Assembly: GCF_003046625.1 (NCBI RefSeq)
Contig: NZ_QAAD01000026.1
Span: 1-47,848, forward strand
Reading direction: 5' to 3'
Source: Mangrovibacterium marinum
Lineage (GTDB): Bacteria > Bacteroidota > Bacteroidia > Bacteroidales > Prolixibacteraceae
Length of the DNA stretch: 47,848 nucleotides
Position numbers and translations under genes: made by a program
The notes under the pieces: model-generated
Databases searched by the model: none
Told to the model about the DNA's origin: nothing
What the model saw: only the letters and a program-made list of their open reading frames with translations
Part shown: piece after piece, positions 1 through 47,848 of the stretch
Layout: the number at the start of each line of letters is the position of its first letter
Position numbering within the stretch: position 1 is the stretch's first letter

Positions 1-24
1 GTGGTCTGCTCAATAAAATAACTT

Positions 25-68
25 AAACAGCCCGTCAATTCCATTTGAAAATTGACGGGCTGTTTTTT
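25..68 (+). terminator. Intrinsic terminator of an upstream gene outside the window
   Basis: A perfect 16-bp stem (25-40 with 50-65) encloses a 9-base loop and runs into a T tract at 62-68. It most likely ends a plus-strand gene lying left of the window. Confidence 0.85.
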
Positions 69-303
69 GGGCTGCGTCATCGCCGAGACGCTTACATTAA
101 AAAGAATACAACGGTTAGAAAGACAATTAGCAGATTTAAAAAGCGTCTATCGAAATTAAAAGGTCGTGGGTTTTTTGGTGATTAAATCCCGTAGAAAAAA
201 CTGACATCAGACGCTAAGAACCAACAGTTGTTGCCATTGTGAGCACGTAGAAAAAATTATAATTCTTTTATAACCGAACTATATTTTGGTGAGTGACTTT
301 CAG
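69..303. other. Intergenic stretch without a recognisable gene
   Basis: AT-rich DNA between two terminators. No ORF here has coding character. On the plus strand, 174-197 (TTGGTGATTAAATCCCG) loosely resembles the last conserved block of the interspersed repeats at 17.8 and 24.7 kb. On the minus strand, CTGAAAGTC directly follows the fabI terminator, the same box that follows three other terminators in this window. Confidence 0.4.
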
Positions 304-334
304 AAAAAAAGCTGTCCCCGCGAGAGAACAGCTT
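304..334 (-). terminator. Intrinsic terminator downstream of fabI
   Basis: The arms at 326-334 and 309-317 form a 9-bp stem with one G-U pair. Read on the minus strand it is followed by a run of seven U, 30 bases after the fabI stop. Confidence 0.85.
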
Positions 335-364
335 TTGCCCTATTTTATCCGAATAAATCCGGTG

Positions 365-1231
365 TTAGTCGAATTTGTGATCGCAGCTACCGTTGTCGGT
401 ATCACAATCGCATTCCAAACCTTTCTCGTATTGCTCCAGGGCACGCATACTCATACCCATTGACGAGAAACCGCCATCGTGGAACAAGTTCTGCATGGTT
501 ACTTTGCGGGTTAGGTCCGAGAATAAAGTGATACAGTAGTCGGCACACTCGTCACCTGTGGCGTTACCCAGCGGCGACATACGTTCGCCGAAGTCCATCA
601 GGCGATCCATTCCTTTAACGCCGGCACCGGCAGTTGTTTGTGTTGGCGACTGTGAAACCGTGTTCACACGCACGTTGCGCTCGCGGCCATAGATGTAACC
701 GAAGCTACGTGCAATAGACTCCAATAAGGCTTTGGCATCGGCCATGTCGTTGTATCCGTAGAATGTACGCTGAGCGGCAACATACGACAGGGCAATTACA
801 GAACCCCACTCGTTGATGGCGTCCATCTTACGGCAAACCTGCATTACTTTATGGAAAGAAATAGCTGAGATGTCCAGCGTTTTTTCCAGATAGTTGTAAT
901 CCAGATCGCTGTAATGACGACCTTTACGAACATTGGGAGACATGCCGATTGAGTGCAGCACAAAATCGATTTTTCCGCCTAAAATTTCCATCGACTGTTT
1001 AACCAGGTTTTCCAGGTCGGCAACGTTTGTTGCGTCGGCAGCAATTAAGGTTGAATTTGTTTTTTCAGCCAATTGCGCAGTTTCACCCATACGCAGGGCA
1101 ACGGATGTATTGGTTAGTGTGAAGGTTGCACCTTCTTCGTACGCACGTTCTGCTACTTTCCAAGCAATAGAATCGGGGTTCAGGGCACCAAAAATAATCC
1201 CCTTTTTACCTTTAAGTAAATTATAAGCCAT
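365..1231 (-). CDS. fabI: Enoyl-[acyl-carrier-protein] reductase [NADH], FabI type
   Basis: This enzyme catalyses the last reductive step of each cycle of type II fatty acid elongation, reducing enoyl-ACP with NAD(P)H in the cytoplasm. The 288-residue protein is a divergent short-chain dehydrogenase. The dinucleotide-binding start is at residues 10-20 (KGIIFGALN), and the FabI-specific Tyr-x6-Lys pair is Y160 and K167 in YGYNDMADAK. The core ends near residue 265 at the usual FabI length. It is followed by an unusual acidic, cysteine-containing tail with three Cys (CDCDTDNGSC, then HKFD) that I do not recall in textbook FabI. The start ATG at 1231 gives the canonical MAYNLLKGKKG. The gene stands alone between the bat-operon terminator and its own terminator. 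It is the target class of triclosan-like inhibitors (family knowledge). Confidence 0.97.
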   Translation of the reverse strand: MAYNLLKGKKGIIFGALNPDSIAWKVAERAYEEGATFTLTNTSVALRMGETAQLAEKTNSTLIAADATNVADLENLVKQSMEILGGKIDFVLHSIGMSPNVRKGRHYSDLDYNYLEKTLDISAISFHKVMQVCRKMDAINEWGSVIALSYVAAQRTFYGYNDMADAKALLESIARSFGYIYGRERNVRVNTVSQSPTQTTAGAGVKGMDRLMDFGERMSPLGNATGDECADYCITLFSDLTRKVTMQNLFHDGGFSSMGMSMRALEQYEKGLECDCDTDNGSCDHKFD

Positions 1232-1293
1232 GTTTTTAAATTTTTGAGTTTTAACAACTCGCGTTTAAAATGGTTTTAAAATATGGTGTAAAA

Positions 1294-1318
1294 CAAAAAT
1301 ACCGGCACTAGCCGGCAT
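1294..1318 (-). terminator. Intrinsic terminator at the end of the bat operon
   Basis: On the minus strand ATGCCGGC, a TAGT loop and GCCGGTAT form an 8-bp stem with one G-U pair, followed by five U. It lies 5 bases beyond the batE stop. Confidence 0.85.
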
Positions 1319-1322
1319 CATT

Positions 1323-2084
1323 TTAAATTCTTTCAATACTGTTCGCTGGTAACCATCCCTGGTTTCCGTCAGACAGCCGAATTTCCATCCAGCCCGACAG
1401 ATGATCCCTGATTTCAACTTTCAATCCTTCATGAATCAGGAATAAATCTGTTCCGCTTTCCGATGGCGAGCTCTTCACCGTAACACTGGGTTGCACAATA
1501 ATGGCAAAATTATGCTCGGTGATTCGCTGCTTATGCCGGGCGGCAAAGTTAAAACTAAAAATGGAAATTACTACGATTAAAATTCCGCTCCAGAAGGATA
1601 GCCGCTTAATTAGCCCACTTGGGGTAAAGAAGAATAAGCCGGCCAGAACTAAAAACAGGATGAAACTAACCACACTGATGCGAGCCCATTGATCGACCGA
1701 GAACTTGTTGGTGATGTTGTTCCACCAGCGAATAAAAAACACCTGAGGCAGCGGATCAATCGCATCAACAACATGTTGGTTGGCCAAATCCAGGTTGAAT
1801 TGAATGTCCTCGTCGTTGGGCGCCAATAGCTTGGCACGCTCATAGTTCAGTATGGCCTGGGTGAATTGGTTGTTCTTATAATAACTATTCCCCAGGTTGT
1901 AATACACTTCCGCTGAAGCTTTATTGCTGCTCAAAATTTCGTTATAGGCTGCGATGGCATCTTCGTATTCGCCGGCAATATAATGCTGGTTGGCTTTGTC
2001 CTGCAAGGCATCTTGTGCCGATAGCGATAGGCTTAATGTCAGTAAAATTATAAGTTGAATGAATCTCTTCATGGTCGTTTTCAT
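1323..2084 (-). CDS. batE: BatE: TPR and SH3-like membrane protein of the Bat complex
   Basis: Last gene of the Bat (Bacteroides aerotolerance) operon. A signal peptide (MKTTMKRFIQLIILL...SAQ) is followed by two or three TPR units over roughly residues 20-95 (YYNLGNSYYKNNQFTQAILNYERA), two membrane segments around 125-175, and a bacterial SH3-like domain at the C-terminus (VTVKSSPSESGTD ... GWLPANSIERI). It is presumably anchored in the inner membrane with its SH3 domain in the periplasm. A TTG at 2099 overlaps the batD stop (TTGA), but ATG at 2084 or 2072 gives a better signal peptide; I use 2084. Translational coupling to batD is likely. The molecular role of Bat proteins is not settled; links to stress and oxygen tolerance come from Bacteroides and Leptospira studies. 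Confidence 0.88.
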   Translation of the reverse strand: MKTTMKRFIQLIILLTLSLSLSAQDALQDKANQHYIAGEYEDAIAAYNEILSSNKASAEVYYNLGNSYYKNNQFTQAILNYERAKLLAPNDEDIQFNLDLANQHVVDAIDPLPQVFFIRWWNNITNKFSVDQWARISVVSFILFLVLAGLFFFTPSGLIKRLSFWSGILIVVISIFSFNFAARHKQRITEHNFAIIVQPSVTVKSSPSESGTDLFLIHEGLKVEIRDHLSGWMEIRLSDGNQGWLPANSIERI

Positions 2085-2095
2085 TTTTCGGTTAC

Positions 2096-3931
2096 TCAAC
2101 GGATTTGTTTGTCCAGTTTCCCCATCAGGTTGGCCGACTTTTGGTACACGTCTTCCAGGGCGGCATCCGACGAACTGGGTGCATAGCGGGCAAATTCGCA
2201 GGTATTGATAATTTGGATAAATTCCTCGATTTGCTCTTGTTGAACGCCTTTTTCAACAAGGCTCGCAATGGCATTATCGCGGTTCAGCTTGGCAACCGGA
2301 ATGCTCAGCTTATCGCTGAGGTAACCCCAGAAGGCTTTCAGTACCGCTTCGTAGAATTGCTCCGACTTGTGCTGTTTCAGGTGGCCGGCAGCTTCTTTCA
2401 ACCGCCTTTGAGCAAGCTTGTTGGCCTTCTTGGTTTTCATCAACTGGATGTTGGCATTTTCTTTCAGCTTTTTGCGATAAACAATCGCCACAACCACAAA
2501 CATGACCGTTGAAATGATGTACAACAACCAGAAGGCGGTGCTGCCATAGAACGATTGCGCCAGATCGCGGAGCTTGTATTGCCCCTGCTTGATGTAGCGA
2601 ATGTCTTTGCCGATGAAACGCACATCCTGCTTGCTGATTGAGCTGGTTACAGTCGCGTTTTGGTCATCGTTACCTTTCTCAATGCTTAAGTTGAAAGCCG
2701 ATGAGGTTTCGGTTTTGTATTTGCCGGTTGCCGGATCGAAGCTCGAAAACTTAATCGGCGGAATGCTGTAATCGCCGGCATAGCGCGGGATGATCAGGTA
2801 CTCGAAGGTTTTGGTGCCGGTGAGTCCACTATTGGTTGATCGGACGTTCTCATCCGTTTTCGGATCGTACACTTCAAAGTCGTTCGGAAACTCGACCTTG
2901 GGCGCATCAATAAGCCGGAGGTTACCACTGCCCGAAATTGTCAGGCGAAGGGTGATGGCTTCGTTGGTTTTGGCAGCCGTTTTGTCGATGCCTGCCGAGA
3001 ATTTCAACTGGCCCACACCGCCATAGAAACCGTCGGGCGCTTTGGGTAGCTCCTTCACACTCAAATAAACGGGGTCGCTTGTTACCTTTGCTTGCACGGT
3101 GCGGTAGTTATCGAAGAAATCGTCGAAGAAACTACGCTGGCGTTTAATTTGCTGGCGTACCAAACAGGTAATCTCAAACGGATCGATTTTTATTTTCCCG
3201 GTTTGCTGCGGAAAGAGAATGGTCTTTTTCAAAACACCCACCTGGTAAATTTTACCTTTGTACACCTCGCGGTTAAAGGTAATTTGGTTCGGCGTTTCAA
3301 TATCTTGTGTCCAGAAACCTTCGTACGAGGGCAGCTTTACATCTTCGAAGTTGGTAATCGGCACATTCGGACTGACATAGATTTTAACGGTAGCAATGGC
3401 TTGTTGGCCTTTGTAAACCGCCGATTTGTCCAGATCAACCTTTACAAAAAGGTCATCCTTGGTAATTTCCGCAGATGATATATTTTGCTGCTGGCCCGAC
3501 TGCGTACTGCCTGTGCCGGTCTGGCTTTGCGCCCTGGCCTGACCTTTGACAACCTCAATTTCCAACTCGTTCGAATCGTACACCTTGCCGTCAACGGTAA
3601 TCGATGCCGGGCGCAGGGTGTAGGTTCCTTCAGCCTTTGCTCTTAAAATGTAGATGTAGGAGAAGTTTACCGATTGGGTTGTCTTCCCGTTGATCATCTG
3701 GAAGCTCGAGCTTTGCGAGGTCGATGGCCCCATTAAAACATCAAAGGCCGATAAATCGGGTAGTTTGAGGTCTGTCCCCCGTTCGTTCAGGGTGAATGAT
3801 AGCCGGAATTGTTCGCCGGTTGATACCACGTTGGGTGCGGTCATCTGAAACCGAACACTGTCGGCCGAGGCGAACCATACCGGAAATACAAGTAAAGTCA
3901 GTAGGATGAGTTTCTTAATCATTTTACTCAT
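2096..3931 (-). CDS. batD: BatD: oxygen-tolerance membrane protein
   Basis: A 611-residue BatD-family protein. It has an N-terminal signal peptide (MSKMIKKLILLTLLVFPVWFASA), then three beta-sandwich-like repeats across residues 25-430 in the periplasm (for example RFQMTAPNVVSTGEQFRLSF and VDLDKSAVYKGQQA). A single transmembrane helix lies near residues 463-485 (FWLLYIISTVMFVVVAIVY), and a cytoplasmic helical tail follows (KANKLAQRRLKEAAGHL). A low-complexity Gln/Ser/Thr linker (QSQTGTGSTQSGQQQN) lies around residues 134-150. The length and order of parts are normal for BatD. It overlaps batE, and a 93-base gap separates it from batC; that gap contains no obvious terminator, so the unit probably continues. 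Family knowledge places BatD with BatA/BatB VWA proteins at the inner membrane. Confidence 0.92.
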   Translation of the reverse strand: MSKMIKKLILLTLLVFPVWFASADSVRFQMTAPNVVSTGEQFRLSFTLNERGTDLKLPDLSAFDVLMGPSTSQSSSFQMINGKTTQSVNFSYIYILRAKAEGTYTLRPASITVDGKVYDSNELEIEVVKGQARAQSQTGTGSTQSGQQQNISSAEITKDDLFVKVDLDKSAVYKGQQAIATVKIYVSPNVPITNFEDVKLPSYEGFWTQDIETPNQITFNREVYKGKIYQVGVLKKTILFPQQTGKIKIDPFEITCLVRQQIKRQRSFFDDFFDNYRTVQAKVTSDPVYLSVKELPKAPDGFYGGVGQLKFSAGIDKTAAKTNEAITLRLTISGSGNLRLIDAPKVEFPNDFEVYDPKTDENVRSTNSGLTGTKTFEYLIIPRYAGDYSIPPIKFSSFDPATGKYKTETSSAFNLSIEKGNDDQNATVTSSISKQDVRFIGKDIRYIKQGQYKLRDLAQSFYGSTAFWLLYIISTVMFVVVAIVYRKKLKENANIQLMKTKKANKLAQRRLKEAAGHLKQHKSEQFYEAVLKAFWGYLSDKLSIPVAKLNRDNAIASLVEKGVQQEQIEEFIQIINTCEFARYAPSSSDAALEDVYQKSANLMGKLDKQIR

Positions 3932-4024
3932 TATGGGTTGTTATTTGCAATTCAAAATTAACATTTAATGTTAAGATTCAGAAAATGCAAAATTGGCAAT
4001 TCATGTTGGTGATTTTATTTTAGC

Positions 4025-4879
4025 CTACCAATCTTTGTCGGTTTGGCGTTGTTGTGCTTTTGCTGCTTGTGCTTTTTTTACTTTTTCCTGAATCTTCTCT
4101 TCATCATTTTGCAAGGCTTGCAGCAGTCGCTCAGCATTTTCTTTCGAAATTTTTTGCTGTTGCTGTTGTTGCTGCTGGTTTTGTTGCTGATCCTTGTTTT
4201 GGTTCTGCTGATCCTTTTTTTGCTGATCTTTATTCTGTTGATCCTGGTTCTTATTCTGATCCTGTTGATCTTTGTTCTGATCTTTATTTTGGTCCTTATT
4301 CTGGTCTTTATTCTGATCCTGCTGATCCTTATTTTGATCTTTGTTTTTGTCCTGATCTTTATTCTGATCCTGGTTTTTATCCTGATTCTTCTGCTGCTGT
4401 TCCTGTTGTTTTTTCAGGTTCATGGCATACAGCAGGTTGTACTTCGAGTCCAGATCGGCGGGATTGTTACGCAGCGCCTCTTTATAGGCTTCGATACTTT
4501 CGTCCAGTTTTTTCTGCATCAGCAGCGAGTTGCCAATGTTGTGGTAGGCACGCGCTTTTTCCGCCTTATCGGTACTTTTTTGGGCGATGTCTTCGAATGT
4601 GCTTTGTGCCTGATCAAACTTTTGCTGTTTGTACAAGGCATCACCCAGGTTGAAGTTCCATTTCAAATCGTCGGGGCGCTTTTCAATGGCACGGCGGTAC
4701 GCTATTTCTGCTTTGTTGTAGGATGCCGTGTCTTGCTTGGTCGTGTCGGCAAGCGCCTGCTCGTAAAGCTTGTTCCCTTGCCGAACAAATTTGCGTTCGT
4801 TCTGTGCCTGCGCTGTCAGCCCGAATAGGATGAAAGCCAGGCTGATAAATAGGGTATAGAATTTTAAATTTTTCATCAT
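4025..4879 (-). CDS. batC: BatC: TPR protein with a long Gln/Asn/Asp/Lys low-complexity tail
   Basis: A signal peptide (MMKNLKFYTLFISLAFILFG, cleaved after LTAQAQ) precedes TPR repeats over about residues 25-150 (AEIAYRRAIEKRPDDLKWNFNLGDALYK; KARAYHNIGNSLLMQKK; SIEAYKEALRNNPADLDSKYNL). Then come about 80 residues of KDQNKDQ-type repeats and a short helical end (ISKENAERLLQALQNDEEKIQEKV). The open frame runs 32 codons further upstream into batB, but ATG at 4879 overlaps the batB stop as ATGA and opens a proper signal peptide, so I use it. TPRs suggest a scaffold role in the Bat complex. The charged tail is typical in kind for BatC but long here; see the repeat entry. Confidence 0.9.
   Translation of the reverse strand: MMKNLKFYTLFISLAFILFGLTAQAQNERKFVRQGNKLYEQALADTTKQDTASYNKAEIAYRRAIEKRPDDLKWNFNLGDALYKQQKFDQAQSTFEDIAQKSTDKAEKARAYHNIGNSLLMQKKLDESIEAYKEALRNNPADLDSKYNLLYAMNLKKQQEQQQKNQDKNQDQNKDQDKNKDQNKDQQDQNKDQNKDQNKDQNKDQQDQNKNQDQQNKDQQKKDQQNQNKDQQQNQQQQQQQQKISKENAERLLQALQNDEEKIQEKVKKAQAAKAQQRQTDKDW
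4140..4400. repeat. Minisatellite-like repeat inside batC
   Basis: Imperfect 12- to 18-base units (plus-strand forms such as CTGATCTTTATTTTGGTC and CTGATCCTGCTGATCC) are tandemly arranged. They encode DQNKDQ, DQQDQNK and QQQ runs. All unit lengths are multiples of three, so copy-number change would lengthen or shorten the BatC tail without breaking the frame. Confidence 0.8.
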
Positions 4880-5910
4880 TTTCCAAATAATTTGATGTTT
4901 TTCAAATATTTGTTTTTGCGTTCCAAAACGAGGTAATCGACAAAAAGGAAGAATAGGGCCAACGCAATAAACCATTGGTATTGTTCGGCATATTCAGCAT
5001 AAACAAGCGATTCCATTTCGGCGCCTTCCATTTTGTTGATCTCGCTGAAGAGCGTGTTTAAGCCCACTTCGGCATTGTTGGCCCGAACGTAAACGCCCTG
5101 GCCGGCTGCGGCAATTTCTTGCAGCATTTGCTCGTCGAGTTTGGTAACGACCACCTGACCGCTTTTGTCCTTGCGGAAGTCTTTCTGGCCATTCTGGTAA
5201 ACCGGAATTGGTGCACCTTGCGGCAGCCCCATCCCAATGGTGTGAACAATAATGCCCTGTTGGGCAGCTGCTGTTGCTGCACCTACCGCATCGTCCTCGT
5301 GGTTTTCACCATCGGTAATCACGATGATGGCTTTGTTGCCTTCAAACTGCGGGCTGAAGGAATTGGCGGCCAGATTAATGGCAGCTCCGATAGCCGTTCC
5401 TTGTCGGGGAACAATATTCGTGCTCACGGAATTCAAAAACAGTTTTGCCGATGCAAAGTCGGTGGTTATCGGCAATTGGGTGTATGCGTCGCCGGCAAAG
5501 ACAATCAGGCCGATTTTATCATCGTCCAGTTTATCTACCAGGCGGGAGATTGCTCTTTTGGCGCGTTCCAAGCGGTTGGGCTGAATATCCTCAGCCATCA
5601 TCGAGTTGGAAACGTCGAGCGCGATCATCAGTTCTACGCCTTTGCGTTTCTCAGTTTTCAGCTTACTGCCAAATTGTGGTTGGGCAATAGCCAAGATGAT
5701 TGACATCAGGGCCAGCATCCAAAGGATGAATTTGACCACCGGACGGTTGTTGCTCGCATTGGGCATCAGCTGATTGACTATCTCGGGTTGCCCGAAACGT
5801 TTCAGCGCATTTTTTCGCTGAATGCGGATGCCGATAAACAGCGCCGTCAGGATTGGTATCAGGATTAATCCATAGAGGTATTCGATATGTGCAAATCTGA
5901 ACATTTCCAT
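4876..5910 (-). CDS. batB: BatB: membrane-anchored VWA-domain protein
   Basis: A 344-residue inner-membrane von Willebrand factor A protein. Two N-terminal transmembrane helices lie at about 10-30 and 58-77. The VWA domain spans about 90-290 with an intact MIDAS metal site: D99-V-S101-N-S103 in ALDVSNSMM, a Thr in the TDFASAK stretch, and an Asp in TDGENHEDD. A C-terminal helix (about 315-335) precedes a basic tail. This TM-TM-VWA-TM layout is that of BatA/BatB. It overlaps batC by ATGA and follows batA by 11 bases, so it is co-transcribed. A role as a metal-dependent protein-protein adhesion module working with the MoxR ATPase is family-based inference. Confidence 0.93.
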   Translation of the reverse strand: MEMFRFAHIEYLYGLILIPILTALFIGIRIQRKNALKRFGQPEIVNQLMPNASNNRPVVKFILWMLALMSIILAIAQPQFGSKLKTEKRKGVELMIALDVSNSMMAEDIQPNRLERAKRAISRLVDKLDDDKIGLIVFAGDAYTQLPITTDFASAKLFLNSVSTNIVPRQGTAIGAAINLAANSFSPQFEGNKAIIVITDGENHEDDAVGAATAAAQQGIIVHTIGMGLPQGAPIPVYQNGQKDFRKDKSGQVVVTKLDEQMLQEIAAAGQGVYVRANNAEVGLNTLFSEINKMEGAEMESLVYAEYAEQYQWFIALALFFLFVDYLVLERKNKYLKNIKLFGK

Positions 5911-5921
5911 TTTTCTTATAC

Positions 5922-6914
5922 TTAAGGAATGTTACGAAATAAGGTGATTTTCAAAAACAGGCCAGCTAGCAGAATCAATCCGCCAAACAAGGCGAAGCGT
6001 TGATATTCTTCTTGTTTGCGGCTGTATTCTTTTACCTCAATTTTTGATTTTTCCAGTTTGTCGATGTCTTCGTAAATCTTCACGAGCGACTCGTTATTGG
6101 TTGCGCGAAAATACTTCCCATCGGTAATGTCGGCGATTTTCTGCAAGGTTGCTTCGTCGATCTTCACCTCCACATCGCGCAGTTGGGTGCCAAAAGGCGT
6201 TTGCACGGGGTAGGGCGCCGTCCCGATTGTTCCAACGCCGATGGTGTACACGCGGATGCCGTAGGTTTTAGCCAGTTCGGCCGCTGTTACCGGGGCTATT
6301 TCGCCGCGGTTGTTCTCGCCGTCGGTCAGCAGGATGATTACTTTACTAATGGCATTGCTCTCCTTTAGCCGGGCAACCGATGTTGCCAAACCGTTTCCGA
6401 TAGCCGTTCCGTCCTCAATCATTCCGCTTTCAATATCCTTGAAAAGGTTAATGAGCACGGCGTGGTCGGTTGTCAGCGGGCACTGGGTGAAGCTTTCGCC
6501 CGAGAAAACCACCAGCCCCATCTTATCGTTGGGGCGACCGGCAATAAACTTGGTGGCCACATTTTTGGCTGCTTGCAGTCGGTTGGGCTGAAAGTCGCGT
6601 GCCAGCATGGAGCTCGAGATATCCAGCGCCACTACGACGTCAATCCCTTCGGTAGTAACGTTCTCCCAGCTGCTGGAAGACTGAGGGCGTGCCAGCGCGA
6701 CAATTAACAGCGCTACACCGGCCATTTGCAGTACAACAGGCAGGTGACGCAGGTAGTGTTTCCAGCTTTTGCCAAGTTTGGCGAAGCCCATTGTTGTGGA
6801 GAAGCGAATGCTGGCTCCTGATTTTTGAAACCTGAAGATGTACCAGGCCAACATGGGAACCAGTACAAATAGCAGGTAAAAATATTCCGGATTTTTAAAT
6901 GTTATTCCGTCCAT
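5922..6914 (-). CDS. batA: BatA: membrane-anchored VWA-domain protein
   Basis: Paralogue and neighbour of BatB, about 330 residues. MDGITFKNPEYFYLL opens the first helix, and a second helix lies near 58-76. The MIDAS motif D98-I-S100-S-S102 sits in ALDISSSML, followed by LLTDGENNRG. A last helix lies close to the C-terminus (LFGGLILLAGLFLKITLF). The open frame extends 16 codons upstream to 6962, but the extension (MTWSVRKNIFYETEQK) does not look like a BatA start, whereas MDGITFKNPEYFYLL does; I therefore use the ATG at 6914. BatA and BatB are expected to form membrane complexes whose VWA domains face the periplasm (family inference). Confidence 0.92.
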   Translation of the reverse strand: MDGITFKNPEYFYLLFVLVPMLAWYIFRFQKSGASIRFSTTMGFAKLGKSWKHYLRHLPVVLQMAGVALLIVALARPQSSSSWENVTTEGIDVVVALDISSSMLARDFQPNRLQAAKNVATKFIAGRPNDKMGLVVFSGESFTQCPLTTDHAVLINLFKDIESGMIEDGTAIGNGLATSVARLKESNAISKVIILLTDGENNRGEIAPVTAAELAKTYGIRVYTIGVGTIGTAPYPVQTPFGTQLRDVEVKIDEATLQKIADITDGKYFRATNNESLVKIYEDIDKLEKSKIEVKEYSRKQEEYQRFALFGGLILLAGLFLKITLFRNIP

Positions 6915-6981
6915 TTTTTGTTCTGTTTCGTAGAAAATATTTTTTCGAACTGACCAAGTCATCGTTCAATTCAGAACGATC

Positions 6982-7974
6982 TTACTTCAGTTCCACTTCT
7001 TCGCCTTCGCGTTCGTCTTTAACTTCGGTTTTGCGATCTTCAATTTTGGTTTCATTCACAAAAAAGAAGGCATTCATCAGGCTCAGGTTATGGTCGTCGG
7101 GCAGCGGCTGGTACTTGGCAAACTTCACCAGGTCCGATAGTTTCAGAATTTCTTTTAATTGGGTGAATGATTTTTCCGAAATCAGATTCTTTTGTTTGCT
7201 AAACGCCTGGATGGTTTCGTCCGAGGTGTATTCCGGAGCATCGATCGCAAAGCGTTCTTTAATGTAAATGCGCAGCGTATCGGAAAGCTCGCTGTAAAAC
7301 AGCTTAATTTTATCCGGTTCGAGCCATAGCTTGCTTTCGCGAATATGCTCCAGCTCGCGTAAAGCGACAACATGCGGGGCTTCCTTCGGTTTGGCCGGTT
7401 TTCCGAACACGGGTTTGTTTTTCTTGCGTCGTTGCAGATAGTAAAAAATGAAAAAGACAATCGCCAGGATCAAAATCGCTCCCAGGATGTAGGGCGATGC
7501 CTCGGCTAAAGTGACCGGCGCGCCGTAAGGCTGCTTAATGTCAGTGGGGCCCTTGGTTGTGTCGATTTCCATTCCATGAACGAAGAACTCAGCAGGAAGT
7601 GTTTCCAGATCCTGTTGCATGGTGTTCTGTACCAGTTTGAACTTAAATGCCGGAACAACATTGCGTCCGGTATCGAAGCTGGTAATCGTCAGGTTTTTTA
7701 TAATCTTCAATTGTTCTTTTTCATCCAGCTTGAAGGTGTCCAGGGGCGATTGAGCCATCACCTCAATACCATTGTCCAGGGTGTCGCTGATCAGCGGAAA
7801 TTCAACCTTGAAATCGGCGGGTTGCTCAACTTCCAACCGCAAATTCAGCTGGTCGCCAATCAGCACGTGGGTCGAGTCAATCACCGCTTTTACCTTAATG
7901 CCTTGGGCCAATAAGGAGCTGTGGATAAGCCCCGACAAACAAATAATTAGGAGTGATAATTTTAAACTTTTCAT
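6982..7974 (-). CDS. BatD-like/DUF4381-like single-pass membrane protein of the Bat operon
   Basis: A 330-residue protein with a signal peptide (MKSLKLSLLIICLSGLIHSSLLAQ). It has a periplasmic beta-rich domain of about 120 residues (VKAVIDSTHVLIGDQLNLRLEVE), one transmembrane helix near 162-182 (PYILGAILILAIVFFIFYYL) and a cytoplasmic helical domain (EAPHVVALRELEHIRE ... YSELSDTLRIYIKERFAID). The plan is that of a short BatD: one immunoglobulin-like unit instead of several, followed by the same TM and cytoplasmic part. Its place between DUF58 and batA is the usual one in Bacteroidota Bat operons. The C-terminus is very acidic (DEREGEEVELK). The function is unknown and the family label is by layout, not by a search. 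Confidence 0.75.
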   Translation of the reverse strand: MKSLKLSLLIICLSGLIHSSLLAQGIKVKAVIDSTHVLIGDQLNLRLEVEQPADFKVEFPLISDTLDNGIEVMAQSPLDTFKLDEKEQLKIIKNLTITSFDTGRNVVPAFKFKLVQNTMQQDLETLPAEFFVHGMEIDTTKGPTDIKQPYGAPVTLAEASPYILGAILILAIVFFIFYYLQRRKKNKPVFGKPAKPKEAPHVVALRELEHIRESKLWLEPDKIKLFYSELSDTLRIYIKERFAIDAPEYTSDETIQAFSKQKNLISEKSFTQLKEILKLSDLVKFAKYQPLPDDHNLSLMNAFFFVNETKIEDRKTEVKDEREGEEVELK

Positions 7975-7977
7975 GCT

Positions 7978-8859
7978 TTATGCTTTTAATCCCCGTTTTT
8001 GAAATAAGGTCATCAGGGATCTGACATAGTCTTGTCGGGTGTTGATATTGGCATAGTCAACACCACTTTTCTTAAAGGTCCAATCCAATTGCGTACTGAG
8101 CTCGCGCCACCATTTCTCGTACTCATGGCGTACCCGCCGACTGCTGCTGTCCACCCAAACGTATTGGCCGGTTTCTGCATCTTTCAGCTTAACCATGCCG
8201 ATGGGGGGCAGGCTTGTTTCACGCTCGTCGAAGATGCGCAAGGCCACAACATCGTGTTTGTTGTTGGCAATGGTCAGCGCTTTATCAAAATCGGCTTCGG
8301 GTTGGATGAAGTCAGAAATGATAAAACAGGTACAACGCTTCTTAATCGCATTGGTCATATAGCGCAACGCCTCGGTGATGTTGGTGCCTTTGTTCTCGGG
8401 CTCAAAATCGATTAATTCGCGGATGATGCGCAGGATGTGCGATTTTCCTTTTTTGGGCGGAATAAATTTTTCAATCTTTTCCGAAAAGAAAATTACACCA
8501 ATCTTATCGTTATTCTGAATGGCCGAAAAAGATAGAATGGCCGAAATTTCGGTAATAACATTCTTTTTGAATTTTTCGAACGAGCCAAAATCGCGCGATC
8601 CGCTGACGTCAATCAGCAGCATGACGGTCAACTCGCGTTCTTCCTCAAAAACCTTGATGAAGGGCTTATTGTAGCGAGCTGTGACATTCCAGTCGATGCT
8701 GCGCACATCGTCGCCAAACTGGTATTCGCGCACTTCGCTGAACGCCATACCGCGACCTTTAAACGCCGAGTGGTACTCGCCGGCAAAAATGTTGCGACTC
8801 AGCCCCCTGGTTTTGATCTCAATTTTTCGGACCTTTTTTAATAAATCTGTATGTTCCAA
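7978..8859 (-). CDS. DUF58-family VWA-like protein
   Basis: A soluble 293-residue DUF58 protein. It begins in the usual way for Bacteroidota members (MEHTDLLKKVRKIEIKTRG). The DUF58 signature GEYHSAFKGRGMAFSEVREYQFGDDVRSIDWNVTAR (positions about 27-62, broken here as GEYHSAFKGRGMAFSEVR and then EYQFGDDVRSIDWNVTAR) is followed by a VWA-like metal site LLIDVSGSRD. It lies 3 bases from the next gene and is tied by family knowledge to MoxR ATPases as a substrate or partner. Here a 489-base stretch holding another gene separates it from moxR, which is unusual because the two are normally adjacent. Confidence 0.93.
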   Translation of the reverse strand: MEHTDLLKKVRKIEIKTRGLSRNIFAGEYHSAFKGRGMAFSEVREYQFGDDVRSIDWNVTARYNKPFIKVFEEERELTVMLLIDVSGSRDFGSFEKFKKNVITEISAILSFSAIQNNDKIGVIFFSEKIEKFIPPKKGKSHILRIIRELIDFEPENKGTNITEALRYMTNAIKKRCTCFIISDFIQPEADFDKALTIANNKHDVVALRIFDERETSLPPIGMVKLKDAETGQYVWVDSSSRRVRHEYEKWWRELSTQLDWTFKKSGVDYANINTRQDYVRSLMTLFQKRGLKA

Positions 8860-8905
8860 GCTACCTTGATTATCGGTTCAACTATTTTACTTTTTCTCGT
8901 GGTAT

Positions 8906-9342
8906 AAATTCCAAAAATCAAATTCCAATGTTCAAAACTCAAATTCCAGAAATCAAAGAATTCAGTGATCTAACTTTTTAATGATTGCTGAAATAATCCT
9001 TTTCAACTCGTCAGCTTCATTAACCAGATCTACAAGCTCCTTGTCAAAGTCAGGATTTGTGTTCTTTAAAATTGTCAGCCAGTAAATCGTCTCTTTCGCT
9101 TCCTTTCGTGCAATTCTCATTCGGAATAGCTTGTCTTTGTCGCTTAGAGACTCATTGGCTTCGATATAATTTGCCCCGATCGAACCTGAAGACCTGACCA
9201 CTTGCCTGAAATCTTGCGTGTTTGAAGTATTTCTCGGTAGTGCTTTCAATCTTAATCGAATATCGATTGCAAATTGAAGGCACCTGTTTTCAAGTTCGTT
9301 CATGTTTGGATTTTGTTCTTTGTTCCTTGTCTTTTGGAATTT
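8906..9342. repeat. 11-bp inverted repeats bounding the four-helix-bundle gene
   Basis: AAATTCCAAAA at 8906-8916 recurs as its exact reverse complement at 9332-9342. The left end is followed by further AAATTCC copies (8919-8960). Together they enclose the gene at 8962-9303 and sit almost flush with moxR (stop at 9349) and close to DUF58 (start at 8859). This looks like the edges of an inserted cassette, although the arms are AT-rich and short. Confidence 0.5.
8962..9303 (-). CDS. Four-helix-bundle protein (23S rRNA intervening-sequence/Avd-like family)
   Basis: A 113-residue helical protein with the family signature: an N-terminal FAIDIRLRLKALP helix, the RQVVRSSGSIGANYIEANES segment (written in two parts: RQVVRSSGSIG and ANYIEANES), and SDKDKLFRMRIARKEAKET followed by YWL. 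Members are found in intervening sequences of 23S rRNA genes, as stand-alone cassettes, and as the accessory Avd subunit of diversity-generating retroelements (family knowledge). No reverse transcriptase or template repeat is present here, so a retroelement is not supported. The gene interrupts the moxR-DUF58 pair within the bat operon, in the operon's orientation, and is framed by short inverted repeats. It would be transcribed with the operon. Nucleic-acid binding is plausible but not shown. Confidence 0.85.
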   Translation of the reverse strand: MNELENRCLQFAIDIRLRLKALPRNTSNTQDFRQVVRSSGSIGANYIEANESLSDKDKLFRMRIARKEAKETIYWLTILKNTNPDFDKELVDLVNEADELKRIISAIIKKLDH

Positions 9343-9348
9343 GTTCAG

Positions 9349-10344
9349 CTACGGAACTTCTACAGTATTCAAAATATCGGTGATGATATCTTCGGTTGTA
9401 ATATTATTGGCTTCAGCTTCGTAGCTTAATCCGATGCGGTGGCGCAATACATCGTGCGAAACGGCACGAACGTCTTCGGGAATAACATAGCCGCGGCGTT
9501 TGATGAACGCATAGGCTTTTGCAGCTTGTGCCAAACTGATACTTGCCCGGGGCGAACCACCAAACGAAATCATATCGGCATATTTCTCCAGTTTGTATTC
9601 TGCCGGGGTACGCGTTGCAAAGACAATGTCCACAATGTACTGACTGATCTTTTCATCCAGATAAACATCTTTCACCACGCTGCGGGCTTTCAGAATGTCC
9701 TCGGGTTTTAGCACTGTTGCCGGTTGCGGGAATTGTTTAAGCAGGTTTTGCTGAATGATCAGTTTTTCTTCTTCTTTTTGCGGGTATTTGATCACCACCT
9801 TTAGCATAAAACGGTCAATCTGTGCTTCGGGAAGCGGGTAAGTTCCTTCCTGTTCAATGGGGTTTTGTGTTGCCATAACCAGAAAAGGTTCCTGTAATTT
9901 GAAGGTCTCGTCGCCGATGGTAATCTGGCGTTCCTGCATCGCTTCGAGCAGGGCCGACTGTACTTTTGCCGGTGCACGGTTGATCTCGTCGGCCAGTACA
10001 AAGTTGGTGAAGATTGGTCCCTTTTTAACGACGAATTCTTCGTTTTTCTGACTATATATAAGTGTACCCAGCAAGTCGGCCGGCAACAAGTCGGGGGTAA
10101 ACTGAATACGGGCAAAATCAGCATTGATGGTTTTCGACAGGGTGTTTATGGCTAAGGTTTTTGCCAAACCCGGCACTCCCTCAAGTAAAATATGACCACC
10201 GGATAATAATCCAATCAACAAACTCTCAACCAGGTGTTTTTGTCCAACAATCACCTTGTTCATTTCCATGCTGATCAAATCGACGAAAGAACTTTCCTTT
10301 TCGATTCTTTCGTTGAGCTCACGAATATCAACTGCTTGATTCAT
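9349..10344 (-). CDS. moxR: MoxR-family AAA+ ATPase
   Basis: A 331-residue MoxR ATPase, first gene of the bat operon. Walker A is GVPGLAKT at 56-63 and Walker B is VLADEINRAP, with the sensor segment ATQNPIEQEGTYPLPEAQ and the arginine-finger region LPEAQIDRFMLK all present. The C-terminal lid (EVRAVSHDVLRHRIGLSYEAEA, here as EDVRAVSHDVLRHRIG) is typical. MoxR proteins are thought to act as chaperones that insert cofactors or remodel VWA-domain partners; here the partners would be DUF58, BatA and BatB. It starts at ATG 10344, and the region upstream to truA at 10522 must contain the operon promoter. The minus-strand octamer TAATTTCG near 10378-10385 is a weak candidate. Confidence 0.95.
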   Translation of the reverse strand: MNQAVDIRELNERIEKESSFVDLISMEMNKVIVGQKHLVESLLIGLLSGGHILLEGVPGLAKTLAINTLSKTINADFARIQFTPDLLPADLLGTLIYSQKNEEFVVKKGPIFTNFVLADEINRAPAKVQSALLEAMQERQITIGDETFKLQEPFLVMATQNPIEQEGTYPLPEAQIDRFMLKVVIKYPQKEEEKLIIQQNLLKQFPQPATVLKPEDILKARSVVKDVYLDEKISQYIVDIVFATRTPAEYKLEKYADMISFGGSPRASISLAQAAKAYAFIKRRGYVIPEDVRAVSHDVLRHRIGLSYEAEANNITTEDIITDILNTVEVP

Positions 10345-10521
10345 TTTTTTAGATCAATTTTTATATTTTGGTTGACGAAATTAAAGCATACTTGTCCAAA
10401 AAAGGGTATAAACTTGTTAAAAGTTGTTAAGTGTTATGTTTGGACAAGAGCCGTTAAAATTAATAAAATAGGGCATTCCGTGAAGGAGTGTATTCTTTTT
10501 TATTTTAAAAACAGATTGATT

Positions 10522-11301
10522 TTGAAACAACGATATTTTATTGAGTTAGCTTATAATGGCACTCGATTTCACGGGTGGCAAATTCAGCCCAAATCGAAAA
10601 GTATACAGGAAGAATTGCAACGTGCATTGAGTACAATCTGCCGGGAGCACATTGCCGTAACAGGCGCCGGCCGAACAGATACCGGCGTACATGCGAGTTA
10701 TTACGTGGCCCATTTCGACTCGGAAAAAGAGCAGCTTGACGATGCTCAGTTTGTGTATAAAATGAACCGCTTTTTGGGGATGGATATTGCTATTTTTAAT
10801 ATCGTGAAAGTGGACCGGGAGGCTCATGCCCGTTTTGGCGCCATTTCGCGCACCTATCATTATTTTATCACCCAGCAAAAGGATCCGTTTGCTCTGGAAA
10901 CAGCTTGGTATAACAGCCGCTCGCTGAATGTTGACCGGATGAATGAGGCTTGCCGTATTTTATTCGATTTCGAAGATTTTACCAGCTTTAGTAAACTGCA
11001 TACGGATGTGAAAACGAATAATTGTAAAATTTATCAGGCCGAATGGATCCGGAACGGACAGCAGCTGAAGTTTGTCGTTAAAGCCGATCGCTTTTTGCGC
11101 AATATGGTGCGGGCTATTGTTGGAACCTTGGTTGAAGTGGGGCTGGGAAAGCTCACTATCGACGATTTTCGGCGGGTGATTGAAACCCAGGATCGGGGGG
11201 CAGCGGGAGTTTCGGTGCCTGCCTGTGGCTTGTTTCTGACCGATATTGAATACCCGGAGGCTGTTTTTAAACGAACGGTGATACCCGATCAGAGTAATTG
11301 A
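10522..11301 (+). CDS. truA: tRNA pseudouridine(38-40) synthase TruA
   Basis: TruA isomerises uridines 38-40 in the tRNA anticodon stem. The catalytic motif GAGRTDTGVHA carries the nucleophile D53, and the N-terminal RYFIELAYNGTRFHGWQ and C-terminal FLRNMVRAIVG motifs are canonical. The open frame extends upstream into moxR on the other strand (to 10234), which cannot be right. No ATG lies at the family's usual start, but TTG at 10522 gives MKQRYFIELAYNG, the expected N-terminus, so I choose it; TTG at 10516 and GTG at 10480 are alternatives. The resulting 259 residues match the family length. Its 3' end overlaps the convergent gene by 13 bases. Confidence 0.93.
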   Translation: MKQRYFIELAYNGTRFHGWQIQPKSKSIQEELQRALSTICREHIAVTGAGRTDTGVHASYYVAHFDSEKEQLDDAQFVYKMNRFLGMDIAIFNIVKVDREAHARFGAISRTYHYFITQQKDPFALETAWYNSRSLNVDRMNEACRILFDFEDFTSFSKLHTDVKTNNCKIYQAEWIRNGQQLKFVVKADRFLRNMVRAIVGTLVEVGLGKLTIDDFRRVIETQDRGAAGVSVPACGLFLTDIEYPEAVFKRTVIPDQSN

Positions 11302-12176
11302 ACGATGGCGGTCAAATCCCGGACCTTATCCTGGTGTCCCAGCGATTCGTAGGACTGGATCAGGCTCTCAATTAGGAGCTTGATGATCTTTTTATCTTCG
11401 CAAGCGGTTTCGAAGAGCCCGGAATCGGAACTCTCGCTTTTTTTGACGAAAAATTCGATTTCTTTTCGCCCGATGATGGCGCCTCGATTGGCCGGATTGA
11501 TGTAGAAAAGAACCGGCGAATTATAGTCGTCGCCATGTGCCTTTTTGGCAATCTCCGGATCGATATACGCCAAAAGCGGATTTTTTGGGAAGTTGATCAA
11601 ACGAATCGGCAATTCTAAGTCGCGGGCTATCAGGATGTATAGAATGGCCAGTGAAATGGGGTTTCCCTTTTTGGTGTCTAGGAGTTGGTTGAGATAGCAG
11701 TTTTGCGGCGACTGCAAGTTCGACAAATTGATCGAGAACTTGTTCACATCGTATAGAACGTGATTCAGCACGGTGATTTTCTCGATCGATGTCAGTCGGT
11801 TGTTGATCTCGAGCCAAACGTCGTTGCTAATTTTTTTGAGCTGGTTTAGGATGTTTTTCTTTTTCAGTTCCGGGTATTGATATTGGCTGATCAGAAAGAA
11901 GCCTTCGAAGAGGTCGACCTCTTTTGGGTTGGCCCAGTCGTGGATTTTGCTGCTGGTTTCGCGGAACTGAATTTGATGAATCAGATTCTCGATTCGGGTT
12001 TGGATCAGTTCGTCCAGGCTGGTTTCCCAAATATGTTCCAGTTCTTCAATGCGAAGATCATCCTCCCGGAGTAATTCCTTTTCAACCATCTCATAAACCG
12101 CTTGGTCCGGATCGTCGAGCAAGGTTATTAAGGCCTGAAGTTTTTCTGAATCCATATTTTGTTCCTCCTGTTTCAA
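11289..12176 (-). CDS. SirB1/transglutaminase-like family protein
   Basis: A 295-residue cytosolic protein of the SirB1 type. The N-terminal ~90 residues are helical and HEAT-like (ALITLLDDPDQAVYEMVEKE). The conserved SirB1 core follows: NLQSPQNCYLNQLLDTKKG, then NPISLAILYILIARDLELPI and GDDYNSPVLFYINPANRG. A transglutaminase-like fold is reported for this family, with unknown substrate. ATG at 12176 is taken; ATG at 12155 (MDSEKLQALI) is equally possible. It is 6 bases from the nucleoside phosphorylase gene, so the two likely form a unit. The last 13 bases overlap truA tail to tail. Confidence 0.8.
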   Translation of the reverse strand: MKQEEQNMDSEKLQALITLLDDPDQAVYEMVEKELLREDDLRIEELEHIWETSLDELIQTRIENLIHQIQFRETSSKIHDWANPKEVDLFEGFFLISQYQYPELKKKNILNQLKKISNDVWLEINNRLTSIEKITVLNHVLYDVNKFSINLSNLQSPQNCYLNQLLDTKKGNPISLAILYILIARDLELPIRLINFPKNPLLAYIDPEIAKKAHGDDYNSPVLFYINPANRGAIIGRKEIEFFVKKSESSDSGLFETACEDKKIIKLLIESLIQSYESLGHQDKVRDLTAIVQLL

Positions 12177-12182
12177 GATAAG

Positions 12183-13052
12183 CTATTCTGCTAATTTATC
12201 CAAAACCAGTCGGATAAGCTTCTTCATCGACGAGTGGTAGTCGCCGTTGGCTTGTTTGCTCAGTCGGTTGGCAATGATCAGACAAACGGTGAGCGCATGG
12301 TGTCCTAACAGGGCTGAAAGACCGTAAATCGCTGAGCATTCCATTTCGTAGTTGGTGATTTTAGCCCCCTGATAACTGAAGTCCTCAATTTTTGCGTTGA
12401 TCTGCGGATCGGCCAGCGGCAGGCGCAGAACACGTCCTTGCGGGCCGTAAAAGCCCGGAGCCGAGATGGTTACGCCGGGCGTAAAGTCGTTTGTCTGAAA
12501 TTTGTCGAACAATTTTGATGACGAACTTACAACATAAGGAGATGCCAGTTGCCGGTTCCAGTTTAAATGCGATTTAAGTTGCTTTTCAAAGGCCAAATCG
12601 GAAACCGAATCGCGATTGGCATAAAAGTTTAGCAGCCCGTCGAAGCCAATTGCTTTTTCGGAGACCACAAATGAGTTGACATCCAAATAAGGTTGCAAGC
12701 CTCCCGAGGTGCCAATGCGCACAATATTCAGGCTTCGTTTTTCGGCTCTGACTTCGCGGGTGACAAAATCAATGTTTGCCAGTGCGTCCAGCTCATTGAG
12801 CACAATGTCAATATTGTCGGTCCCGATTCCGGTTGACAGCACCGTAAAACCGATGCCGCGATATTGCCCGGTGACCGAGACAAATTCCCGGTTGGCAGTT
12901 TTGACTTCAATGGTTGAAAACAGCGATGCAATAAGTTCAACCCGCCCGGGGTCGCCAACCAAAATGATGTTGTCGGCAAGGTGTTCCGGTTTCAAGTGCA
13001 GATGGAAGACCGTTCCGTCGGGGTTGATAATGAGCTCTGAAGAACCAATCAT
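12183..13052 (-). CDS. Uridine phosphorylase-like nucleoside phosphorylase
   Basis: A 289-residue PNP/UDP-family enzyme that should split nucleosides with phosphate to give the free base and (deoxy)ribose-1-phosphate. The phosphate-binding GDPGR is at about 33-37. GTSGG occurs around 113-117 and the nucleoside-binding NYEMECSAIYG near 235-245. The EMEC stretch fits uridine-phosphorylase-like members better than trimeric PNP, but the exact base specificity cannot be read from sequence alone. It precedes the SirB1-like gene by 6 bases. Both are transcribed away from the SPFH gene, with a 142-base divergent intergenic region between them. Confidence 0.88.
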   Translation of the reverse strand: MIGSSELIINPDGTVFHLHLKPEHLADNIILVGDPGRVELIASLFSTIEVKTANREFVSVTGQYRGIGFTVLSTGIGTDNIDIVLNELDALANIDFVTREVRAEKRSLNIVRIGTSGGLQPYLDVNSFVVSEKAIGFDGLLNFYANRDSVSDLAFEKQLKSHLNWNRQLASPYVVSSSSKLFDKFQTNDFTPGVTISAPGFYGPQGRVLRLPLADPQINAKIEDFSYQGAKITNYEMECSAIYGLSALLGHHALTVCLIIANRLSKQANGDYHSSMKKLIRLVLDKLAE

Positions 13053-13194
13053 AACAGTGTTTATTGATGTTTTTCAAATCTAACTAAAAATTATTCGTGC
13101 AACAAAGCCTAAATAGCTGCTCGTTTATTCGGGAGTTTTTCTTAATTTTTCAGCTTAAAGGATACTGAAAATTTATTTAAGCAATTAATTATCG

Positions 13195-14025
13195 ATGGAA
13201 ATGAATCAAATGAACATTCTTAAGAAATCTTACCTTATCATTATTGCTGTCGGGGTTTTGATTTTAATCTTCTTTGGCAGCAGTATGTTTTTTACCATAC
13301 AGCCGGGTGAGCGTGCCATTATCTTCCGGCCTTTCGGAGACGGTTTGGATAAGGAAAATATCTTTGTGCCGGGCTTTCATGTTGTTGCTCCCTGGAACGA
13401 CTTGATTGTGTACGATGTGAAAGAACAGCAACGCGAAGAAACCATGGATGTGCTCGATAAAAATGGACTCTCGGTCAATGTTGACGTGTCGGTTCGTTTC
13501 AACCCGATTTATGATAAAATCGGTACGCTCCACGAAGTCTTTGGCACGCGGTATATCGATCAGCTGATTATCCCCGAGGTGCGTTCCATGGTTCGCCAGG
13601 TGGCCGGACGCTATACGGCCGAGGAAATTTATTCAACCAAACGCAGCGAAGTGGAACAGGCTATTATCGATGAAACGAAAATCATTCTCGAAAAGAATAA
13701 TATCGATATGCGGGCTTTGCTGATCCGCTCTATAAACTTGCCGGATCAGATTCGGGTTGCCATTGAGAATAAACTGAAAACCGAACAAGAAGCTTTAGCC
13801 TACCAATTTCGCCTTACCCGCGAGGAGTCGGAAGCAGAACGGAAACGCATCGAGGCCGAGGGTATTGCTAATTATAATCAGATCATTAATTCGAGTTTGA
13901 CCGATAAAATCCTGAAACAACGCGGGATTGAAGCAACACTCGAGTTGTCGAAGTCCCCAAATGCGAAAGTGGTTGTTGTGGGAAGTGGAAAGGACGGTAT
14001 GCCATTAATTTTGGGAAACAATTAA
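13195..14025 (+). CDS. SPFH/prohibitin-family membrane protein
   Basis: A 276-residue prohibitin-like protein. One N-terminal transmembrane helix (YLIIIAVGVLILIFFG, about 13-31) is followed by an SPFH domain (FFTIQPGERAIIFRPFGDG ... DVSVRFNPIYDKIGTLHEVFG) and a C-terminal coiled coil (FRLTREESEAERKRIEAEG). Prohibitins form ring-shaped membrane assemblies and often regulate membrane proteases; no FtsH or NfeD-like partner is adjacent. ATGs at codons 1, 3 and 6 are all possible. The gene stands alone, with a terminator 9 bases downstream. Confidence 0.92.
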   Translation: MEMNQMNILKKSYLIIIAVGVLILIFFGSSMFFTIQPGERAIIFRPFGDGLDKENIFVPGFHVVAPWNDLIVYDVKEQQREETMDVLDKNGLSVNVDVSVRFNPIYDKIGTLHEVFGTRYIDQLIIPEVRSMVRQVAGRYTAEEIYSTKRSEVEQAIIDETKIILEKNNIDMRALLIRSINLPDQIRVAIENKLKTEQEALAYQFRLTREESEAERKRIEAEGIANYNQIINSSLTDKILKQRGIEATLELSKSPNAKVVVVGSGKDGMPLILGNN

Positions 14026-14034
14026 AACGAATTG

Positions 14035-14064
14035 AAGCCGGTGTAATGTAGCCGGCTTTTTTTT
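14035..14064 (+). terminator. Intrinsic terminator of the SPFH gene
   Basis: AAGCCGG at 14035-14041 pairs perfectly with CCGGCTT at 14052-14058 around a 10-base loop, followed by eight T in total. Confidence 0.88.
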
Positions 14065-14246
14065 ACCGATTAGAATTGTCTATTGGCATTCCCCATGCAA
14101 TTTCAGAACTCTGCTCAAGGCTTAGTTGGAAGGAAAATTGAGTACGGAAATCGCGCCGACTTACTTGCTGTTTCTGCAAACGGTTGCCCGCGAGAAACTT
14201 CATTATCCGGGTGTCGAGTTCCTCCTTGACCAGGGATAACCCCGAA

Positions 14247-14525
14247 CTAATCCATTTTTTCCATTAAGTGATTGGTTCGTTGCCGAATAATGGGATTGGC
14301 TGCGTTACTGTCAGGGGCGGGTGATTTTAGGCTTTCCTGCGGATTGATAATCAGCGATTTTTCAATGTTCTGTTTTTCTGCCTCTTGCTTGTTGTTTATG
14401 GTTTGTTCTTGTTTCACTTGCACCGGATTGGCATCCGGCTGTGATTTTGCATTGGTATCAATGTTTTGGGACATTTTCAAACCAAGCAAGTAAAAAATTG
14501 AAGAGGTCAGGATAACTACTTTCAT
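14247..14525 (-). CDS. Small secreted or membrane-anchored hypothetical protein
   Basis: Not recognised. From ATG 14525 the 92-residue product starts MKVVILTSSIFYLLGLK, a plausible signal or anchor segment. A polar, Gln/Asn/Pro-rich stretch without clear fold follows (NIDTNAKSQPDANPVQVKQ; EKQNIEKSLI) and it ends ...RTNHLMEKMD. The frame is open for 65 more codons upstream, but that extension (SPCGPDSPNKDKYF) looks non-coding. The absence of globular sequence leaves some doubt that this is a gene at all. Confidence 0.4.
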   Translation of the reverse strand: MKVVILTSSIFYLLGLKMSQNIDTNAKSQPDANPVQVKQEQTINNKQEAEKQNIEKSLIINPQESLKSPAPDSNAANPIIRQRTNHLMEKMD

Positions 14526-14838
14526 GTTCGCGATCAAAAATTTTCCTAAAAATAGACTTTTCTGAAAACCACGCACGCAAAAAACGTTAAAATTCCTAAA
14601 TGCGTAGGTGAAAGTCCGTATTCGGTCTGCGAAACATGACAAATGACAGGGAAGTGAGTGTTTGTCGAAATATTTGTCTTTGTTCGGGCTGTCCGGTCCG
14701 CAAGGGCTTAACGGCAGCATCGCAGCTTTGGTTTTGTTTCACCAAAAAAAAAAACTGGCGCCCCGAAATTCCCCGATCTGTTTAACGGCCAATCCAAACT
14801 TCTGTGGAAGATATTATTCGTCAATATTCGGGCAAACA
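14526..14838. other. Intergenic region upstream of the ECF locus
   Basis: About 310 bases with no supported gene. It includes an 11-base A run (about 14742-14752) and the string AGGTGAAAGTCCGTATTCGG near 14607-14626. The last bases lead into the first ECF-type promoter at 14839. Confidence 0.5.
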
Positions 14839-14868
14839 GCGCAAGTTTTTATTTAAATTCGTGTCAAA
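14839..14868 (+). promoter_or_regulatory. ECF-type promoter P1, upstream of the ECF sigma gene
   Basis: GCAAGTTTTT (14841-14850), ten bases, GTGTCAAA (14861-14868). The same two boxes with the same spacing recur at 15472 and 16497. The -10-like box ends 23 bases before the sigma start codon. This fits autoregulation by the encoded sigma factor. Confidence 0.75.
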
Positions 14869-14891
14869 CCCCAAATACTCAGCAAAACACG

Positions 14892-15467
14892 ATGACTGAT
14901 CCCGAGCTGGTGGCGCAAATAAAAGTGGGCAACGAAAAGGCCTTTCGGCTTTTGGTTGAGCAATATCAACGGATGGTGTTGCATACCTGTTTGGGGTTTG
15001 TGCAGGACCGGAATGATGCCGAAGATCTGGCGCAGGAGGTTTTTATTGAGCTTTTCCGTGCCATGGATAAGTTCCGGGGCGAATCCGGTTTGTCCACCTG
15101 GATATATCGTATCGCCGTGAATCGATCCCTGAATTTCATTCGTGATCAGAAACGACGTTGTTTCTTTCAGTCAATAAGTACCCGCCTGACTGGTGGAACG
15201 ACTGTGGATGTTGCCGACCAAAGCTGGCGCTCTCGCCCGGATCATGAAGTTGAAAATAACCAGCGCCGGGCAAACCTGTACCAAGCAATCAATCGTTTGC
15301 CGGAACGGCAACGCGTGGCGTTCACCCTAAGCAAGCTGGAGGGTTTGTCCTATCAGGATATTGCCGGAATTATGGGGCTTTCGTTGTCTTCGGTAGAATC
15401 GTTGATTCACCGGGCAAAGCTTGGTTTGCAGAAACAGTTGTATCAGTGTTACAAAAAGGGCCTGTGA
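14892..15467 (+). CDS. RNA polymerase ECF sigma factor
   Basis: A 191-residue group IV sigma factor. Region 2 (FRLLVEQYQRMVLHTCLGF; DAEDLAQEVFIELFRAMDKF) binds core polymerase and the -10 element. Region 4 (LPERQRVAFTLSKLEGLSYQ; DIAGIMGLSLSSVESLIHRA) is a helix-turn-helix for the -35 element. An extended, basic and polar linker (about 95-125, RDQKRRCFFQSISTRLTGG) separates them. It is followed 37 bases later by a zinc-finger anti-sigma gene and then a periplasmic sensor-like gene, an arrangement analogous to the CnrH/CnrY/CnrX metal-response system. Identical promoter motifs before it and its neighbours suggest it drives its own locus. Confidence 0.93.
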   Translation: MTDPELVAQIKVGNEKAFRLLVEQYQRMVLHTCLGFVQDRNDAEDLAQEVFIELFRAMDKFRGESGLSTWIYRIAVNRSLNFIRDQKRRCFFQSISTRLTGGTTVDVADQSWRSRPDHEVENNQRRANLYQAINRLPERQRVAFTLSKLEGLSYQDIAGIMGLSLSSVESLIHRAKLGLQKQLYQCYKKGL

Positions 15468-15471
15468 GTAT

Positions 15472-15499
15472 GCAAGTTTTTAATCAATAAGGTGTCAAA
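15472..15499 (+). promoter_or_regulatory. ECF-type promoter P2, directly upstream of the anti-sigma gene
   Basis: GCAAGTTTTT (15472-15481), ten bases, GTGTCAAA (15492-15499). The box pair lies within the 37-base gap between sigma and anti-sigma. The anti-sigma ATG at 15505 is only 5 bases past the -10-like box, where transcription itself would start, so the transcript from P2 is predicted to be leaderless. Confidence 0.7.
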
Positions 15500-15504
15500 A
15501 GAAT

Positions 15505-15930
15505 ATGGAAACAAGAAGTCACGCTCAGATTCAGAAAAAGCTGATATTCTACCTGGATAATCAGTTAGGGGCGAAGGAACATCAACAGGTTGTACAGCAC
15601 CTGTCTGGTTGCGATGAATGTGCTGCTTTTCTGCGGGAATTGCAGAGCACTCTTTGTTTGTTGGAGGAGAATAAGCAGCACGAGCCAGGCGCTTACTTTT
15701 ATGCAAGCATCCAAAACCGGCTGCAGGCAGGGCATAGGCAGCCCTTGCTTGGAATCCGATTGTTGCAGCCGGCAATACTTGTGTTGCTTTTGGCCTTAGG
15801 AATCCGTTTGGGAATCTGGATAGGTACCCAAAGCTACGCCGAGAGCGTTTTATCAGAACAGGCAGTCCTTGTTCCCTTTAATGATTTAGCAGAAGAACCG
15901 ATTGAAGAATTCCTTTTAAATCTGAAATGA
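15505..15930 (+). CDS. Zinc-finger (zf-HC2-like) anti-sigma factor, single-pass membrane protein
   Basis: A 141-residue anti-sigma factor. The N-terminal ZAS-type domain contains H32-x3-C36-x2-C39 (HLSGCDEC), a zinc-binding signature of anti-ECF factors, after the helix KKLIFYLDNQLGAKEHQQ. A single transmembrane helix lies at about 85-107 (LLQPAILVLLLALGIRLG), leaving a short periplasmic tail (SEQAVLVPFNDLAEEPIEEF). It should hold the upstream sigma factor at the membrane until a periplasmic signal arrives. Its stop overlaps the next gene as ATGA, so it is translationally coupled to the sensor-like protein. Confidence 0.9.
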   Translation: METRSHAQIQKKLIFYLDNQLGAKEHQQVVQHLSGCDECAAFLRELQSTLCLLEENKQHEPGAYFYASIQNRLQAGHRQPLLGIRLLQPAILVLLLALGIRLGIWIGTQSYAESVLSEQAVLVPFNDLAEEPIEEFLLNLK

Positions 15931-16454
15931 TGTTTCGAAATGTAAAACTTTTAAGTTGGTTGGTTGCAATATTGTTGGTTACCAACCTGGCGACTATTAT
16001 CACTGTTATTTATCATACACGCACGGAGTCAAAAGTCATAACAAACAAGGGGGATGAGCACGTTCCCGGTGATCGGCGAACGCGCTATTTTAAGGAGCAG
16101 TTGCACTTGACCGACGAGCAGCTTGTTCCTTTTCGCGAAGCCAACCGTCGGTTTAACCGCCGGACCCGGGCATTAACCGATCATTTGAGTGACCAGCGGT
16201 CGGCAATGCTGCGTGAGCTGTTCTCCGATGCTGCGGACCAGAAGGTGCTGGCCGCTATCGCTGCCGGGGTCGGAGCAGATCACGAACAGCTGAAACTGGC
16301 AACCTGTGAGTTCTATCTCGAGCTTAAGTCGCTTTGTACCGAAGAGCAGAAGGAACAGCTAGCGGCAATTTTTCAGTCGCTGCTGGATGCCGAAGAAAAG
16401 GTTCAGTTGCCAGGCAAGAAGCATCGTAACGGAAAAGGCAGATTAGCGGAATGA
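15927..16454 (+). CDS. Spy/CnrX-like periplasmic metal-sensor-type protein
   Basis: A 175-residue protein with one N-terminal membrane anchor (LLSWLVAILLVTNLATIITV, about 8-28) and an all-helical periplasmic domain. The pattern FKEQLHLTDEQLVPFREANR (residues about 55-74), then paired long helices, then SLCTEEQKEQLAAIF, is that of the Spy/CpxP/CnrX 'heavy-metal resistance' superfamily. Two Cys (in LATCEFYLELKSLC) lie on one predicted helix and could bind metal or respond to thiol stress. The C-terminus is basic (GKKHRNGKGR). The coupled position after sigma and anti-sigma suggests it modulates the anti-sigma factor in the periplasm. The specific metal or stress is not known. Confidence 0.75.
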   Translation: MMFRNVKLLSWLVAILLVTNLATIITVIYHTRTESKVITNKGDEHVPGDRRTRYFKEQLHLTDEQLVPFREANRRFNRRTRALTDHLSDQRSAMLRELFSDAADQKVLAAIAAGVGADHEQLKLATCEFYLELKSLCTEEQKEQLAAIFQSLLDAEEKVQLPGKKHRNGKGRLAE

Positions 16455-16494
16455 TAATAGTTCCCTTTGAATGATGAATAAAAAGAAACATATA

Positions 16495-16524
16495 GCGCAA
16501 GTTTTTTAGTTGTTACGTGTCAAA
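16495..16524 (+). promoter_or_regulatory. ECF-type promoter P3, upstream of the LTxxQ/DUF2202 pair
   Basis: GCAAGTTTTT (16497-16506), ten bases, GTGTCAAA (16517-16524). It extends the match to P1 by a shared GC 5' of the -35-like box and a shared C before GTGTCAAA. It would give a 5' leader of about 65 bases before the ATG at 16597. Confidence 0.72.
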
Positions 16525-16596
16525 GTAGTACGCCATTGGATTTGGCACAGAAACCGATCGAATGATCGATAATTACGAATTAAAAAAACAGATATT

Positions 16597-17064
16597 ATGA
16601 AGACAAGTATTGGGATTTTAGCAATGACATTTTTATTGACATGGGGACTTCAGCTAAACGCGCAACAAACCAGGAGAGGTTCGTGTGTTAACGGAATTTC
16701 AAATCTCACCGAAGAACAAAAAACAGCAATTTCAGCTTTGGAAACGAGCTATCAGAGTCAAATGGCCGATTATCGCACAGACCGGCAGGGAACAATGGAT
16801 CTGGAGCAGAAAAAGGAGATTCGTGAAAAAATGATAACGGCTCGCGATCAACATCGAAAACAGGTAAATGAACTATTAAATTCCGATCAGCAAAAAGAAT
16901 ATGCCGGTTGGATTGATGCTCGCAAGGAGCGTTGGGATAATAGCTCTGCAAATGTCGGGCATCGTGGCCAAAAAGCAAAGAAGGGAAAAGCTGCCAAACG
17001 TGGAAAGGGACAGGGTAAAAACCGATCGGGGGCAGGTAAAGGTGCCTGTTTGAATAATAATTAA
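16597..17064 (+). CDS. Secreted LTxxQ-like (Spy-related) protein with a Lys/Gly-rich tail
   Basis: A 155-residue exported protein with signal peptide MKTSIGILAMTFLLTWGLQ...NAQ. The mature domain is helical and shows two LTxxQ-like units (NLTEEQKTAISALE near 37 and LLNSDQQKEYAGWI near 92) separated by a charged coiled-coil stretch (QKKEIREKMITARDQHRKQ). This is the spacing seen in Spy-like periplasmic chaperones. The C-terminal 35 residues are strongly basic and Gly-rich (KAKKGKAAKRGKGQGKNR), with a Cys on either side of the mature protein (GSCVNG and GKGACL). It has its own ECF-type promoter and is followed by the DUF2202 gene 11 bases later. A periplasmic stress chaperone or metal-buffering role is inference. 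Confidence 0.7.
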   Translation: MKTSIGILAMTFLLTWGLQLNAQQTRRGSCVNGISNLTEEQKTAISALETSYQSQMADYRTDRQGTMDLEQKKEIREKMITARDQHRKQVNELLNSDQQKEYAGWIDARKERWDNSSANVGHRGQKAKKGKAAKRGKGQGKNRSGAGKGACLNNN

Positions 17065-17075
17065 TAGAACGAAGG

Positions 17076-17762
17076 ATGAAAACGTTAATTGGAATTATTG
17101 GAATAAGCGCCTTGCTTTGTTGTACCGGATTCAGCTATGGAGAGGAAGCGGCAAAACAAATCTTTTCAGGACAAATGACGGAACCCGCAACGAACTTGAC
17201 GGTTGCTGACTTACCGGACAATATAAAGGCCGGCCTGTTACTGATGCGCGAAGAAGAAAAACTGGCTCACGACTTATATGCGGCTTTTGCCGAAATGTAC
17301 GAACTCCCTATTTTCGGCAACATTGCAGCTAGTGAGGCGAACCATACGGCTGCCGTGCTGCGCCTGTTGCAGCAATATGGCTTGGAGGATCCGGCATTGA
17401 CTGGCAAGGGAGAATTTCGCAATAAGAAATTGCAGCAAGCCTATAATCAGTTGCTGGATTCTGGAAGTGAATCGTTAGTTGCAGCACTCAAAAACGGCGC
17501 CTATGTCGAAGAACTGGACATACTGGATCTTGAAGAGCAGCTAAAACAAGTCGAAGATGATTCAATTCGGCGGGTGTATTCAAATTTGCTGAGGGCGAGC
17601 TACAATCACCTTCGTGCTTTTAACCGGGTTTTGGACCGAAATGGGGTTGACTATAATCCGCAGCTGTTGTCGGTGAAATCCTTTGATGAAATTGTCAGTG
17701 CCGACAACGAGTGCGGTCATCACGGGCGCAAGGGACGGCATGGTAAGTCCTGTAAAAAATAA
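17076..17762 (+). CDS. DUF2202 ferritin-like protein, exported
   Basis: A 228-residue protein with an N-terminal signal sequence (MKTLIGIIGISALLCCTGFSYG). It may be a lipoprotein, since LLCC resembles a lipobox. The DUF2202 domain has the carboxylate and His-rich helices of the ferritin-like fold: LLMREEEKLAHDLYAAFAE (about 53-71), SEANHTAAVLRLLQQYG (about 88-104), LEEQLKQVEDDSIRRVYSN and ASYNHLRAFNRVLDRNG. The Glu and His positions would form a di-metal site. The C-terminus is His/Cys/Lys-rich (ECGHHGRKGRHGKSCKK), suggesting metal contact. It is probably co-transcribed with the preceding LTxxQ gene from P3. Confidence 0.83.
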   Translation: MKTLIGIIGISALLCCTGFSYGEEAAKQIFSGQMTEPATNLTVADLPDNIKAGLLLMREEEKLAHDLYAAFAEMYELPIFGNIAASEANHTAAVLRLLQQYGLEDPALTGKGEFRNKKLQQAYNQLLDSGSESLVAALKNGAYVEELDILDLEEQLKQVEDDSIRRVYSNLLRASYNHLRAFNRVLDRNGVDYNPQLLSVKSFDEIVSADNECGHHGRKGRHGKSCKK

Positions 17763-17784
17763 TGCCGGCAGAGTAGTTCGAAAG

Positions 17785-17813
17785 AAGGAGTGGTGGATGA
17801 GCTGCTCCTTTTT
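17785..17813 (+). terminator. Intrinsic terminator after the DUF2202 gene
   Basis: AAGGAG at 17785-17790 pairs with CTCCTT at 17805-17810 across a 14-base loop, followed by further T. Moderate strength. Confidence 0.65.
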
Positions 17814-17818
17814 CTGTA

Positions 17819-17985
17819 AAAGTGCTACTACGCAGAGCCGCTAAGTCACCAGGTCAATAACTGGTTTTGACTAGATGTGGAACGATAACCCGACAACTTT
17901 ATAGAACAACGACAACAGCATCGTCGAAAAATAGTAAACTTTCATTCTTGTTGGTGATTCCCCGGAATCGTGTAGGTTTTTGGTT
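17819..17985 (+). repeat. Interspersed intergenic repeat, copy A
   Basis: It shares ordered blocks with copy B at 24641: CTACTAC/ACGCAGAG (17825 on), CAATAACTGGTTTTGA (17855-17870), TGTGGAACGATAAC then CGACAACTT (17876-17899), GAACAACGACAACAG (17904-17918) and TTGGTGATTCCCCGGAA (17951-17967), with diverged DNA between them. It carries no ORF. It follows a terminator and precedes the histidine kinase gene. Confidence 0.8.
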
Positions 17986-18075
17986 CTATCCGGTGTCGTT
18001 GAATATTCATAATTTGGCAGGAATATCTTCCGAAAATTAAAGAAAATTGACATCTTTGTGTAGGATGCTCTGTGA

Positions 18076-20109
18076 ATGAAAAAGATAATACTGATATTTC
18101 TTGTGTTTCTTAGCCTCGATATGTTTGGGCTTTCGGAAACGGATAGCTTGAACAATATTATTCAGGAGCAATACGGTATTCCAAAAGCTGAAGCCATGTT
18201 GCGAATGCTGCGACTGGGCGGCGTTGACGATACGGCTACCTGCAAGGGGTATATTCGTGAAATTATGGAGATCGCACAGCAAAATGAGCGTCCCGATTTA
18301 AGGGCGAAAGCTTATCTGGCCGAAGGCGATCGGTTGTTCGATTTGAGGGATTATGAGCAAGCCGTATTAAATTACGAGAAGGCAATACCTTGTTTTACTG
18401 ATATCGACAGCATTCAGTTTGTCGGGGAAATATACAATTCAATTGGACTGGCCTATTACTTTCAGGGGGAATTTGAAAAAGCAATTGGCAGTCAGATTGA
18501 GGCCGTAAAAATTTATGAGCAAACCGGTAATTTGCCCGATCTCACCCTGATCTATATCAATATGGGCATGGTGTATAACCGTTTGGAAGATTACGAGTCC
18601 GCGATTCAGTTTTATCGCCGGGCTTCGGAAATTGCCGCGGAGACGGGCGACCTGTTGCGATTGGGAAATAGTTTCAACGGACTGGGAACAGGACATTACA
18701 ATGCAGGTCGCTTAGATTCGGCAAAGGTGTATTACCGCAGGGCTGAGTCCATGTTTGAGCAAACCAATAATCAAAGTCGTTTGGCGGCTGTTGTCAATAA
18801 CCTGGGAAATATCTACACCGACGAGGGGGACAGCCTTGAGCTGGGCCTGGCTTATTATCAACGCGCTTACCGGATTTACGAACAGGACGGTAATTTGCGC
18901 AATCAGGTCTTTGTGATGGAGGGTTTAGGTTGTGCCTACACCGAACTGGGAGACTACGAAAAAGCAAAGGACATCTTTCAGGACGGATTGAAATTGGCGA
19001 TTGATAATGAATATGGTTACTACATCATTCAGCTTTACTACGAAGACCTGGCTCGTGTTTACGAGGAGATTGGCAATATTGAGCAAGCGTATGCTACCTT
19101 TAAGAACTATAAAATCTATTCGGATAGCATGCGTCTGGAGGAACGCCTGTACCAGGCCGCTGCGTTCGAGAAAAAGTATGAGTTTCGTAAAAACGAAGTC
19201 CTCATATCGAAGTTGAGTGCCGAGAAAAAATTGGCGATGGTTCAGATCGAGAAGGATAAAGCATTTCGCAATCTGGGGGGCTTTGCTATTCTGATTTTGC
19301 TGGGCATCATTACCTACGTGTCTTTTGCAAATTTTCACCGTAAACGGATGAACCGCCTGCTGACCGAAAAGAAAATTCAAATTGAAGCCCAGCGCAATGA
19401 GTTGGCTCAGATGAACGCGTCAAAGACCAAGTTCTTTTCCATCATCGCTCACGACCTGAAAAATCCTATTCATACAGTTCTTGGCTATTCTTTCCTGTTG
19501 CAGCACGACTATGACCGCTTTGAAGATTGGGAGCGTAAGCGATATGCAGGCGATATTTATAAGTCGACGAATAATATTTTTCGTTTGCTCCAAAATTTAT
19601 TGGACTGGAGTCGTGTGCAAACCGGAATGATGAAGTATGCGCCGACGGTGTTCGAATTGTCTTCGCTTCAGGATAAGGTGGGAAGCCTTCTGAAACCGAT
19701 CGCAGATCAAAAAAATATCAGGCTCAACTATCATGTTCCCGGTAATATTCATGTTTATGCTACTCCAATGATGGTCGAAACGGTGTTGCGCAACCTGCTC
19801 GGCAATGCCATTAAGTTTACTCCCAACGGTGGATCGGTTTCCGTTAGCTTTACCAGAGCAGAGCAATATGTTACCTGCTGCGTTGAAGATACCGGTGTTG
19901 GGATGGCCAAAGAGGAACTGAACCAACTGTTTTGCATTGATTCAAAAATCAAGAAAAAGGGAACCAACAATGAAGATGGTTCCGGTTTGGGGCTTATTCT
20001 TTGCAGTGAATTTATTCAGCTTAATAAAGGCAAAATTTGGGCACAAAGTGAGCTGGGAAAGGGCACCCGGTTTTGTTTTACCATTCCGGCAGCCTCCGAT
20101 GATGCTTAA
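18076..20109 (+). CDS. TPR-containing sensor histidine kinase
   Basis: A 677-residue hybrid-free sensor kinase. A signal peptide (MKKIILIFLVFLSLDMFG) is followed by about seven TPR units over residues 75-345 in the periplasm (AVLNYEKAIPCF; YNSIGLAYYFQGEFEKAIG; LGNIYTDEGDSLELGLAYY). A short coiled coil, one transmembrane helix at 402-419 and a second coiled coil (EKKIQIEAQRNELAQMNAS) lead to the HisKA domain with H459 (SIIAHDLKNPIHTVLG) and the HATPase domain: N box RNLLGNAIKFTPNGG, G1 DTGVGM, G2 GSGLGL. No receiver or response regulator is encoded nearby, so its partner is elsewhere. Its stop codon overlaps that of the convergent DJ-1 gene. Confidence 0.93.
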   Translation: MKKIILIFLVFLSLDMFGLSETDSLNNIIQEQYGIPKAEAMLRMLRLGGVDDTATCKGYIREIMEIAQQNERPDLRAKAYLAEGDRLFDLRDYEQAVLNYEKAIPCFTDIDSIQFVGEIYNSIGLAYYFQGEFEKAIGSQIEAVKIYEQTGNLPDLTLIYINMGMVYNRLEDYESAIQFYRRASEIAAETGDLLRLGNSFNGLGTGHYNAGRLDSAKVYYRRAESMFEQTNNQSRLAAVVNNLGNIYTDEGDSLELGLAYYQRAYRIYEQDGNLRNQVFVMEGLGCAYTELGDYEKAKDIFQDGLKLAIDNEYGYYIIQLYYEDLARVYEEIGNIEQAYATFKNYKIYSDSMRLEERLYQAAAFEKKYEFRKNEVLISKLSAEKKLAMVQIEKDKAFRNLGGFAILILLGIITYVSFANFHRKRMNRLLTEKKIQIEAQRNELAQMNASKTKFFSIIAHDLKNPIHTVLGYSFLLQHDYDRFEDWERKRYAGDIYKSTNNIFRLLQNLLDWSRVQTGMMKYAPTVFELSSLQDKVGSLLKPIADQKNIRLNYHVPGNIHVYATPMMVETVLRNLLGNAIKFTPNGGSVSVSFTRAEQYVTCCVEDTGVGMAKEELNQLFCIDSKIKKKGTNNEDGSGLGLILCSEFIQLNKGKIWAQSELGKGTRFCFTIPAASDDA

Positions 20110-20663
20110 TGCCACCCTTCAACTAACATTGCCTTTGCCAATTGGTCCGCTTTTTCTTTACTAAGGAGCTTTTCCGTGATTCTTAATGCAAATTCGAGCG
20201 CTGTGCCAACTCCGCGGCCAGTAATAATATGCCCATCGGCAACGGTTGGTTTCAACTGCACGTCAGCCTCTTTGAGTTCTTGCTCGAAACCCGGATAACA
20301 GACCGCCGATCGCCCTTTGAGAATGTTTAAATGCCCGAATACAAGCGGAGCAGCGCAAATGGCAGCGAGCGGTTTTTGTTGCTCGTGAAACCTGAGGATC
20401 TGCTTTTTTAACCCATCATGAGCATTCAGATTTTTTGCGCCAGGCATTCCTCCGGGGAGAATAAGCATGTCGATTGCAGCAAAGTTCGTCTCCTCAAAGA
20501 GCATGTCGGCCACAACAGGTAACTGGTGGGCACCATGAACCAGCTTCTCGCCAGTTATGGATACGGTGCTTACGTTGGCTCCGGCTCTGCGCAGGACATC
20601 AATAACGGTAATTGCCTCGATTTCCTCGAAACCTTCGGCTAAAAAAACGGTTACATTTTTCAT
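20106..20663 (-). CDS. DJ-1/PfpI-family protein
   Basis: A 185-residue DJ-1 superfamily protein (ThiJ/YajL-like). The start MKNVTVFLAEGFEEIEAITV contains the conserved Glu15 region, and the nucleophile-elbow Cys is C103 in PLAAICAAPLVFG. VITGRGVGTALEFAL-type motifs occur near the end (HIITGRGVGTALEFALRIT). The frame is open 25 codons upstream, but ATG at 20663 gives the standard N-terminus. Suggested roles in the family are protein or nucleotide deglycation and oxidative-stress protection; activity here is not determined. Tail-to-tail 4-base overlap with the histidine kinase gene. Confidence 0.9.
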   Translation of the reverse strand: MKNVTVFLAEGFEEIEAITVIDVLRRAGANVSTVSITGEKLVHGAHQLPVVADMLFEETNFAAIDMLILPGGMPGAKNLNAHDGLKKQILRFHEQQKPLAAICAAPLVFGHLNILKGRSAVCYPGFEQELKEADVQLKPTVADGHIITGRGVGTALEFALRITEKLLSKEKADQLAKAMLVEGWH

Positions 20664-20832
20664 TTTCTTTTGGCTTGGTCGTTCAAAGATAGCTGAATGA
20701 GCCAAAAACCGGAAATACATTTTATTTGTTTCCGACAAGAGGGTTGTGTTGGGAGTAGTGGGCTAATGTTTTCACAAGATCGGGTGGCTTGCAGGGCTAT
20801 TTTGCAGTCGCTTGTGCTCATCGACAGAGCCC

Positions 20833-20859
20833 AAAAAAAAGACCTGCGGTGCAGATCTT
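20833..20859 (-). terminator. Intrinsic terminator of the second ECF sigma gene
   Basis: On the minus strand AAGATCTGC and GCAGGTCTT form a 9-bp stem with one G-U pair and a 3-base loop, followed by eight U. Confidence 0.85.
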
Positions 20860-20891
20860 TTTTAAGGTGATTAAAATGTACTATGTCGAAA

Positions 20892-21398
20892 CTAATTTGC
20901 GTAGTCTTTCAGTGCTTTCTCCAGCTTTTTGCGTGTAAAGAAGATTCGGCTTTTCACAGTTCCCAGCGGCAGGTTCAGATACTCGGCGATTTCCTTGTAC
21001 TTATATCCGTCCAAAAACATTTTGAAGGGCACCTTATACTCATTTTCCAGCGCGTTAATGTTTTTCAGAATTTCTTTTGAACTGAAAAACGAATCGGGCG
21101 ACGGGTAAATCCGGTCTTTCGAAAATTTCAGGTGGAAATCGTTGTTCGATCCGTCAAAGGTATTTTTGGCCTTCACGTTACGGCGGTAATTATTAATGAA
21201 GGTGTTCTTCATAATAGTATAAATCCAAGCCTTAAAATTGGTGTTCTGTGTAAATTTGTCACGGTAAGTCAATGCTTTCAGGAAAGTTTCCTGCAACAGA
21301 TCCTGTGCTTTTTCCTGATCAGCAGTCAAACTGAGGGCGTAATACAAAAGTTTATCTTGCAGTCCCAGCAATGCGTTGTTAAATTGAACTTGTGTCAT
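20892..21398 (-). CDS. RNA polymerase ECF sigma factor
   Basis: A 168-residue ECF sigma factor from ATG 21398 (MTQVQFNNALLGLQDKLLYY). The frame extends 15 codons further, but this start matches the usual family beginning. Region 2 is LTADQEKAQDLLQETFLKAL and region 4 is LDGYKYKEIAEYLNLPLGTV followed by KSRIFFTRKKLEKAL. No anti-sigma gene is adjacent, which is normal for the stand-alone ECF factors widespread in Bacteroidota. Divergent from the TonB-dependent receptor across a 319-base structured intergenic region; a functional link to it is possible but unproven. Confidence 0.93.
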   Translation of the reverse strand: MTQVQFNNALLGLQDKLLYYALSLTADQEKAQDLLQETFLKALTYRDKFTQNTNFKAWIYTIMKNTFINNYRRNVKAKNTFDGSNNDFHLKFSKDRIYPSPDSFFSSKEILKNINALENEYKVPFKMFLDGYKYKEIAEYLNLPLGTVKSRIFFTRKKLEKALKDYAN

Positions 21399-21427
21399 GG
21401 CGTGTGATTTAACGTTATTGTTTAGAA

Positions 21428-21435
21428 CAAATATA
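21428..21435 (-). promoter_or_regulatory. Bacteroidota -7 element (TATATTTG) of the ECF sigma gene
   Basis: The minus-strand octamer TATATTTG matches TAnnTTTG exactly, 30 bases before the chosen ATG. A TTG upstream is about 16 bases away, shorter than the usual spacing. Confidence 0.5.
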
Positions 21436-21452
21436 AATAACAAGTTTGGTCC

Positions 21453-21571
21453 AATAAAAGATTTCGCAGTCTTTTATTATTCGATTTTATTTATTCGCGA
21501 TAAAGAAAATCGATCTGTTTTGAGATCGACCCTACTAAACAAGTACTTACGGCAAAGCAAGTAGTTTGTTT
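21453..21571. other. Run of consecutive hairpins in the sigma/TonB receptor intergenic region
   Basis: Four hairpins follow each other. AATAAAAGA (21453-21461) pairs with TCTTTTATT (21470-21478). TCGATTTT-A-TTTAT (21481-21494) pairs with ATAAA-G-AAAATCGA (21500-21513). CGATCT (21511-21516) pairs with AGATCG (21523-21528) and shares three bases with the previous stem. AAACAA (21537-21542) pairs with TTGTTT (21566-21571), with an inner ACTT/AAGT. No known riboswitch is recognised, and the strand is not determined. Confidence 0.55.
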
Positions 21572-21682
21572 AAGAATGTATCGATGTTGTTCGACAATCC
21601 TCGATTTTTCCAAGTTACGTTAAAATGCCTGCAAGAACAACCATTTTTGCACTGTTTATGTTTTAAAAAATGTGTAATTATT

Positions 21683-21690
21683 TACTTTTG
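21683..21690 (+). promoter_or_regulatory. Bacteroidota -7 element (TACTTTTG) of the TonB-dependent receptor gene
   Basis: Exact match to TAnnTTTG, 27 bases before the ATG, predicting a leader of about 20 bases. No strong -33 element is seen. Confidence 0.55.
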
Positions 21691-21717
21691 GGCCTTTCTG
21701 TAACAGAAAAGTAATCA

Positions 21718-23775
21718 ATGAAAAAGTTTATTAACCAACCAAAGCGGGCTGAAGTTATTCATTTCAGACATTGGGGAGGGAAACGTTATTCGTTGTTTCA
21801 GGCTTTATGCAAACAAGTACACATTGCCTCGCTGGCAGTGGCCTATTTGTATGTGAGCTTGCCGCAGGATGCCGTTGCCCAAGCCGAGATTGTGAAAGTG
21901 AATACGGATTACAACCTCGATGAGATCGAAGTTAGTGCCCAGCGAGCGCCTGTGACCTATTCGCAGGCAGCACGGATTATTTCCGTGATTGAGCGTGATG
22001 AAATTGAGGCGGCCCCCGTCTCCAGTATCCAGGATCTTTTAGAGTATGCTGTAGGAGTCGACATCAGGCAGCGCGGTACTTACGGAGTACAGGCTGATGT
22101 GTCGGTGCGCGGCGGATCGTTCGATCAAACGCTCATTCTTCTCAACGGGATCAACATCTCCGATCCCCAAACCGGTCACCACAACCTCAATGTGCCGGTT
22201 AGTTTAAAAAGTGTCAAACGTATTGAAATCCTAAACGGCCCCTCGGCGCGTGTTTATGGCCCCAATGCTTTTTCGGGTGCTATTAATATTGTAACCGAGC
22301 CCGACGATGCCGAATCGGTAAACGTTGATGCCGCCTTTGGCGATCATGGCCTGCGCGATTTAAACGTATCGGGCAATGTGAAGACCGGTAAGCTGACCAG
22401 CTTTATTGCTTCCAGCAATATGGCATCGAATGGCTATATTCAGAATACCGATTTCGATAGCTATAACCTGTTTTACCAAGGACGATTGACAACGACGCCC
22501 GGAATATTGGATTTCCAGGCCGGTTACACCAACAAAGGTTTTGGGGCAAACAGTTTTTACAGCCCTGCCTATCCCAACCAGTACGAAGCAACCAAAACCA
22601 CCTTTGCCTCGGTGAAGATGACTACCGGCGAGAGGCTGCATTTCACTCCCGCAGCTTACTGGCGGCGCCATCAGGATCGTTTTGAGCTGTTCCGCGACAA
22701 TCCGGCCAGTTGGTATAGCGGTCATAACTACCATCTGACCGATGTGTATGGCCTGAGCCTGAACAGCTGGTTTCAGTCGGCCTGGGGGAAAACAGCCTTC
22801 GGTGCTGAATTTCGTTCCGAGAACATCTGGAGCAATGTCCTGGGCGAAGAATTGGATGAGCCCATGGATGTTCCCGGCGAATCGGGTCGGCAGTTTACCA
22901 AGGGGCACTCGCGAACCATCGTGTCGTATTTTGGTGAACACACCTTTTATGTGGCCAATTTCACAGCCTCGTTGGGAGCTATGGCCAACTGGATCTCCGA
23001 TTTAAATAAGGAATGGAATGTATATCCGGGCATCGATCTGAGCTATCGCTTTGCCGATCAGCTGCGGGCTTATGCATCCTTTAACAAATCGCTGCGCATG
23101 CCTACTTTCACCGATCTGTATTACGCGGGTCCCACCAACCTGGGCAACCCCGATCTGAAGCCCGAGCGCTCGACCACCTACGAAGGCGGGTTGAAGTACC
23201 GCACGCGGCCCCTGAACATCGAGGCGGCGTACTACCACCGCATTGGTAAGGATATGATTGACTGGGTGCGGCTGTCGGACGAGGAAAAATGGCATACGGA
23301 AAACCTCACCGAGATTAAATCGCACGGAGCCGAGTTAACGGCCAAGCTCAATGTGGCTGCTCTGGCCGGCAGCTCGTTCCCGGTAAAACAGCTTGGTGTA
23401 AACTATGCCTACAACTCGCTGAGTAAAGGCTCGGCCAATTACCAGTCGAACTATGTGTTGGACAATTTGAAACACAAATTGGTGCTTAGCCTCGATCACG
23501 CCATCGCCGGGCGTTTACAGGCCAGCTGGAAGTTCCGCTATCAGGATCGCAACGGCAGCTACGCCCGGTATGTGGATGCAGCCTACGTGGGCGAGGAAAA
23601 CTACCAGCCATTCTGGCTAGCCGATCTGAAAGTGTTCTGGAAAAGCCCTTCGACGCAGATCTATTGCACCGTAGCCAACCTTTTCGATCAGCACTACTTC
23701 GACTTGGGCAACCTCGTTCAGCCCGGGCGCTGGATTAGTGCCGGAATCAGCTATAAACTCGATTTCAACCAATAG
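21718..23775 (+). CDS. TonB-dependent outer-membrane receptor, BtuB-like
   Basis: A 685-residue outer-membrane receptor that imports a substrate with TonB energy. An unusually long N-terminal leader of about 55 residues contains the hydrophobic stretch HIASLAVAYLYVSLPQDAVA, and is longer than a normal signal peptide. The plug domain spans about 70-185 (LDEIEVSAQRAPVTYSQAA; VSVRGGSFDQTLILLNGINI; IEILNGPSARVYGPNAFSGA) and the 22-strand barrel fills the rest (LRMPTFTDLYYAGPTNLGNP; GISYKLDFNQ). The absence of an N-terminal CarboxypepD-like domain and of a SusD neighbour fits a BtuB/siderophore-type receptor rather than SusC. No cobalamin riboswitch precedes it, so the ligand is open. A strong terminator follows. 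Confidence 0.93.
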   Translation: MKKFINQPKRAEVIHFRHWGGKRYSLFQALCKQVHIASLAVAYLYVSLPQDAVAQAEIVKVNTDYNLDEIEVSAQRAPVTYSQAARIISVIERDEIEAAPVSSIQDLLEYAVGVDIRQRGTYGVQADVSVRGGSFDQTLILLNGINISDPQTGHHNLNVPVSLKSVKRIEILNGPSARVYGPNAFSGAINIVTEPDDAESVNVDAAFGDHGLRDLNVSGNVKTGKLTSFIASSNMASNGYIQNTDFDSYNLFYQGRLTTTPGILDFQAGYTNKGFGANSFYSPAYPNQYEATKTTFASVKMTTGERLHFTPAAYWRRHQDRFELFRDNPASWYSGHNYHLTDVYGLSLNSWFQSAWGKTAFGAEFRSENIWSNVLGEELDEPMDVPGESGRQFTKGHSRTIVSYFGEHTFYVANFTASLGAMANWISDLNKEWNVYPGIDLSYRFADQLRAYASFNKSLRMPTFTDLYYAGPTNLGNPDLKPERSTTYEGGLKYRTRPLNIEAAYYHRIGKDMIDWVRLSDEEKWHTENLTEIKSHGAELTAKLNVAALAGSSFPVKQLGVNYAYNSLSKGSANYQSNYVLDNLKHKLVLSLDHAIAGRLQASWKFRYQDRNGSYARYVDAAYVGEENYQPFWLADLKVFWKSPSTQIYCTVANLFDQHYFDLGNLVQPGRWISAGISYKLDFNQ

Positions 23776-23798
23776 TAACTCGTTCGAATAACCGCTTT

Positions 23799-23846
23799 AA
23801 AGTGCTGCCTGGGCGTCGTGACACCGCTTGGGCAGCACTTTTCTTT
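23799..23846 (+). terminator. Intrinsic terminator of the TonB-dependent receptor gene
   Basis: AAAGTGCTGCC (23799-23809) pairs with GGCAGCACTTT (23831-23841), giving an 11-bp outer stem with additional inner pairing, followed by TTCTTTT. Confidence 0.9.
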
Positions 23847-23890
23847 TAGTGCAAGCGCTTGTATTGCAAAAATCGAGTTTCTTCGATTGA

Positions 23891-24064
23891 AAGGATAATC
23901 ACAAATATTTTTTTCGAGCCTTGGCCGGGCAGCTTCCCTATGCGGAACCCGATGATCGCGCGCAGGCCGACAAGGACGAGAAAGAAGCTTTGCAAGCGCG
24001 GATAGGCGAGCTGGAGCTGGAGATAAAGGTGCTGAAAGAGGCAATCAGTCTGATGCGGGGCTAA
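23891..24064 (+). pseudogene. Possible transposase coiled-coil remnant
   Basis: A start-less open frame of 57 codons between TGA (23888) and TAA (24062) encodes AQADKDEKEALQARIGELEL, then EIKVLKEAISLMRG. This leucine-heptad helix resembles the C-terminal part of small OrfA-type transposase subunits, which often end in a segment of this kind. It is more GC-rich than the flanks. No second transposase gene, terminal inverted repeat or target duplication is seen. It is not assignable to an IS family from sequence alone; it may also be chance coding. Confidence 0.35.
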
Positions 24065-24140
24065 AAAGGCACCCAAAGAGCGTGCTAATTTCGGACAAGC
24101 GGTTTTCGGTTGCATGCTTTTTTATCCATGCGGAATATAT

Positions 24141-24148
24141 TATATTCG
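24141..24148 (+). promoter_or_regulatory. Bacteroidota -7-like element (TATATTCG) of the DUF5606 gene
   Basis: Matches TAnnTTTG with one change (C for T) and lies 30 bases before the ATG at 24178. Confidence 0.4.
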
Positions 24149-24177
24149 CGGCGATCATCTAAAAATTGAAAACAGAC

Positions 24178-24591
24178 ATGTTAAAAGGAATATTAGCAAT
24201 TTCGGGCCAACCCGGATTATTTAAATTGGTTGCCGAAGCCAAGAATAGCATTATTGTTGAATCGTTGCTGACCGGCAAACGCCAACCGGCTTATTCAACA
24301 ACCAAAATAAGCTCGTTGGGCGATATCGCCATCTTCACCCAAACCGGCGAGGTTTCGTTGAAAGAAGTTTTGGAAAACATTGCAGAAAAAGAAAACAAGG
24401 CCGAAGTGGCCAAAAAGGACGGGAACGAGCTGAAAGCCTATTTTGGCGAACTGTTGCCCGACTACGATCGCGACCGCGTGTACACCTCGGACATGAAAAA
24501 AGTGATTCAATGGTACAACATCCTTCAGCAAAACGATTTGTTGAATTTTGAAGAAGCGGAAGACGTTTCTGAAGAAAAAACAGAAGAATAA
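24178..24591 (+). CDS. DUF5606 family protein
   Basis: A 137-residue cytosolic protein conserved across Bacteroidota, with unknown function. The N-terminal ~50 residues form a small beta domain with the family start MLKGILAISGQPGLFKLVAE and the KISSLGDIAIFT strand. The middle is helical (VSLKEVLENIAEKENKAEV). The ELKAYFGELLPDYDRDRVY motif precedes the final helix (SDMKKVIQWYNILQ), and an acidic tail closes it (FEEAEDVSEEKTEE). A TTG four codons upstream is in frame, but ATG 24178 fits the family. A terminator follows within 25 bases. Confidence 0.85.
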   Translation: MLKGILAISGQPGLFKLVAEAKNSIIVESLLTGKRQPAYSTTKISSLGDIAIFTQTGEVSLKEVLENIAEKENKAEVAKKDGNELKAYFGELLPDYDRDRVYTSDMKKVIQWYNILQQNDLLNFEEAEDVSEEKTEE

Positions 24592-24613
24592 ACGTTGAAC
24601 GATATTCGTTAAG

Positions 24614-24638
24614 AGCCATGCACTGCATGGCTTTTTTT
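24614..24638 (+). terminator. Intrinsic terminator of the DUF5606 gene
   Basis: AGCCATGCA (24614-24622) and TGCATGGCT (24624-24632) form a perfect 9-bp inverted repeat, followed by seven T. GAAAGTC of repeat copy B follows immediately. Confidence 0.9.
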
Positions 24639-24640
24639 AT

Positions 24641-24815
24641 GAAAGTCTTACTACACAGAGGCCCAAAGTTGCAATGCCAATAACTGGTTTTGAATGGCTG
24701 TGGAACGATAACTCGACAACTTGTTGAAAACAACGACAACAGTATAATTGAAAAAATCCTACCCCTTCATGTCTGTTGGTGATTCCCCGGAAACATGAAT
24801 GTTTTTTATGTCCTG
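24641..24815 (+). repeat. Interspersed intergenic repeat, copy B
   Basis: The fullest copy. GAAAGTCTTACTACACAGAG starts it at 24641, followed by CCAATAACTGGTTTTGAA (24677 on), TGTGGAACGATAAC/CGACAACTT (24699-24722), GTTGAAAACAACGACAACAG (24723-24742) and GTTGGTGATTCCCCGGAA (24775-24792). GTTGAAAACAAC and CAACTTGTTG can each fold into small hairpins. It lies between convergent genes and carries no ORF. Confidence 0.8.
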
Positions 24816-24862
24816 AAGAAGCGGAATAGTCAAAAAGCCGAGTCGTTCTTCAACCTTACTCT

Positions 24863-25399
24863 TTAAAACAAGCTGGGCTGACGGGCCGAATCGTCGGGGC
24901 CCTGGATGTGTTTTTGCAGAATCATCTCGAAAAGCTTCACCGTAGCCAGGGCATCGCCGGCGGCGCGGTGGCGCCCGTCAATCCGGATATTGAGGTCGGA
25001 GCAGATTTTGCCCAGCGAGTACGAGTTGTGACCCGGTAAATATTTGCGGCTAAGCTTGACCGTACAGATGGTTTTGCGCTGGTAATCGTAGCCGAGACGC
25101 TTAAATTCTTCCTGAATAAAGCGATAGTCGAACGATGCATTATGCGCTACGAAAACCGTTCCGGCAGTCATTTCCACAATGCGTTTGGCAATTTGGTAAA
25201 AGCGCGGTGCATCAGCCACCATCTCGTTGTCGATGCCGGTAAGCTTGGTGATAAAATAGGGAATATGACATTCGGGGTTTACCAGCGAGCAGAACGAGTC
25301 GGTCACCTGAACGCCATTGTGCCGATAGATGGCAATCTCGGTGATTTTTCCTTCTTTGGCACTTTGCCCGGTGGTTTCAATATCGATGATGGTGTACAA
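24863..25399 (-). CDS. DEDDh 3'-5' exonuclease (DnaQ/epsilon-like) with C-terminal clamp-binding motif
   Basis: A 178-residue proofreading-type exonuclease. ExoI is D6-I-E8 in IIDIETTG, ExoII is D91 in AHNASFDYRF, and ExoIIIe is H144-x4-D149 in HRAAGDA; all catalytic residues are intact. The protein ends RQPSLF-COOH. QPSLF (174-178) matches the beta-sliding-clamp binding pentapeptide (consensus QLxLF), so it probably works at the replication or repair fork. Homologues include stand-alone epsilon-like subunits and the exonuclease domains fused to GIY-YIG proteins; here only the nuclease is present. Transcribed alone toward repeat copy B. Confidence 0.88.
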   Translation of the reverse strand: MYTIIDIETTGQSAKEGKITEIAIYRHNGVQVTDSFCSLVNPECHIPYFITKLTGIDNEMVADAPRFYQIAKRIVEMTAGTVFVAHNASFDYRFIQEEFKRLGYDYQRKTICTVKLSRKYLPGHNSYSLGKICSDLNIRIDGRHRAAGDALATVKLFEMILQKHIQGPDDSARQPSLF

Positions 25400-25561
25400 A
25401 ACGGATGCTTTTGGAGCAAAAATAGAGATTCGAACGGGAAGATTGCACGAAATTGGGATTTATTGAAACAGTTTTTCAAAGATGTGCTGTGGATTATTGA
25501 AAGAATAAAATAAATTAGCAAATAATAAGTTATTGAAATAGAAAATAAAGCTTGTTGTGCT

Positions 25562-26809
25562 ATGAAAAGGCAAATTCTACTTGGTATATTCATCCTATTG
25601 GCGGGGGGCGTTTTGGGCCAAAGTTCGGATCAGAAATGGGGGCTGGGAATCGGCTCGGGGGTTTATGGCGCGTGGGGCGAAAATAGCTTGGGCTACATGC
25701 CCGAGTTAAGCATCAGCCGTTATGTGAGCCCCTCGCTCGATGCTTTTCTGCGGCAAAACCTGGGCCTGGCCAATAATAAAATTCAAAGTAATTTAGATGT
25801 TTCGTTAACCACCTTGGGCATTCGCTATAAACTCAACAACGGCCTTGTTTTACCCGAAAGCAGCTTGCTGAAACCCTATGTGTGGGCCGGCCCCGGCTAT
25901 CTGTCGGACAATAAGGTTGATAAAATCAATCTCAATTTAGGCCTGGGGGTCAACTATGCCTTAAAACGCAATGTAGCCCTGTATGCTGAAGCCGGCTATA
26001 TTCACGGCGCAAAGGTGAAGGAGCACGAGGAGACTGCGCCGGGCACGATATACATTATACCAACCTACCGCGACAACCTGTGGAAGGTGACCGTTGGCTT
26101 GGCCATTAGTTTTGGTGGCTCCAAAGATTCGGACGAAGACGGCGTGCCCGATCGCCGGGATAAATGCCCCAATACGCCGCGCGATATTTTTGTTGATGAG
26201 CACGGCTGCCCGATCGACACCGATGGCGATGGGGTGATCGACCACCTGGATGCCTGCCCGACCGAACCGGGACTGACCTCGGCCAGCGGCTGCCCCGACC
26301 AGGATCGCGATGGCGTGCCCGACAAAGAGGATGCCTGCCCCGATGTTAAAGGAAGCAAAGAGAATAAGGGTTGCCCCGATAGTAACAGCAATGCTGCACA
26401 AGAAACCGATCCTTCGCAGTTGACCGCTGCCGAGGCTATTGAGAGCGGCAATACCCGCGTGCTCGATATTAAAGTGAAACCGGTTTATTTTGTGGTCGAT
26501 CAAAGTTACCTGACCTCCTTTTCGAAAAACCGCATTGCCAATCTGGTGGAAATGCTGCTGAAAAATCCGGCTTACCTGGTTCGCCTGTGGGGCTATACCG
26601 ACGATTTGGCCGGCGACGACTACAATCAAAAACTTTCGCAACGACGAGCCGAATCGGTGATGCGTTTTATGACCAGCATGGGCTTTAGCCGTTCGCGCAT
26701 TGTTTCGTCAAACGGATTGGGCGAAGCCAACCCGGCCGCTCCCAACAACTCGGAACAAAACCGAAAGCTGAACCGCCGCGTGGAATTTGAAATCTTTGTG
26801 GCCGAATAA
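25562..26809 (+). CDS. OmpA-family outer-membrane protein with thrombospondin type-3 repeats
   Basis: A 415-residue outer-membrane protein. Signal peptide MKRQILLGIFILLAGGVLGQ. An eight-stranded beta-barrel fills about 22-190 (WGLGIGSGVYGAWGENSLG; LYAEAGYIHGAKV). Calcium-binding thrombospondin type-3 repeats span about 192-280, with the D-x-D-x-D-G pattern in DSDEDGVPDRRDKCPN, DTDGDGVIDHLDACPT and DQDRDGVPDKEDACPD. The OmpA-like peptidoglycan-binding domain forms the C-terminus (LWGYTDDLAGDDYNQKLSQR; LNRRVEFEIF). It links the outer membrane to the cell wall. The layout is typical for Bacteroidota. A terminator follows 21 bases downstream. Confidence 0.95.
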   Translation: MKRQILLGIFILLAGGVLGQSSDQKWGLGIGSGVYGAWGENSLGYMPELSISRYVSPSLDAFLRQNLGLANNKIQSNLDVSLTTLGIRYKLNNGLVLPESSLLKPYVWAGPGYLSDNKVDKINLNLGLGVNYALKRNVALYAEAGYIHGAKVKEHEETAPGTIYIIPTYRDNLWKVTVGLAISFGGSKDSDEDGVPDRRDKCPNTPRDIFVDEHGCPIDTDGDGVIDHLDACPTEPGLTSASGCPDQDRDGVPDKEDACPDVKGSKENKGCPDSNSNAAQETDPSQLTAAEAIESGNTRVLDIKVKPVYFVVDQSYLTSFSKNRIANLVEMLLKNPAYLVRLWGYTDDLAGDDYNQKLSQRRAESVMRFMTSMGFSRSRIVSSNGLGEANPAAPNNSEQNRKLNRRVEFEIFVAE

Positions 26810-26830
26810 AAATACATACCACCTGCTGAG

Positions 26831-26855
26831 AGCCTCGCCAAACGCGGGGCTTTTT
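26831..26855 (+). terminator. Intrinsic terminator of the OmpA gene
   Basis: AGCCTCGC (26831-26838) pairs with GCGGGGCT (26844-26851), one G-U, followed by TTTTT. TGAAAGTC follows at 26858, as after other terminators here. Confidence 0.85.
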
Positions 26856-27014
26856 GGTGAAAGTCACTTTTTCGACGCTTTAGAGCCTATTTCTTCGCTT
26901 CAACTTTTGATCAATTCGGATCTTTTGTCCTACCGGACGGGTTTTCATTTTTGTAGTGACACAAAAACGAAACAAAAAGGTCATGGCTGATTTTTATCTG
27001 CAACCGTCATCTGC

Positions 27015-27083
27015 CGAAAAGCTAAGTTCAACCGGGTGATCTCCTCCTCGCGGCGGAGCTTCCCGGATTCTCTAAGCTTTTCG
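27015..27083. other. Highly structured nested hairpin in the ompA-argS gap
   Basis: Three nested stems are perfectly paired. CGAAAAGCT (27015-27023) pairs with AGCTTTTCG (27075-27083), CCGGG (27032-27036) with CCCGG (27062-27066), and CTCC (27041-27044) with GGAG (27055-27058), separated by symmetric 8-base internal loops between the first and second stems. Just upstream, ACAAAAACGAAACAAAAAGG forms a further A-rich motif. Bacteroidota genomes carry intergenic units of this general look (recollection, not a search). No ORF. Confidence 0.55.
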
Positions 27084-27159
27084 TTTGATTCCGGTCTCAA
27101 TAAAAATAGGCAACCGGTTCCCAACTTTTTGGCATTGATCGAACGTCATTCTTATACGC

Positions 27160-27275
27160 TGATGGTGCTTTAGAACGACAACCCGACAACTGTTGAAAAC
27201 AACGACAACCCGATACCCCAAACACGTTCCTTTAATTCTTGCTGGTATTTCCCGCGCACGCCGTTTGTTTTTTGA
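27160..27275 (+). repeat. Interspersed intergenic repeat, copy C (partial)
   Basis: It retains AGAACGACAACCCGACAACT (27172-27191), GTTGAAAACAACGACAAC (27192-27209) and GCTGGTATTTCCC (27241-27253), corresponding to the third to fifth blocks of copies A and B. The first blocks are missing; the GAAAGTC box lies about 300 bases upstream at 26858, with the nested hairpin element between them, as though inserted. Confidence 0.7.
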
Positions 27276-27306
27276 ACCTTCACTCTTCTGTTCAGGCAGA
27301 ATCTAT

Positions 27307-27314
27307 TATCTTTG
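27307..27314 (+). promoter_or_regulatory. Bacteroidota -7 element (TATCTTTG) of argS
   Basis: Exact TAnnTTTG match 27 bases before the argS ATG, giving a leader of about 20 bases. No convincing -33 element at the usual spacing. Confidence 0.6.
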
Positions 27315-27340
27315 CGCATCCCTAAAAATAAAATAGAAAC

Positions 27341-29134
27341 ATGCTTATCGAACAAATTATTAAAGAGAAAATTGCGCAAGCTGTTCATCAACTATACGGA
27401 CAAGAAATTGATGCTGAAAAGGTACAGGTTGAAAATACCCGTAAAGATGTTGAAGGCGATTTAACGGTCGTGGTTTTTCCTTTTCTGAGAATCTCACGAA
27501 AGTCGCCCGAGCAAACGGCCAACGAGCTGGGACAGTATTTGCAGGAGCAGGTCGATGAAGTAGCGTCGTATTCGGTCATCAAAGGATTCCTGAATGTCAC
27601 CATTTCAACGAGCTACTGGATTAACCAGTTAGCGCAGGCATTCAGCGATTCAAATTACGGATTTACCGAGGCGACCGACGATTCGCCACTGGTGATGGTC
27701 GAATACTCGTCGCCCAACACCAATAAGCCGCTTCACTTGGGGCATATTCGTAACAATTTGCTGGGTTTTTCGCTGGGCGAGCTGTTGAAAGCCAACGGTA
27801 AACGCGTGGTGAAAACCAATATTGTGAACGACCGCGGTATTCATATCTGCAAGTCGATGTATGCCTGGCAGCAATGGGGCGAAGGCAAAACTCCCGAAAA
27901 TACGGGAATCAAAGGCGACCACCTGGTGGGCGATTTCTATGTGTTGTTCGATAAGCACTACAAACAGGAAATTGAAGAACTGGTAGCTAAAGGAGCATCG
28001 AAGGAAGAAGCTGAACAGCAGGCGCCCTCGATTATTGCCGCCCGCGAGTTGCTGCGTAAGTGGGAAGCCAAAGATCCCGAAACAGTGGAGCTGTGGCAGA
28101 TGATGAACCAGTGGGTTTATGCCGGCTTCGATGTTACCTATAAAGAATTGGGAGTCGATTTCGACAAAATATATTACGAATCGGATACCTACCTGGTGGG
28201 TAAGGACGAGGTGTTGCGCGGTTTGCAGGAAGGCATCTTCACCCGGCGCGACGATCAGTCGGTGTGGGCCGATTTGTCGGCCGACGGGCTGGATCAGAAA
28301 CTGCTGCTGCGTAGCGATGGCACCTCGGTTTACATGACCCAGGACATTGGTACGGCAAAACTGCGTTTCAACGACTACCAGATTGATAGGATGGTTTATG
28401 TGGTGGGTAACGAGCAGGATTACCACTTTAAAGTATTGTCTATTTTGCTCGATAAGCTCGGCTTTAGCTGGGGAAAAGACCTGCACCACTTCTCGTACGG
28501 AATGGTGGAATTGCCTCACGGAAAAATGAAATCGCGCGAAGGTACCGTGGTCGATGCCGACGACCTGATGGCCGGTATGGTTGAGGTGGCCCGCAAAACA
28601 TCGGAAGAACTGGGCAAACTGGACGGTTATACCGAGCAGGAAGCTTTGGAAACCTATAAAACCATCGCGCTGGGGGCCTTGAAATACTTCATCCTGAAGG
28701 TAGATCCCCGGAAAAATATGATGTTCAACCCGGAGGAATCGATCGATTTTAACGGAAACACCGGTCCTTTTATTCAGTACACTTATGCCCGTATTCGCTC
28801 GGTGATTCGCAAGGCTGAAGAGAAAGGCATCGTTCCGGCTATTGATTTCGATCAGTCGCTCCGTATCTCGGAGAAAGAAAATGAGCTGATCAAAACCATT
28901 TCCTTGTATCCGGCAACGGTTCAGGAAGCAGCCGACTCGTACAGTCCGGCGGTCGTTGCCAACTATGTGTACAACCTGGTGAAAGAGTACAATCAGTTCT
29001 ACCACGACCATTCAATTTTGAATGAAGAAGATGAAAACATTCGCCGCTTCCGCTTGGTGTTGTCAACCACCGTGGCGCAGATTGTGAAGTCGGGGATGGG
29101 CTTAATGGGAATTCGTGTTCCCGAACGGATGTAG
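27341..29134 (+). CDS. argS: Arginyl-tRNA synthetase
   Basis: Charges tRNA-Arg with arginine. The 597-residue class I synthetase has the N-terminal additional domain (1-110), the HIGH-type motif HLGH at 132-135 within SSPNTNKPLHLGHIRNN, and a KMSKS-like loop reduced to KMKSREG in HGKMKSREGTVVDADDL. The C-terminal DALR anticodon-binding domain follows (FIQYTYARIRSVIRKAEEKG ... VPERM end). Length and motifs are normal for Bacteroidota ArgS, which often have the atypical KMKSRxG. The gene is monocistronic, with its own promoter and terminator. Confidence 0.97.
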   Translation: MLIEQIIKEKIAQAVHQLYGQEIDAEKVQVENTRKDVEGDLTVVVFPFLRISRKSPEQTANELGQYLQEQVDEVASYSVIKGFLNVTISTSYWINQLAQAFSDSNYGFTEATDDSPLVMVEYSSPNTNKPLHLGHIRNNLLGFSLGELLKANGKRVVKTNIVNDRGIHICKSMYAWQQWGEGKTPENTGIKGDHLVGDFYVLFDKHYKQEIEELVAKGASKEEAEQQAPSIIAARELLRKWEAKDPETVELWQMMNQWVYAGFDVTYKELGVDFDKIYYESDTYLVGKDEVLRGLQEGIFTRRDDQSVWADLSADGLDQKLLLRSDGTSVYMTQDIGTAKLRFNDYQIDRMVYVVGNEQDYHFKVLSILLDKLGFSWGKDLHHFSYGMVELPHGKMKSREGTVVDADDLMAGMVEVARKTSEELGKLDGYTEQEALETYKTIALGALKYFILKVDPRKNMMFNPEESIDFNGNTGPFIQYTYARIRSVIRKAEEKGIVPAIDFDQSLRISEKENELIKTISLYPATVQEAADSYSPAVVANYVYNLVKEYNQFYHDHSILNEEDENIRRFRLVLSTTVAQIVKSGMGLMGIRVPERM

Positions 29135-29159
29135 AAAAATAATCTTTGACGATAAATCC

Positions 29160-29194
29160 AAAATGGGAAGCTTAATTCAATGGCTTCCCATTTT
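29160..29194 (+). terminator. Intrinsic terminator of argS
   Basis: AAAATGGGAAGC (29160-29171) and GCTTCCCATTTT (29183-29194) form a perfect 12-bp stem with an 11-base loop. The A/U-rich stem base makes it effective in both directions. Confidence 0.88.
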
Positions 29195-29201
29195 CTATTT
29201 C

Positions 29202-29275
29202 TGTGAAAGTCAATGCTCCCCAATCCACCGGTTCATCACGTGGCTTCGATGTTGTTTTAGATGACAACCCGATAT
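29202..29275 (+). repeat. Degenerate copy D of the interspersed repeat
   Basis: TGTGAAAGTC (29202-29211) follows the argS terminator, and GATGACAACCCGATA (29259-29273) resembles the third block of copies A to C. The remainder has decayed; the assignment rests on position and two short blocks. Confidence 0.45.
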
Positions 29276-29330
29276 CTAAAAGTGATTAAACGCCGTGCTG
29301 CTGGTTTCTCTGGCACCCAATAAAGAAATA

Positions 29331-29347
29331 GGGGGCCGGATGCCCCC
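29331..29347. other. GC-rich hairpin between argS and ffh
   Basis: GGGGGC (29331-29336), five bases, GCCCCC (29342-29347). Read on the minus strand it is followed by TATTTCTTTATT and may be a second terminator for the small minus-strand ORF. Confidence 0.55.
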
Positions 29348-29383
29348 TGATTTCAGAAAATTGCGATTTGTGAAAAGGAAATT

Positions 29384-29420
29384 AAAAAAAAGATTCTGCC
29401 GAATCGGAATCCGGCGGAAT
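29384..29420 (-). terminator. Intrinsic terminator of the small minus-strand ORF
   Basis: On the minus strand ATTCCGCCG and CGGCAGAAT (29412-29420 and 29393-29401 in window coordinates) form a 9-bp stem with one wobble pair, followed by eight U at 29384-29391. It lies 35 bases past the TAA of the 32-codon ORF. Confidence 0.7.
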
Positions 29421-29454
29421 TTGAGTGCTGGAGCGAGCATAATCACGGCAGAAT

Positions 29455-29553
29455 TTATTTGCTGTTAACCAGGTCTCGTTTGAAGCGGAGTGAGAACCAT
29501 GATTCCACTTTTTCGCTTTCTCCATCTTTGCACACTCGTTTGTTAATCCTCAT
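29455..29553 (-). CDS. Possible small protein of 32 residues
   Basis: A 33-codon frame from ATG 29553 to TAA 29455 encodes MRINKRVCKDGESEKVES followed by WFSLRFKRDLVNSK, a basic and hydrophilic peptide without signal or membrane segment. I do not recognise it. It is supported only by having a proper start and stop and by the terminator on the same strand just downstream. Its promoter would lie in the ffh promoter region, so the two would be divergent. A structured non-coding RNA is an alternative. Confidence 0.35.
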   Translation of the reverse strand: MRINKRVCKDGESEKVESWFSLRFKRDLVNSK

Positions 29554-29614
29554 ATAGGCGAAAAGGTTACCCTTCTCAGTTGAAAAATAAGATTTTTCTT
29601 CATTTTATTTTTTG

Positions 29615-29622
29615 TACTTTTG
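29615..29622 (+). promoter_or_regulatory. Bacteroidota -7 element (TACTTTTG) of ffh
   Basis: Exact TAnnTTTG match, 34 bases before the ffh start, with a T-rich stretch about 15-25 bases upstream in place of a clear -33 TTG. Confidence 0.65.
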
Positions 29623-29655
29623 CACGAGCTTTAAAAAATTAATTGTACTTCTACT

Positions 29656-30990
29656 ATGTTTGAAAGTCTTAATGAGAAGTTAGAACGGTCATTTAAGCTG
29701 CTGAAAGGGCAGGGGAAAATTACTGAGATTAATGTTGCCGAGACATTAAAAGAAGTCAGACGTGCCTTGTTGGACGCTGACGTCAATTATAAAATTGCCA
29801 AATCATTTACCGAAGTTGTTAAGGAGAAAGCCTTGGGGCAGGACGTGCTGAACGCTGTAAAGCCCGGCCAGATGATGGTAAAGATTGTACATGACGAGCT
29901 GGCCACCCTGATGGGGGGTACCTCGGTTGATGTCAATCTTCAGGGAAATCCAACTGTCATTTTGATGGCAGGTTTGCAAGGTTCGGGTAAAACAACCTTC
30001 TCGGGTAAGTTGGCGAAGTTCCTGAAATCGAAAAAAGGCAAAAACCCGCTTTTGGTGGCTTGCGATGTTTATCGTCCTGCTGCGATCGACCAGTTGAAAG
30101 TATTGGGTGAGCAAATCAACGTTCCTGTTTACAGCGAAGTAGGTAACATGAACCCCGTTGAGATTGCCAAAGCAGCCATCAAGTCGGCTAAAGCAAACGG
30201 CCAAAATCTGGTGATTGTCGATACCGCCGGTCGTTTAGCGATCGACGAAGAGATGATGAAAGAGATTGCAGCGGTTAAAGCGGCCATTAATCCCAATGAA
30301 ATTCTTTTCGTTGTTGACTCGATGACTGGTCAGGATGCGGTAAACACCGCTAAAGAGTTCAACGATCGTTTGGACTTCGACGGAGTGATCCTGACAAAAC
30401 TGGATGGTGATACGCGCGGTGGTGCGGCACTTTCAATCCGGTCGGTGGTCAATAAGCCCATCAAATTTGTTGGTACCGGCGAAAAGCTGGAAGCGCTCGA
30501 CGTATTCCACCCCGAACGTATGGCCGACCGTATTTTGGGGATGGGTGATATTGTTTCGTTGGTTGAACGTGCACAGGAACAGTTCGATGCAGACCAGGCC
30601 CGTCAGTTGCAGAAAAAGCTGGCTAAAAACCAATTTAGCTTCAACGATTTCCTTTCACAAATTCAGCAAATCAAAAAGATGGGTAATCTGAAGGATTTGG
30701 CAGCCATGATCCCCGGAATGGGTAAGGCCCTGAAGGATATTGATATTGACGATGATGCCTTCAAACATATCGAAGCCATTATTCACTCGATGACTCCCGA
30801 CGAGCGCGAAAACCCGGCAATTCTGAACGGTACCCGCCGTAAGCGTATTGCTGATGGTTCGGGAACCAACATTCAGGAAGTAAACCGTTTGATCAAGCAG
30901 TTTGACGACACCCGCAAGATGATGCGCATGGTATCAACCGGAAAGGGTAAAAATATGCGTGGTTTGATGGGCAATATGAGAAGACGTTAA
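29656..30990 (+). CDS. ffh: Signal recognition particle protein Ffh (SRP54)
   Basis: GTPase of the signal recognition particle, which with 4.5S RNA targets nascent membrane proteins to FtsY. The N domain spans 1-90. The G domain has the P-loop GLQGSGKT at 106-113, DTAGRL, and TKLDGDTRGGAAL. The M domain (about 295-444) is Met-rich, with MGNLKDLAAMIPGMGK and the RNA-binding RRKRIADGSGTNIQEVNRLI. It ends in MRGLMGNMRRR. At 444 residues it is of normal length. folD follows 18 bases later and is probably co-transcribed. Confidence 0.97.
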   Translation: MFESLNEKLERSFKLLKGQGKITEINVAETLKEVRRALLDADVNYKIAKSFTEVVKEKALGQDVLNAVKPGQMMVKIVHDELATLMGGTSVDVNLQGNPTVILMAGLQGSGKTTFSGKLAKFLKSKKGKNPLLVACDVYRPAAIDQLKVLGEQINVPVYSEVGNMNPVEIAKAAIKSAKANGQNLVIVDTAGRLAIDEEMMKEIAAVKAAINPNEILFVVDSMTGQDAVNTAKEFNDRLDFDGVILTKLDGDTRGGAALSIRSVVNKPIKFVGTGEKLEALDVFHPERMADRILGMGDIVSLVERAQEQFDADQARQLQKKLAKNQFSFNDFLSQIQQIKKMGNLKDLAAMIPGMGKALKDIDIDDDAFKHIEAIIHSMTPDERENPAILNGTRRKRIADGSGTNIQEVNRLIKQFDDTRKMMRMVSTGKGKNMRGLMGNMRRR

Positions 30991-31008
30991 TCTTTATAAA
31001 GAAATACA

Positions 31009-31884
31009 ATGCAATTAATTGACGGAAATAGGACGGCAAAAACGATTAAAGCCGAAATTGCACAAGAGGTAAAAAACATTGTCGCTCAAGGCGGAAAGCA
31101 GCCTCATCTGGCAGCTATATTGGTTGGTCACGATGGCGGAAGCGAAACTTACGTGGCCTACAAAATTAAAGACTGCGAAGAAGTTGGCTTCAAATCAAGC
31201 TTGGTTCGTTACGAAGATGATGTTACCGAAGAGGAGTTGTTAGCTAAAGTAGAAGAGTTGAACAACGACGACGATGTTGACGGTTTCATTGTTCAGCTGC
31301 CATTGCCAAAGCATATTTCCGAACAAAAAATTATTGAAGCAATTGATGCCAGGAAGGATGTCGATGGCTTTCATCCCGTCAATGTTGGACGTATGGTCAT
31401 TGGCCTGCCGTCGTTTGTTTCGGCAACGCCCGATGGAATTGTTGAGTTGATCAAACGCCACGGTATTGAAACTTCCGGTAAAGATTGTGTCGTTATCGGC
31501 CGAAGCAATATTGTTGGCCGCCCGATGAGTGTGCTGATGTCGCAAAAAGAGATGAATGCCACTGTAACTGTCGCTCACAGCCGTACAAAAAATCTGAAGG
31601 AGTTGTGTGCTAACGCCGATATCCTGATTGCTGCGATTGGTTCGCCGGGCTTTGTTACAGCCGATATGGTGAAACCGGGCGCTGTGGTGATCGATGTGGG
31701 TACAACGCGTGTGAAATCAACCGAAACTAAGTCGGGATGGAAACTGAAAGGCGATGTTGTATTTGAGGAAGTCGCTGAAAAATGCTCCTTCATCACGCCT
31801 GTGCCGGGCGGCGTAGGGCCTATGACCCGCGTTTCGTTGCTGAAAAACACCTTGTTGGCAGCAAAGAAGGAGATTTACAAATAA
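31009..31884 (+). CDS. folD: Bifunctional methylenetetrahydrofolate dehydrogenase/cyclohydrolase FolD
   Basis: Interconverts 5,10-methylene-THF and 10-formyl-THF in one-carbon metabolism using NADP. The 291-residue protein carries the catalytic Lys in [13 protein letters not shown] and the substrate-binding motif [14 protein letters not shown]. The nucleotide motif is [13 protein letters not shown] and the C-terminal signature is [12 protein letters not shown]. Length and motifs are standard. Adjacent to ffh, closed by a terminator. Confidence 0.97.
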
Positions 31885-31908
31885 AAACGTTAAGTAAAAC
31901 AAAATAGA

Positions 31909-31938
31909 AAAAGGTGGCTCCGGTAGTCACCTTTTTTT
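31909..31938 (+). terminator. Intrinsic terminator of ffh-folD
   Basis: AAGGTG (31911-31916) pairs with CACCTT (31928-31933), with an additional inner CT/AG pair, followed by seven T. Confidence 0.85.
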
Positions 31939-31987
31939 GTCTTTAGACCAGTCAAATTAGTCAAAATAGTCGTTTTTTGCTTATTTT

Positions 31988-32003
31988 GTGTAAACGTTTA
32001 CAC
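31988..32003. promoter_or_regulatory. LacI-family-type operator palindrome
   Basis: GTGTAAACGTTTACAC is a perfect 16-bp palindrome of the TGTAAACGTTTACA kind bound by LacI/PurR-type regulators. It lies 13 bases before the sialidase-like gene and overlaps the likely promoter (near-match TTATTTTG at 31981-31988). No LacI-type regulator is encoded in the window. Confidence 0.75.
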
Positions 32004-32020
32004 GAAATGACACGAAATGA
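32001..32020. repeat. 10-bp tandem direct repeat spanning the start codon
   Basis: CACGAAATGA occurs twice in a row (32001-32010 and 32011-32020). The second copy contains the ATG of the sialidase-like gene; the ATG of the first copy is in another frame. The repeat abuts the operator palindrome and is an open question as leader or start-site duplication. Confidence 0.8.
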
Positions 32021-33117
32021 AAAGATATTGGAAATTAATGCTTTTGCTGATAGCCGCGTTTGCGGTGAGCTGCACAAACAAGCGGACTTATAAAGAAGGT
32101 ATTGTACGGGACGAATTTGTTTTTGTATTTCAGGGAGCACCCTTTAGATCCCCTCATGCAGCAACGCTGGCTGAAGCAACGAATGGCACCTTGCTTGCGT
32201 CGTGGTTTGGTGGTACCTACGAGCGCGAACCGGATTGTTGCATTTATGTTGCCCGGTATGAAGATGGTCACTGGACTGCTCCGGAAAATGTAGCCAACGG
32301 AATTTTGGATGATTCTACTCGTGTTGCTACCTGGAACCCTGTCTTATTTCAGGTTCCCAATGGCGAGCTGCAGTTGTATTATAAAGTTGGGCCAAACCCA
32401 CGGGAGTGGTGGGGAATGAAAATAACGTCAACTGATGGTGGAAAAACCTGGTCGGAGCCGGAGCATTTGCCCGAAGGTATAATTGGCCCTATTAAGAATA
32501 AGCCCGAATTTGTAGATGGTAAAATAATTTCGCCGACCAGTACTGAGAATGATGGCTGGCGTGTGTACTTCGAGATATCGGACGATTTGGGCAAAACCTG
32601 GCACAAAACCGGACCGGTAAATGATGGTTACAATATGGCTGCCATTCAACCGAGCATCCTGAAATATGCGGATGGGCGTTTGCAAGCTTTGTGCAGGAGT
32701 AAGAACCGAGCAATTTTGCAAACCTGGTCGACCGATGGTGGCGAAAGTTGGTCGGAGATGACAAAGACCAGCTTACCTCAGAATAACTCAGGAACCGATG
32801 CTGTAACATTGACTGATGGCCGCCAGTTGCTGGTGTACAATCATCTGTTGCCTCCGGGCGACAAATATAAAGGCGGACGTACTCCGCTAAATGTTGCTGT
32901 GTCGGAAGATGGCGAAAACTGGTCGGCGGCGTTGGTGTTGGAAGATACGCCTGATTCGAAATTCTCGTATCCGGCGGTTATTCAAACCAGCGATGGCCTG
33001 GTGCACATTGCCTACACTTGGAACAGGGTAAAAATAAAACACGTTGTTGTTGATCCGAAAAAATTGAAGTTGACTCCGATTATTGACGGAAAATGGCCGG
33101 GCGCAAAAATGAAATAA
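32017..33117 (+). CDS. Sialidase-like (BNR/Asp-box) lipoprotein
   Basis: A 366-residue six-bladed beta-propeller of the exo-alpha-sialidase-like group. A lipoprotein signal ends at C19 (FAVSC). Asp boxes SxDxGxTW occur as STDGGKTWSEP, SDDLGKTWHKTG and STDGGESWSEM. The segment ASWFGGTYEREPDCCIYVAR is typical of the BNR-repeat neuraminidase-like family that sits beside NanA/DapA-type lyases and sodium symporters. It is expected at the outer or inner membrane surface, releasing or trimming a sialic acid or related acidic sugar. The arginine triad was not verified, so activity on true sialic acid is inferred. First gene of a likely operon under a LacI-type operator. Confidence 0.83.
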   Translation: MKRYWKLMLLLIAAFAVSCTNKRTYKEGIVRDEFVFVFQGAPFRSPHAATLAEATNGTLLASWFGGTYEREPDCCIYVARYEDGHWTAPENVANGILDDSTRVATWNPVLFQVPNGELQLYYKVGPNPREWWGMKITSTDGGKTWSEPEHLPEGIIGPIKNKPEFVDGKIISPTSTENDGWRVYFEISDDLGKTWHKTGPVNDGYNMAAIQPSILKYADGRLQALCRSKNRAILQTWSTDGGESWSEMTKTSLPQNNSGTDAVTLTDGRQLLVYNHLLPPGDKYKGGRTPLNVAVSEDGENWSAALVLEDTPDSKFSYPAVIQTSDGLVHIAYTWNRVKIKHVVVDPKKLKLTPIIDGKWPGAKMK

Positions 33118-33189
33118 GAGCAAGCATTTCCGGATTCGTTTTTAATGCTGCTTCTATATAAATCAAACTTAATTATTGAACTATTCAGA

Positions 33190-34116
33190 ATGAAACCAAA
33201 TTTTTCAATGCCTTTACGGGGGATTGTACCTCCATTGGTAACGCCTTTACTGGATAATGATACGCTTGATGTTGCTGGCTTGGAGCGTTTGATCGAGCAC
33301 GTAATTTCAGGCGGTGTACACGCCTTGTTTCTGCTGGGAACAACCGGCGAATTTGCCAGCTTAAGCTATAAAATCAGAGAAGACTTGATCCGGTTGAGTT
33401 GTCAGTTTGCCAAGGGGAGAGTACCGGTGTTGGTCGGGATATCCGATTCAGCTTTTACCGAAAGTCTGAACCTGGCTCGCAAAGCAGCTCTATACGGTGC
33501 CGATGCTGTGGTTATTACGCCTCCCTACTATTTTTCTTCAGGGCAGCCCGAGTTGCTGGAATATTTGAAACGGACTATGGTGCAAATGCCGTTACCGCTT
33601 TTCGTATACAATATGCCCGTACACACCAAGGTGATGTTTGCGCCGGAAACAGTAAGAGCTGCTGCTGATATTCCGGGAATCATCGGGATAAAGGACAGTT
33701 CTGCAAACCTGGCCTACTTCAACCAGGTACAGTATTTATTAAAGCACCGACCGGATTTTACCTTTATGGTGGGGCCCGAAGAAATTACTGCCGAGTTTGT
33801 GATGATGGGGGGCCATGGAGGTGTAAACGGCGGCGCCAATATGTTCCCGAAGCTCTATGTTGATTTGTATAATGCGGCAGCTGCTCACGATCTGCCTAAA
33901 GTGATGGCGTTGCGCGACAAAGTGCTGCAAATAAGTACTTCGATTTACAATGTTGGTCAATTTGGCTCGAGTTATTTGAAAGGGCTAAAGTGCGCGCTTT
34001 CAGTTATGGGGATATGCAACGATTTTATGGCTGAGCCATTTCACCGATTTAACGAGCCGGAGCGGAAAATTATTCAGGAAGCTTTGGAAAAAATCGACTA
34101 TAAATCTCTTCTCTAA
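33190..34116 (+). CDS. DapA/NanA-family aldolase/lyase
   Basis: A 308-residue class I aldolase of the dihydrodipicolinate synthase/N-acetylneuraminate lyase family. Conserved residues are visible: GTTGE at 50-54, the tyrosine Y140 in PLFVYNMP, and the Schiff-base lysine K168 in GIIGIKDSSANL. The neighbours (sialidase-like and symporter) favour an acidic-sugar lyase over lysine biosynthesis; the exact substrate is not decidable by eye. ATG at 33190 (MKPNFSMPLRGIVPPLVTP) is preferred over the upstream in-frame ATG at 33145. 46 bases separate it from the symporter. Confidence 0.87.
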   Translation: MKPNFSMPLRGIVPPLVTPLLDNDTLDVAGLERLIEHVISGGVHALFLLGTTGEFASLSYKIREDLIRLSCQFAKGRVPVLVGISDSAFTESLNLARKAALYGADAVVITPPYYFSSGQPELLEYLKRTMVQMPLPLFVYNMPVHTKVMFAPETVRAAADIPGIIGIKDSSANLAYFNQVQYLLKHRPDFTFMVGPEEITAEFVMMGGHGGVNGGANMFPKLYVDLYNAAAAHDLPKVMALRDKVLQISTSIYNVGQFGSSYLKGLKCALSVMGICNDFMAEPFHRFNEPERKIIQEALEKIDYKSLL

Positions 34117-34162
34117 GCCTACAGATCAACAAAACCTTCAAACCCAAAACTAAAATAAAAGA

Positions 34163-35647
34163 ATGAGTAAGCTGGATGTTATTGTATTTATAGCCTACCT
34201 GGCGGGTATTGTTTTATTTGGAAGTTCGTTTTACCGGCGAAATAAGTCGGCTGAAGCGTATACTATGGGAAATCAACGGATACCAACCTGGGTTGTGTCG
34301 TTGTCCATTTTTGCAACCTTCGTAAGTAGCATTAGCTATTTGGCATTGCCGGGGCAAGCTTACCTGACCAATTGGAACGCATTTGTATTCAGCTTATCCA
34401 TTCCTTTTGCATCGTACATGGCCGTTCGTTTCTTTGTTCCCTTGTATCGTTCGATTAATAGTCCTTCAGCATATACTTATTTGGAAATGCGTTTCGGGAA
34501 ATGGGCTAAAACCTATGTTTCGGTGATGTACCTGCTAACCCAGCTGATGCGCGCTGGAACAATCTTGTTTTTGTTAGCCTTGATGGTTCATACCTTGCTG
34601 GCCTGGAATATGACGACGATTATCATCGTTACCGGTTTCAGTGTGATGCTCTATTCGTTGCTGGGCGGTATTCAGGCGGTTGTCTGGACCGATGCCATTC
34701 AGGCAATCATCCTGATTCTGGGGGCGGTGTTTTGTATCGGAACCTTGTTGTTTGAGATGCCGGGAGGAGTCGGTCATGTTTTTACCATTGCCGCAGCGAG
34801 CGATAAGTTTAGTTTGGGGAGCTTCCGGTTGGAGCTGAGCAGTTCTACCTTTTGGGTAGTATTGATTTACGGGATCTTCATCAATTTACAGAATTATGGT
34901 ATTGACCAGAATTACATTCAACGGTACATGACCTCCGGCTCCAAACGTGAAGCTCAAAAGTCGGCGCTGGTCGGAGGTCTGTTATATGTTCCGGTGTCGG
35001 CTATGTTTCTGTTTATCGGAACAGCTCTTTTTGCTTTTTATAAGCAAAATGCCGGTTTGCTGCCTGAAGGAACGCCTGCGGATAAAGTTTTCCCCTGGTT
35101 TATCGCCAATCAGCTGCCGGTTGGCTTGACCGGCTTCTTGATCGCCTCTGTTTTTGCTGCCGGAATGAGTACGATTTCGACCAGCATCAATAGCTCGGCA
35201 ACCGTGATCCTGACGGATTTCTTCAAATAACCGACGGAATCACAGCGGAAAAATGGCTCCATGCAGATTCTTTACCTTGCATCGTTCATTTTTAGCGTGC
35301 TCAGCATTGGCGTCGCGCTGGCCATGATTAATGTACAAAGTGCACTGGATGCCTGGTGGAAGCTGGCGTCGATTTTTAGCGGTGGTATGCTGGGGCTTTT
35401 TCTGCTGGGCTACTTATCGAACAAAGTAACCAACAAAGCCGCGGTCTGGGGAGTTGTCGCAGGCGTGTTGGTCATTGGGTGGATGAGCCTTTCGCCCATC
35501 TGGTTTCCGCTATGGGGGCTCGACGCTTATGCCAGTCCGTTTCACAGTTATTTGTCGATTGTCTTCGGAACGGTCACAATTTTTATTGTAGGCTTTCTGT
35601 TGGGGCATACGCTCAACAGTGCCGTCAAAATCCGAAAGGCTGATTAA
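34163..35647 (+). pseudogene. Sodium:solute symporter (SSS), interrupted by an in-frame stop
   Basis: The first part (34163-35230, 355 codons) contains the SSS signature helices (MSKLDVIVFIAYLAGIVLFG; SLSIFATFVSSISYLALPGQ; SVFAAGMSTISTSINSSATV). It stops at TAA 35228 after TDFFK. The same frame reopens and runs to 35647 with the missing C-terminal helices (MQILYLASFIFSVLSIGVAL). The combined length of 495 codons is normal for SSS transporters. Between the halves, the +1-shifted frame reads TDGITAEK or ITAEN, the linker one would expect. This suggests a lost base at TA-ACC (35229/35230) and an extra A in AAAAA (35249-35253). Sequencing error, recent decay or recoding are all open. A sialic acid (SiaT-like) substrate is inferred from neighbours. 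Confidence 0.8.
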
Positions 35648-38460
35648 TTCACCGGAATCCAAAAGGTAAAAGTCGATCCTTTACCCGGCTCAGACTTCAG
35701 GGCGATGTTTCCACCCATCTGTTCAACGAGTTTCTTCGAAATCGACAGTCCAAGTCCGGTTCCTCCGTATGTTCTGGTGTTCGATTCTTCAACCTGCCGG
35801 AAGCGTTCAAAGATGTTGCGTTGATGATCTTTGTCGATCCCGATCCCGCTGTCTTTAACGAAAAACTCGACAAAGCCGTCTTCAACCTGCTTGGCTCCGA
35901 AGTTGATTTCTCCTTCCCGGGTAAATTTAATTGCATTGGTCAGCAGGTTGTTAAATACTTGGCTCAAACGGCCTTTATCGGTATGCACGGAAATGCTGCA
36001 TGGTGGAATGTGGTAATTCAGCCGGATATGGTCTTTGTTATGCTTTTTGATGAGCTGTTGCGAATTGGCATATAGCTCCAGCATCAGCGGTTCCACAATA
36101 AAGTGGGTTTCATTAAAAACAAGCTGCCCGGTTTCGAGCTTCGAGATGTCCAGAATGTCGTTGATAATATGCAGCAGATTGTCGGAACTTTGCTTTACGA
36201 TTGCGCTAAATTGTTCTTTATCCTCGCTTGTAAGCTCATTCTCGACCAATAAATTGGTAAAGCCGAGAATCACATTCAGCGGAGTCCGGATCTCGTGACT
36301 CATATTAGCCAGGAAGGCCGATTTCAGCCGATCGCTTTCTTCGGCTTTTTCCTTCGCTTTTTGCAGGTCGGCAATAATTTTCTTCTTTTCGGTAATATCC
36401 TCCTTCAGACCAATGAAATGGGTAATCTTTCCCTTTTTGTTGAACAAAGGGGAGATGATGGCATTTTCCCAGAAAAGCTCGCCGTTTTTACGTTTGTTCA
36501 GGATCTCGCCGCGCCATTCTTTCCCTTGCAGGATGGTGCCCCACAGTTCGGCATAAAATGCGCGGTCGTGGTAGCCCGATTGCAGCACCGACGGCTTTTT
36601 CCCGATCACTTCATCGGCGCTAAAGCCCGATACCTCGGTGAACTTGGGGTTGGTATAGGTTATTTCGCCTTTCTCGTTGGTGATGACGGTGCTGTTCGGA
36701 CTTTGCCGTACTGCCCGGTTGAGCAGTTGCAGGGAGTGCTCTGCCGTTTTGCGCTCGGTAATGTCCTGACAAATCGTTAAGTATTCAGCCTCATTATTCC
36801 AAAGAATGACTTTTCGGTTGATAAACAAGTGGCGGATTGCTCCGGTCTTCGCGACAATCTCAACTTCGTAGCTCGATTCAGTTTCAATGCCTTGTTTGCG
36901 TTTTATTTTTCGTTCTTCATGCTCGCGCAGGCTTTTGGCGGTATAACGCTTTTTAACCGGTGTGCGCAGAAAATCGTCGAAGGTGTCAAACTCGTATAAC
37001 TTTAAAAAGGCTTCATTTACATATCGGGTTTCACCGCTGGATGAAACAATTCGCATACCCAGCGGGAACTGATTCATCGTTTGCTGGAGATTTTCGTGCG
37101 ATTGCACGAGTTTCCGCTCGGCCTTCTTCCGTTCATCAATGTCGATGATGGTCCCGATATATCCTACCAACTGGTTGTTGGCATCGAGCTCCTGCGAAAC
37201 AAAGCAGATGACCCATTTTGCGGAACCATCCTTGCGGATAAAACGGAACTCGATTTTTGAGTCATGGCCGCGGGTGATGGTCTTGTTCCATTCATCAATT
37301 AATTTTTTGCGATCATCCGGATGAATATTCTCGGACCATCCATTCTGTTTTGCGTTTTCGCAGTTTAAACCGCTAATTTCGCACCAACGGGGGTTTACAT
37401 AGCTCAACGAGCCATCGGGCTTGGCTCTGAAAATTCCCACCGGCGACTTTTCGGTTAAGGTGTGGAACAATCGCTCGCTGTCGTCGAGCTTTTGCCGTAA
37501 GTAATGTTTGTGAGTTTGGTCGTTCAATGCGATTATCAGCCCACTGATCAGGCCAAGCTTGTTGCGAACCGGTGATACATCCAAGGTAACCGGTGTTCGG
37601 ATCCCCTTGTTCGAGTATAGTATAGCTACCTCGGGCAAATGAAAAAACTTTTCGTTTTCCACAAGCAATTGGTGAGGAAGCGTGATTTGTTCTGAGCTTT
37701 CAGCATGCACGAGTTCAATGACTTCATCGGCAGACTTACCGATGGCCTGTTTCTCGGAATACCCTGTTAGTTTTTGAGCCGACGGGTTGATATAATTGAT
37801 AAGTCCTTGCTCGTTGGTTGTGATAATGCCGTTATCGATACATTGCAGCGTGCTGCGGTATTGAGCCTCGCGTTTGTGAAGCTCATCCTCGGCATATTGC
37901 CTTCGGGTTTCGTTGCGTAGGATTACCCCCATCAACAGATTTGCCAAGGGAAAGGTGATCAACACGGGAAGTCCTATCTGAAAAATAATTCTCATAGCCG
38001 TATCGCCGGGCAACAACAGCTGGCAGCCTAGCATGGCTATATGGGTAACCAGTCCGAGCAACAAAAGCGAGGGTACTGAAATGTCTTCGGGGCGGTTCCG
38101 GAGGGATTTGCGAAACAGCAACCCGATTAGGGGGGCGATTACGATTGTTGCTCCGCCGGCCCAAATACCTTCACCCCCTGCTGCGAGGCGATAAACCAAA
38201 GCCATGGCCATGGAAATAGTCCCGGAAAGAACGCCGCCAAACAAGCCTGCCAAGGCTAAAACAATAGAGCGACCATCGTAAAAAATACCCGGCGAGATGC
38301 TCATGGGCACATTCATCCCAATGATGGTGATGCCGCCAAACAAAATGCCGGTAATTAAGGGTTGCAGTTGCGGGTTCGTTTCCCGGTTGCGCGATACAAA
38401 ACTGTACAGCACCGCAAGCGTAACCAGTAAGGTTGAATTTAAGATAAGCTCGTAGATCAT
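35644..38460 (-). CDS. Multi-PAS sensor histidine kinase with 5TM (LytS-like) input domain
   Basis: A 938-residue membrane sensor kinase. The N-terminal ~185 residues form a 5TMR_LYT-type domain with conserved ISPGIFYDGRSIVLALAGLFGG. Four PAS domains follow: about 197-310 (YRSTLQCIDNGIITTNEQG), 335-450 (LTEKSPVGIFRAKPDGSLSY), 455-570 (NQFPLGMRIVSSSGETRYVN) and 580-695 (AVRQSPNSTVITNEKGEITY). HisKA carries H722 in NMSHEIRTPLNVILGF, and HATPase has NAIKFT, DSGIGI and GGTGLGLSIS. No receiver domain or regulator gene is attached. It is convergent with the symporter, the two stop codons overlapping by 4 bases. The ligand is unknown. Confidence 0.93.
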   Translation of the reverse strand: MIYELILNSTLLVTLAVLYSFVSRNRETNPQLQPLITGILFGGITIIGMNVPMSISPGIFYDGRSIVLALAGLFGGVLSGTISMAMALVYRLAAGGEGIWAGGATIVIAPLIGLLFRKSLRNRPEDISVPSLLLLGLVTHIAMLGCQLLLPGDTAMRIIFQIGLPVLITFPLANLLMGVILRNETRRQYAEDELHKREAQYRSTLQCIDNGIITTNEQGLINYINPSAQKLTGYSEKQAIGKSADEVIELVHAESSEQITLPHQLLVENEKFFHLPEVAILYSNKGIRTPVTLDVSPVRNKLGLISGLIIALNDQTHKHYLRQKLDDSERLFHTLTEKSPVGIFRAKPDGSLSYVNPRWCEISGLNCENAKQNGWSENIHPDDRKKLIDEWNKTITRGHDSKIEFRFIRKDGSAKWVICFVSQELDANNQLVGYIGTIIDIDERKKAERKLVQSHENLQQTMNQFPLGMRIVSSSGETRYVNEAFLKLYEFDTFDDFLRTPVKKRYTAKSLREHEERKIKRKQGIETESSYEVEIVAKTGAIRHLFINRKVILWNNEAEYLTICQDITERKTAEHSLQLLNRAVRQSPNSTVITNEKGEITYTNPKFTEVSGFSADEVIGKKPSVLQSGYHDRAFYAELWGTILQGKEWRGEILNKRKNGELFWENAIISPLFNKKGKITHFIGLKEDITEKKKIIADLQKAKEKAEESDRLKSAFLANMSHEIRTPLNVILGFTNLLVENELTSEDKEQFSAIVKQSSDNLLHIINDILDISKLETGQLVFNETHFIVEPLMLELYANSQQLIKKHNKDHIRLNYHIPPCSISVHTDKGRLSQVFNNLLTNAIKFTREGEINFGAKQVEDGFVEFFVKDSGIGIDKDHQRNIFERFRQVEESNTRTYGGTGLGLSISKKLVEQMGGNIALKSEPGKGSTFTFWIPVN

Positions 38461-38786
38461 GATTGCTCAACGGACGGCCGAATAGTATCAGCAGTAATTT
38501 ATTCCTGTTTATTTTTCGAAGCAGCGAATATACAAACAAAAAGTGAGAACCACTTTATAATTTTCATCCCTTGTTTCGGTGCTATCTTTCTTTAAATGTA
38601 TCCCTTAAAACGGTTGTCCCGCTGCCTGATTACTGGTCGTAAATCAATGAAAGCAGGCATTTGGAGCGGATTTTACGCTGTTTTTTGATTTTGCCAGGCA
38701 GATGTTTACTATCTTGTCGTGTCGAAAAAAGAACCGACCAATTAAGACTCATTCTATAAAACAGTAACAACCCAATATTCCTAAAA
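38461..38786. other. Divergent intergenic region, kinase and fbp
   Basis: 326 bases with no ORF. On the minus strand TATATTCG (about 38526-38533) is a one-mismatch TAnnTTTG element for the kinase gene. On the plus strand no exact element for fbp is seen, so its promoter is uncertain. Confidence 0.4.
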
Positions 38787-40790
38787 ATGGTTTTGGATTA
38801 CGAAAGAAATCAATCACTAAGAAATGATTATAGCGTTGATGAATTTAAGCATCTGAATTTACTTGCTGAAAAATTCCCAACTGTACAGTCCGTGTGTAGC
38901 GAGATTATTAACCTCGAGTCAATTTTGAACTTGCCCAAAGGGACAGAACATTTCCTGACCGACATTCACGGGGCTTACGAAACGTTTAGTCATGTTTTGC
39001 GAAATGCATCGGGGATGGTGCGCAAAAAAATTGATGCGGTGTACCAGTACGCGCTCGATGAAAAAACAAAGCGACAGCTGGCAACCCTAATTTATTATCC
39101 CGAGGAAAAACTCGAGATTATCACCAAAGAGGAAAGCGACCTGGAAGGCTGGTATGCGGTGACGCTGTTACGTCTGATCGAGGTAGCCAAGGTTTCGGCC
39201 GACAAGTACACGCGTTCGAAAGTGCGAAAGGCCATGCCCGAAGATTTTGCTTACATCATTGATGAGTTGCTCAATGAGCGTAATGCCAAAAAGGAGCAAT
39301 ATTACAACAGCATCATCCGATCTATTATCGATGTTGATCGCGCTAACTCGTTTATCATCGCCATCAGCAAATTTATTCAGCGCTTGTTGATCGATCGCTT
39401 GCACATTATCGGCGATATTTTCGACCGCGGACCACATGCCGATAAGGTGATGGATGTTATTCAGAATCATCATTCCGTGGATATTCAATGGGGAAACCAC
39501 GATATTTTGTGGATGGCTGCAGCAACGGGAATACGAGCCAGCATCGCCGGAGTAATCCGTATCAGCGCCCGTTACGATAACCTTGCAACGCTGGAAGATG
39601 CTTATGGTATCAACCTTCTTCCATTGGCAACATTCGCCTTGAAAACTTATGCCGACGACCCTTGCGATGCGTTTATGCCGATCAACACCCCATCGGAAAA
39701 CAGGAGTTCAACACAGGCGAAGCTCACCAGTAAAATGCATAAGGCCATTATGATTCTGGAGATGAAGCTCAATGGCGAAATCATTCGGCAGAACCCGGAA
39801 ATGTGTATGGACGATCGTTTGCTGTTGGATAAAATCGATTATGAAAAAGGAACAGTTACCATTGATGGGCGCGAGTTGGAGTTAACCGATAAAAACTTTC
39901 CGACAATCGATCCGAAAAATCCTTATGCGCTGACACCGGAAGAAAAAGATCTGGCGGAAAAGCTTCGTTTTTCCTTCCTGAATAGTGAACGTCTGCAACG
40001 GCATGTCAAAACCTTGTTTTCGAAAGGAAGCACATTCCTGACTTATAACTCGAATTTGCTGTATCATGGGTGTATTCCGCTCGATGACAAGGGCGATTTC
40101 AAAGAAGTAACCATACACGGTAAAAAATACAAGGGCAAGGAGCTTTGCGAGCAGTTCGATTTGGTGTCGCGCAGGGCTTACTACAACCGCGAACGGCAGG
40201 ATAAACGAAGTCGGGATCGCGATTATATGTGGTACTTGTGGAGTGGCGCCGATTCGCCTTTATTCGGGAAAAAGAAAATGGCCACATTCGAACGCTACTT
40301 CCTGAATGATAAGGATGCGCAGTACGAAGCCAGCAATAGGTACTACAAGCTGCGCGACGATAAAGAAACCTGCATGCGCATACTCGAAGAGTTTGGGCTC
40401 GATCCCGAAAAATCGCATATCATTAACGGACACGTGCCGGTTAAAGTGGGTAAGGGGGAGAGCCCGGTTAAGGCCGATGGTAAGCTGTTCGTGATTGACG
40501 GAGGAATGTCCAAGCCGTACCAAAAAGTTACAGGAATTGCCGGCTACACCTTAATTTACGATTCGTATAGTTTGATTCTGGCAGAGCATGCCCCTTTCGA
40601 GTCGCGACGAAATGCCATTCAGGAGGAAATTGACATTGTTTCGACCCGGAGTATGCTTGAACGGGCTACCGACCGAATTTTGGTAGGTGACACGGATAAC
40701 GGAATTGACATTAAAAATCAGATTCAGGATCTGAACCGCCTTCTGGAGGCCTATCGCAAAGGCGTAGTGAAAGTGAAAAGTGTGAAATAG
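38787..40790 (+). CDS. fbp: Fructose-1,6-bisphosphatase, class III
   Basis: A gluconeogenic enzyme of 667 residues that hydrolyses fructose-1,6-bisphosphate. Class III enzymes belong to the metallophosphatase (calcineurin-like) superfamily; metal-ligand motifs visible are TDIHGAYETF (~57), GDIFDRGPH (~210) and WGNHDILWM (~233), with a later GHVPVK. The large size and MVLDYERNQSLRN-type start are typical of this class in Bacteroidota and Firmicutes. Standalone gene with ATG 38787; no terminator of note follows before the esterase gene 75 bases downstream. Confidence 0.95.
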   Translation: MVLDYERNQSLRNDYSVDEFKHLNLLAEKFPTVQSVCSEIINLESILNLPKGTEHFLTDIHGAYETFSHVLRNASGMVRKKIDAVYQYALDEKTKRQLATLIYYPEEKLEIITKEESDLEGWYAVTLLRLIEVAKVSADKYTRSKVRKAMPEDFAYIIDELLNERNAKKEQYYNSIIRSIIDVDRANSFIIAISKFIQRLLIDRLHIIGDIFDRGPHADKVMDVIQNHHSVDIQWGNHDILWMAAATGIRASIAGVIRISARYDNLATLEDAYGINLLPLATFALKTYADDPCDAFMPINTPSENRSSTQAKLTSKMHKAIMILEMKLNGEIIRQNPEMCMDDRLLLDKIDYEKGTVTIDGRELELTDKNFPTIDPKNPYALTPEEKDLAEKLRFSFLNSERLQRHVKTLFSKGSTFLTYNSNLLYHGCIPLDDKGDFKEVTIHGKKYKGKELCEQFDLVSRRAYYNRERQDKRSRDRDYMWYLWSGADSPLFGKKKMATFERYFLNDKDAQYEASNRYYKLRDDKETCMRILEEFGLDPEKSHIINGHVPVKVGKGESPVKADGKLFVIDGGMSKPYQKVTGIAGYTLIYDSYSLILAEHAPFESRRNAIQEEIDIVSTRSMLERATDRILVGDTDNGIDIKNQIQDLNRLLEAYRKGVVKVKSVK

Positions 40791-40865
40791 TCGTCTGCCG
40801 GGCTGCTGCAAATGAACGCTTAATTCAACTAAATGAGTACCATAATTCTATAAAATCAACAAACG

Positions 40866-42173
40866 ATGATAAAAAGAATAAGCTTGCTTATACTCTTCGT
40901 ATTTAGCGTGTGTATGAGTAAAGCCGGGAATTACCCTTATCGCAGCGATGTACTTTGGGTAACCACACCAAGCCACAGCAACTGGCTTTATAAAACAAAA
41001 GAAAAAGCAACAATTACCGTTGCCCTGTACCGATACGGAATCCTTCAGGACGGCCTTGAAATTAAATACAGCATTGGCCCTGAGTTGAGGCCTGCCGAAG
41101 ATGAAGGTACCGTGAAATTGAAAAACGGCAAGGCGGAAATCGCCTTAGGAACCATGAACGACCCCGGCTTTAAAGATTGTCGGTTGAAAGTTTCTCTCGA
41201 CGGAAAGGAGTTCAGTCATCATATTAAAGTTGGATTTTCTCCGGAAAAATTGATGCCGTACACCCAATTGCCGGACGATTTTACGGCTTTCTGGGATAAG
41301 GCTAAAGCAGTGGCCGAAAAGTGTCCTGTGAAGGTAGAGAAAACCTTCGTTCCCGAATTTTCGAGCGATAAAATTGACTGCTATCTCGTGAAGTTGCAGG
41401 CTTATGCGAAGAACGCAGAAGTGTACGGCTATTTGACGGTTCCAAAGCAAGAAGGAAAATTTCCGGTTGTTTTCTCGCCTCCGGGGGCTGGCATCAAACC
41501 GATGGATCCCACGAAGCACCTGTTTTATGCTGAAAGCGGCTACATTCGCTTCGATATGGAAATCCACGGTATTCGCCCCGATTTGGAGAAGGAGCGCTAC
41601 ACCGAAATAAGCCGGGCATTTGGGAAGGAGAACAACAGCTATTTGACCAACGGGCTCGATAACAAGGATAACTACTACATGAAGAAAGTTTATTTGAGCT
41701 GTATTCGTGCGATTGATTACCTGACGTCGCTGCCGGAATGGGATGGCCAAAATGTTATCGCACAAGGTGGAAGCCAGGGCGGTGCGTTGGCTTTAATCAC
41801 AACTGCGCTCGACGATCGGGTTACTTTATGTGCAGCCAACCATCCGGCTTTGAGCGATATGGCCGGCTTCAAGGGTGGGCGTGCTTCGGGCTATCCGCAC
41901 TTCGACCTGTATTTTAACGGTATGGATACGCCCGAGAAGATCAAAACAATGGCGTATTACGATGTGGTCAACTTTGCGCGTTTCATCAAAGCACCGGTTT
42001 TTATGACCTGGGGATACAACGACAATGTTTGTCCGCCAACAACAAGCTACACGGTTTACAACACCTTAGCTTGTCCGAAAGAATCGCTGATTACGCCGGT
42101 TAACGAGCATTGGGTTTCCGAAGAAACCCGGCACCTTATTCTGGATTGGATTTGTTCGAAAATCGAGCCGTAG
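40866..42173 (+). CDS. Exported acetyl-xylan-esterase-like alpha/beta hydrolase
   Basis: A 435-residue secreted protein with signal peptide MIKRISLLILFVFSVCMSKA. An N-terminal ~100-residue beta domain precedes an AXE1/cephalosporin-C-deacetylase-type hydrolase domain. The nucleophile is S303 in QGGSQGGALAL, followed by an Asp/His pair likely in TWGYNDNVCPP and VNEHWVSEET. It would deacetylate xylan or other sugar esters in the periplasm. No other carbohydrate-active genes are linked. The product has no lipobox. The function is assigned at family level only. Confidence 0.85.
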   Translation: MIKRISLLILFVFSVCMSKAGNYPYRSDVLWVTTPSHSNWLYKTKEKATITVALYRYGILQDGLEIKYSIGPELRPAEDEGTVKLKNGKAEIALGTMNDPGFKDCRLKVSLDGKEFSHHIKVGFSPEKLMPYTQLPDDFTAFWDKAKAVAEKCPVKVEKTFVPEFSSDKIDCYLVKLQAYAKNAEVYGYLTVPKQEGKFPVVFSPPGAGIKPMDPTKHLFYAESGYIRFDMEIHGIRPDLEKERYTEISRAFGKENNSYLTNGLDNKDNYYMKKVYLSCIRAIDYLTSLPEWDGQNVIAQGGSQGGALALITTALDDRVTLCAANHPALSDMAGFKGGRASGYPHFDLYFNGMDTPEKIKTMAYYDVVNFARFIKAPVFMTWGYNDNVCPPTTSYTVYNTLACPKESLITPVNEHWVSEETRHLILDWICSKIEP

Positions 42174-42222
42174 TCGCCGCGACTAAAGTGGTTTTTCGAG
42201 GCCGGTTTTCCCGAATTATCTT

Positions 42223-42230
42223 TACCTTTG
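42223..42230 (+). promoter_or_regulatory. Bacteroidota -7 element (TACCTTTG) of the thiamine operon
   Basis: Exact TAnnTTTG match ending 6 bases before the riboswitch P1 stem, so transcription would begin right at the aptamer. Confidence 0.7.
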
Positions 42231-42236
42231 CCGCAT

Positions 42237-42319
42237 CTCGTTGGGGGTGTCAGGCGATTGCCTGTCTGAGATCATACTCCATGAACCTGAAATGTATCAT
42301 AACAGCGTAGGGAAACGAG
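42237..42319 (+). ncRNA. TPP riboswitch aptamer (THI element)
   Basis: Stem P1 pairs CTCGTT (42237-42242) with AACGAG (42314-42319). The conserved signature strings are present: GGGGGTGTC (42243-42251), CTGAGA (42266-42271), ACCTGA (42285-42290) and CAGCGTAGGGAA (42303-42314), with a small P3 hairpin CAGGC/GCCTG (42251-42264). The element binds thiamine pyrophosphate and is expected to turn the salvage operon off when it is abundant. Confidence 0.95.
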
Positions 42320-42351
42320 GATTGTAAAAGATCCCATTATTATTGCGATAT

Positions 42352-42387
42352 AAGCCGTTTCACGCCCTGTGAGATGGCTTTCTTTTT
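42352..42387 (+). terminator. Riboswitch expression-platform terminator
   Basis: AAGCCGTTTCAC (42352-42363) and GTGAGATGGCTT (42369-42380) form a 12-bp stem with two G-U pairs and a 5-base loop, followed by TCTTTTT. It lies 32 bases past the aptamer and 50 bases before thiM, so control is most likely by transcription termination. No clear antiterminator partner was found by eye. Confidence 0.85.
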
Positions 42388-42437
42388 AGCCGTCCGCAGA
42401 TGATCATTTCAAGATTTTTGAACATCTGAAATTCGAA

Positions 42438-43241
42438 ATGATGATTACCGTACAATCAATTAGTGCCGATCTGGCACGAGTGCGCGAGAAATCGCCCTTA
42501 GTTCACAATATCACCAACTTTGTGGTGATGAATAATACGGCCAATGCCTTGCTGGCCCTTGGTGCTTCGCCGGTAATGGCTCATGCTGTCGAGGAGGTGA
42601 AGGATATGGTCAATATCGCTTCCGCTTTAGTGATTAATATGGGAACGCTGAACCCGCAGTGGGTGGATGGCATGCTGGAGGCCGGAAAAGCCGCAACAGC
42701 AAAAAGCATCCCCGTGGTTTTCGATCCGGTTGGAGTTGGAGCTACGCTTTACCGAAACGAAGTTGCTGCCCGCATTTTGGCGGAGTGTAAACCCACTTTC
42801 ATCCGGGGTAATGCTTCTGAGATTATGGCCTTGGCGAAGGAGAATGTGGTGACGAAAGGAGTTGACAGCTCAGCTTCCAGCGATTCGGCCATTGATGCTG
42901 CAAAACGCCTGGCCCAAGAAACCGGTGCCGTGGTTGTGATCAGCGGCCCTGAAGATTTTATTACGAATGGGCAAGAAGTGCTTTCCACCCAAAACGGCTC
43001 AACCGTGATGGCTCGCGTAACCGGTATGGGCTGCACAGCAACGGCTGTGTTGGGTGCTTTTGCGGGGGTGAATCCGAACCGAATGGAGGCTGCAACACAC
43101 GCCATGGCTGTGATGGGAATTGCCGGCGAAATTGCAGCATCGAAATCGGGTGGCCCCGGAACTTTGCAATTGCACTTTCTGGACACCCTTTATAATTTAG
43201 ATGAAGACAACATTGAAGAGATCTATAAATCCGAAGCATGA
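42438..43241 (+). CDS. thiM: Hydroxyethylthiazole kinase
   Basis: Phosphorylates the thiazole alcohol (4-methyl-5-beta-hydroxyethylthiazole) for thiamine salvage. The 267-residue ribokinase-fold protein shows SPLVHNITNFVVMNNTANAL near the start, FDPVGVGAT, and GMGCTATAVLGAF with the catalytic-region Cys. The start is either of the two adjacent ATGs; I use 42438. First gene of the operon under the TPP riboswitch. It overlaps thiE as ATGA. Confidence 0.96.
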   Translation: MMITVQSISADLARVREKSPLVHNITNFVVMNNTANALLALGASPVMAHAVEEVKDMVNIASALVINMGTLNPQWVDGMLEAGKAATAKSIPVVFDPVGVGATLYRNEVAARILAECKPTFIRGNASEIMALAKENVVTKGVDSSASSDSAIDAAKRLAQETGAVVVISGPEDFITNGQEVLSTQNGSTVMARVTGMGCTATAVLGAFAGVNPNRMEAATHAMAVMGIAGEIAASKSGGPGTLQLHFLDTLYNLDEDNIEEIYKSEA

Positions 43242-43876
43242 AACGTTTTGATTTAAGTTTGTACCTGGTCACCGATCGCGGCTTGTCGCTCGGGCGGCCT
43301 TTGGAGTCCATTGTGGAAGAAGCTGTGAAAGGCGGCGTCACCATGGTACAGTTGCGGGAAAAAGATTGCTCCTCGCTCGAGTTTTACGAGCTGGGCCAAA
43401 AGTTGAAAAAGCTACTTTCCCCTTTAAATATTCCCCTGATTATTAACGATCGTTTGGATATTGCTTTGGCTGTTGATGCCGATGGTTTGCATATTGGGCA
43501 GAACGATTTACCCTGGAAGGTAGCCCGTCAGTTGCTGGGTCCGGATAAAATTCTGGGCTTATCGGTCGAAACGCAACAACAGGTAGAAGAAGCCAACAGC
43601 CTGGATATCGACTATATTGGTGTTTCGCCGGTATTTGCAACGCCAACAAAAACCGACACCTTTCAGCCTTTTGGTTTGGAAGGATTGAAGGACGCCTGCC
43701 GCATCAGCCAATTTCCGGCCGTGGCTATTGGCGGAATAAATGCCTCGAATGCCGCTTCGATTATCGAGCACGGGGCGCAGGGGATTGCTGTTGTGTCGGC
43801 AATCTCGTCGGCAGAAAGCCCGTTGGCAGCTGCCAAAGATTTAAAAGAACGAATCCAACAAATTGAAATACGATGA
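43238..43876 (+). CDS. thiE: Thiamine-phosphate synthase
   Basis: Joins hydroxymethylpyrimidine pyrophosphate with thiazole phosphate to make thiamine monophosphate. A 212-residue TIM-barrel protein. Motifs: MVQLREKDCSS (pyrophosphate/HMP site), PLIINDRLDIALAVDADGLH, GQNDLPWKVARQLLG, GVSPVFATPTKTDTFQPFG and AIGGINASN. Length and motifs are typical. It overlaps thiM and tenA by 4 bases on each side. Confidence 0.96.
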   Translation: MKRFDLSLYLVTDRGLSLGRPLESIVEEAVKGGVTMVQLREKDCSSLEFYELGQKLKKLLSPLNIPLIINDRLDIALAVDADGLHIGQNDLPWKVARQLLGPDKILGLSVETQQQVEEANSLDIDYIGVSPVFATPTKTDTFQPFGLEGLKDACRISQFPAVAIGGINASNAASIIEHGAQGIAVVSAISSAESPLAAAKDLKERIQQIEIR

Positions 43877-44520
43877 CATGGAGTGAACAAGCCTGGGCCG
43901 AATGTGAGTCGGTATTTGCAGCGATCAAGAAGTTACCTTTTTTACACGAGCTGATGAACGGAAGCCTTCCCCGCGAGAAGTTTCTGTTTTACTTGCGTCA
44001 GGATGCTTTTTACCTGGCGGAGTATGGCAAGATTCTGGCCGGTATTGCAGCTCGTCTCAATCAGAAAGAATGGCGCGAGGCTTTCCTGCTTTTTTCGGGC
44101 GACACCGTAGCTGTTGAGCAGGCCTTGCATCAGTTTTATTTAAAAGATCAGTCGGTTGAGGCCGAGCCAACACCTACCAACCTGCTTTATACCGGGCAGA
44201 TGTGGCGGCAGCTGGCAAGTGCATCAACCGAGGAAGCGCTGGCCTCGGTTTTACCTTGTTTTTGGGTGTATAAGGAAGTAGGCGATTTCATCGTGGCGAA
44301 TCAAGTGCCGGGGGACAATCCTTATCAATCATGGATCGATACTTATGGCGGCGACGAGTTTGCCAAGGCTGTTGCCAAAGCATTGTCTATTGGCGATGCT
44401 TATGCCGATCGATGCACGGCGGCACAGCTCGAGCGAATGACGCAGGCTTTCAAGCTTTCCTTCAAAATGGAATGGATGTTTTGGCAGTCGGCCTACGAAA
44501 TGGAACACTGGCCCGTGTAG
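43873..44520 (+). CDS. tenA: TenA-family aminopyrimidine aminohydrolase/thiaminase II
   Basis: Hydrolyses degraded thiamine pyrimidines (aminomethyl-HMP) to hydroxymethylpyrimidine for salvage. A 215-residue all-helical TenA. Conserved segments are FLFYLRQDAFYLAEYGKILA, the Cys motif SVLPCFWVYKEVG and the acidic C-terminal helix EWMFWQSAYEME, holding the catalytic Cys and Glu of the family. Its position after thiM and thiE supports a salvage rather than a degradative role. Stop TAG at 44518; thiL starts 24 bases later. Confidence 0.94.
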   Translation: MTWSEQAWAECESVFAAIKKLPFLHELMNGSLPREKFLFYLRQDAFYLAEYGKILAGIAARLNQKEWREAFLLFSGDTVAVEQALHQFYLKDQSVEAEPTPTNLLYTGQMWRQLASASTEEALASVLPCFWVYKEVGDFIVANQVPGDNPYQSWIDTYGGDEFAKAVAKALSIGDAYADRCTAAQLERMTQAFKLSFKMEWMFWQSAYEMEHWPV

Positions 44521-44543
44521 TTTTTACAACATAAAACAGCAAA

Positions 44544-45545
44544 ATGAAACTAAAAGAAATAGGAGAGTTTGGTTTTATCGACCGTTTCTCGCCATCCTTT
44601 CAAGAATTACTAACGAAAAACCTGACCGGTATTGGCGACGATTGCGCCATTTTGCCGATGAACGATCAGGAGGATTTGCTGGTGACCACCGATTTGTTGA
44701 TGGAAGATGTGCATTTTCTGCGGTCGGCCATCACGCCCGGACAGCTGGGCTATAAGTCGGTGGCCGTCAACCTGAGCGATATTGCCAGTATGGGTGGCAC
44801 GCCGATTGGTACCTTCCTGTCTATTGCCATTCCGCCCGATATGGATGTGGAATACCTGGATGAATTGATGGCCGGCTATCATGCCATTTCGCAAAAATAC
44901 CAGGTTCCGCTTCTTGGTGGCGACACAACAAAATCGGTCAAGCACCTGGCCATTAATGTTTGCGTGTTGGGCAAAATTGAAAAGGGAAAAGCGCGTTTGC
45001 GTTCCATGGCGCAAGCCGGCGATGCGATATGTGTTAGCGGCCCATTGGGCGATTCGGCCGGTGGGCTAAAGGTTGTATTGAATGATCTGGCGCAAGTCGA
45101 CGATTACAGCTACCTGGTCGAACGTCATCATCTGCCGGAGCCACGCATCGCGGAAGGTAATTTGCTAAAAGAATTTGGTGGAGTGCATGCCATGATGGAC
45201 ATCTCGGACGGCATTGCTTCCGACCTGAAGCATATCCTAAAAGCATCAGGGAAGGCAGCAAGGGTGAAGTTGGATCAGTTGCCGGTTTCGGACGAACTGA
45301 AACGCGTTTGCCAATCTCAGGGCTGGAAAGTTGATGAGTTGGCCAGCGGCGGAGGCGAAGACTATGAATTGCTGTTTACGGTTGCGGCTGATCGGGTAGA
45401 GGCCTTGCAGAAGGCTTTTACCAATCAATTTGGAAAGTCCTTTACCGTTATTGGTCAAATTGAAGCGGGAGAACCTCAAATTCATTGGTCGCGGAATGGC
45501 AATGCTGTCGAGTTCAGCAAAGGAGGTTTTAATCATTTCGGATAA
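44544..45545 (+). CDS. thiL: Thiamine-monophosphate kinase
   Basis: Converts thiamine monophosphate to thiamine pyrophosphate with ATP. The 333-residue PurM-like protein has GIGDDCAILP at about 30-39, TTDLLMEDVHFL, NLSDIASMGGTPIG (NDxAAMGG-type), LLGGDTTKS and DISDGIASDLKHIL. All these metal/ATP motifs look intact. Normal length. It lies within the riboswitch operon; the 109-base gap after it leads to thiD. Confidence 0.95.
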   Translation: MKLKEIGEFGFIDRFSPSFQELLTKNLTGIGDDCAILPMNDQEDLLVTTDLLMEDVHFLRSAITPGQLGYKSVAVNLSDIASMGGTPIGTFLSIAIPPDMDVEYLDELMAGYHAISQKYQVPLLGGDTTKSVKHLAINVCVLGKIEKGKARLRSMAQAGDAICVSGPLGDSAGGLKVVLNDLAQVDDYSYLVERHHLPEPRIAEGNLLKEFGGVHAMMDISDGIASDLKHILKASGKAARVKLDQLPVSDELKRVCQSQGWKVDELASGGGEDYELLFTVAADRVEALQKAFTNQFGKSFTVIGQIEAGEPQIHWSRNGNAVEFSKGGFNHFG

Positions 45546-45654
45546 TCAGGAGGTGGCGTGTCGGTTAATCAAATGAGGTTTGCTGTTGTAATGCGATCCT
45601 TCGATCCTTCAATCCATCAGTCCTTGTGTTGATTCAATAATTCAAAAACAGAAA

Positions 45655-46470
45655 ATGAAAAAAATACGCTATAAAAGAGTTTTAACGATTGCCGGAAGTG
45701 ATCCCAGTGGGGGAGCCGGCATTCAGGCCGATTTAAAAACCATGTCGGCATGCGGCTGCTTTGGCACAAGCGCCATTACGGCGGTGGTCGACGAGAATAC
45801 CGTGGGTGTGTATGGCGTTCACCCGATTCCGGTCAATTTTGTGAAAGGGCAAATCAAGTCGGTAATGGACGATATTGGTGCCGATGCCATTAAAATCGGG
45901 ATGCTGCACTCGTCGGACTTGATCCGTGGCATCAAGGAAACGCTGGCGCCTTATCAGCTGCGCAATATTGTGCTCGACCCCGTGATGGTGGCCACCTCGG
46001 GCGATAAGCTTTTGCTCGATGAAGCGATTGCAACATTGAAAAGCGAGTTGATTCCAAGCGTTCGGGTGATTACCCCCAATATTCCGGAAGCAGAGATTTT
46101 GTCGGGGCAAAGGATCTCGTGCCAGGCCGATTTGTCGAAAGTTGTCAAAAGCATGACCTGTGGTGGAAAGGTATCGGTATTGCTGAAAGCCGGTCACCTG
46201 ACCGAAGATGAGCTGACCGACATTTTTTATAATGCCGAAACCGACGAGATGATTGAGTTGAAATCGCAACGCGTCCACACCCGAAATACCCACGGAACCG
46301 GTTGTACCTTTTCGTCGGCAGTGGCTTCCCAATTGGCGCAAGGGCTCGATTTGAACGATGCCGTGCGCGCCGCCAAAGAATACATCAACAAGGCCATTGT
46401 TGATGGTGCGGCCTACGAAATTGGCAAAGGCCACGGCCCCGTGCATCACTTTCACCCGTTCTGGAAGTAG
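45655..46470 (+). CDS. thiD: Hydroxymethylpyrimidine (phosphate) kinase
   Basis: Performs two successive phosphorylations of hydroxymethylpyrimidine to the pyrophosphate used by ThiE. The 271-residue ribokinase-family enzyme shows VLTIAGSDPSGGAGIQADLK near the start, DPVMVATSGDKLL, TPNIPEAEILSG and the anion-hole GTGCTFSSA. One odd point: the substrate motif normally VQNT (Gln44 in Salmonella ThiD) reads DENT here, so the HMP-binding Gln is Glu47. Activity may be kept or shifted. It is preceded by a 109-base gap without a clear promoter, and its C-terminus is His-rich (GPVHHFHPFWK). Confidence 0.93.
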   Translation: MKKIRYKRVLTIAGSDPSGGAGIQADLKTMSACGCFGTSAITAVVDENTVGVYGVHPIPVNFVKGQIKSVMDDIGADAIKIGMLHSSDLIRGIKETLAPYQLRNIVLDPVMVATSGDKLLLDEAIATLKSELIPSVRVITPNIPEAEILSGQRISCQADLSKVVKSMTCGGKVSVLLKAGHLTEDELTDIFYNAETDEMIELKSQRVHTRNTHGTGCTFSSAVASQLAQGLDLNDAVRAAKEYINKAIVDGAAYEIGKGHGPVHHFHPFWK

Positions 46471-46512
46471 GGAAAGGGGCAGAGGTGAATGTTGTTGATT
46501 TGAAATAACGAA

Positions 46513-46755
46513 GGGTTGATGCCGAAACATCAACCCCACGGGCACGGATTGAGCAAGGCTCGCTCCGTAGGAGCAAATATACCGTTTTAGCAGCAGCGCT
46601 GCGAAAATATTTATAGCTAGGAATGTGGTGTATGCGTTGAGGTGCAGCGCACCGTTAATCATCAAAGGGACCAGATGGAGGAGGTTACCGGTGCTCTGCA
46701 CCTGGTTGGTTTGCGTTCGGTTCTGCGGCTATAAATATGACCGGTGCTCTGCACC
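46513..46755. repeat. Cluster of REP-like palindromes, left
   Basis: It comprises a GGGTTGATG/CATCAACCC hairpin (46513-46536), GCTCC-GTA-GGAGC (46562-46574), GCAGCGCTGC (46593-46602), GGTGCAGCGCACC (46641-46653) and two GGTGC-TCT-GCACC units (46690-46702 and 46743-46755). Several units are next to ATAAATAT or AAATATTTATAG. It fills the whole 300 bases between thiD and the next gene. Confidence 0.7.
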
Positions 46756-46773
46756 TGTGGTTTTATGTTGAAA

Positions 46774-47279
46774 CTACCAAATATTTATTTCTGTTTCAAT
46801 ATCATTTAATCTATCCGTCAGGTAATTTCGAAAGGAGAATGCATCTTTCAAAAACCTTGGATAGTCATCGTCACCCCAGATCCTCTCAGCTTGAACGTGG
46901 TTGTTAAAGTTGATACAACCATAAAAGATCGTCTTTTCATCCTGATAACCTTCTTTATCCACCATTCTTTCCTCGATGCGAATTTCAAGAACTCCCAACT
47001 CAAACCAGAATGACCAATCCTTCCAGTAAATTCCGCCTCTTCTCCATAGTCCCCGCATTGAAGAACCGGGTCATAAATATCGATGCAGACGCACCATTGC
47101 TTAAAGGTTTCAGGCTTATCGAGGTTCGCGATCAAATATTTAAGTTCTTGTGCGTTGTGTTTATGATCGGAGGATGTTTCTTTCAACTTTGCAACATAAT
47201 CGACAAAAGCCTTTAGAGTTTGAAGTTTTTGTAAAGTATCCTGATCTATCGTCCAAAATTTTGCGCCGTTGTTTTTCAT
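46774..47279 (-). pseudogene. Hypothetical gene disrupted by one frameshift
   Basis: Not recognised. The 5' part from ATG 47279 encodes about 81 residues (MKNNGAKFWTIDQDTLQKLQ ... QWCVCIDIYDPVLQCGDYG). Near 47030-47040 (minus-strand GGAGAAGAGGCGGAA) coding character passes to the next frame, which continues GGIYWKDWSFWFELGVLEIR ... NYLTDRLNDIETEINIW to the stop at 46774. The first frame runs on only as low-complexity read-through. One missing base restores a 168-residue protein. Its start overlaps the stop of the ASCH gene (ATGA). Recent mutation, sequencing error and programmed frameshift are all possible; the first two are more likely. Confidence 0.7.
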
Positions 47280-47584
47280 GTTGATCGACTGGTAATTTTC
47301 CCCAATTTAATTTCAAAATATTTCTGATGTCTGAACCATCCTCGTTTTTGTTTTATTATCCGAATGCCTTTGAATTCGACGGTTATTTGTGGGGCATTCT
47401 TATGATAGCCATTTCGGAATAAGATTAAATCGTAATGTTTAAATGTTCCGTTGGCATTCATCAACTTCTGAATCCAGTGTCTTTTAAATTCCCTAAATTC
47501 AGATTCTTTTTCGCCCCTTTCGATCTGGTCGAAATATTCTTTTTTTATCGTGAGATATAAGGTTTTCGTATTTGCTTCTATCAT
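47276..47584 (-). CDS. ASCH-domain protein
   Basis: From ATG 47584 the product is 102 residues with ASCH/PUA-like fold signatures: TLYLTIKKEYFDQIERGEKE, EFREFKRHWIQKL, YDLILFRNGYHKNAPQITVE and FKGIRI. The G-E-K-x-x-E-x-R pattern is the hallmark. ASCH domains bind RNA or act as nucleoside hydrolases or deaminases in some cases (family knowledge). The frame is open further upstream (to 47791), but that part is translation of the REP-like repeats and is rejected. It is followed by the frameshifted gene with overlapping start and stop, so the two were an operon. Partner function unknown. Confidence 0.85.
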   Translation of the reverse strand: MIEANTKTLYLTIKKEYFDQIERGEKESEFREFKRHWIQKLMNANGTFKHYDLILFRNGYHKNAPQITVEFKGIRIIKQKRGWFRHQKYFEIKLGKITSRST

Positions 47585-47642
47585 AAACGATGTTGCTTCC
47601 AGAGCTCTTTGTTTGAGACGAGGGAGCTTTGTGGTATTTAGG

Positions 47643-47720
47643 CTATAAATATTATCGGTGCGCTGCACTTGTTTGTATTGTGGCATCCGAACTACAAATA
47701 TTGTCGGCGCGCTGCACCTG
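47643..47720. repeat. Cluster of REP-like palindromes, right
   Basis: Two further units: CTATAAATATTATC next to GGTGCGCTGCACT (47657-47669), and CTACAAATATTGTC next to GGCGCGCTGCACC (47706-47718). The AAATAT-N4-palindrome order matches the unit at 46731-46755. They lie upstream of the ASCH gene, so repeats flank the two-gene islet on both sides. Confidence 0.7.
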
Positions 47721-47848
47721 CGATTTGCTCTATGAAACCCAACCATCAAGAGCATGTAAATAGCAAATAAAAAAGTACCATTTTTTCGCAACGATAAAGT
47801 GCCAGTTTAGGGTGAAAAATTTATTGATTAAATATTGACTTTCTGTTT
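47721..47848. other. Window end without a recognisable gene
   Basis: AT-rich sequence after the last repeat unit; nothing supported. A gene starting to the right cannot be excluded. Confidence 0.5.

Follow-up and report, generated by a model that had tools for sequence, protein, structure and literature searches.

Three copies of one bipartite sequence, with the same internal spacing and all on the plus strand, stand around a small group of regulatory genes in the 47,848 nucleotides of Mangrovibacterium marinum DNA analyzed here (the window). The question raised by this locus is what reads these repeats. The best explanation as a whole, to which a probability of about 0.93 is given from sequence comparison, is that the ECF sigma factor encoded at 14892 uses them as its promoters, within the circuit set out below. 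Such a sigma factor would act as a switch that very probably reads the same signal before itself, before its own off-switch and before two output genes. The features concerned are as follows.

14841..14868, plus strand: candidate promoter P1, with -35 element GCAAGTTTTT, a spacer of N10 and -10 element GTGTCAAA; an exact match, and the operon-leading site in relatives
14892..15467, plus strand: ECF sigma factor of 191 aa with regions 2 and 4 (Pfam Sigma70_r2 7.7e-21, Sigma70_r4_2 4.8e-20)
15472..15499, plus strand: candidate promoter P2, an exact match inside the 37-base gap between the sigma stop and the anti-sigma start
15505..15930, plus strand: anti-sigma factor, zf-HC2 (Pfam zf-HC2 5.2e-07)
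15927..16454, plus strand: probable membrane-anchored periplasmic sensor with a Metal_resist/Spy/CnrX-like helical fold (Metal_resist 1.4e-05, 25.6 bits, below the cut-off of 29.2)
16497..16524, plus strand: candidate promoter P3, an exact match to GCAAGTTTTT-N10-GTGTCAAA
16597..17064, plus strand: LTXXQ-like small protein of 155 aa (Pfam LTXXQ 2.7e-04; 22.0 bits, below the PF07813 cut-off of 24.3)
17076..17762, plus strand: DUF2202 protein, ferritin/rubrerythrin-like, 228 aa (Pfam DUF2202 2.8e-51)

A sequence-only reading of this DNA had proposed that three exact copies with equal internal spacing precede the ECF sigma gene, the anti-sigma gene and the LTXXQ-like/DUF2202 pair, that none lies inside a long gene, and that such repetition is unlikely by chance. 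These points are borne out. At up to three mismatches the window holds three matches, exactly the three sites; 100 dinucleotide shuffles of it give a mean of 0.12 and a largest count of two, with none of the 100 reaching three. Among mechanically listed frames of at least 60 aa, only small ones overlap the sites: P1 overlaps a 64-aa frame (14662-14856, plus strand) and P2 falls within a 108-aa frame (15449-15775, minus strand) antisense to the anti-sigma gene, both without other support. The complete host genome (G000; 4,598,241 bases, a draft in 61 contigs), which the same reading had proposed to scan, contains one three-site cluster: at up to two mismatches only these sites are found, against one match for the backward control. 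A looser core pattern adds one weak site on another contig, with two matches for its control. In the proposed sigma/anti-sigma/sensor regulon, the sigma and anti-sigma genes have their own sites; the sensor gene has none and follows P2.

The sigma factor comprises Sigma70_r2 (residues 21-89) and Sigma70_r4_2 (127-176), that is, regions 2 and 4 only in a protein of about 190 aa, as in ECF factors, and its gene is adjoined by that of the anti-sigma factor. Among the best 25 of 129 NCBIfam rows, the ECF superfamily model alone lies above its cut-off for this protein. A second ECF gene is present in the window at 20892-21443. The anti-sigma factor carries Hx3Cx2C at residue 32 (HLSGCDEC), as in class I zinc anti-sigma factors (ASDI), and hydropathy places a hydrophobic stretch, probably a membrane helix, from residue 90. 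The start of the sensor gene overlaps the end of the anti-sigma gene. The LTXXQ-like and DUF2202 proteins are both probably exported. An orphan LTXXQ homologue (L080) scores 26.7 bits, above the PF07813 cut-off. The DUF2202 protein belongs to PF09968 (174 bits against a cut-off of 22) and has a PDB relative in MJ0754, whose structure is solved (3.8e-40). The host genome has a single DUF2202 match, the copy at the locus, and no DUF4405 match. Together with the one weak extra site, this leads to rejection of a large regulon in the host; the predicted regulon of this genome is one locus.

Related genomes, also suggested for scanning, were approached through the sensor protein, which yielded 47 named loci, two of them from one assembly. 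Thirty-eight are titled Prolixibacteraceae or its genera (Mangrovibacterium, Sunxiuqinia, Draconibacterium, Mariniphaga, Maribellus, Gaoshiqia, Tangfeifania). At up to four mismatches, a site heads the operon in 46 of the 47 loci, and one stands 5′ of the anti-sigma gene in 46 of 47 (45 directly, plus L126, where the sigma and anti-sigma frames are fused), usually two bases past the sigma stop. The backward control never falls below five mismatches at either place. The site directly precedes the sigma gene in 30 loci; in 16 others a DUF4405-type gene lies directly ahead of sigma and the site precedes that gene (at up to three mismatches). These genes are assigned to DUF4405 by Pfam in L072, L087 and L102 and named by resemblance elsewhere. 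The last locus, L137, has GCAGGA-N-GTGTC at both places. An anti-sigma match is found in 46 of the 47 loci, the exception being the fused frame of L126, and all 46 have Hx3Cx2C.

The link between the sites and this gene set extends to their placement and spacing. The 373,120 bases of the 47 loci contain 89 sites at up to two mismatches, with none for the backward control: 40 before the anti-sigma gene, 24 before sigma, 14 at the DUF4405 place, 11 on the plus strand beyond the sensor and none elsewhere. Of those beyond the sensor, nine have an LTXXQ- or DUF2202-like gene no more than about 210 bases away, and two have no clear target. When spacers from N6 to N15 are tried, N10 accounts for 89 of 90 sites and N12 for one, while N6-N9, N11 and N13-N15 give none. 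By comparison, the reading of the repeats as putative promoters is strongly supported.

Among the alternatives, the one that survives best, although it is improbable, holds that P2 is a by-product, such as an RNA element conserved in the interval from sigma to anti-sigma, and no real promoter. P2 does lie a few bases from the sigma stop codon, with an upstream flank that is partly coding. Yet it equals P1 at 18 of 18 fixed bases in the window, and the anti-sigma site is the most constant single place among the loci (46 of 47). Where the sigma and anti-sigma genes are divergent (L051), each still has its own site.

The sequence-only reading expected transcript starts 6-9 bases after GTGTCAAA, a point that base conservation can approach. 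The motif over 106 sites of the 47 loci is (C/T)GCAAGTTTT(T)-N10-GTGTC(A/T)(A/T)A. Motif positions 34, 35 and 36 are A in 79%, 93% and 69% of these sites, and the other positions from 29 to 42 in 10-55%. In 76 same-class sites of other families the values are 84%, 82% and 71%, and position 35 is A in 94% of 17 GTAGGAAA-class sites. The predicted start base is this conserved A, 6-7 bases past the motif, where an ECF start site is expected. All three window sites have A at position 34 (14874, 15505 and 16530); position 35 is also A at P1, T at P2 and C at P3. The P1 start is predicted at about 14874-14875, that of P2 at 15505 and that of P3 at about 16530, the last with a leader of about 67 bases.

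Position 15505 is also the A of the anti-sigma ATG, the earliest possible start in that frame, so that the P2 transcript should be leaderless in the genus of the window. The distance from motif to anti-sigma ATG in 46 loci (L126 left out) is 16-24 bases in 41, 107 in one, 7-8 in two, each with a later in-frame ATG, and 5 in two, both of the window's genus. The 5-base distance recurs in the three other members of the genus that were found, at sites with 2, 2 and 4 mismatches. In F. psychrophilum, 5.5% of messages are described as leaderless and the median leader as 24 bases (PMC9723704).

The link to this particular sigma factor comes from more distant relatives. A deeper set of 100 loci with a sigma gene beside a sensor gene (105 less five duplicates) gives a clear promoter class in 77 and none clear in 23. 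Some of these relatives have GTAGGAAA or GTAATAAA as -35 element, and the recognition helix differs together with the -35. Two helix positions read EG in 11 of 11 GTAGGAAA-type rows and in none of the 61 GCAAG-type rows with letters, which have L/V/I followed by S/P/A/T. At another position, G occurs in 3 of 3 GTAATAAA-type rows and E in all others with letters. The pairing by helix would be SSVES with GCAAGTTT, EGAVE with GTAGGAAA and TEVGV with GTAATAAA. A maximum-likelihood tree accounts for the four classes, of 62, 11, 3 and 1 rows, with three changes, the minimum, against a shuffled mean of 14.4. The GTAGGAAA and GTAATAAA types each form one supported clade, with bootstrap not fully settled. 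With each of the two larger alternative classes confined to one clade, few evolutionary events underlie the joint difference. Even so, it would tie the site to this sigma and to no other factor. It supports the proposal, made from the window alone, that the repeats are recognition sites of the sigma factor encoded at 14892, as do the conservation and the N10 spacer.

The variant locus L137 has an ordinary helix despite its GCAGGA -35 at both sites. A compensatory change there is thus rejected, and the variant shows the core (GCARG, GTGTC) and no specificity switch. In a de novo shared-dyad test over the 105 deeper loci (five fetched twice), 28 loci reach 15 or 16 matches out of 16, against none in the backward null. 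No clear excess is seen at 11-13 matches, and some of the top pairs fall in A-rich flanks instead of the promoter.

Another survey started from the motif. At up to one mismatch, 34 of 295 same-order genomes have a site, 42 sites in all, three of them the window's, against six for the backward control. From the 33 other motif genomes, 29 loci were taken, one each; four genomes and four further sites of these 29 genomes were left out, except for sites inside fetched stretches. The site is directly 5′ of a sigma, anti-sigma, LTXXQ-like or DUF2202 homologue in 21 of the 29 and away from the system in eight. Five of the latter (L006, L007, L011, L012 and L032) have it before TonB/outer-membrane-barrel-type genes, assigned by Pfam in L012 and L032 and by resemblance in the rest. 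In L013 and L016 it lies 259 and 120 bases ahead of other genes, and in L008 within an open frame. In the stretch listed for the 21 neighborhoods, no gene cluster foreign to the system recurs in more than six; the commonest are c5, a small unnamed frame (6/21), and c6, of TPR-kinase type (5/21).

Site and sensor also occur together across genomes. By a loose profile, 162 of the 295 genomes have a sensor homologue: 32 of the 34 motif genomes (the exceptions being G076 and G049) against 130 of the 261 others (Fisher 1.5e-7, uncorrected for kinship). Among 33 chosen genomes, a site at up to one mismatch is found in 19 of 22 with a sensor homologue and in 0 of 11 without; G072, G023 and G024, whose sensor homologue is more distant, have none at this threshold. 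These 33 genomes hold 30 such sites. The sigma locus accounts for 27; of the remaining three, one lies ahead of an orphan LTXXQ gene, one ahead of the gene of a small glycine-rich protein, and one overlaps an open-frame start. At up to two mismatches the same genomes give 75 sites against 25 for the backward control, so that, outside the locus, sites with two mismatches lie close to background. A phylum-wide signal is rejected: a 345-genome scan at up to one mismatch finds four genomes besides the window's, against six for the backward control, and the motif is thus at background outside the order.

Slightly less probable than a P2 by-product is the view that the repeats are not sigma promoters but operators, bound by some separate repressor or activator. 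A pair of conserved blocks with constant spacing would be compatible with a dimeric regulator. The blocks, however, are not repeats of each other, and two blocks followed by an A 6-7 bases later are the layout of an ECF promoter. That A is kept across different -35 classes, the promoter class tracks the sigma recognition helix, and no gene cluster foreign to the system recurs in more than 6 of the 21 neighborhoods in the stretch listed. The least probable of the three is that another ECF sigma of the genome reads the sites and that this sigma is only a target. The window does contain another ECF gene (20892-21443), and PMC9723704 discusses ECF regulons that overlap. Against this, the site is absent from all 11 chosen genomes without the sensor system and present in 19 of the 22 with it, and helix and promoter differ together at this very locus. 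Chance repetition is rejected by the shuffles, the uniqueness in the genome and the position of the 89 sites in relatives, where the backward control has none.

Under the promoter reading, the locus can be compared with known systems. CnrYXH of Cupriavidus metallidurans is a nickel/cobalt ECF system, and the two share the combination of an ECF sigma factor, a membrane anti-sigma factor and a membrane-anchored periplasmic sensor. The AlphaFold model of the sensor (pLDDT 82) consists of an N-terminal helix and a helical hairpin. In Foldseek it resembles CnrX, CpxP, Spy, ZraP and 5io8, with CnrX giving the top TM-scores (TMt 0.69-0.79). By E-value the first row is 5io8, of the same fold, at 0.012, and CnrX reaches 0.025 at best. 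As no Foldseek E-value is below 0.001, the likeness to CnrX is a fold resemblance and not proof of family. For this fold the sequence profile gives only 5ihf (E 0.15) and ZraP (0.86). Among conserved soft residues, H119 is invariant and H30 (beside the membrane helix) and C137 are each conserved in at least 90%; CnrX-like metal ligands are not clearly evident in the sensor. No frame of the size of an RND efflux pump lies on the plus strand from the sensor to 20109. The anti-sigma factor here is of zf-HC2 class I, in contrast to CnrY, which is described as class II (PMC8103513, PMC7406223).

The locus follows the ECF/anti-sigma/CnrX-like plan in a variant form, in which a class I zinc anti-sigma factor takes the place of CnrY. 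It shares Hx3Cx2C and one hydrophobic stretch with class I zinc anti-sigma/ECF pairs of the RsiW and ChrR type, but has in addition a sensor gene of Spy/CnrX fold, and its anti-sigma gene has a separate promoter of sigma type. The E. coli sigma-E promoter has a -35 of GGAACTT and a -10 of TCAAA, about 16 bases apart. Here GCAAGTT and TCAAA are separated by 16, and AAG replaces the common AAC core of the -35. Zinc anti-sigma factors of this class are reported to adjoin only 6% of Bacteroidetes ECFs (PMC7406223). SM6 promoters of Flavobacterium psychrophilum are likewise of Bacteroidota ECF type, with targets that include an ECF/anti-sigma pair (PMC9723704). They differ in a -10 box of CGT and in several type IX secretion genes among their targets, and the available parts of that description contain no GCAAGTTTT -35 (PMC9723704).

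For the circuit itself, we infer that sigma binds the sites, how it is released and fed back, what the signal is and what the outputs do, as follows. Without a signal, the membrane zf-HC2 anti-sigma factor would hold the sigma factor. A change in the periplasm would act through the CnrX/Spy-like membrane sensor to release it. In the free sigma factor, region 4 would read GCAAGTTTT and region 2 GTGTC. Transcription from P1 would then cover the sigma gene and its operon and amplify sigma, while that from P2 would yield anti-sigma factor and sensor and restore the brake. P3 would drive the probably exported LTXXQ-like and DUF2202 ferritin-like proteins, which may act outside the cytoplasm.

The signal is most likely metal or redox stress. 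In relatives the site precedes DUF4405-type genes, and a b-type heme is described in PMC11334425 for one purified DUF4405 member. Sites with two mismatches, which are near background in single genomes, lie ahead of a multiheme cytochrome and of a putative lipoprotein, in two relatives each. Two further targets of this kind concern efflux: an RND operon in one relative and, in a different one, an outer-membrane efflux gene. The output families and the genes behind the relatives' sites point to such stress outside the cytoplasm.

Conservation, the one-locus regulon, the predicted start base, the leaderless anti-sigma of the genus, the alternative classes with matching helices and the likely output family are additions to the first reading. 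A literature search finds the string GCAAGTTTT in none of the matches listed, has no match for DUF2202, and has LTXXQ in none of the matches listed, which does not show the system to be unpublished. A wider proposal, tentative and held at somewhat under even odds, is that this is a Bacteroidota ECF family with a CnrX-fold third component. It would have undergone at least two clade changes of specificity (GCAAGTTTT, GTAGGAAA, GTAATAAA) through few helix residues, with spacer and start base fixed. It would drive a periplasmic redox/metal defense set (DUF2202 ferritin-like, DUF4405 heme cytochrome and LTXXQ-like proteins), with a leaderless anti-sigma in the window's genus.

F. psychrophilum has seven ECF factors, and PMC9723704 states that their contributions to individual promoters had still to be worked out. 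Here, a precise promoter, a predicted start base and the presumed sigma factor are found in one locus. As some relatives have both an altered -35 and an altered helix, specificity is testable by simple reporter swaps. Three poorly known families (DUF2202, LTXXQ-like and DUF4405) would be tied to one stress circuit. If the proposal of a family with a CnrX-fold component and clade-wise specificity is true, it would represent a new envelope stress response whose specificity code is already at hand.

An EG recognition helix, the part of the sigma factor whose residues differ together with the promoter class, is found in related sigma/sensor loci fetched from other genomes (L053, which is one and the same place as L154, and L157, L158, L162, L164, L166, L179, L181, L182, L185 and L189). 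The promoters of these loci are mostly GTAGGAAA, and that of L164 is GAAGGAAA. In one Prolixibacteraceae assembly (L126:2898-3950), the sigma and anti-sigma are encoded in a single open frame of 350 aa, and the P2 site, the copy before the anti-sigma gene, falls within it. This apparent fused frame is either a true fusion or a sequence error.

Other genes of note are as follows:
Window 20892-21443, minus strand: second ECF sigma gene
L066:10765-11064, L079:10130-10420 and L081:345-665: small proteins, rich in glycine, that contain a DTNKDGICD-type stretch
L032:1577-3028: TonB-dependent receptor

The glycine-rich proteins are encoded close to the system in L066 and L079, and under a site with one mismatch in L081. 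The L032 receptor, also under a one-mismatch site, contains a CPNRM stretch that is reminiscent of copper receptors; a sensor profile search of that genome found no sensor homologue. In two groups of relatives, the site stands at a gene whose product is of the outer-membrane-barrel type and has a TonB plug (L006, L007, L011 and L012, with the assignment made by Pfam for L012 only); this gene is possibly a further target.
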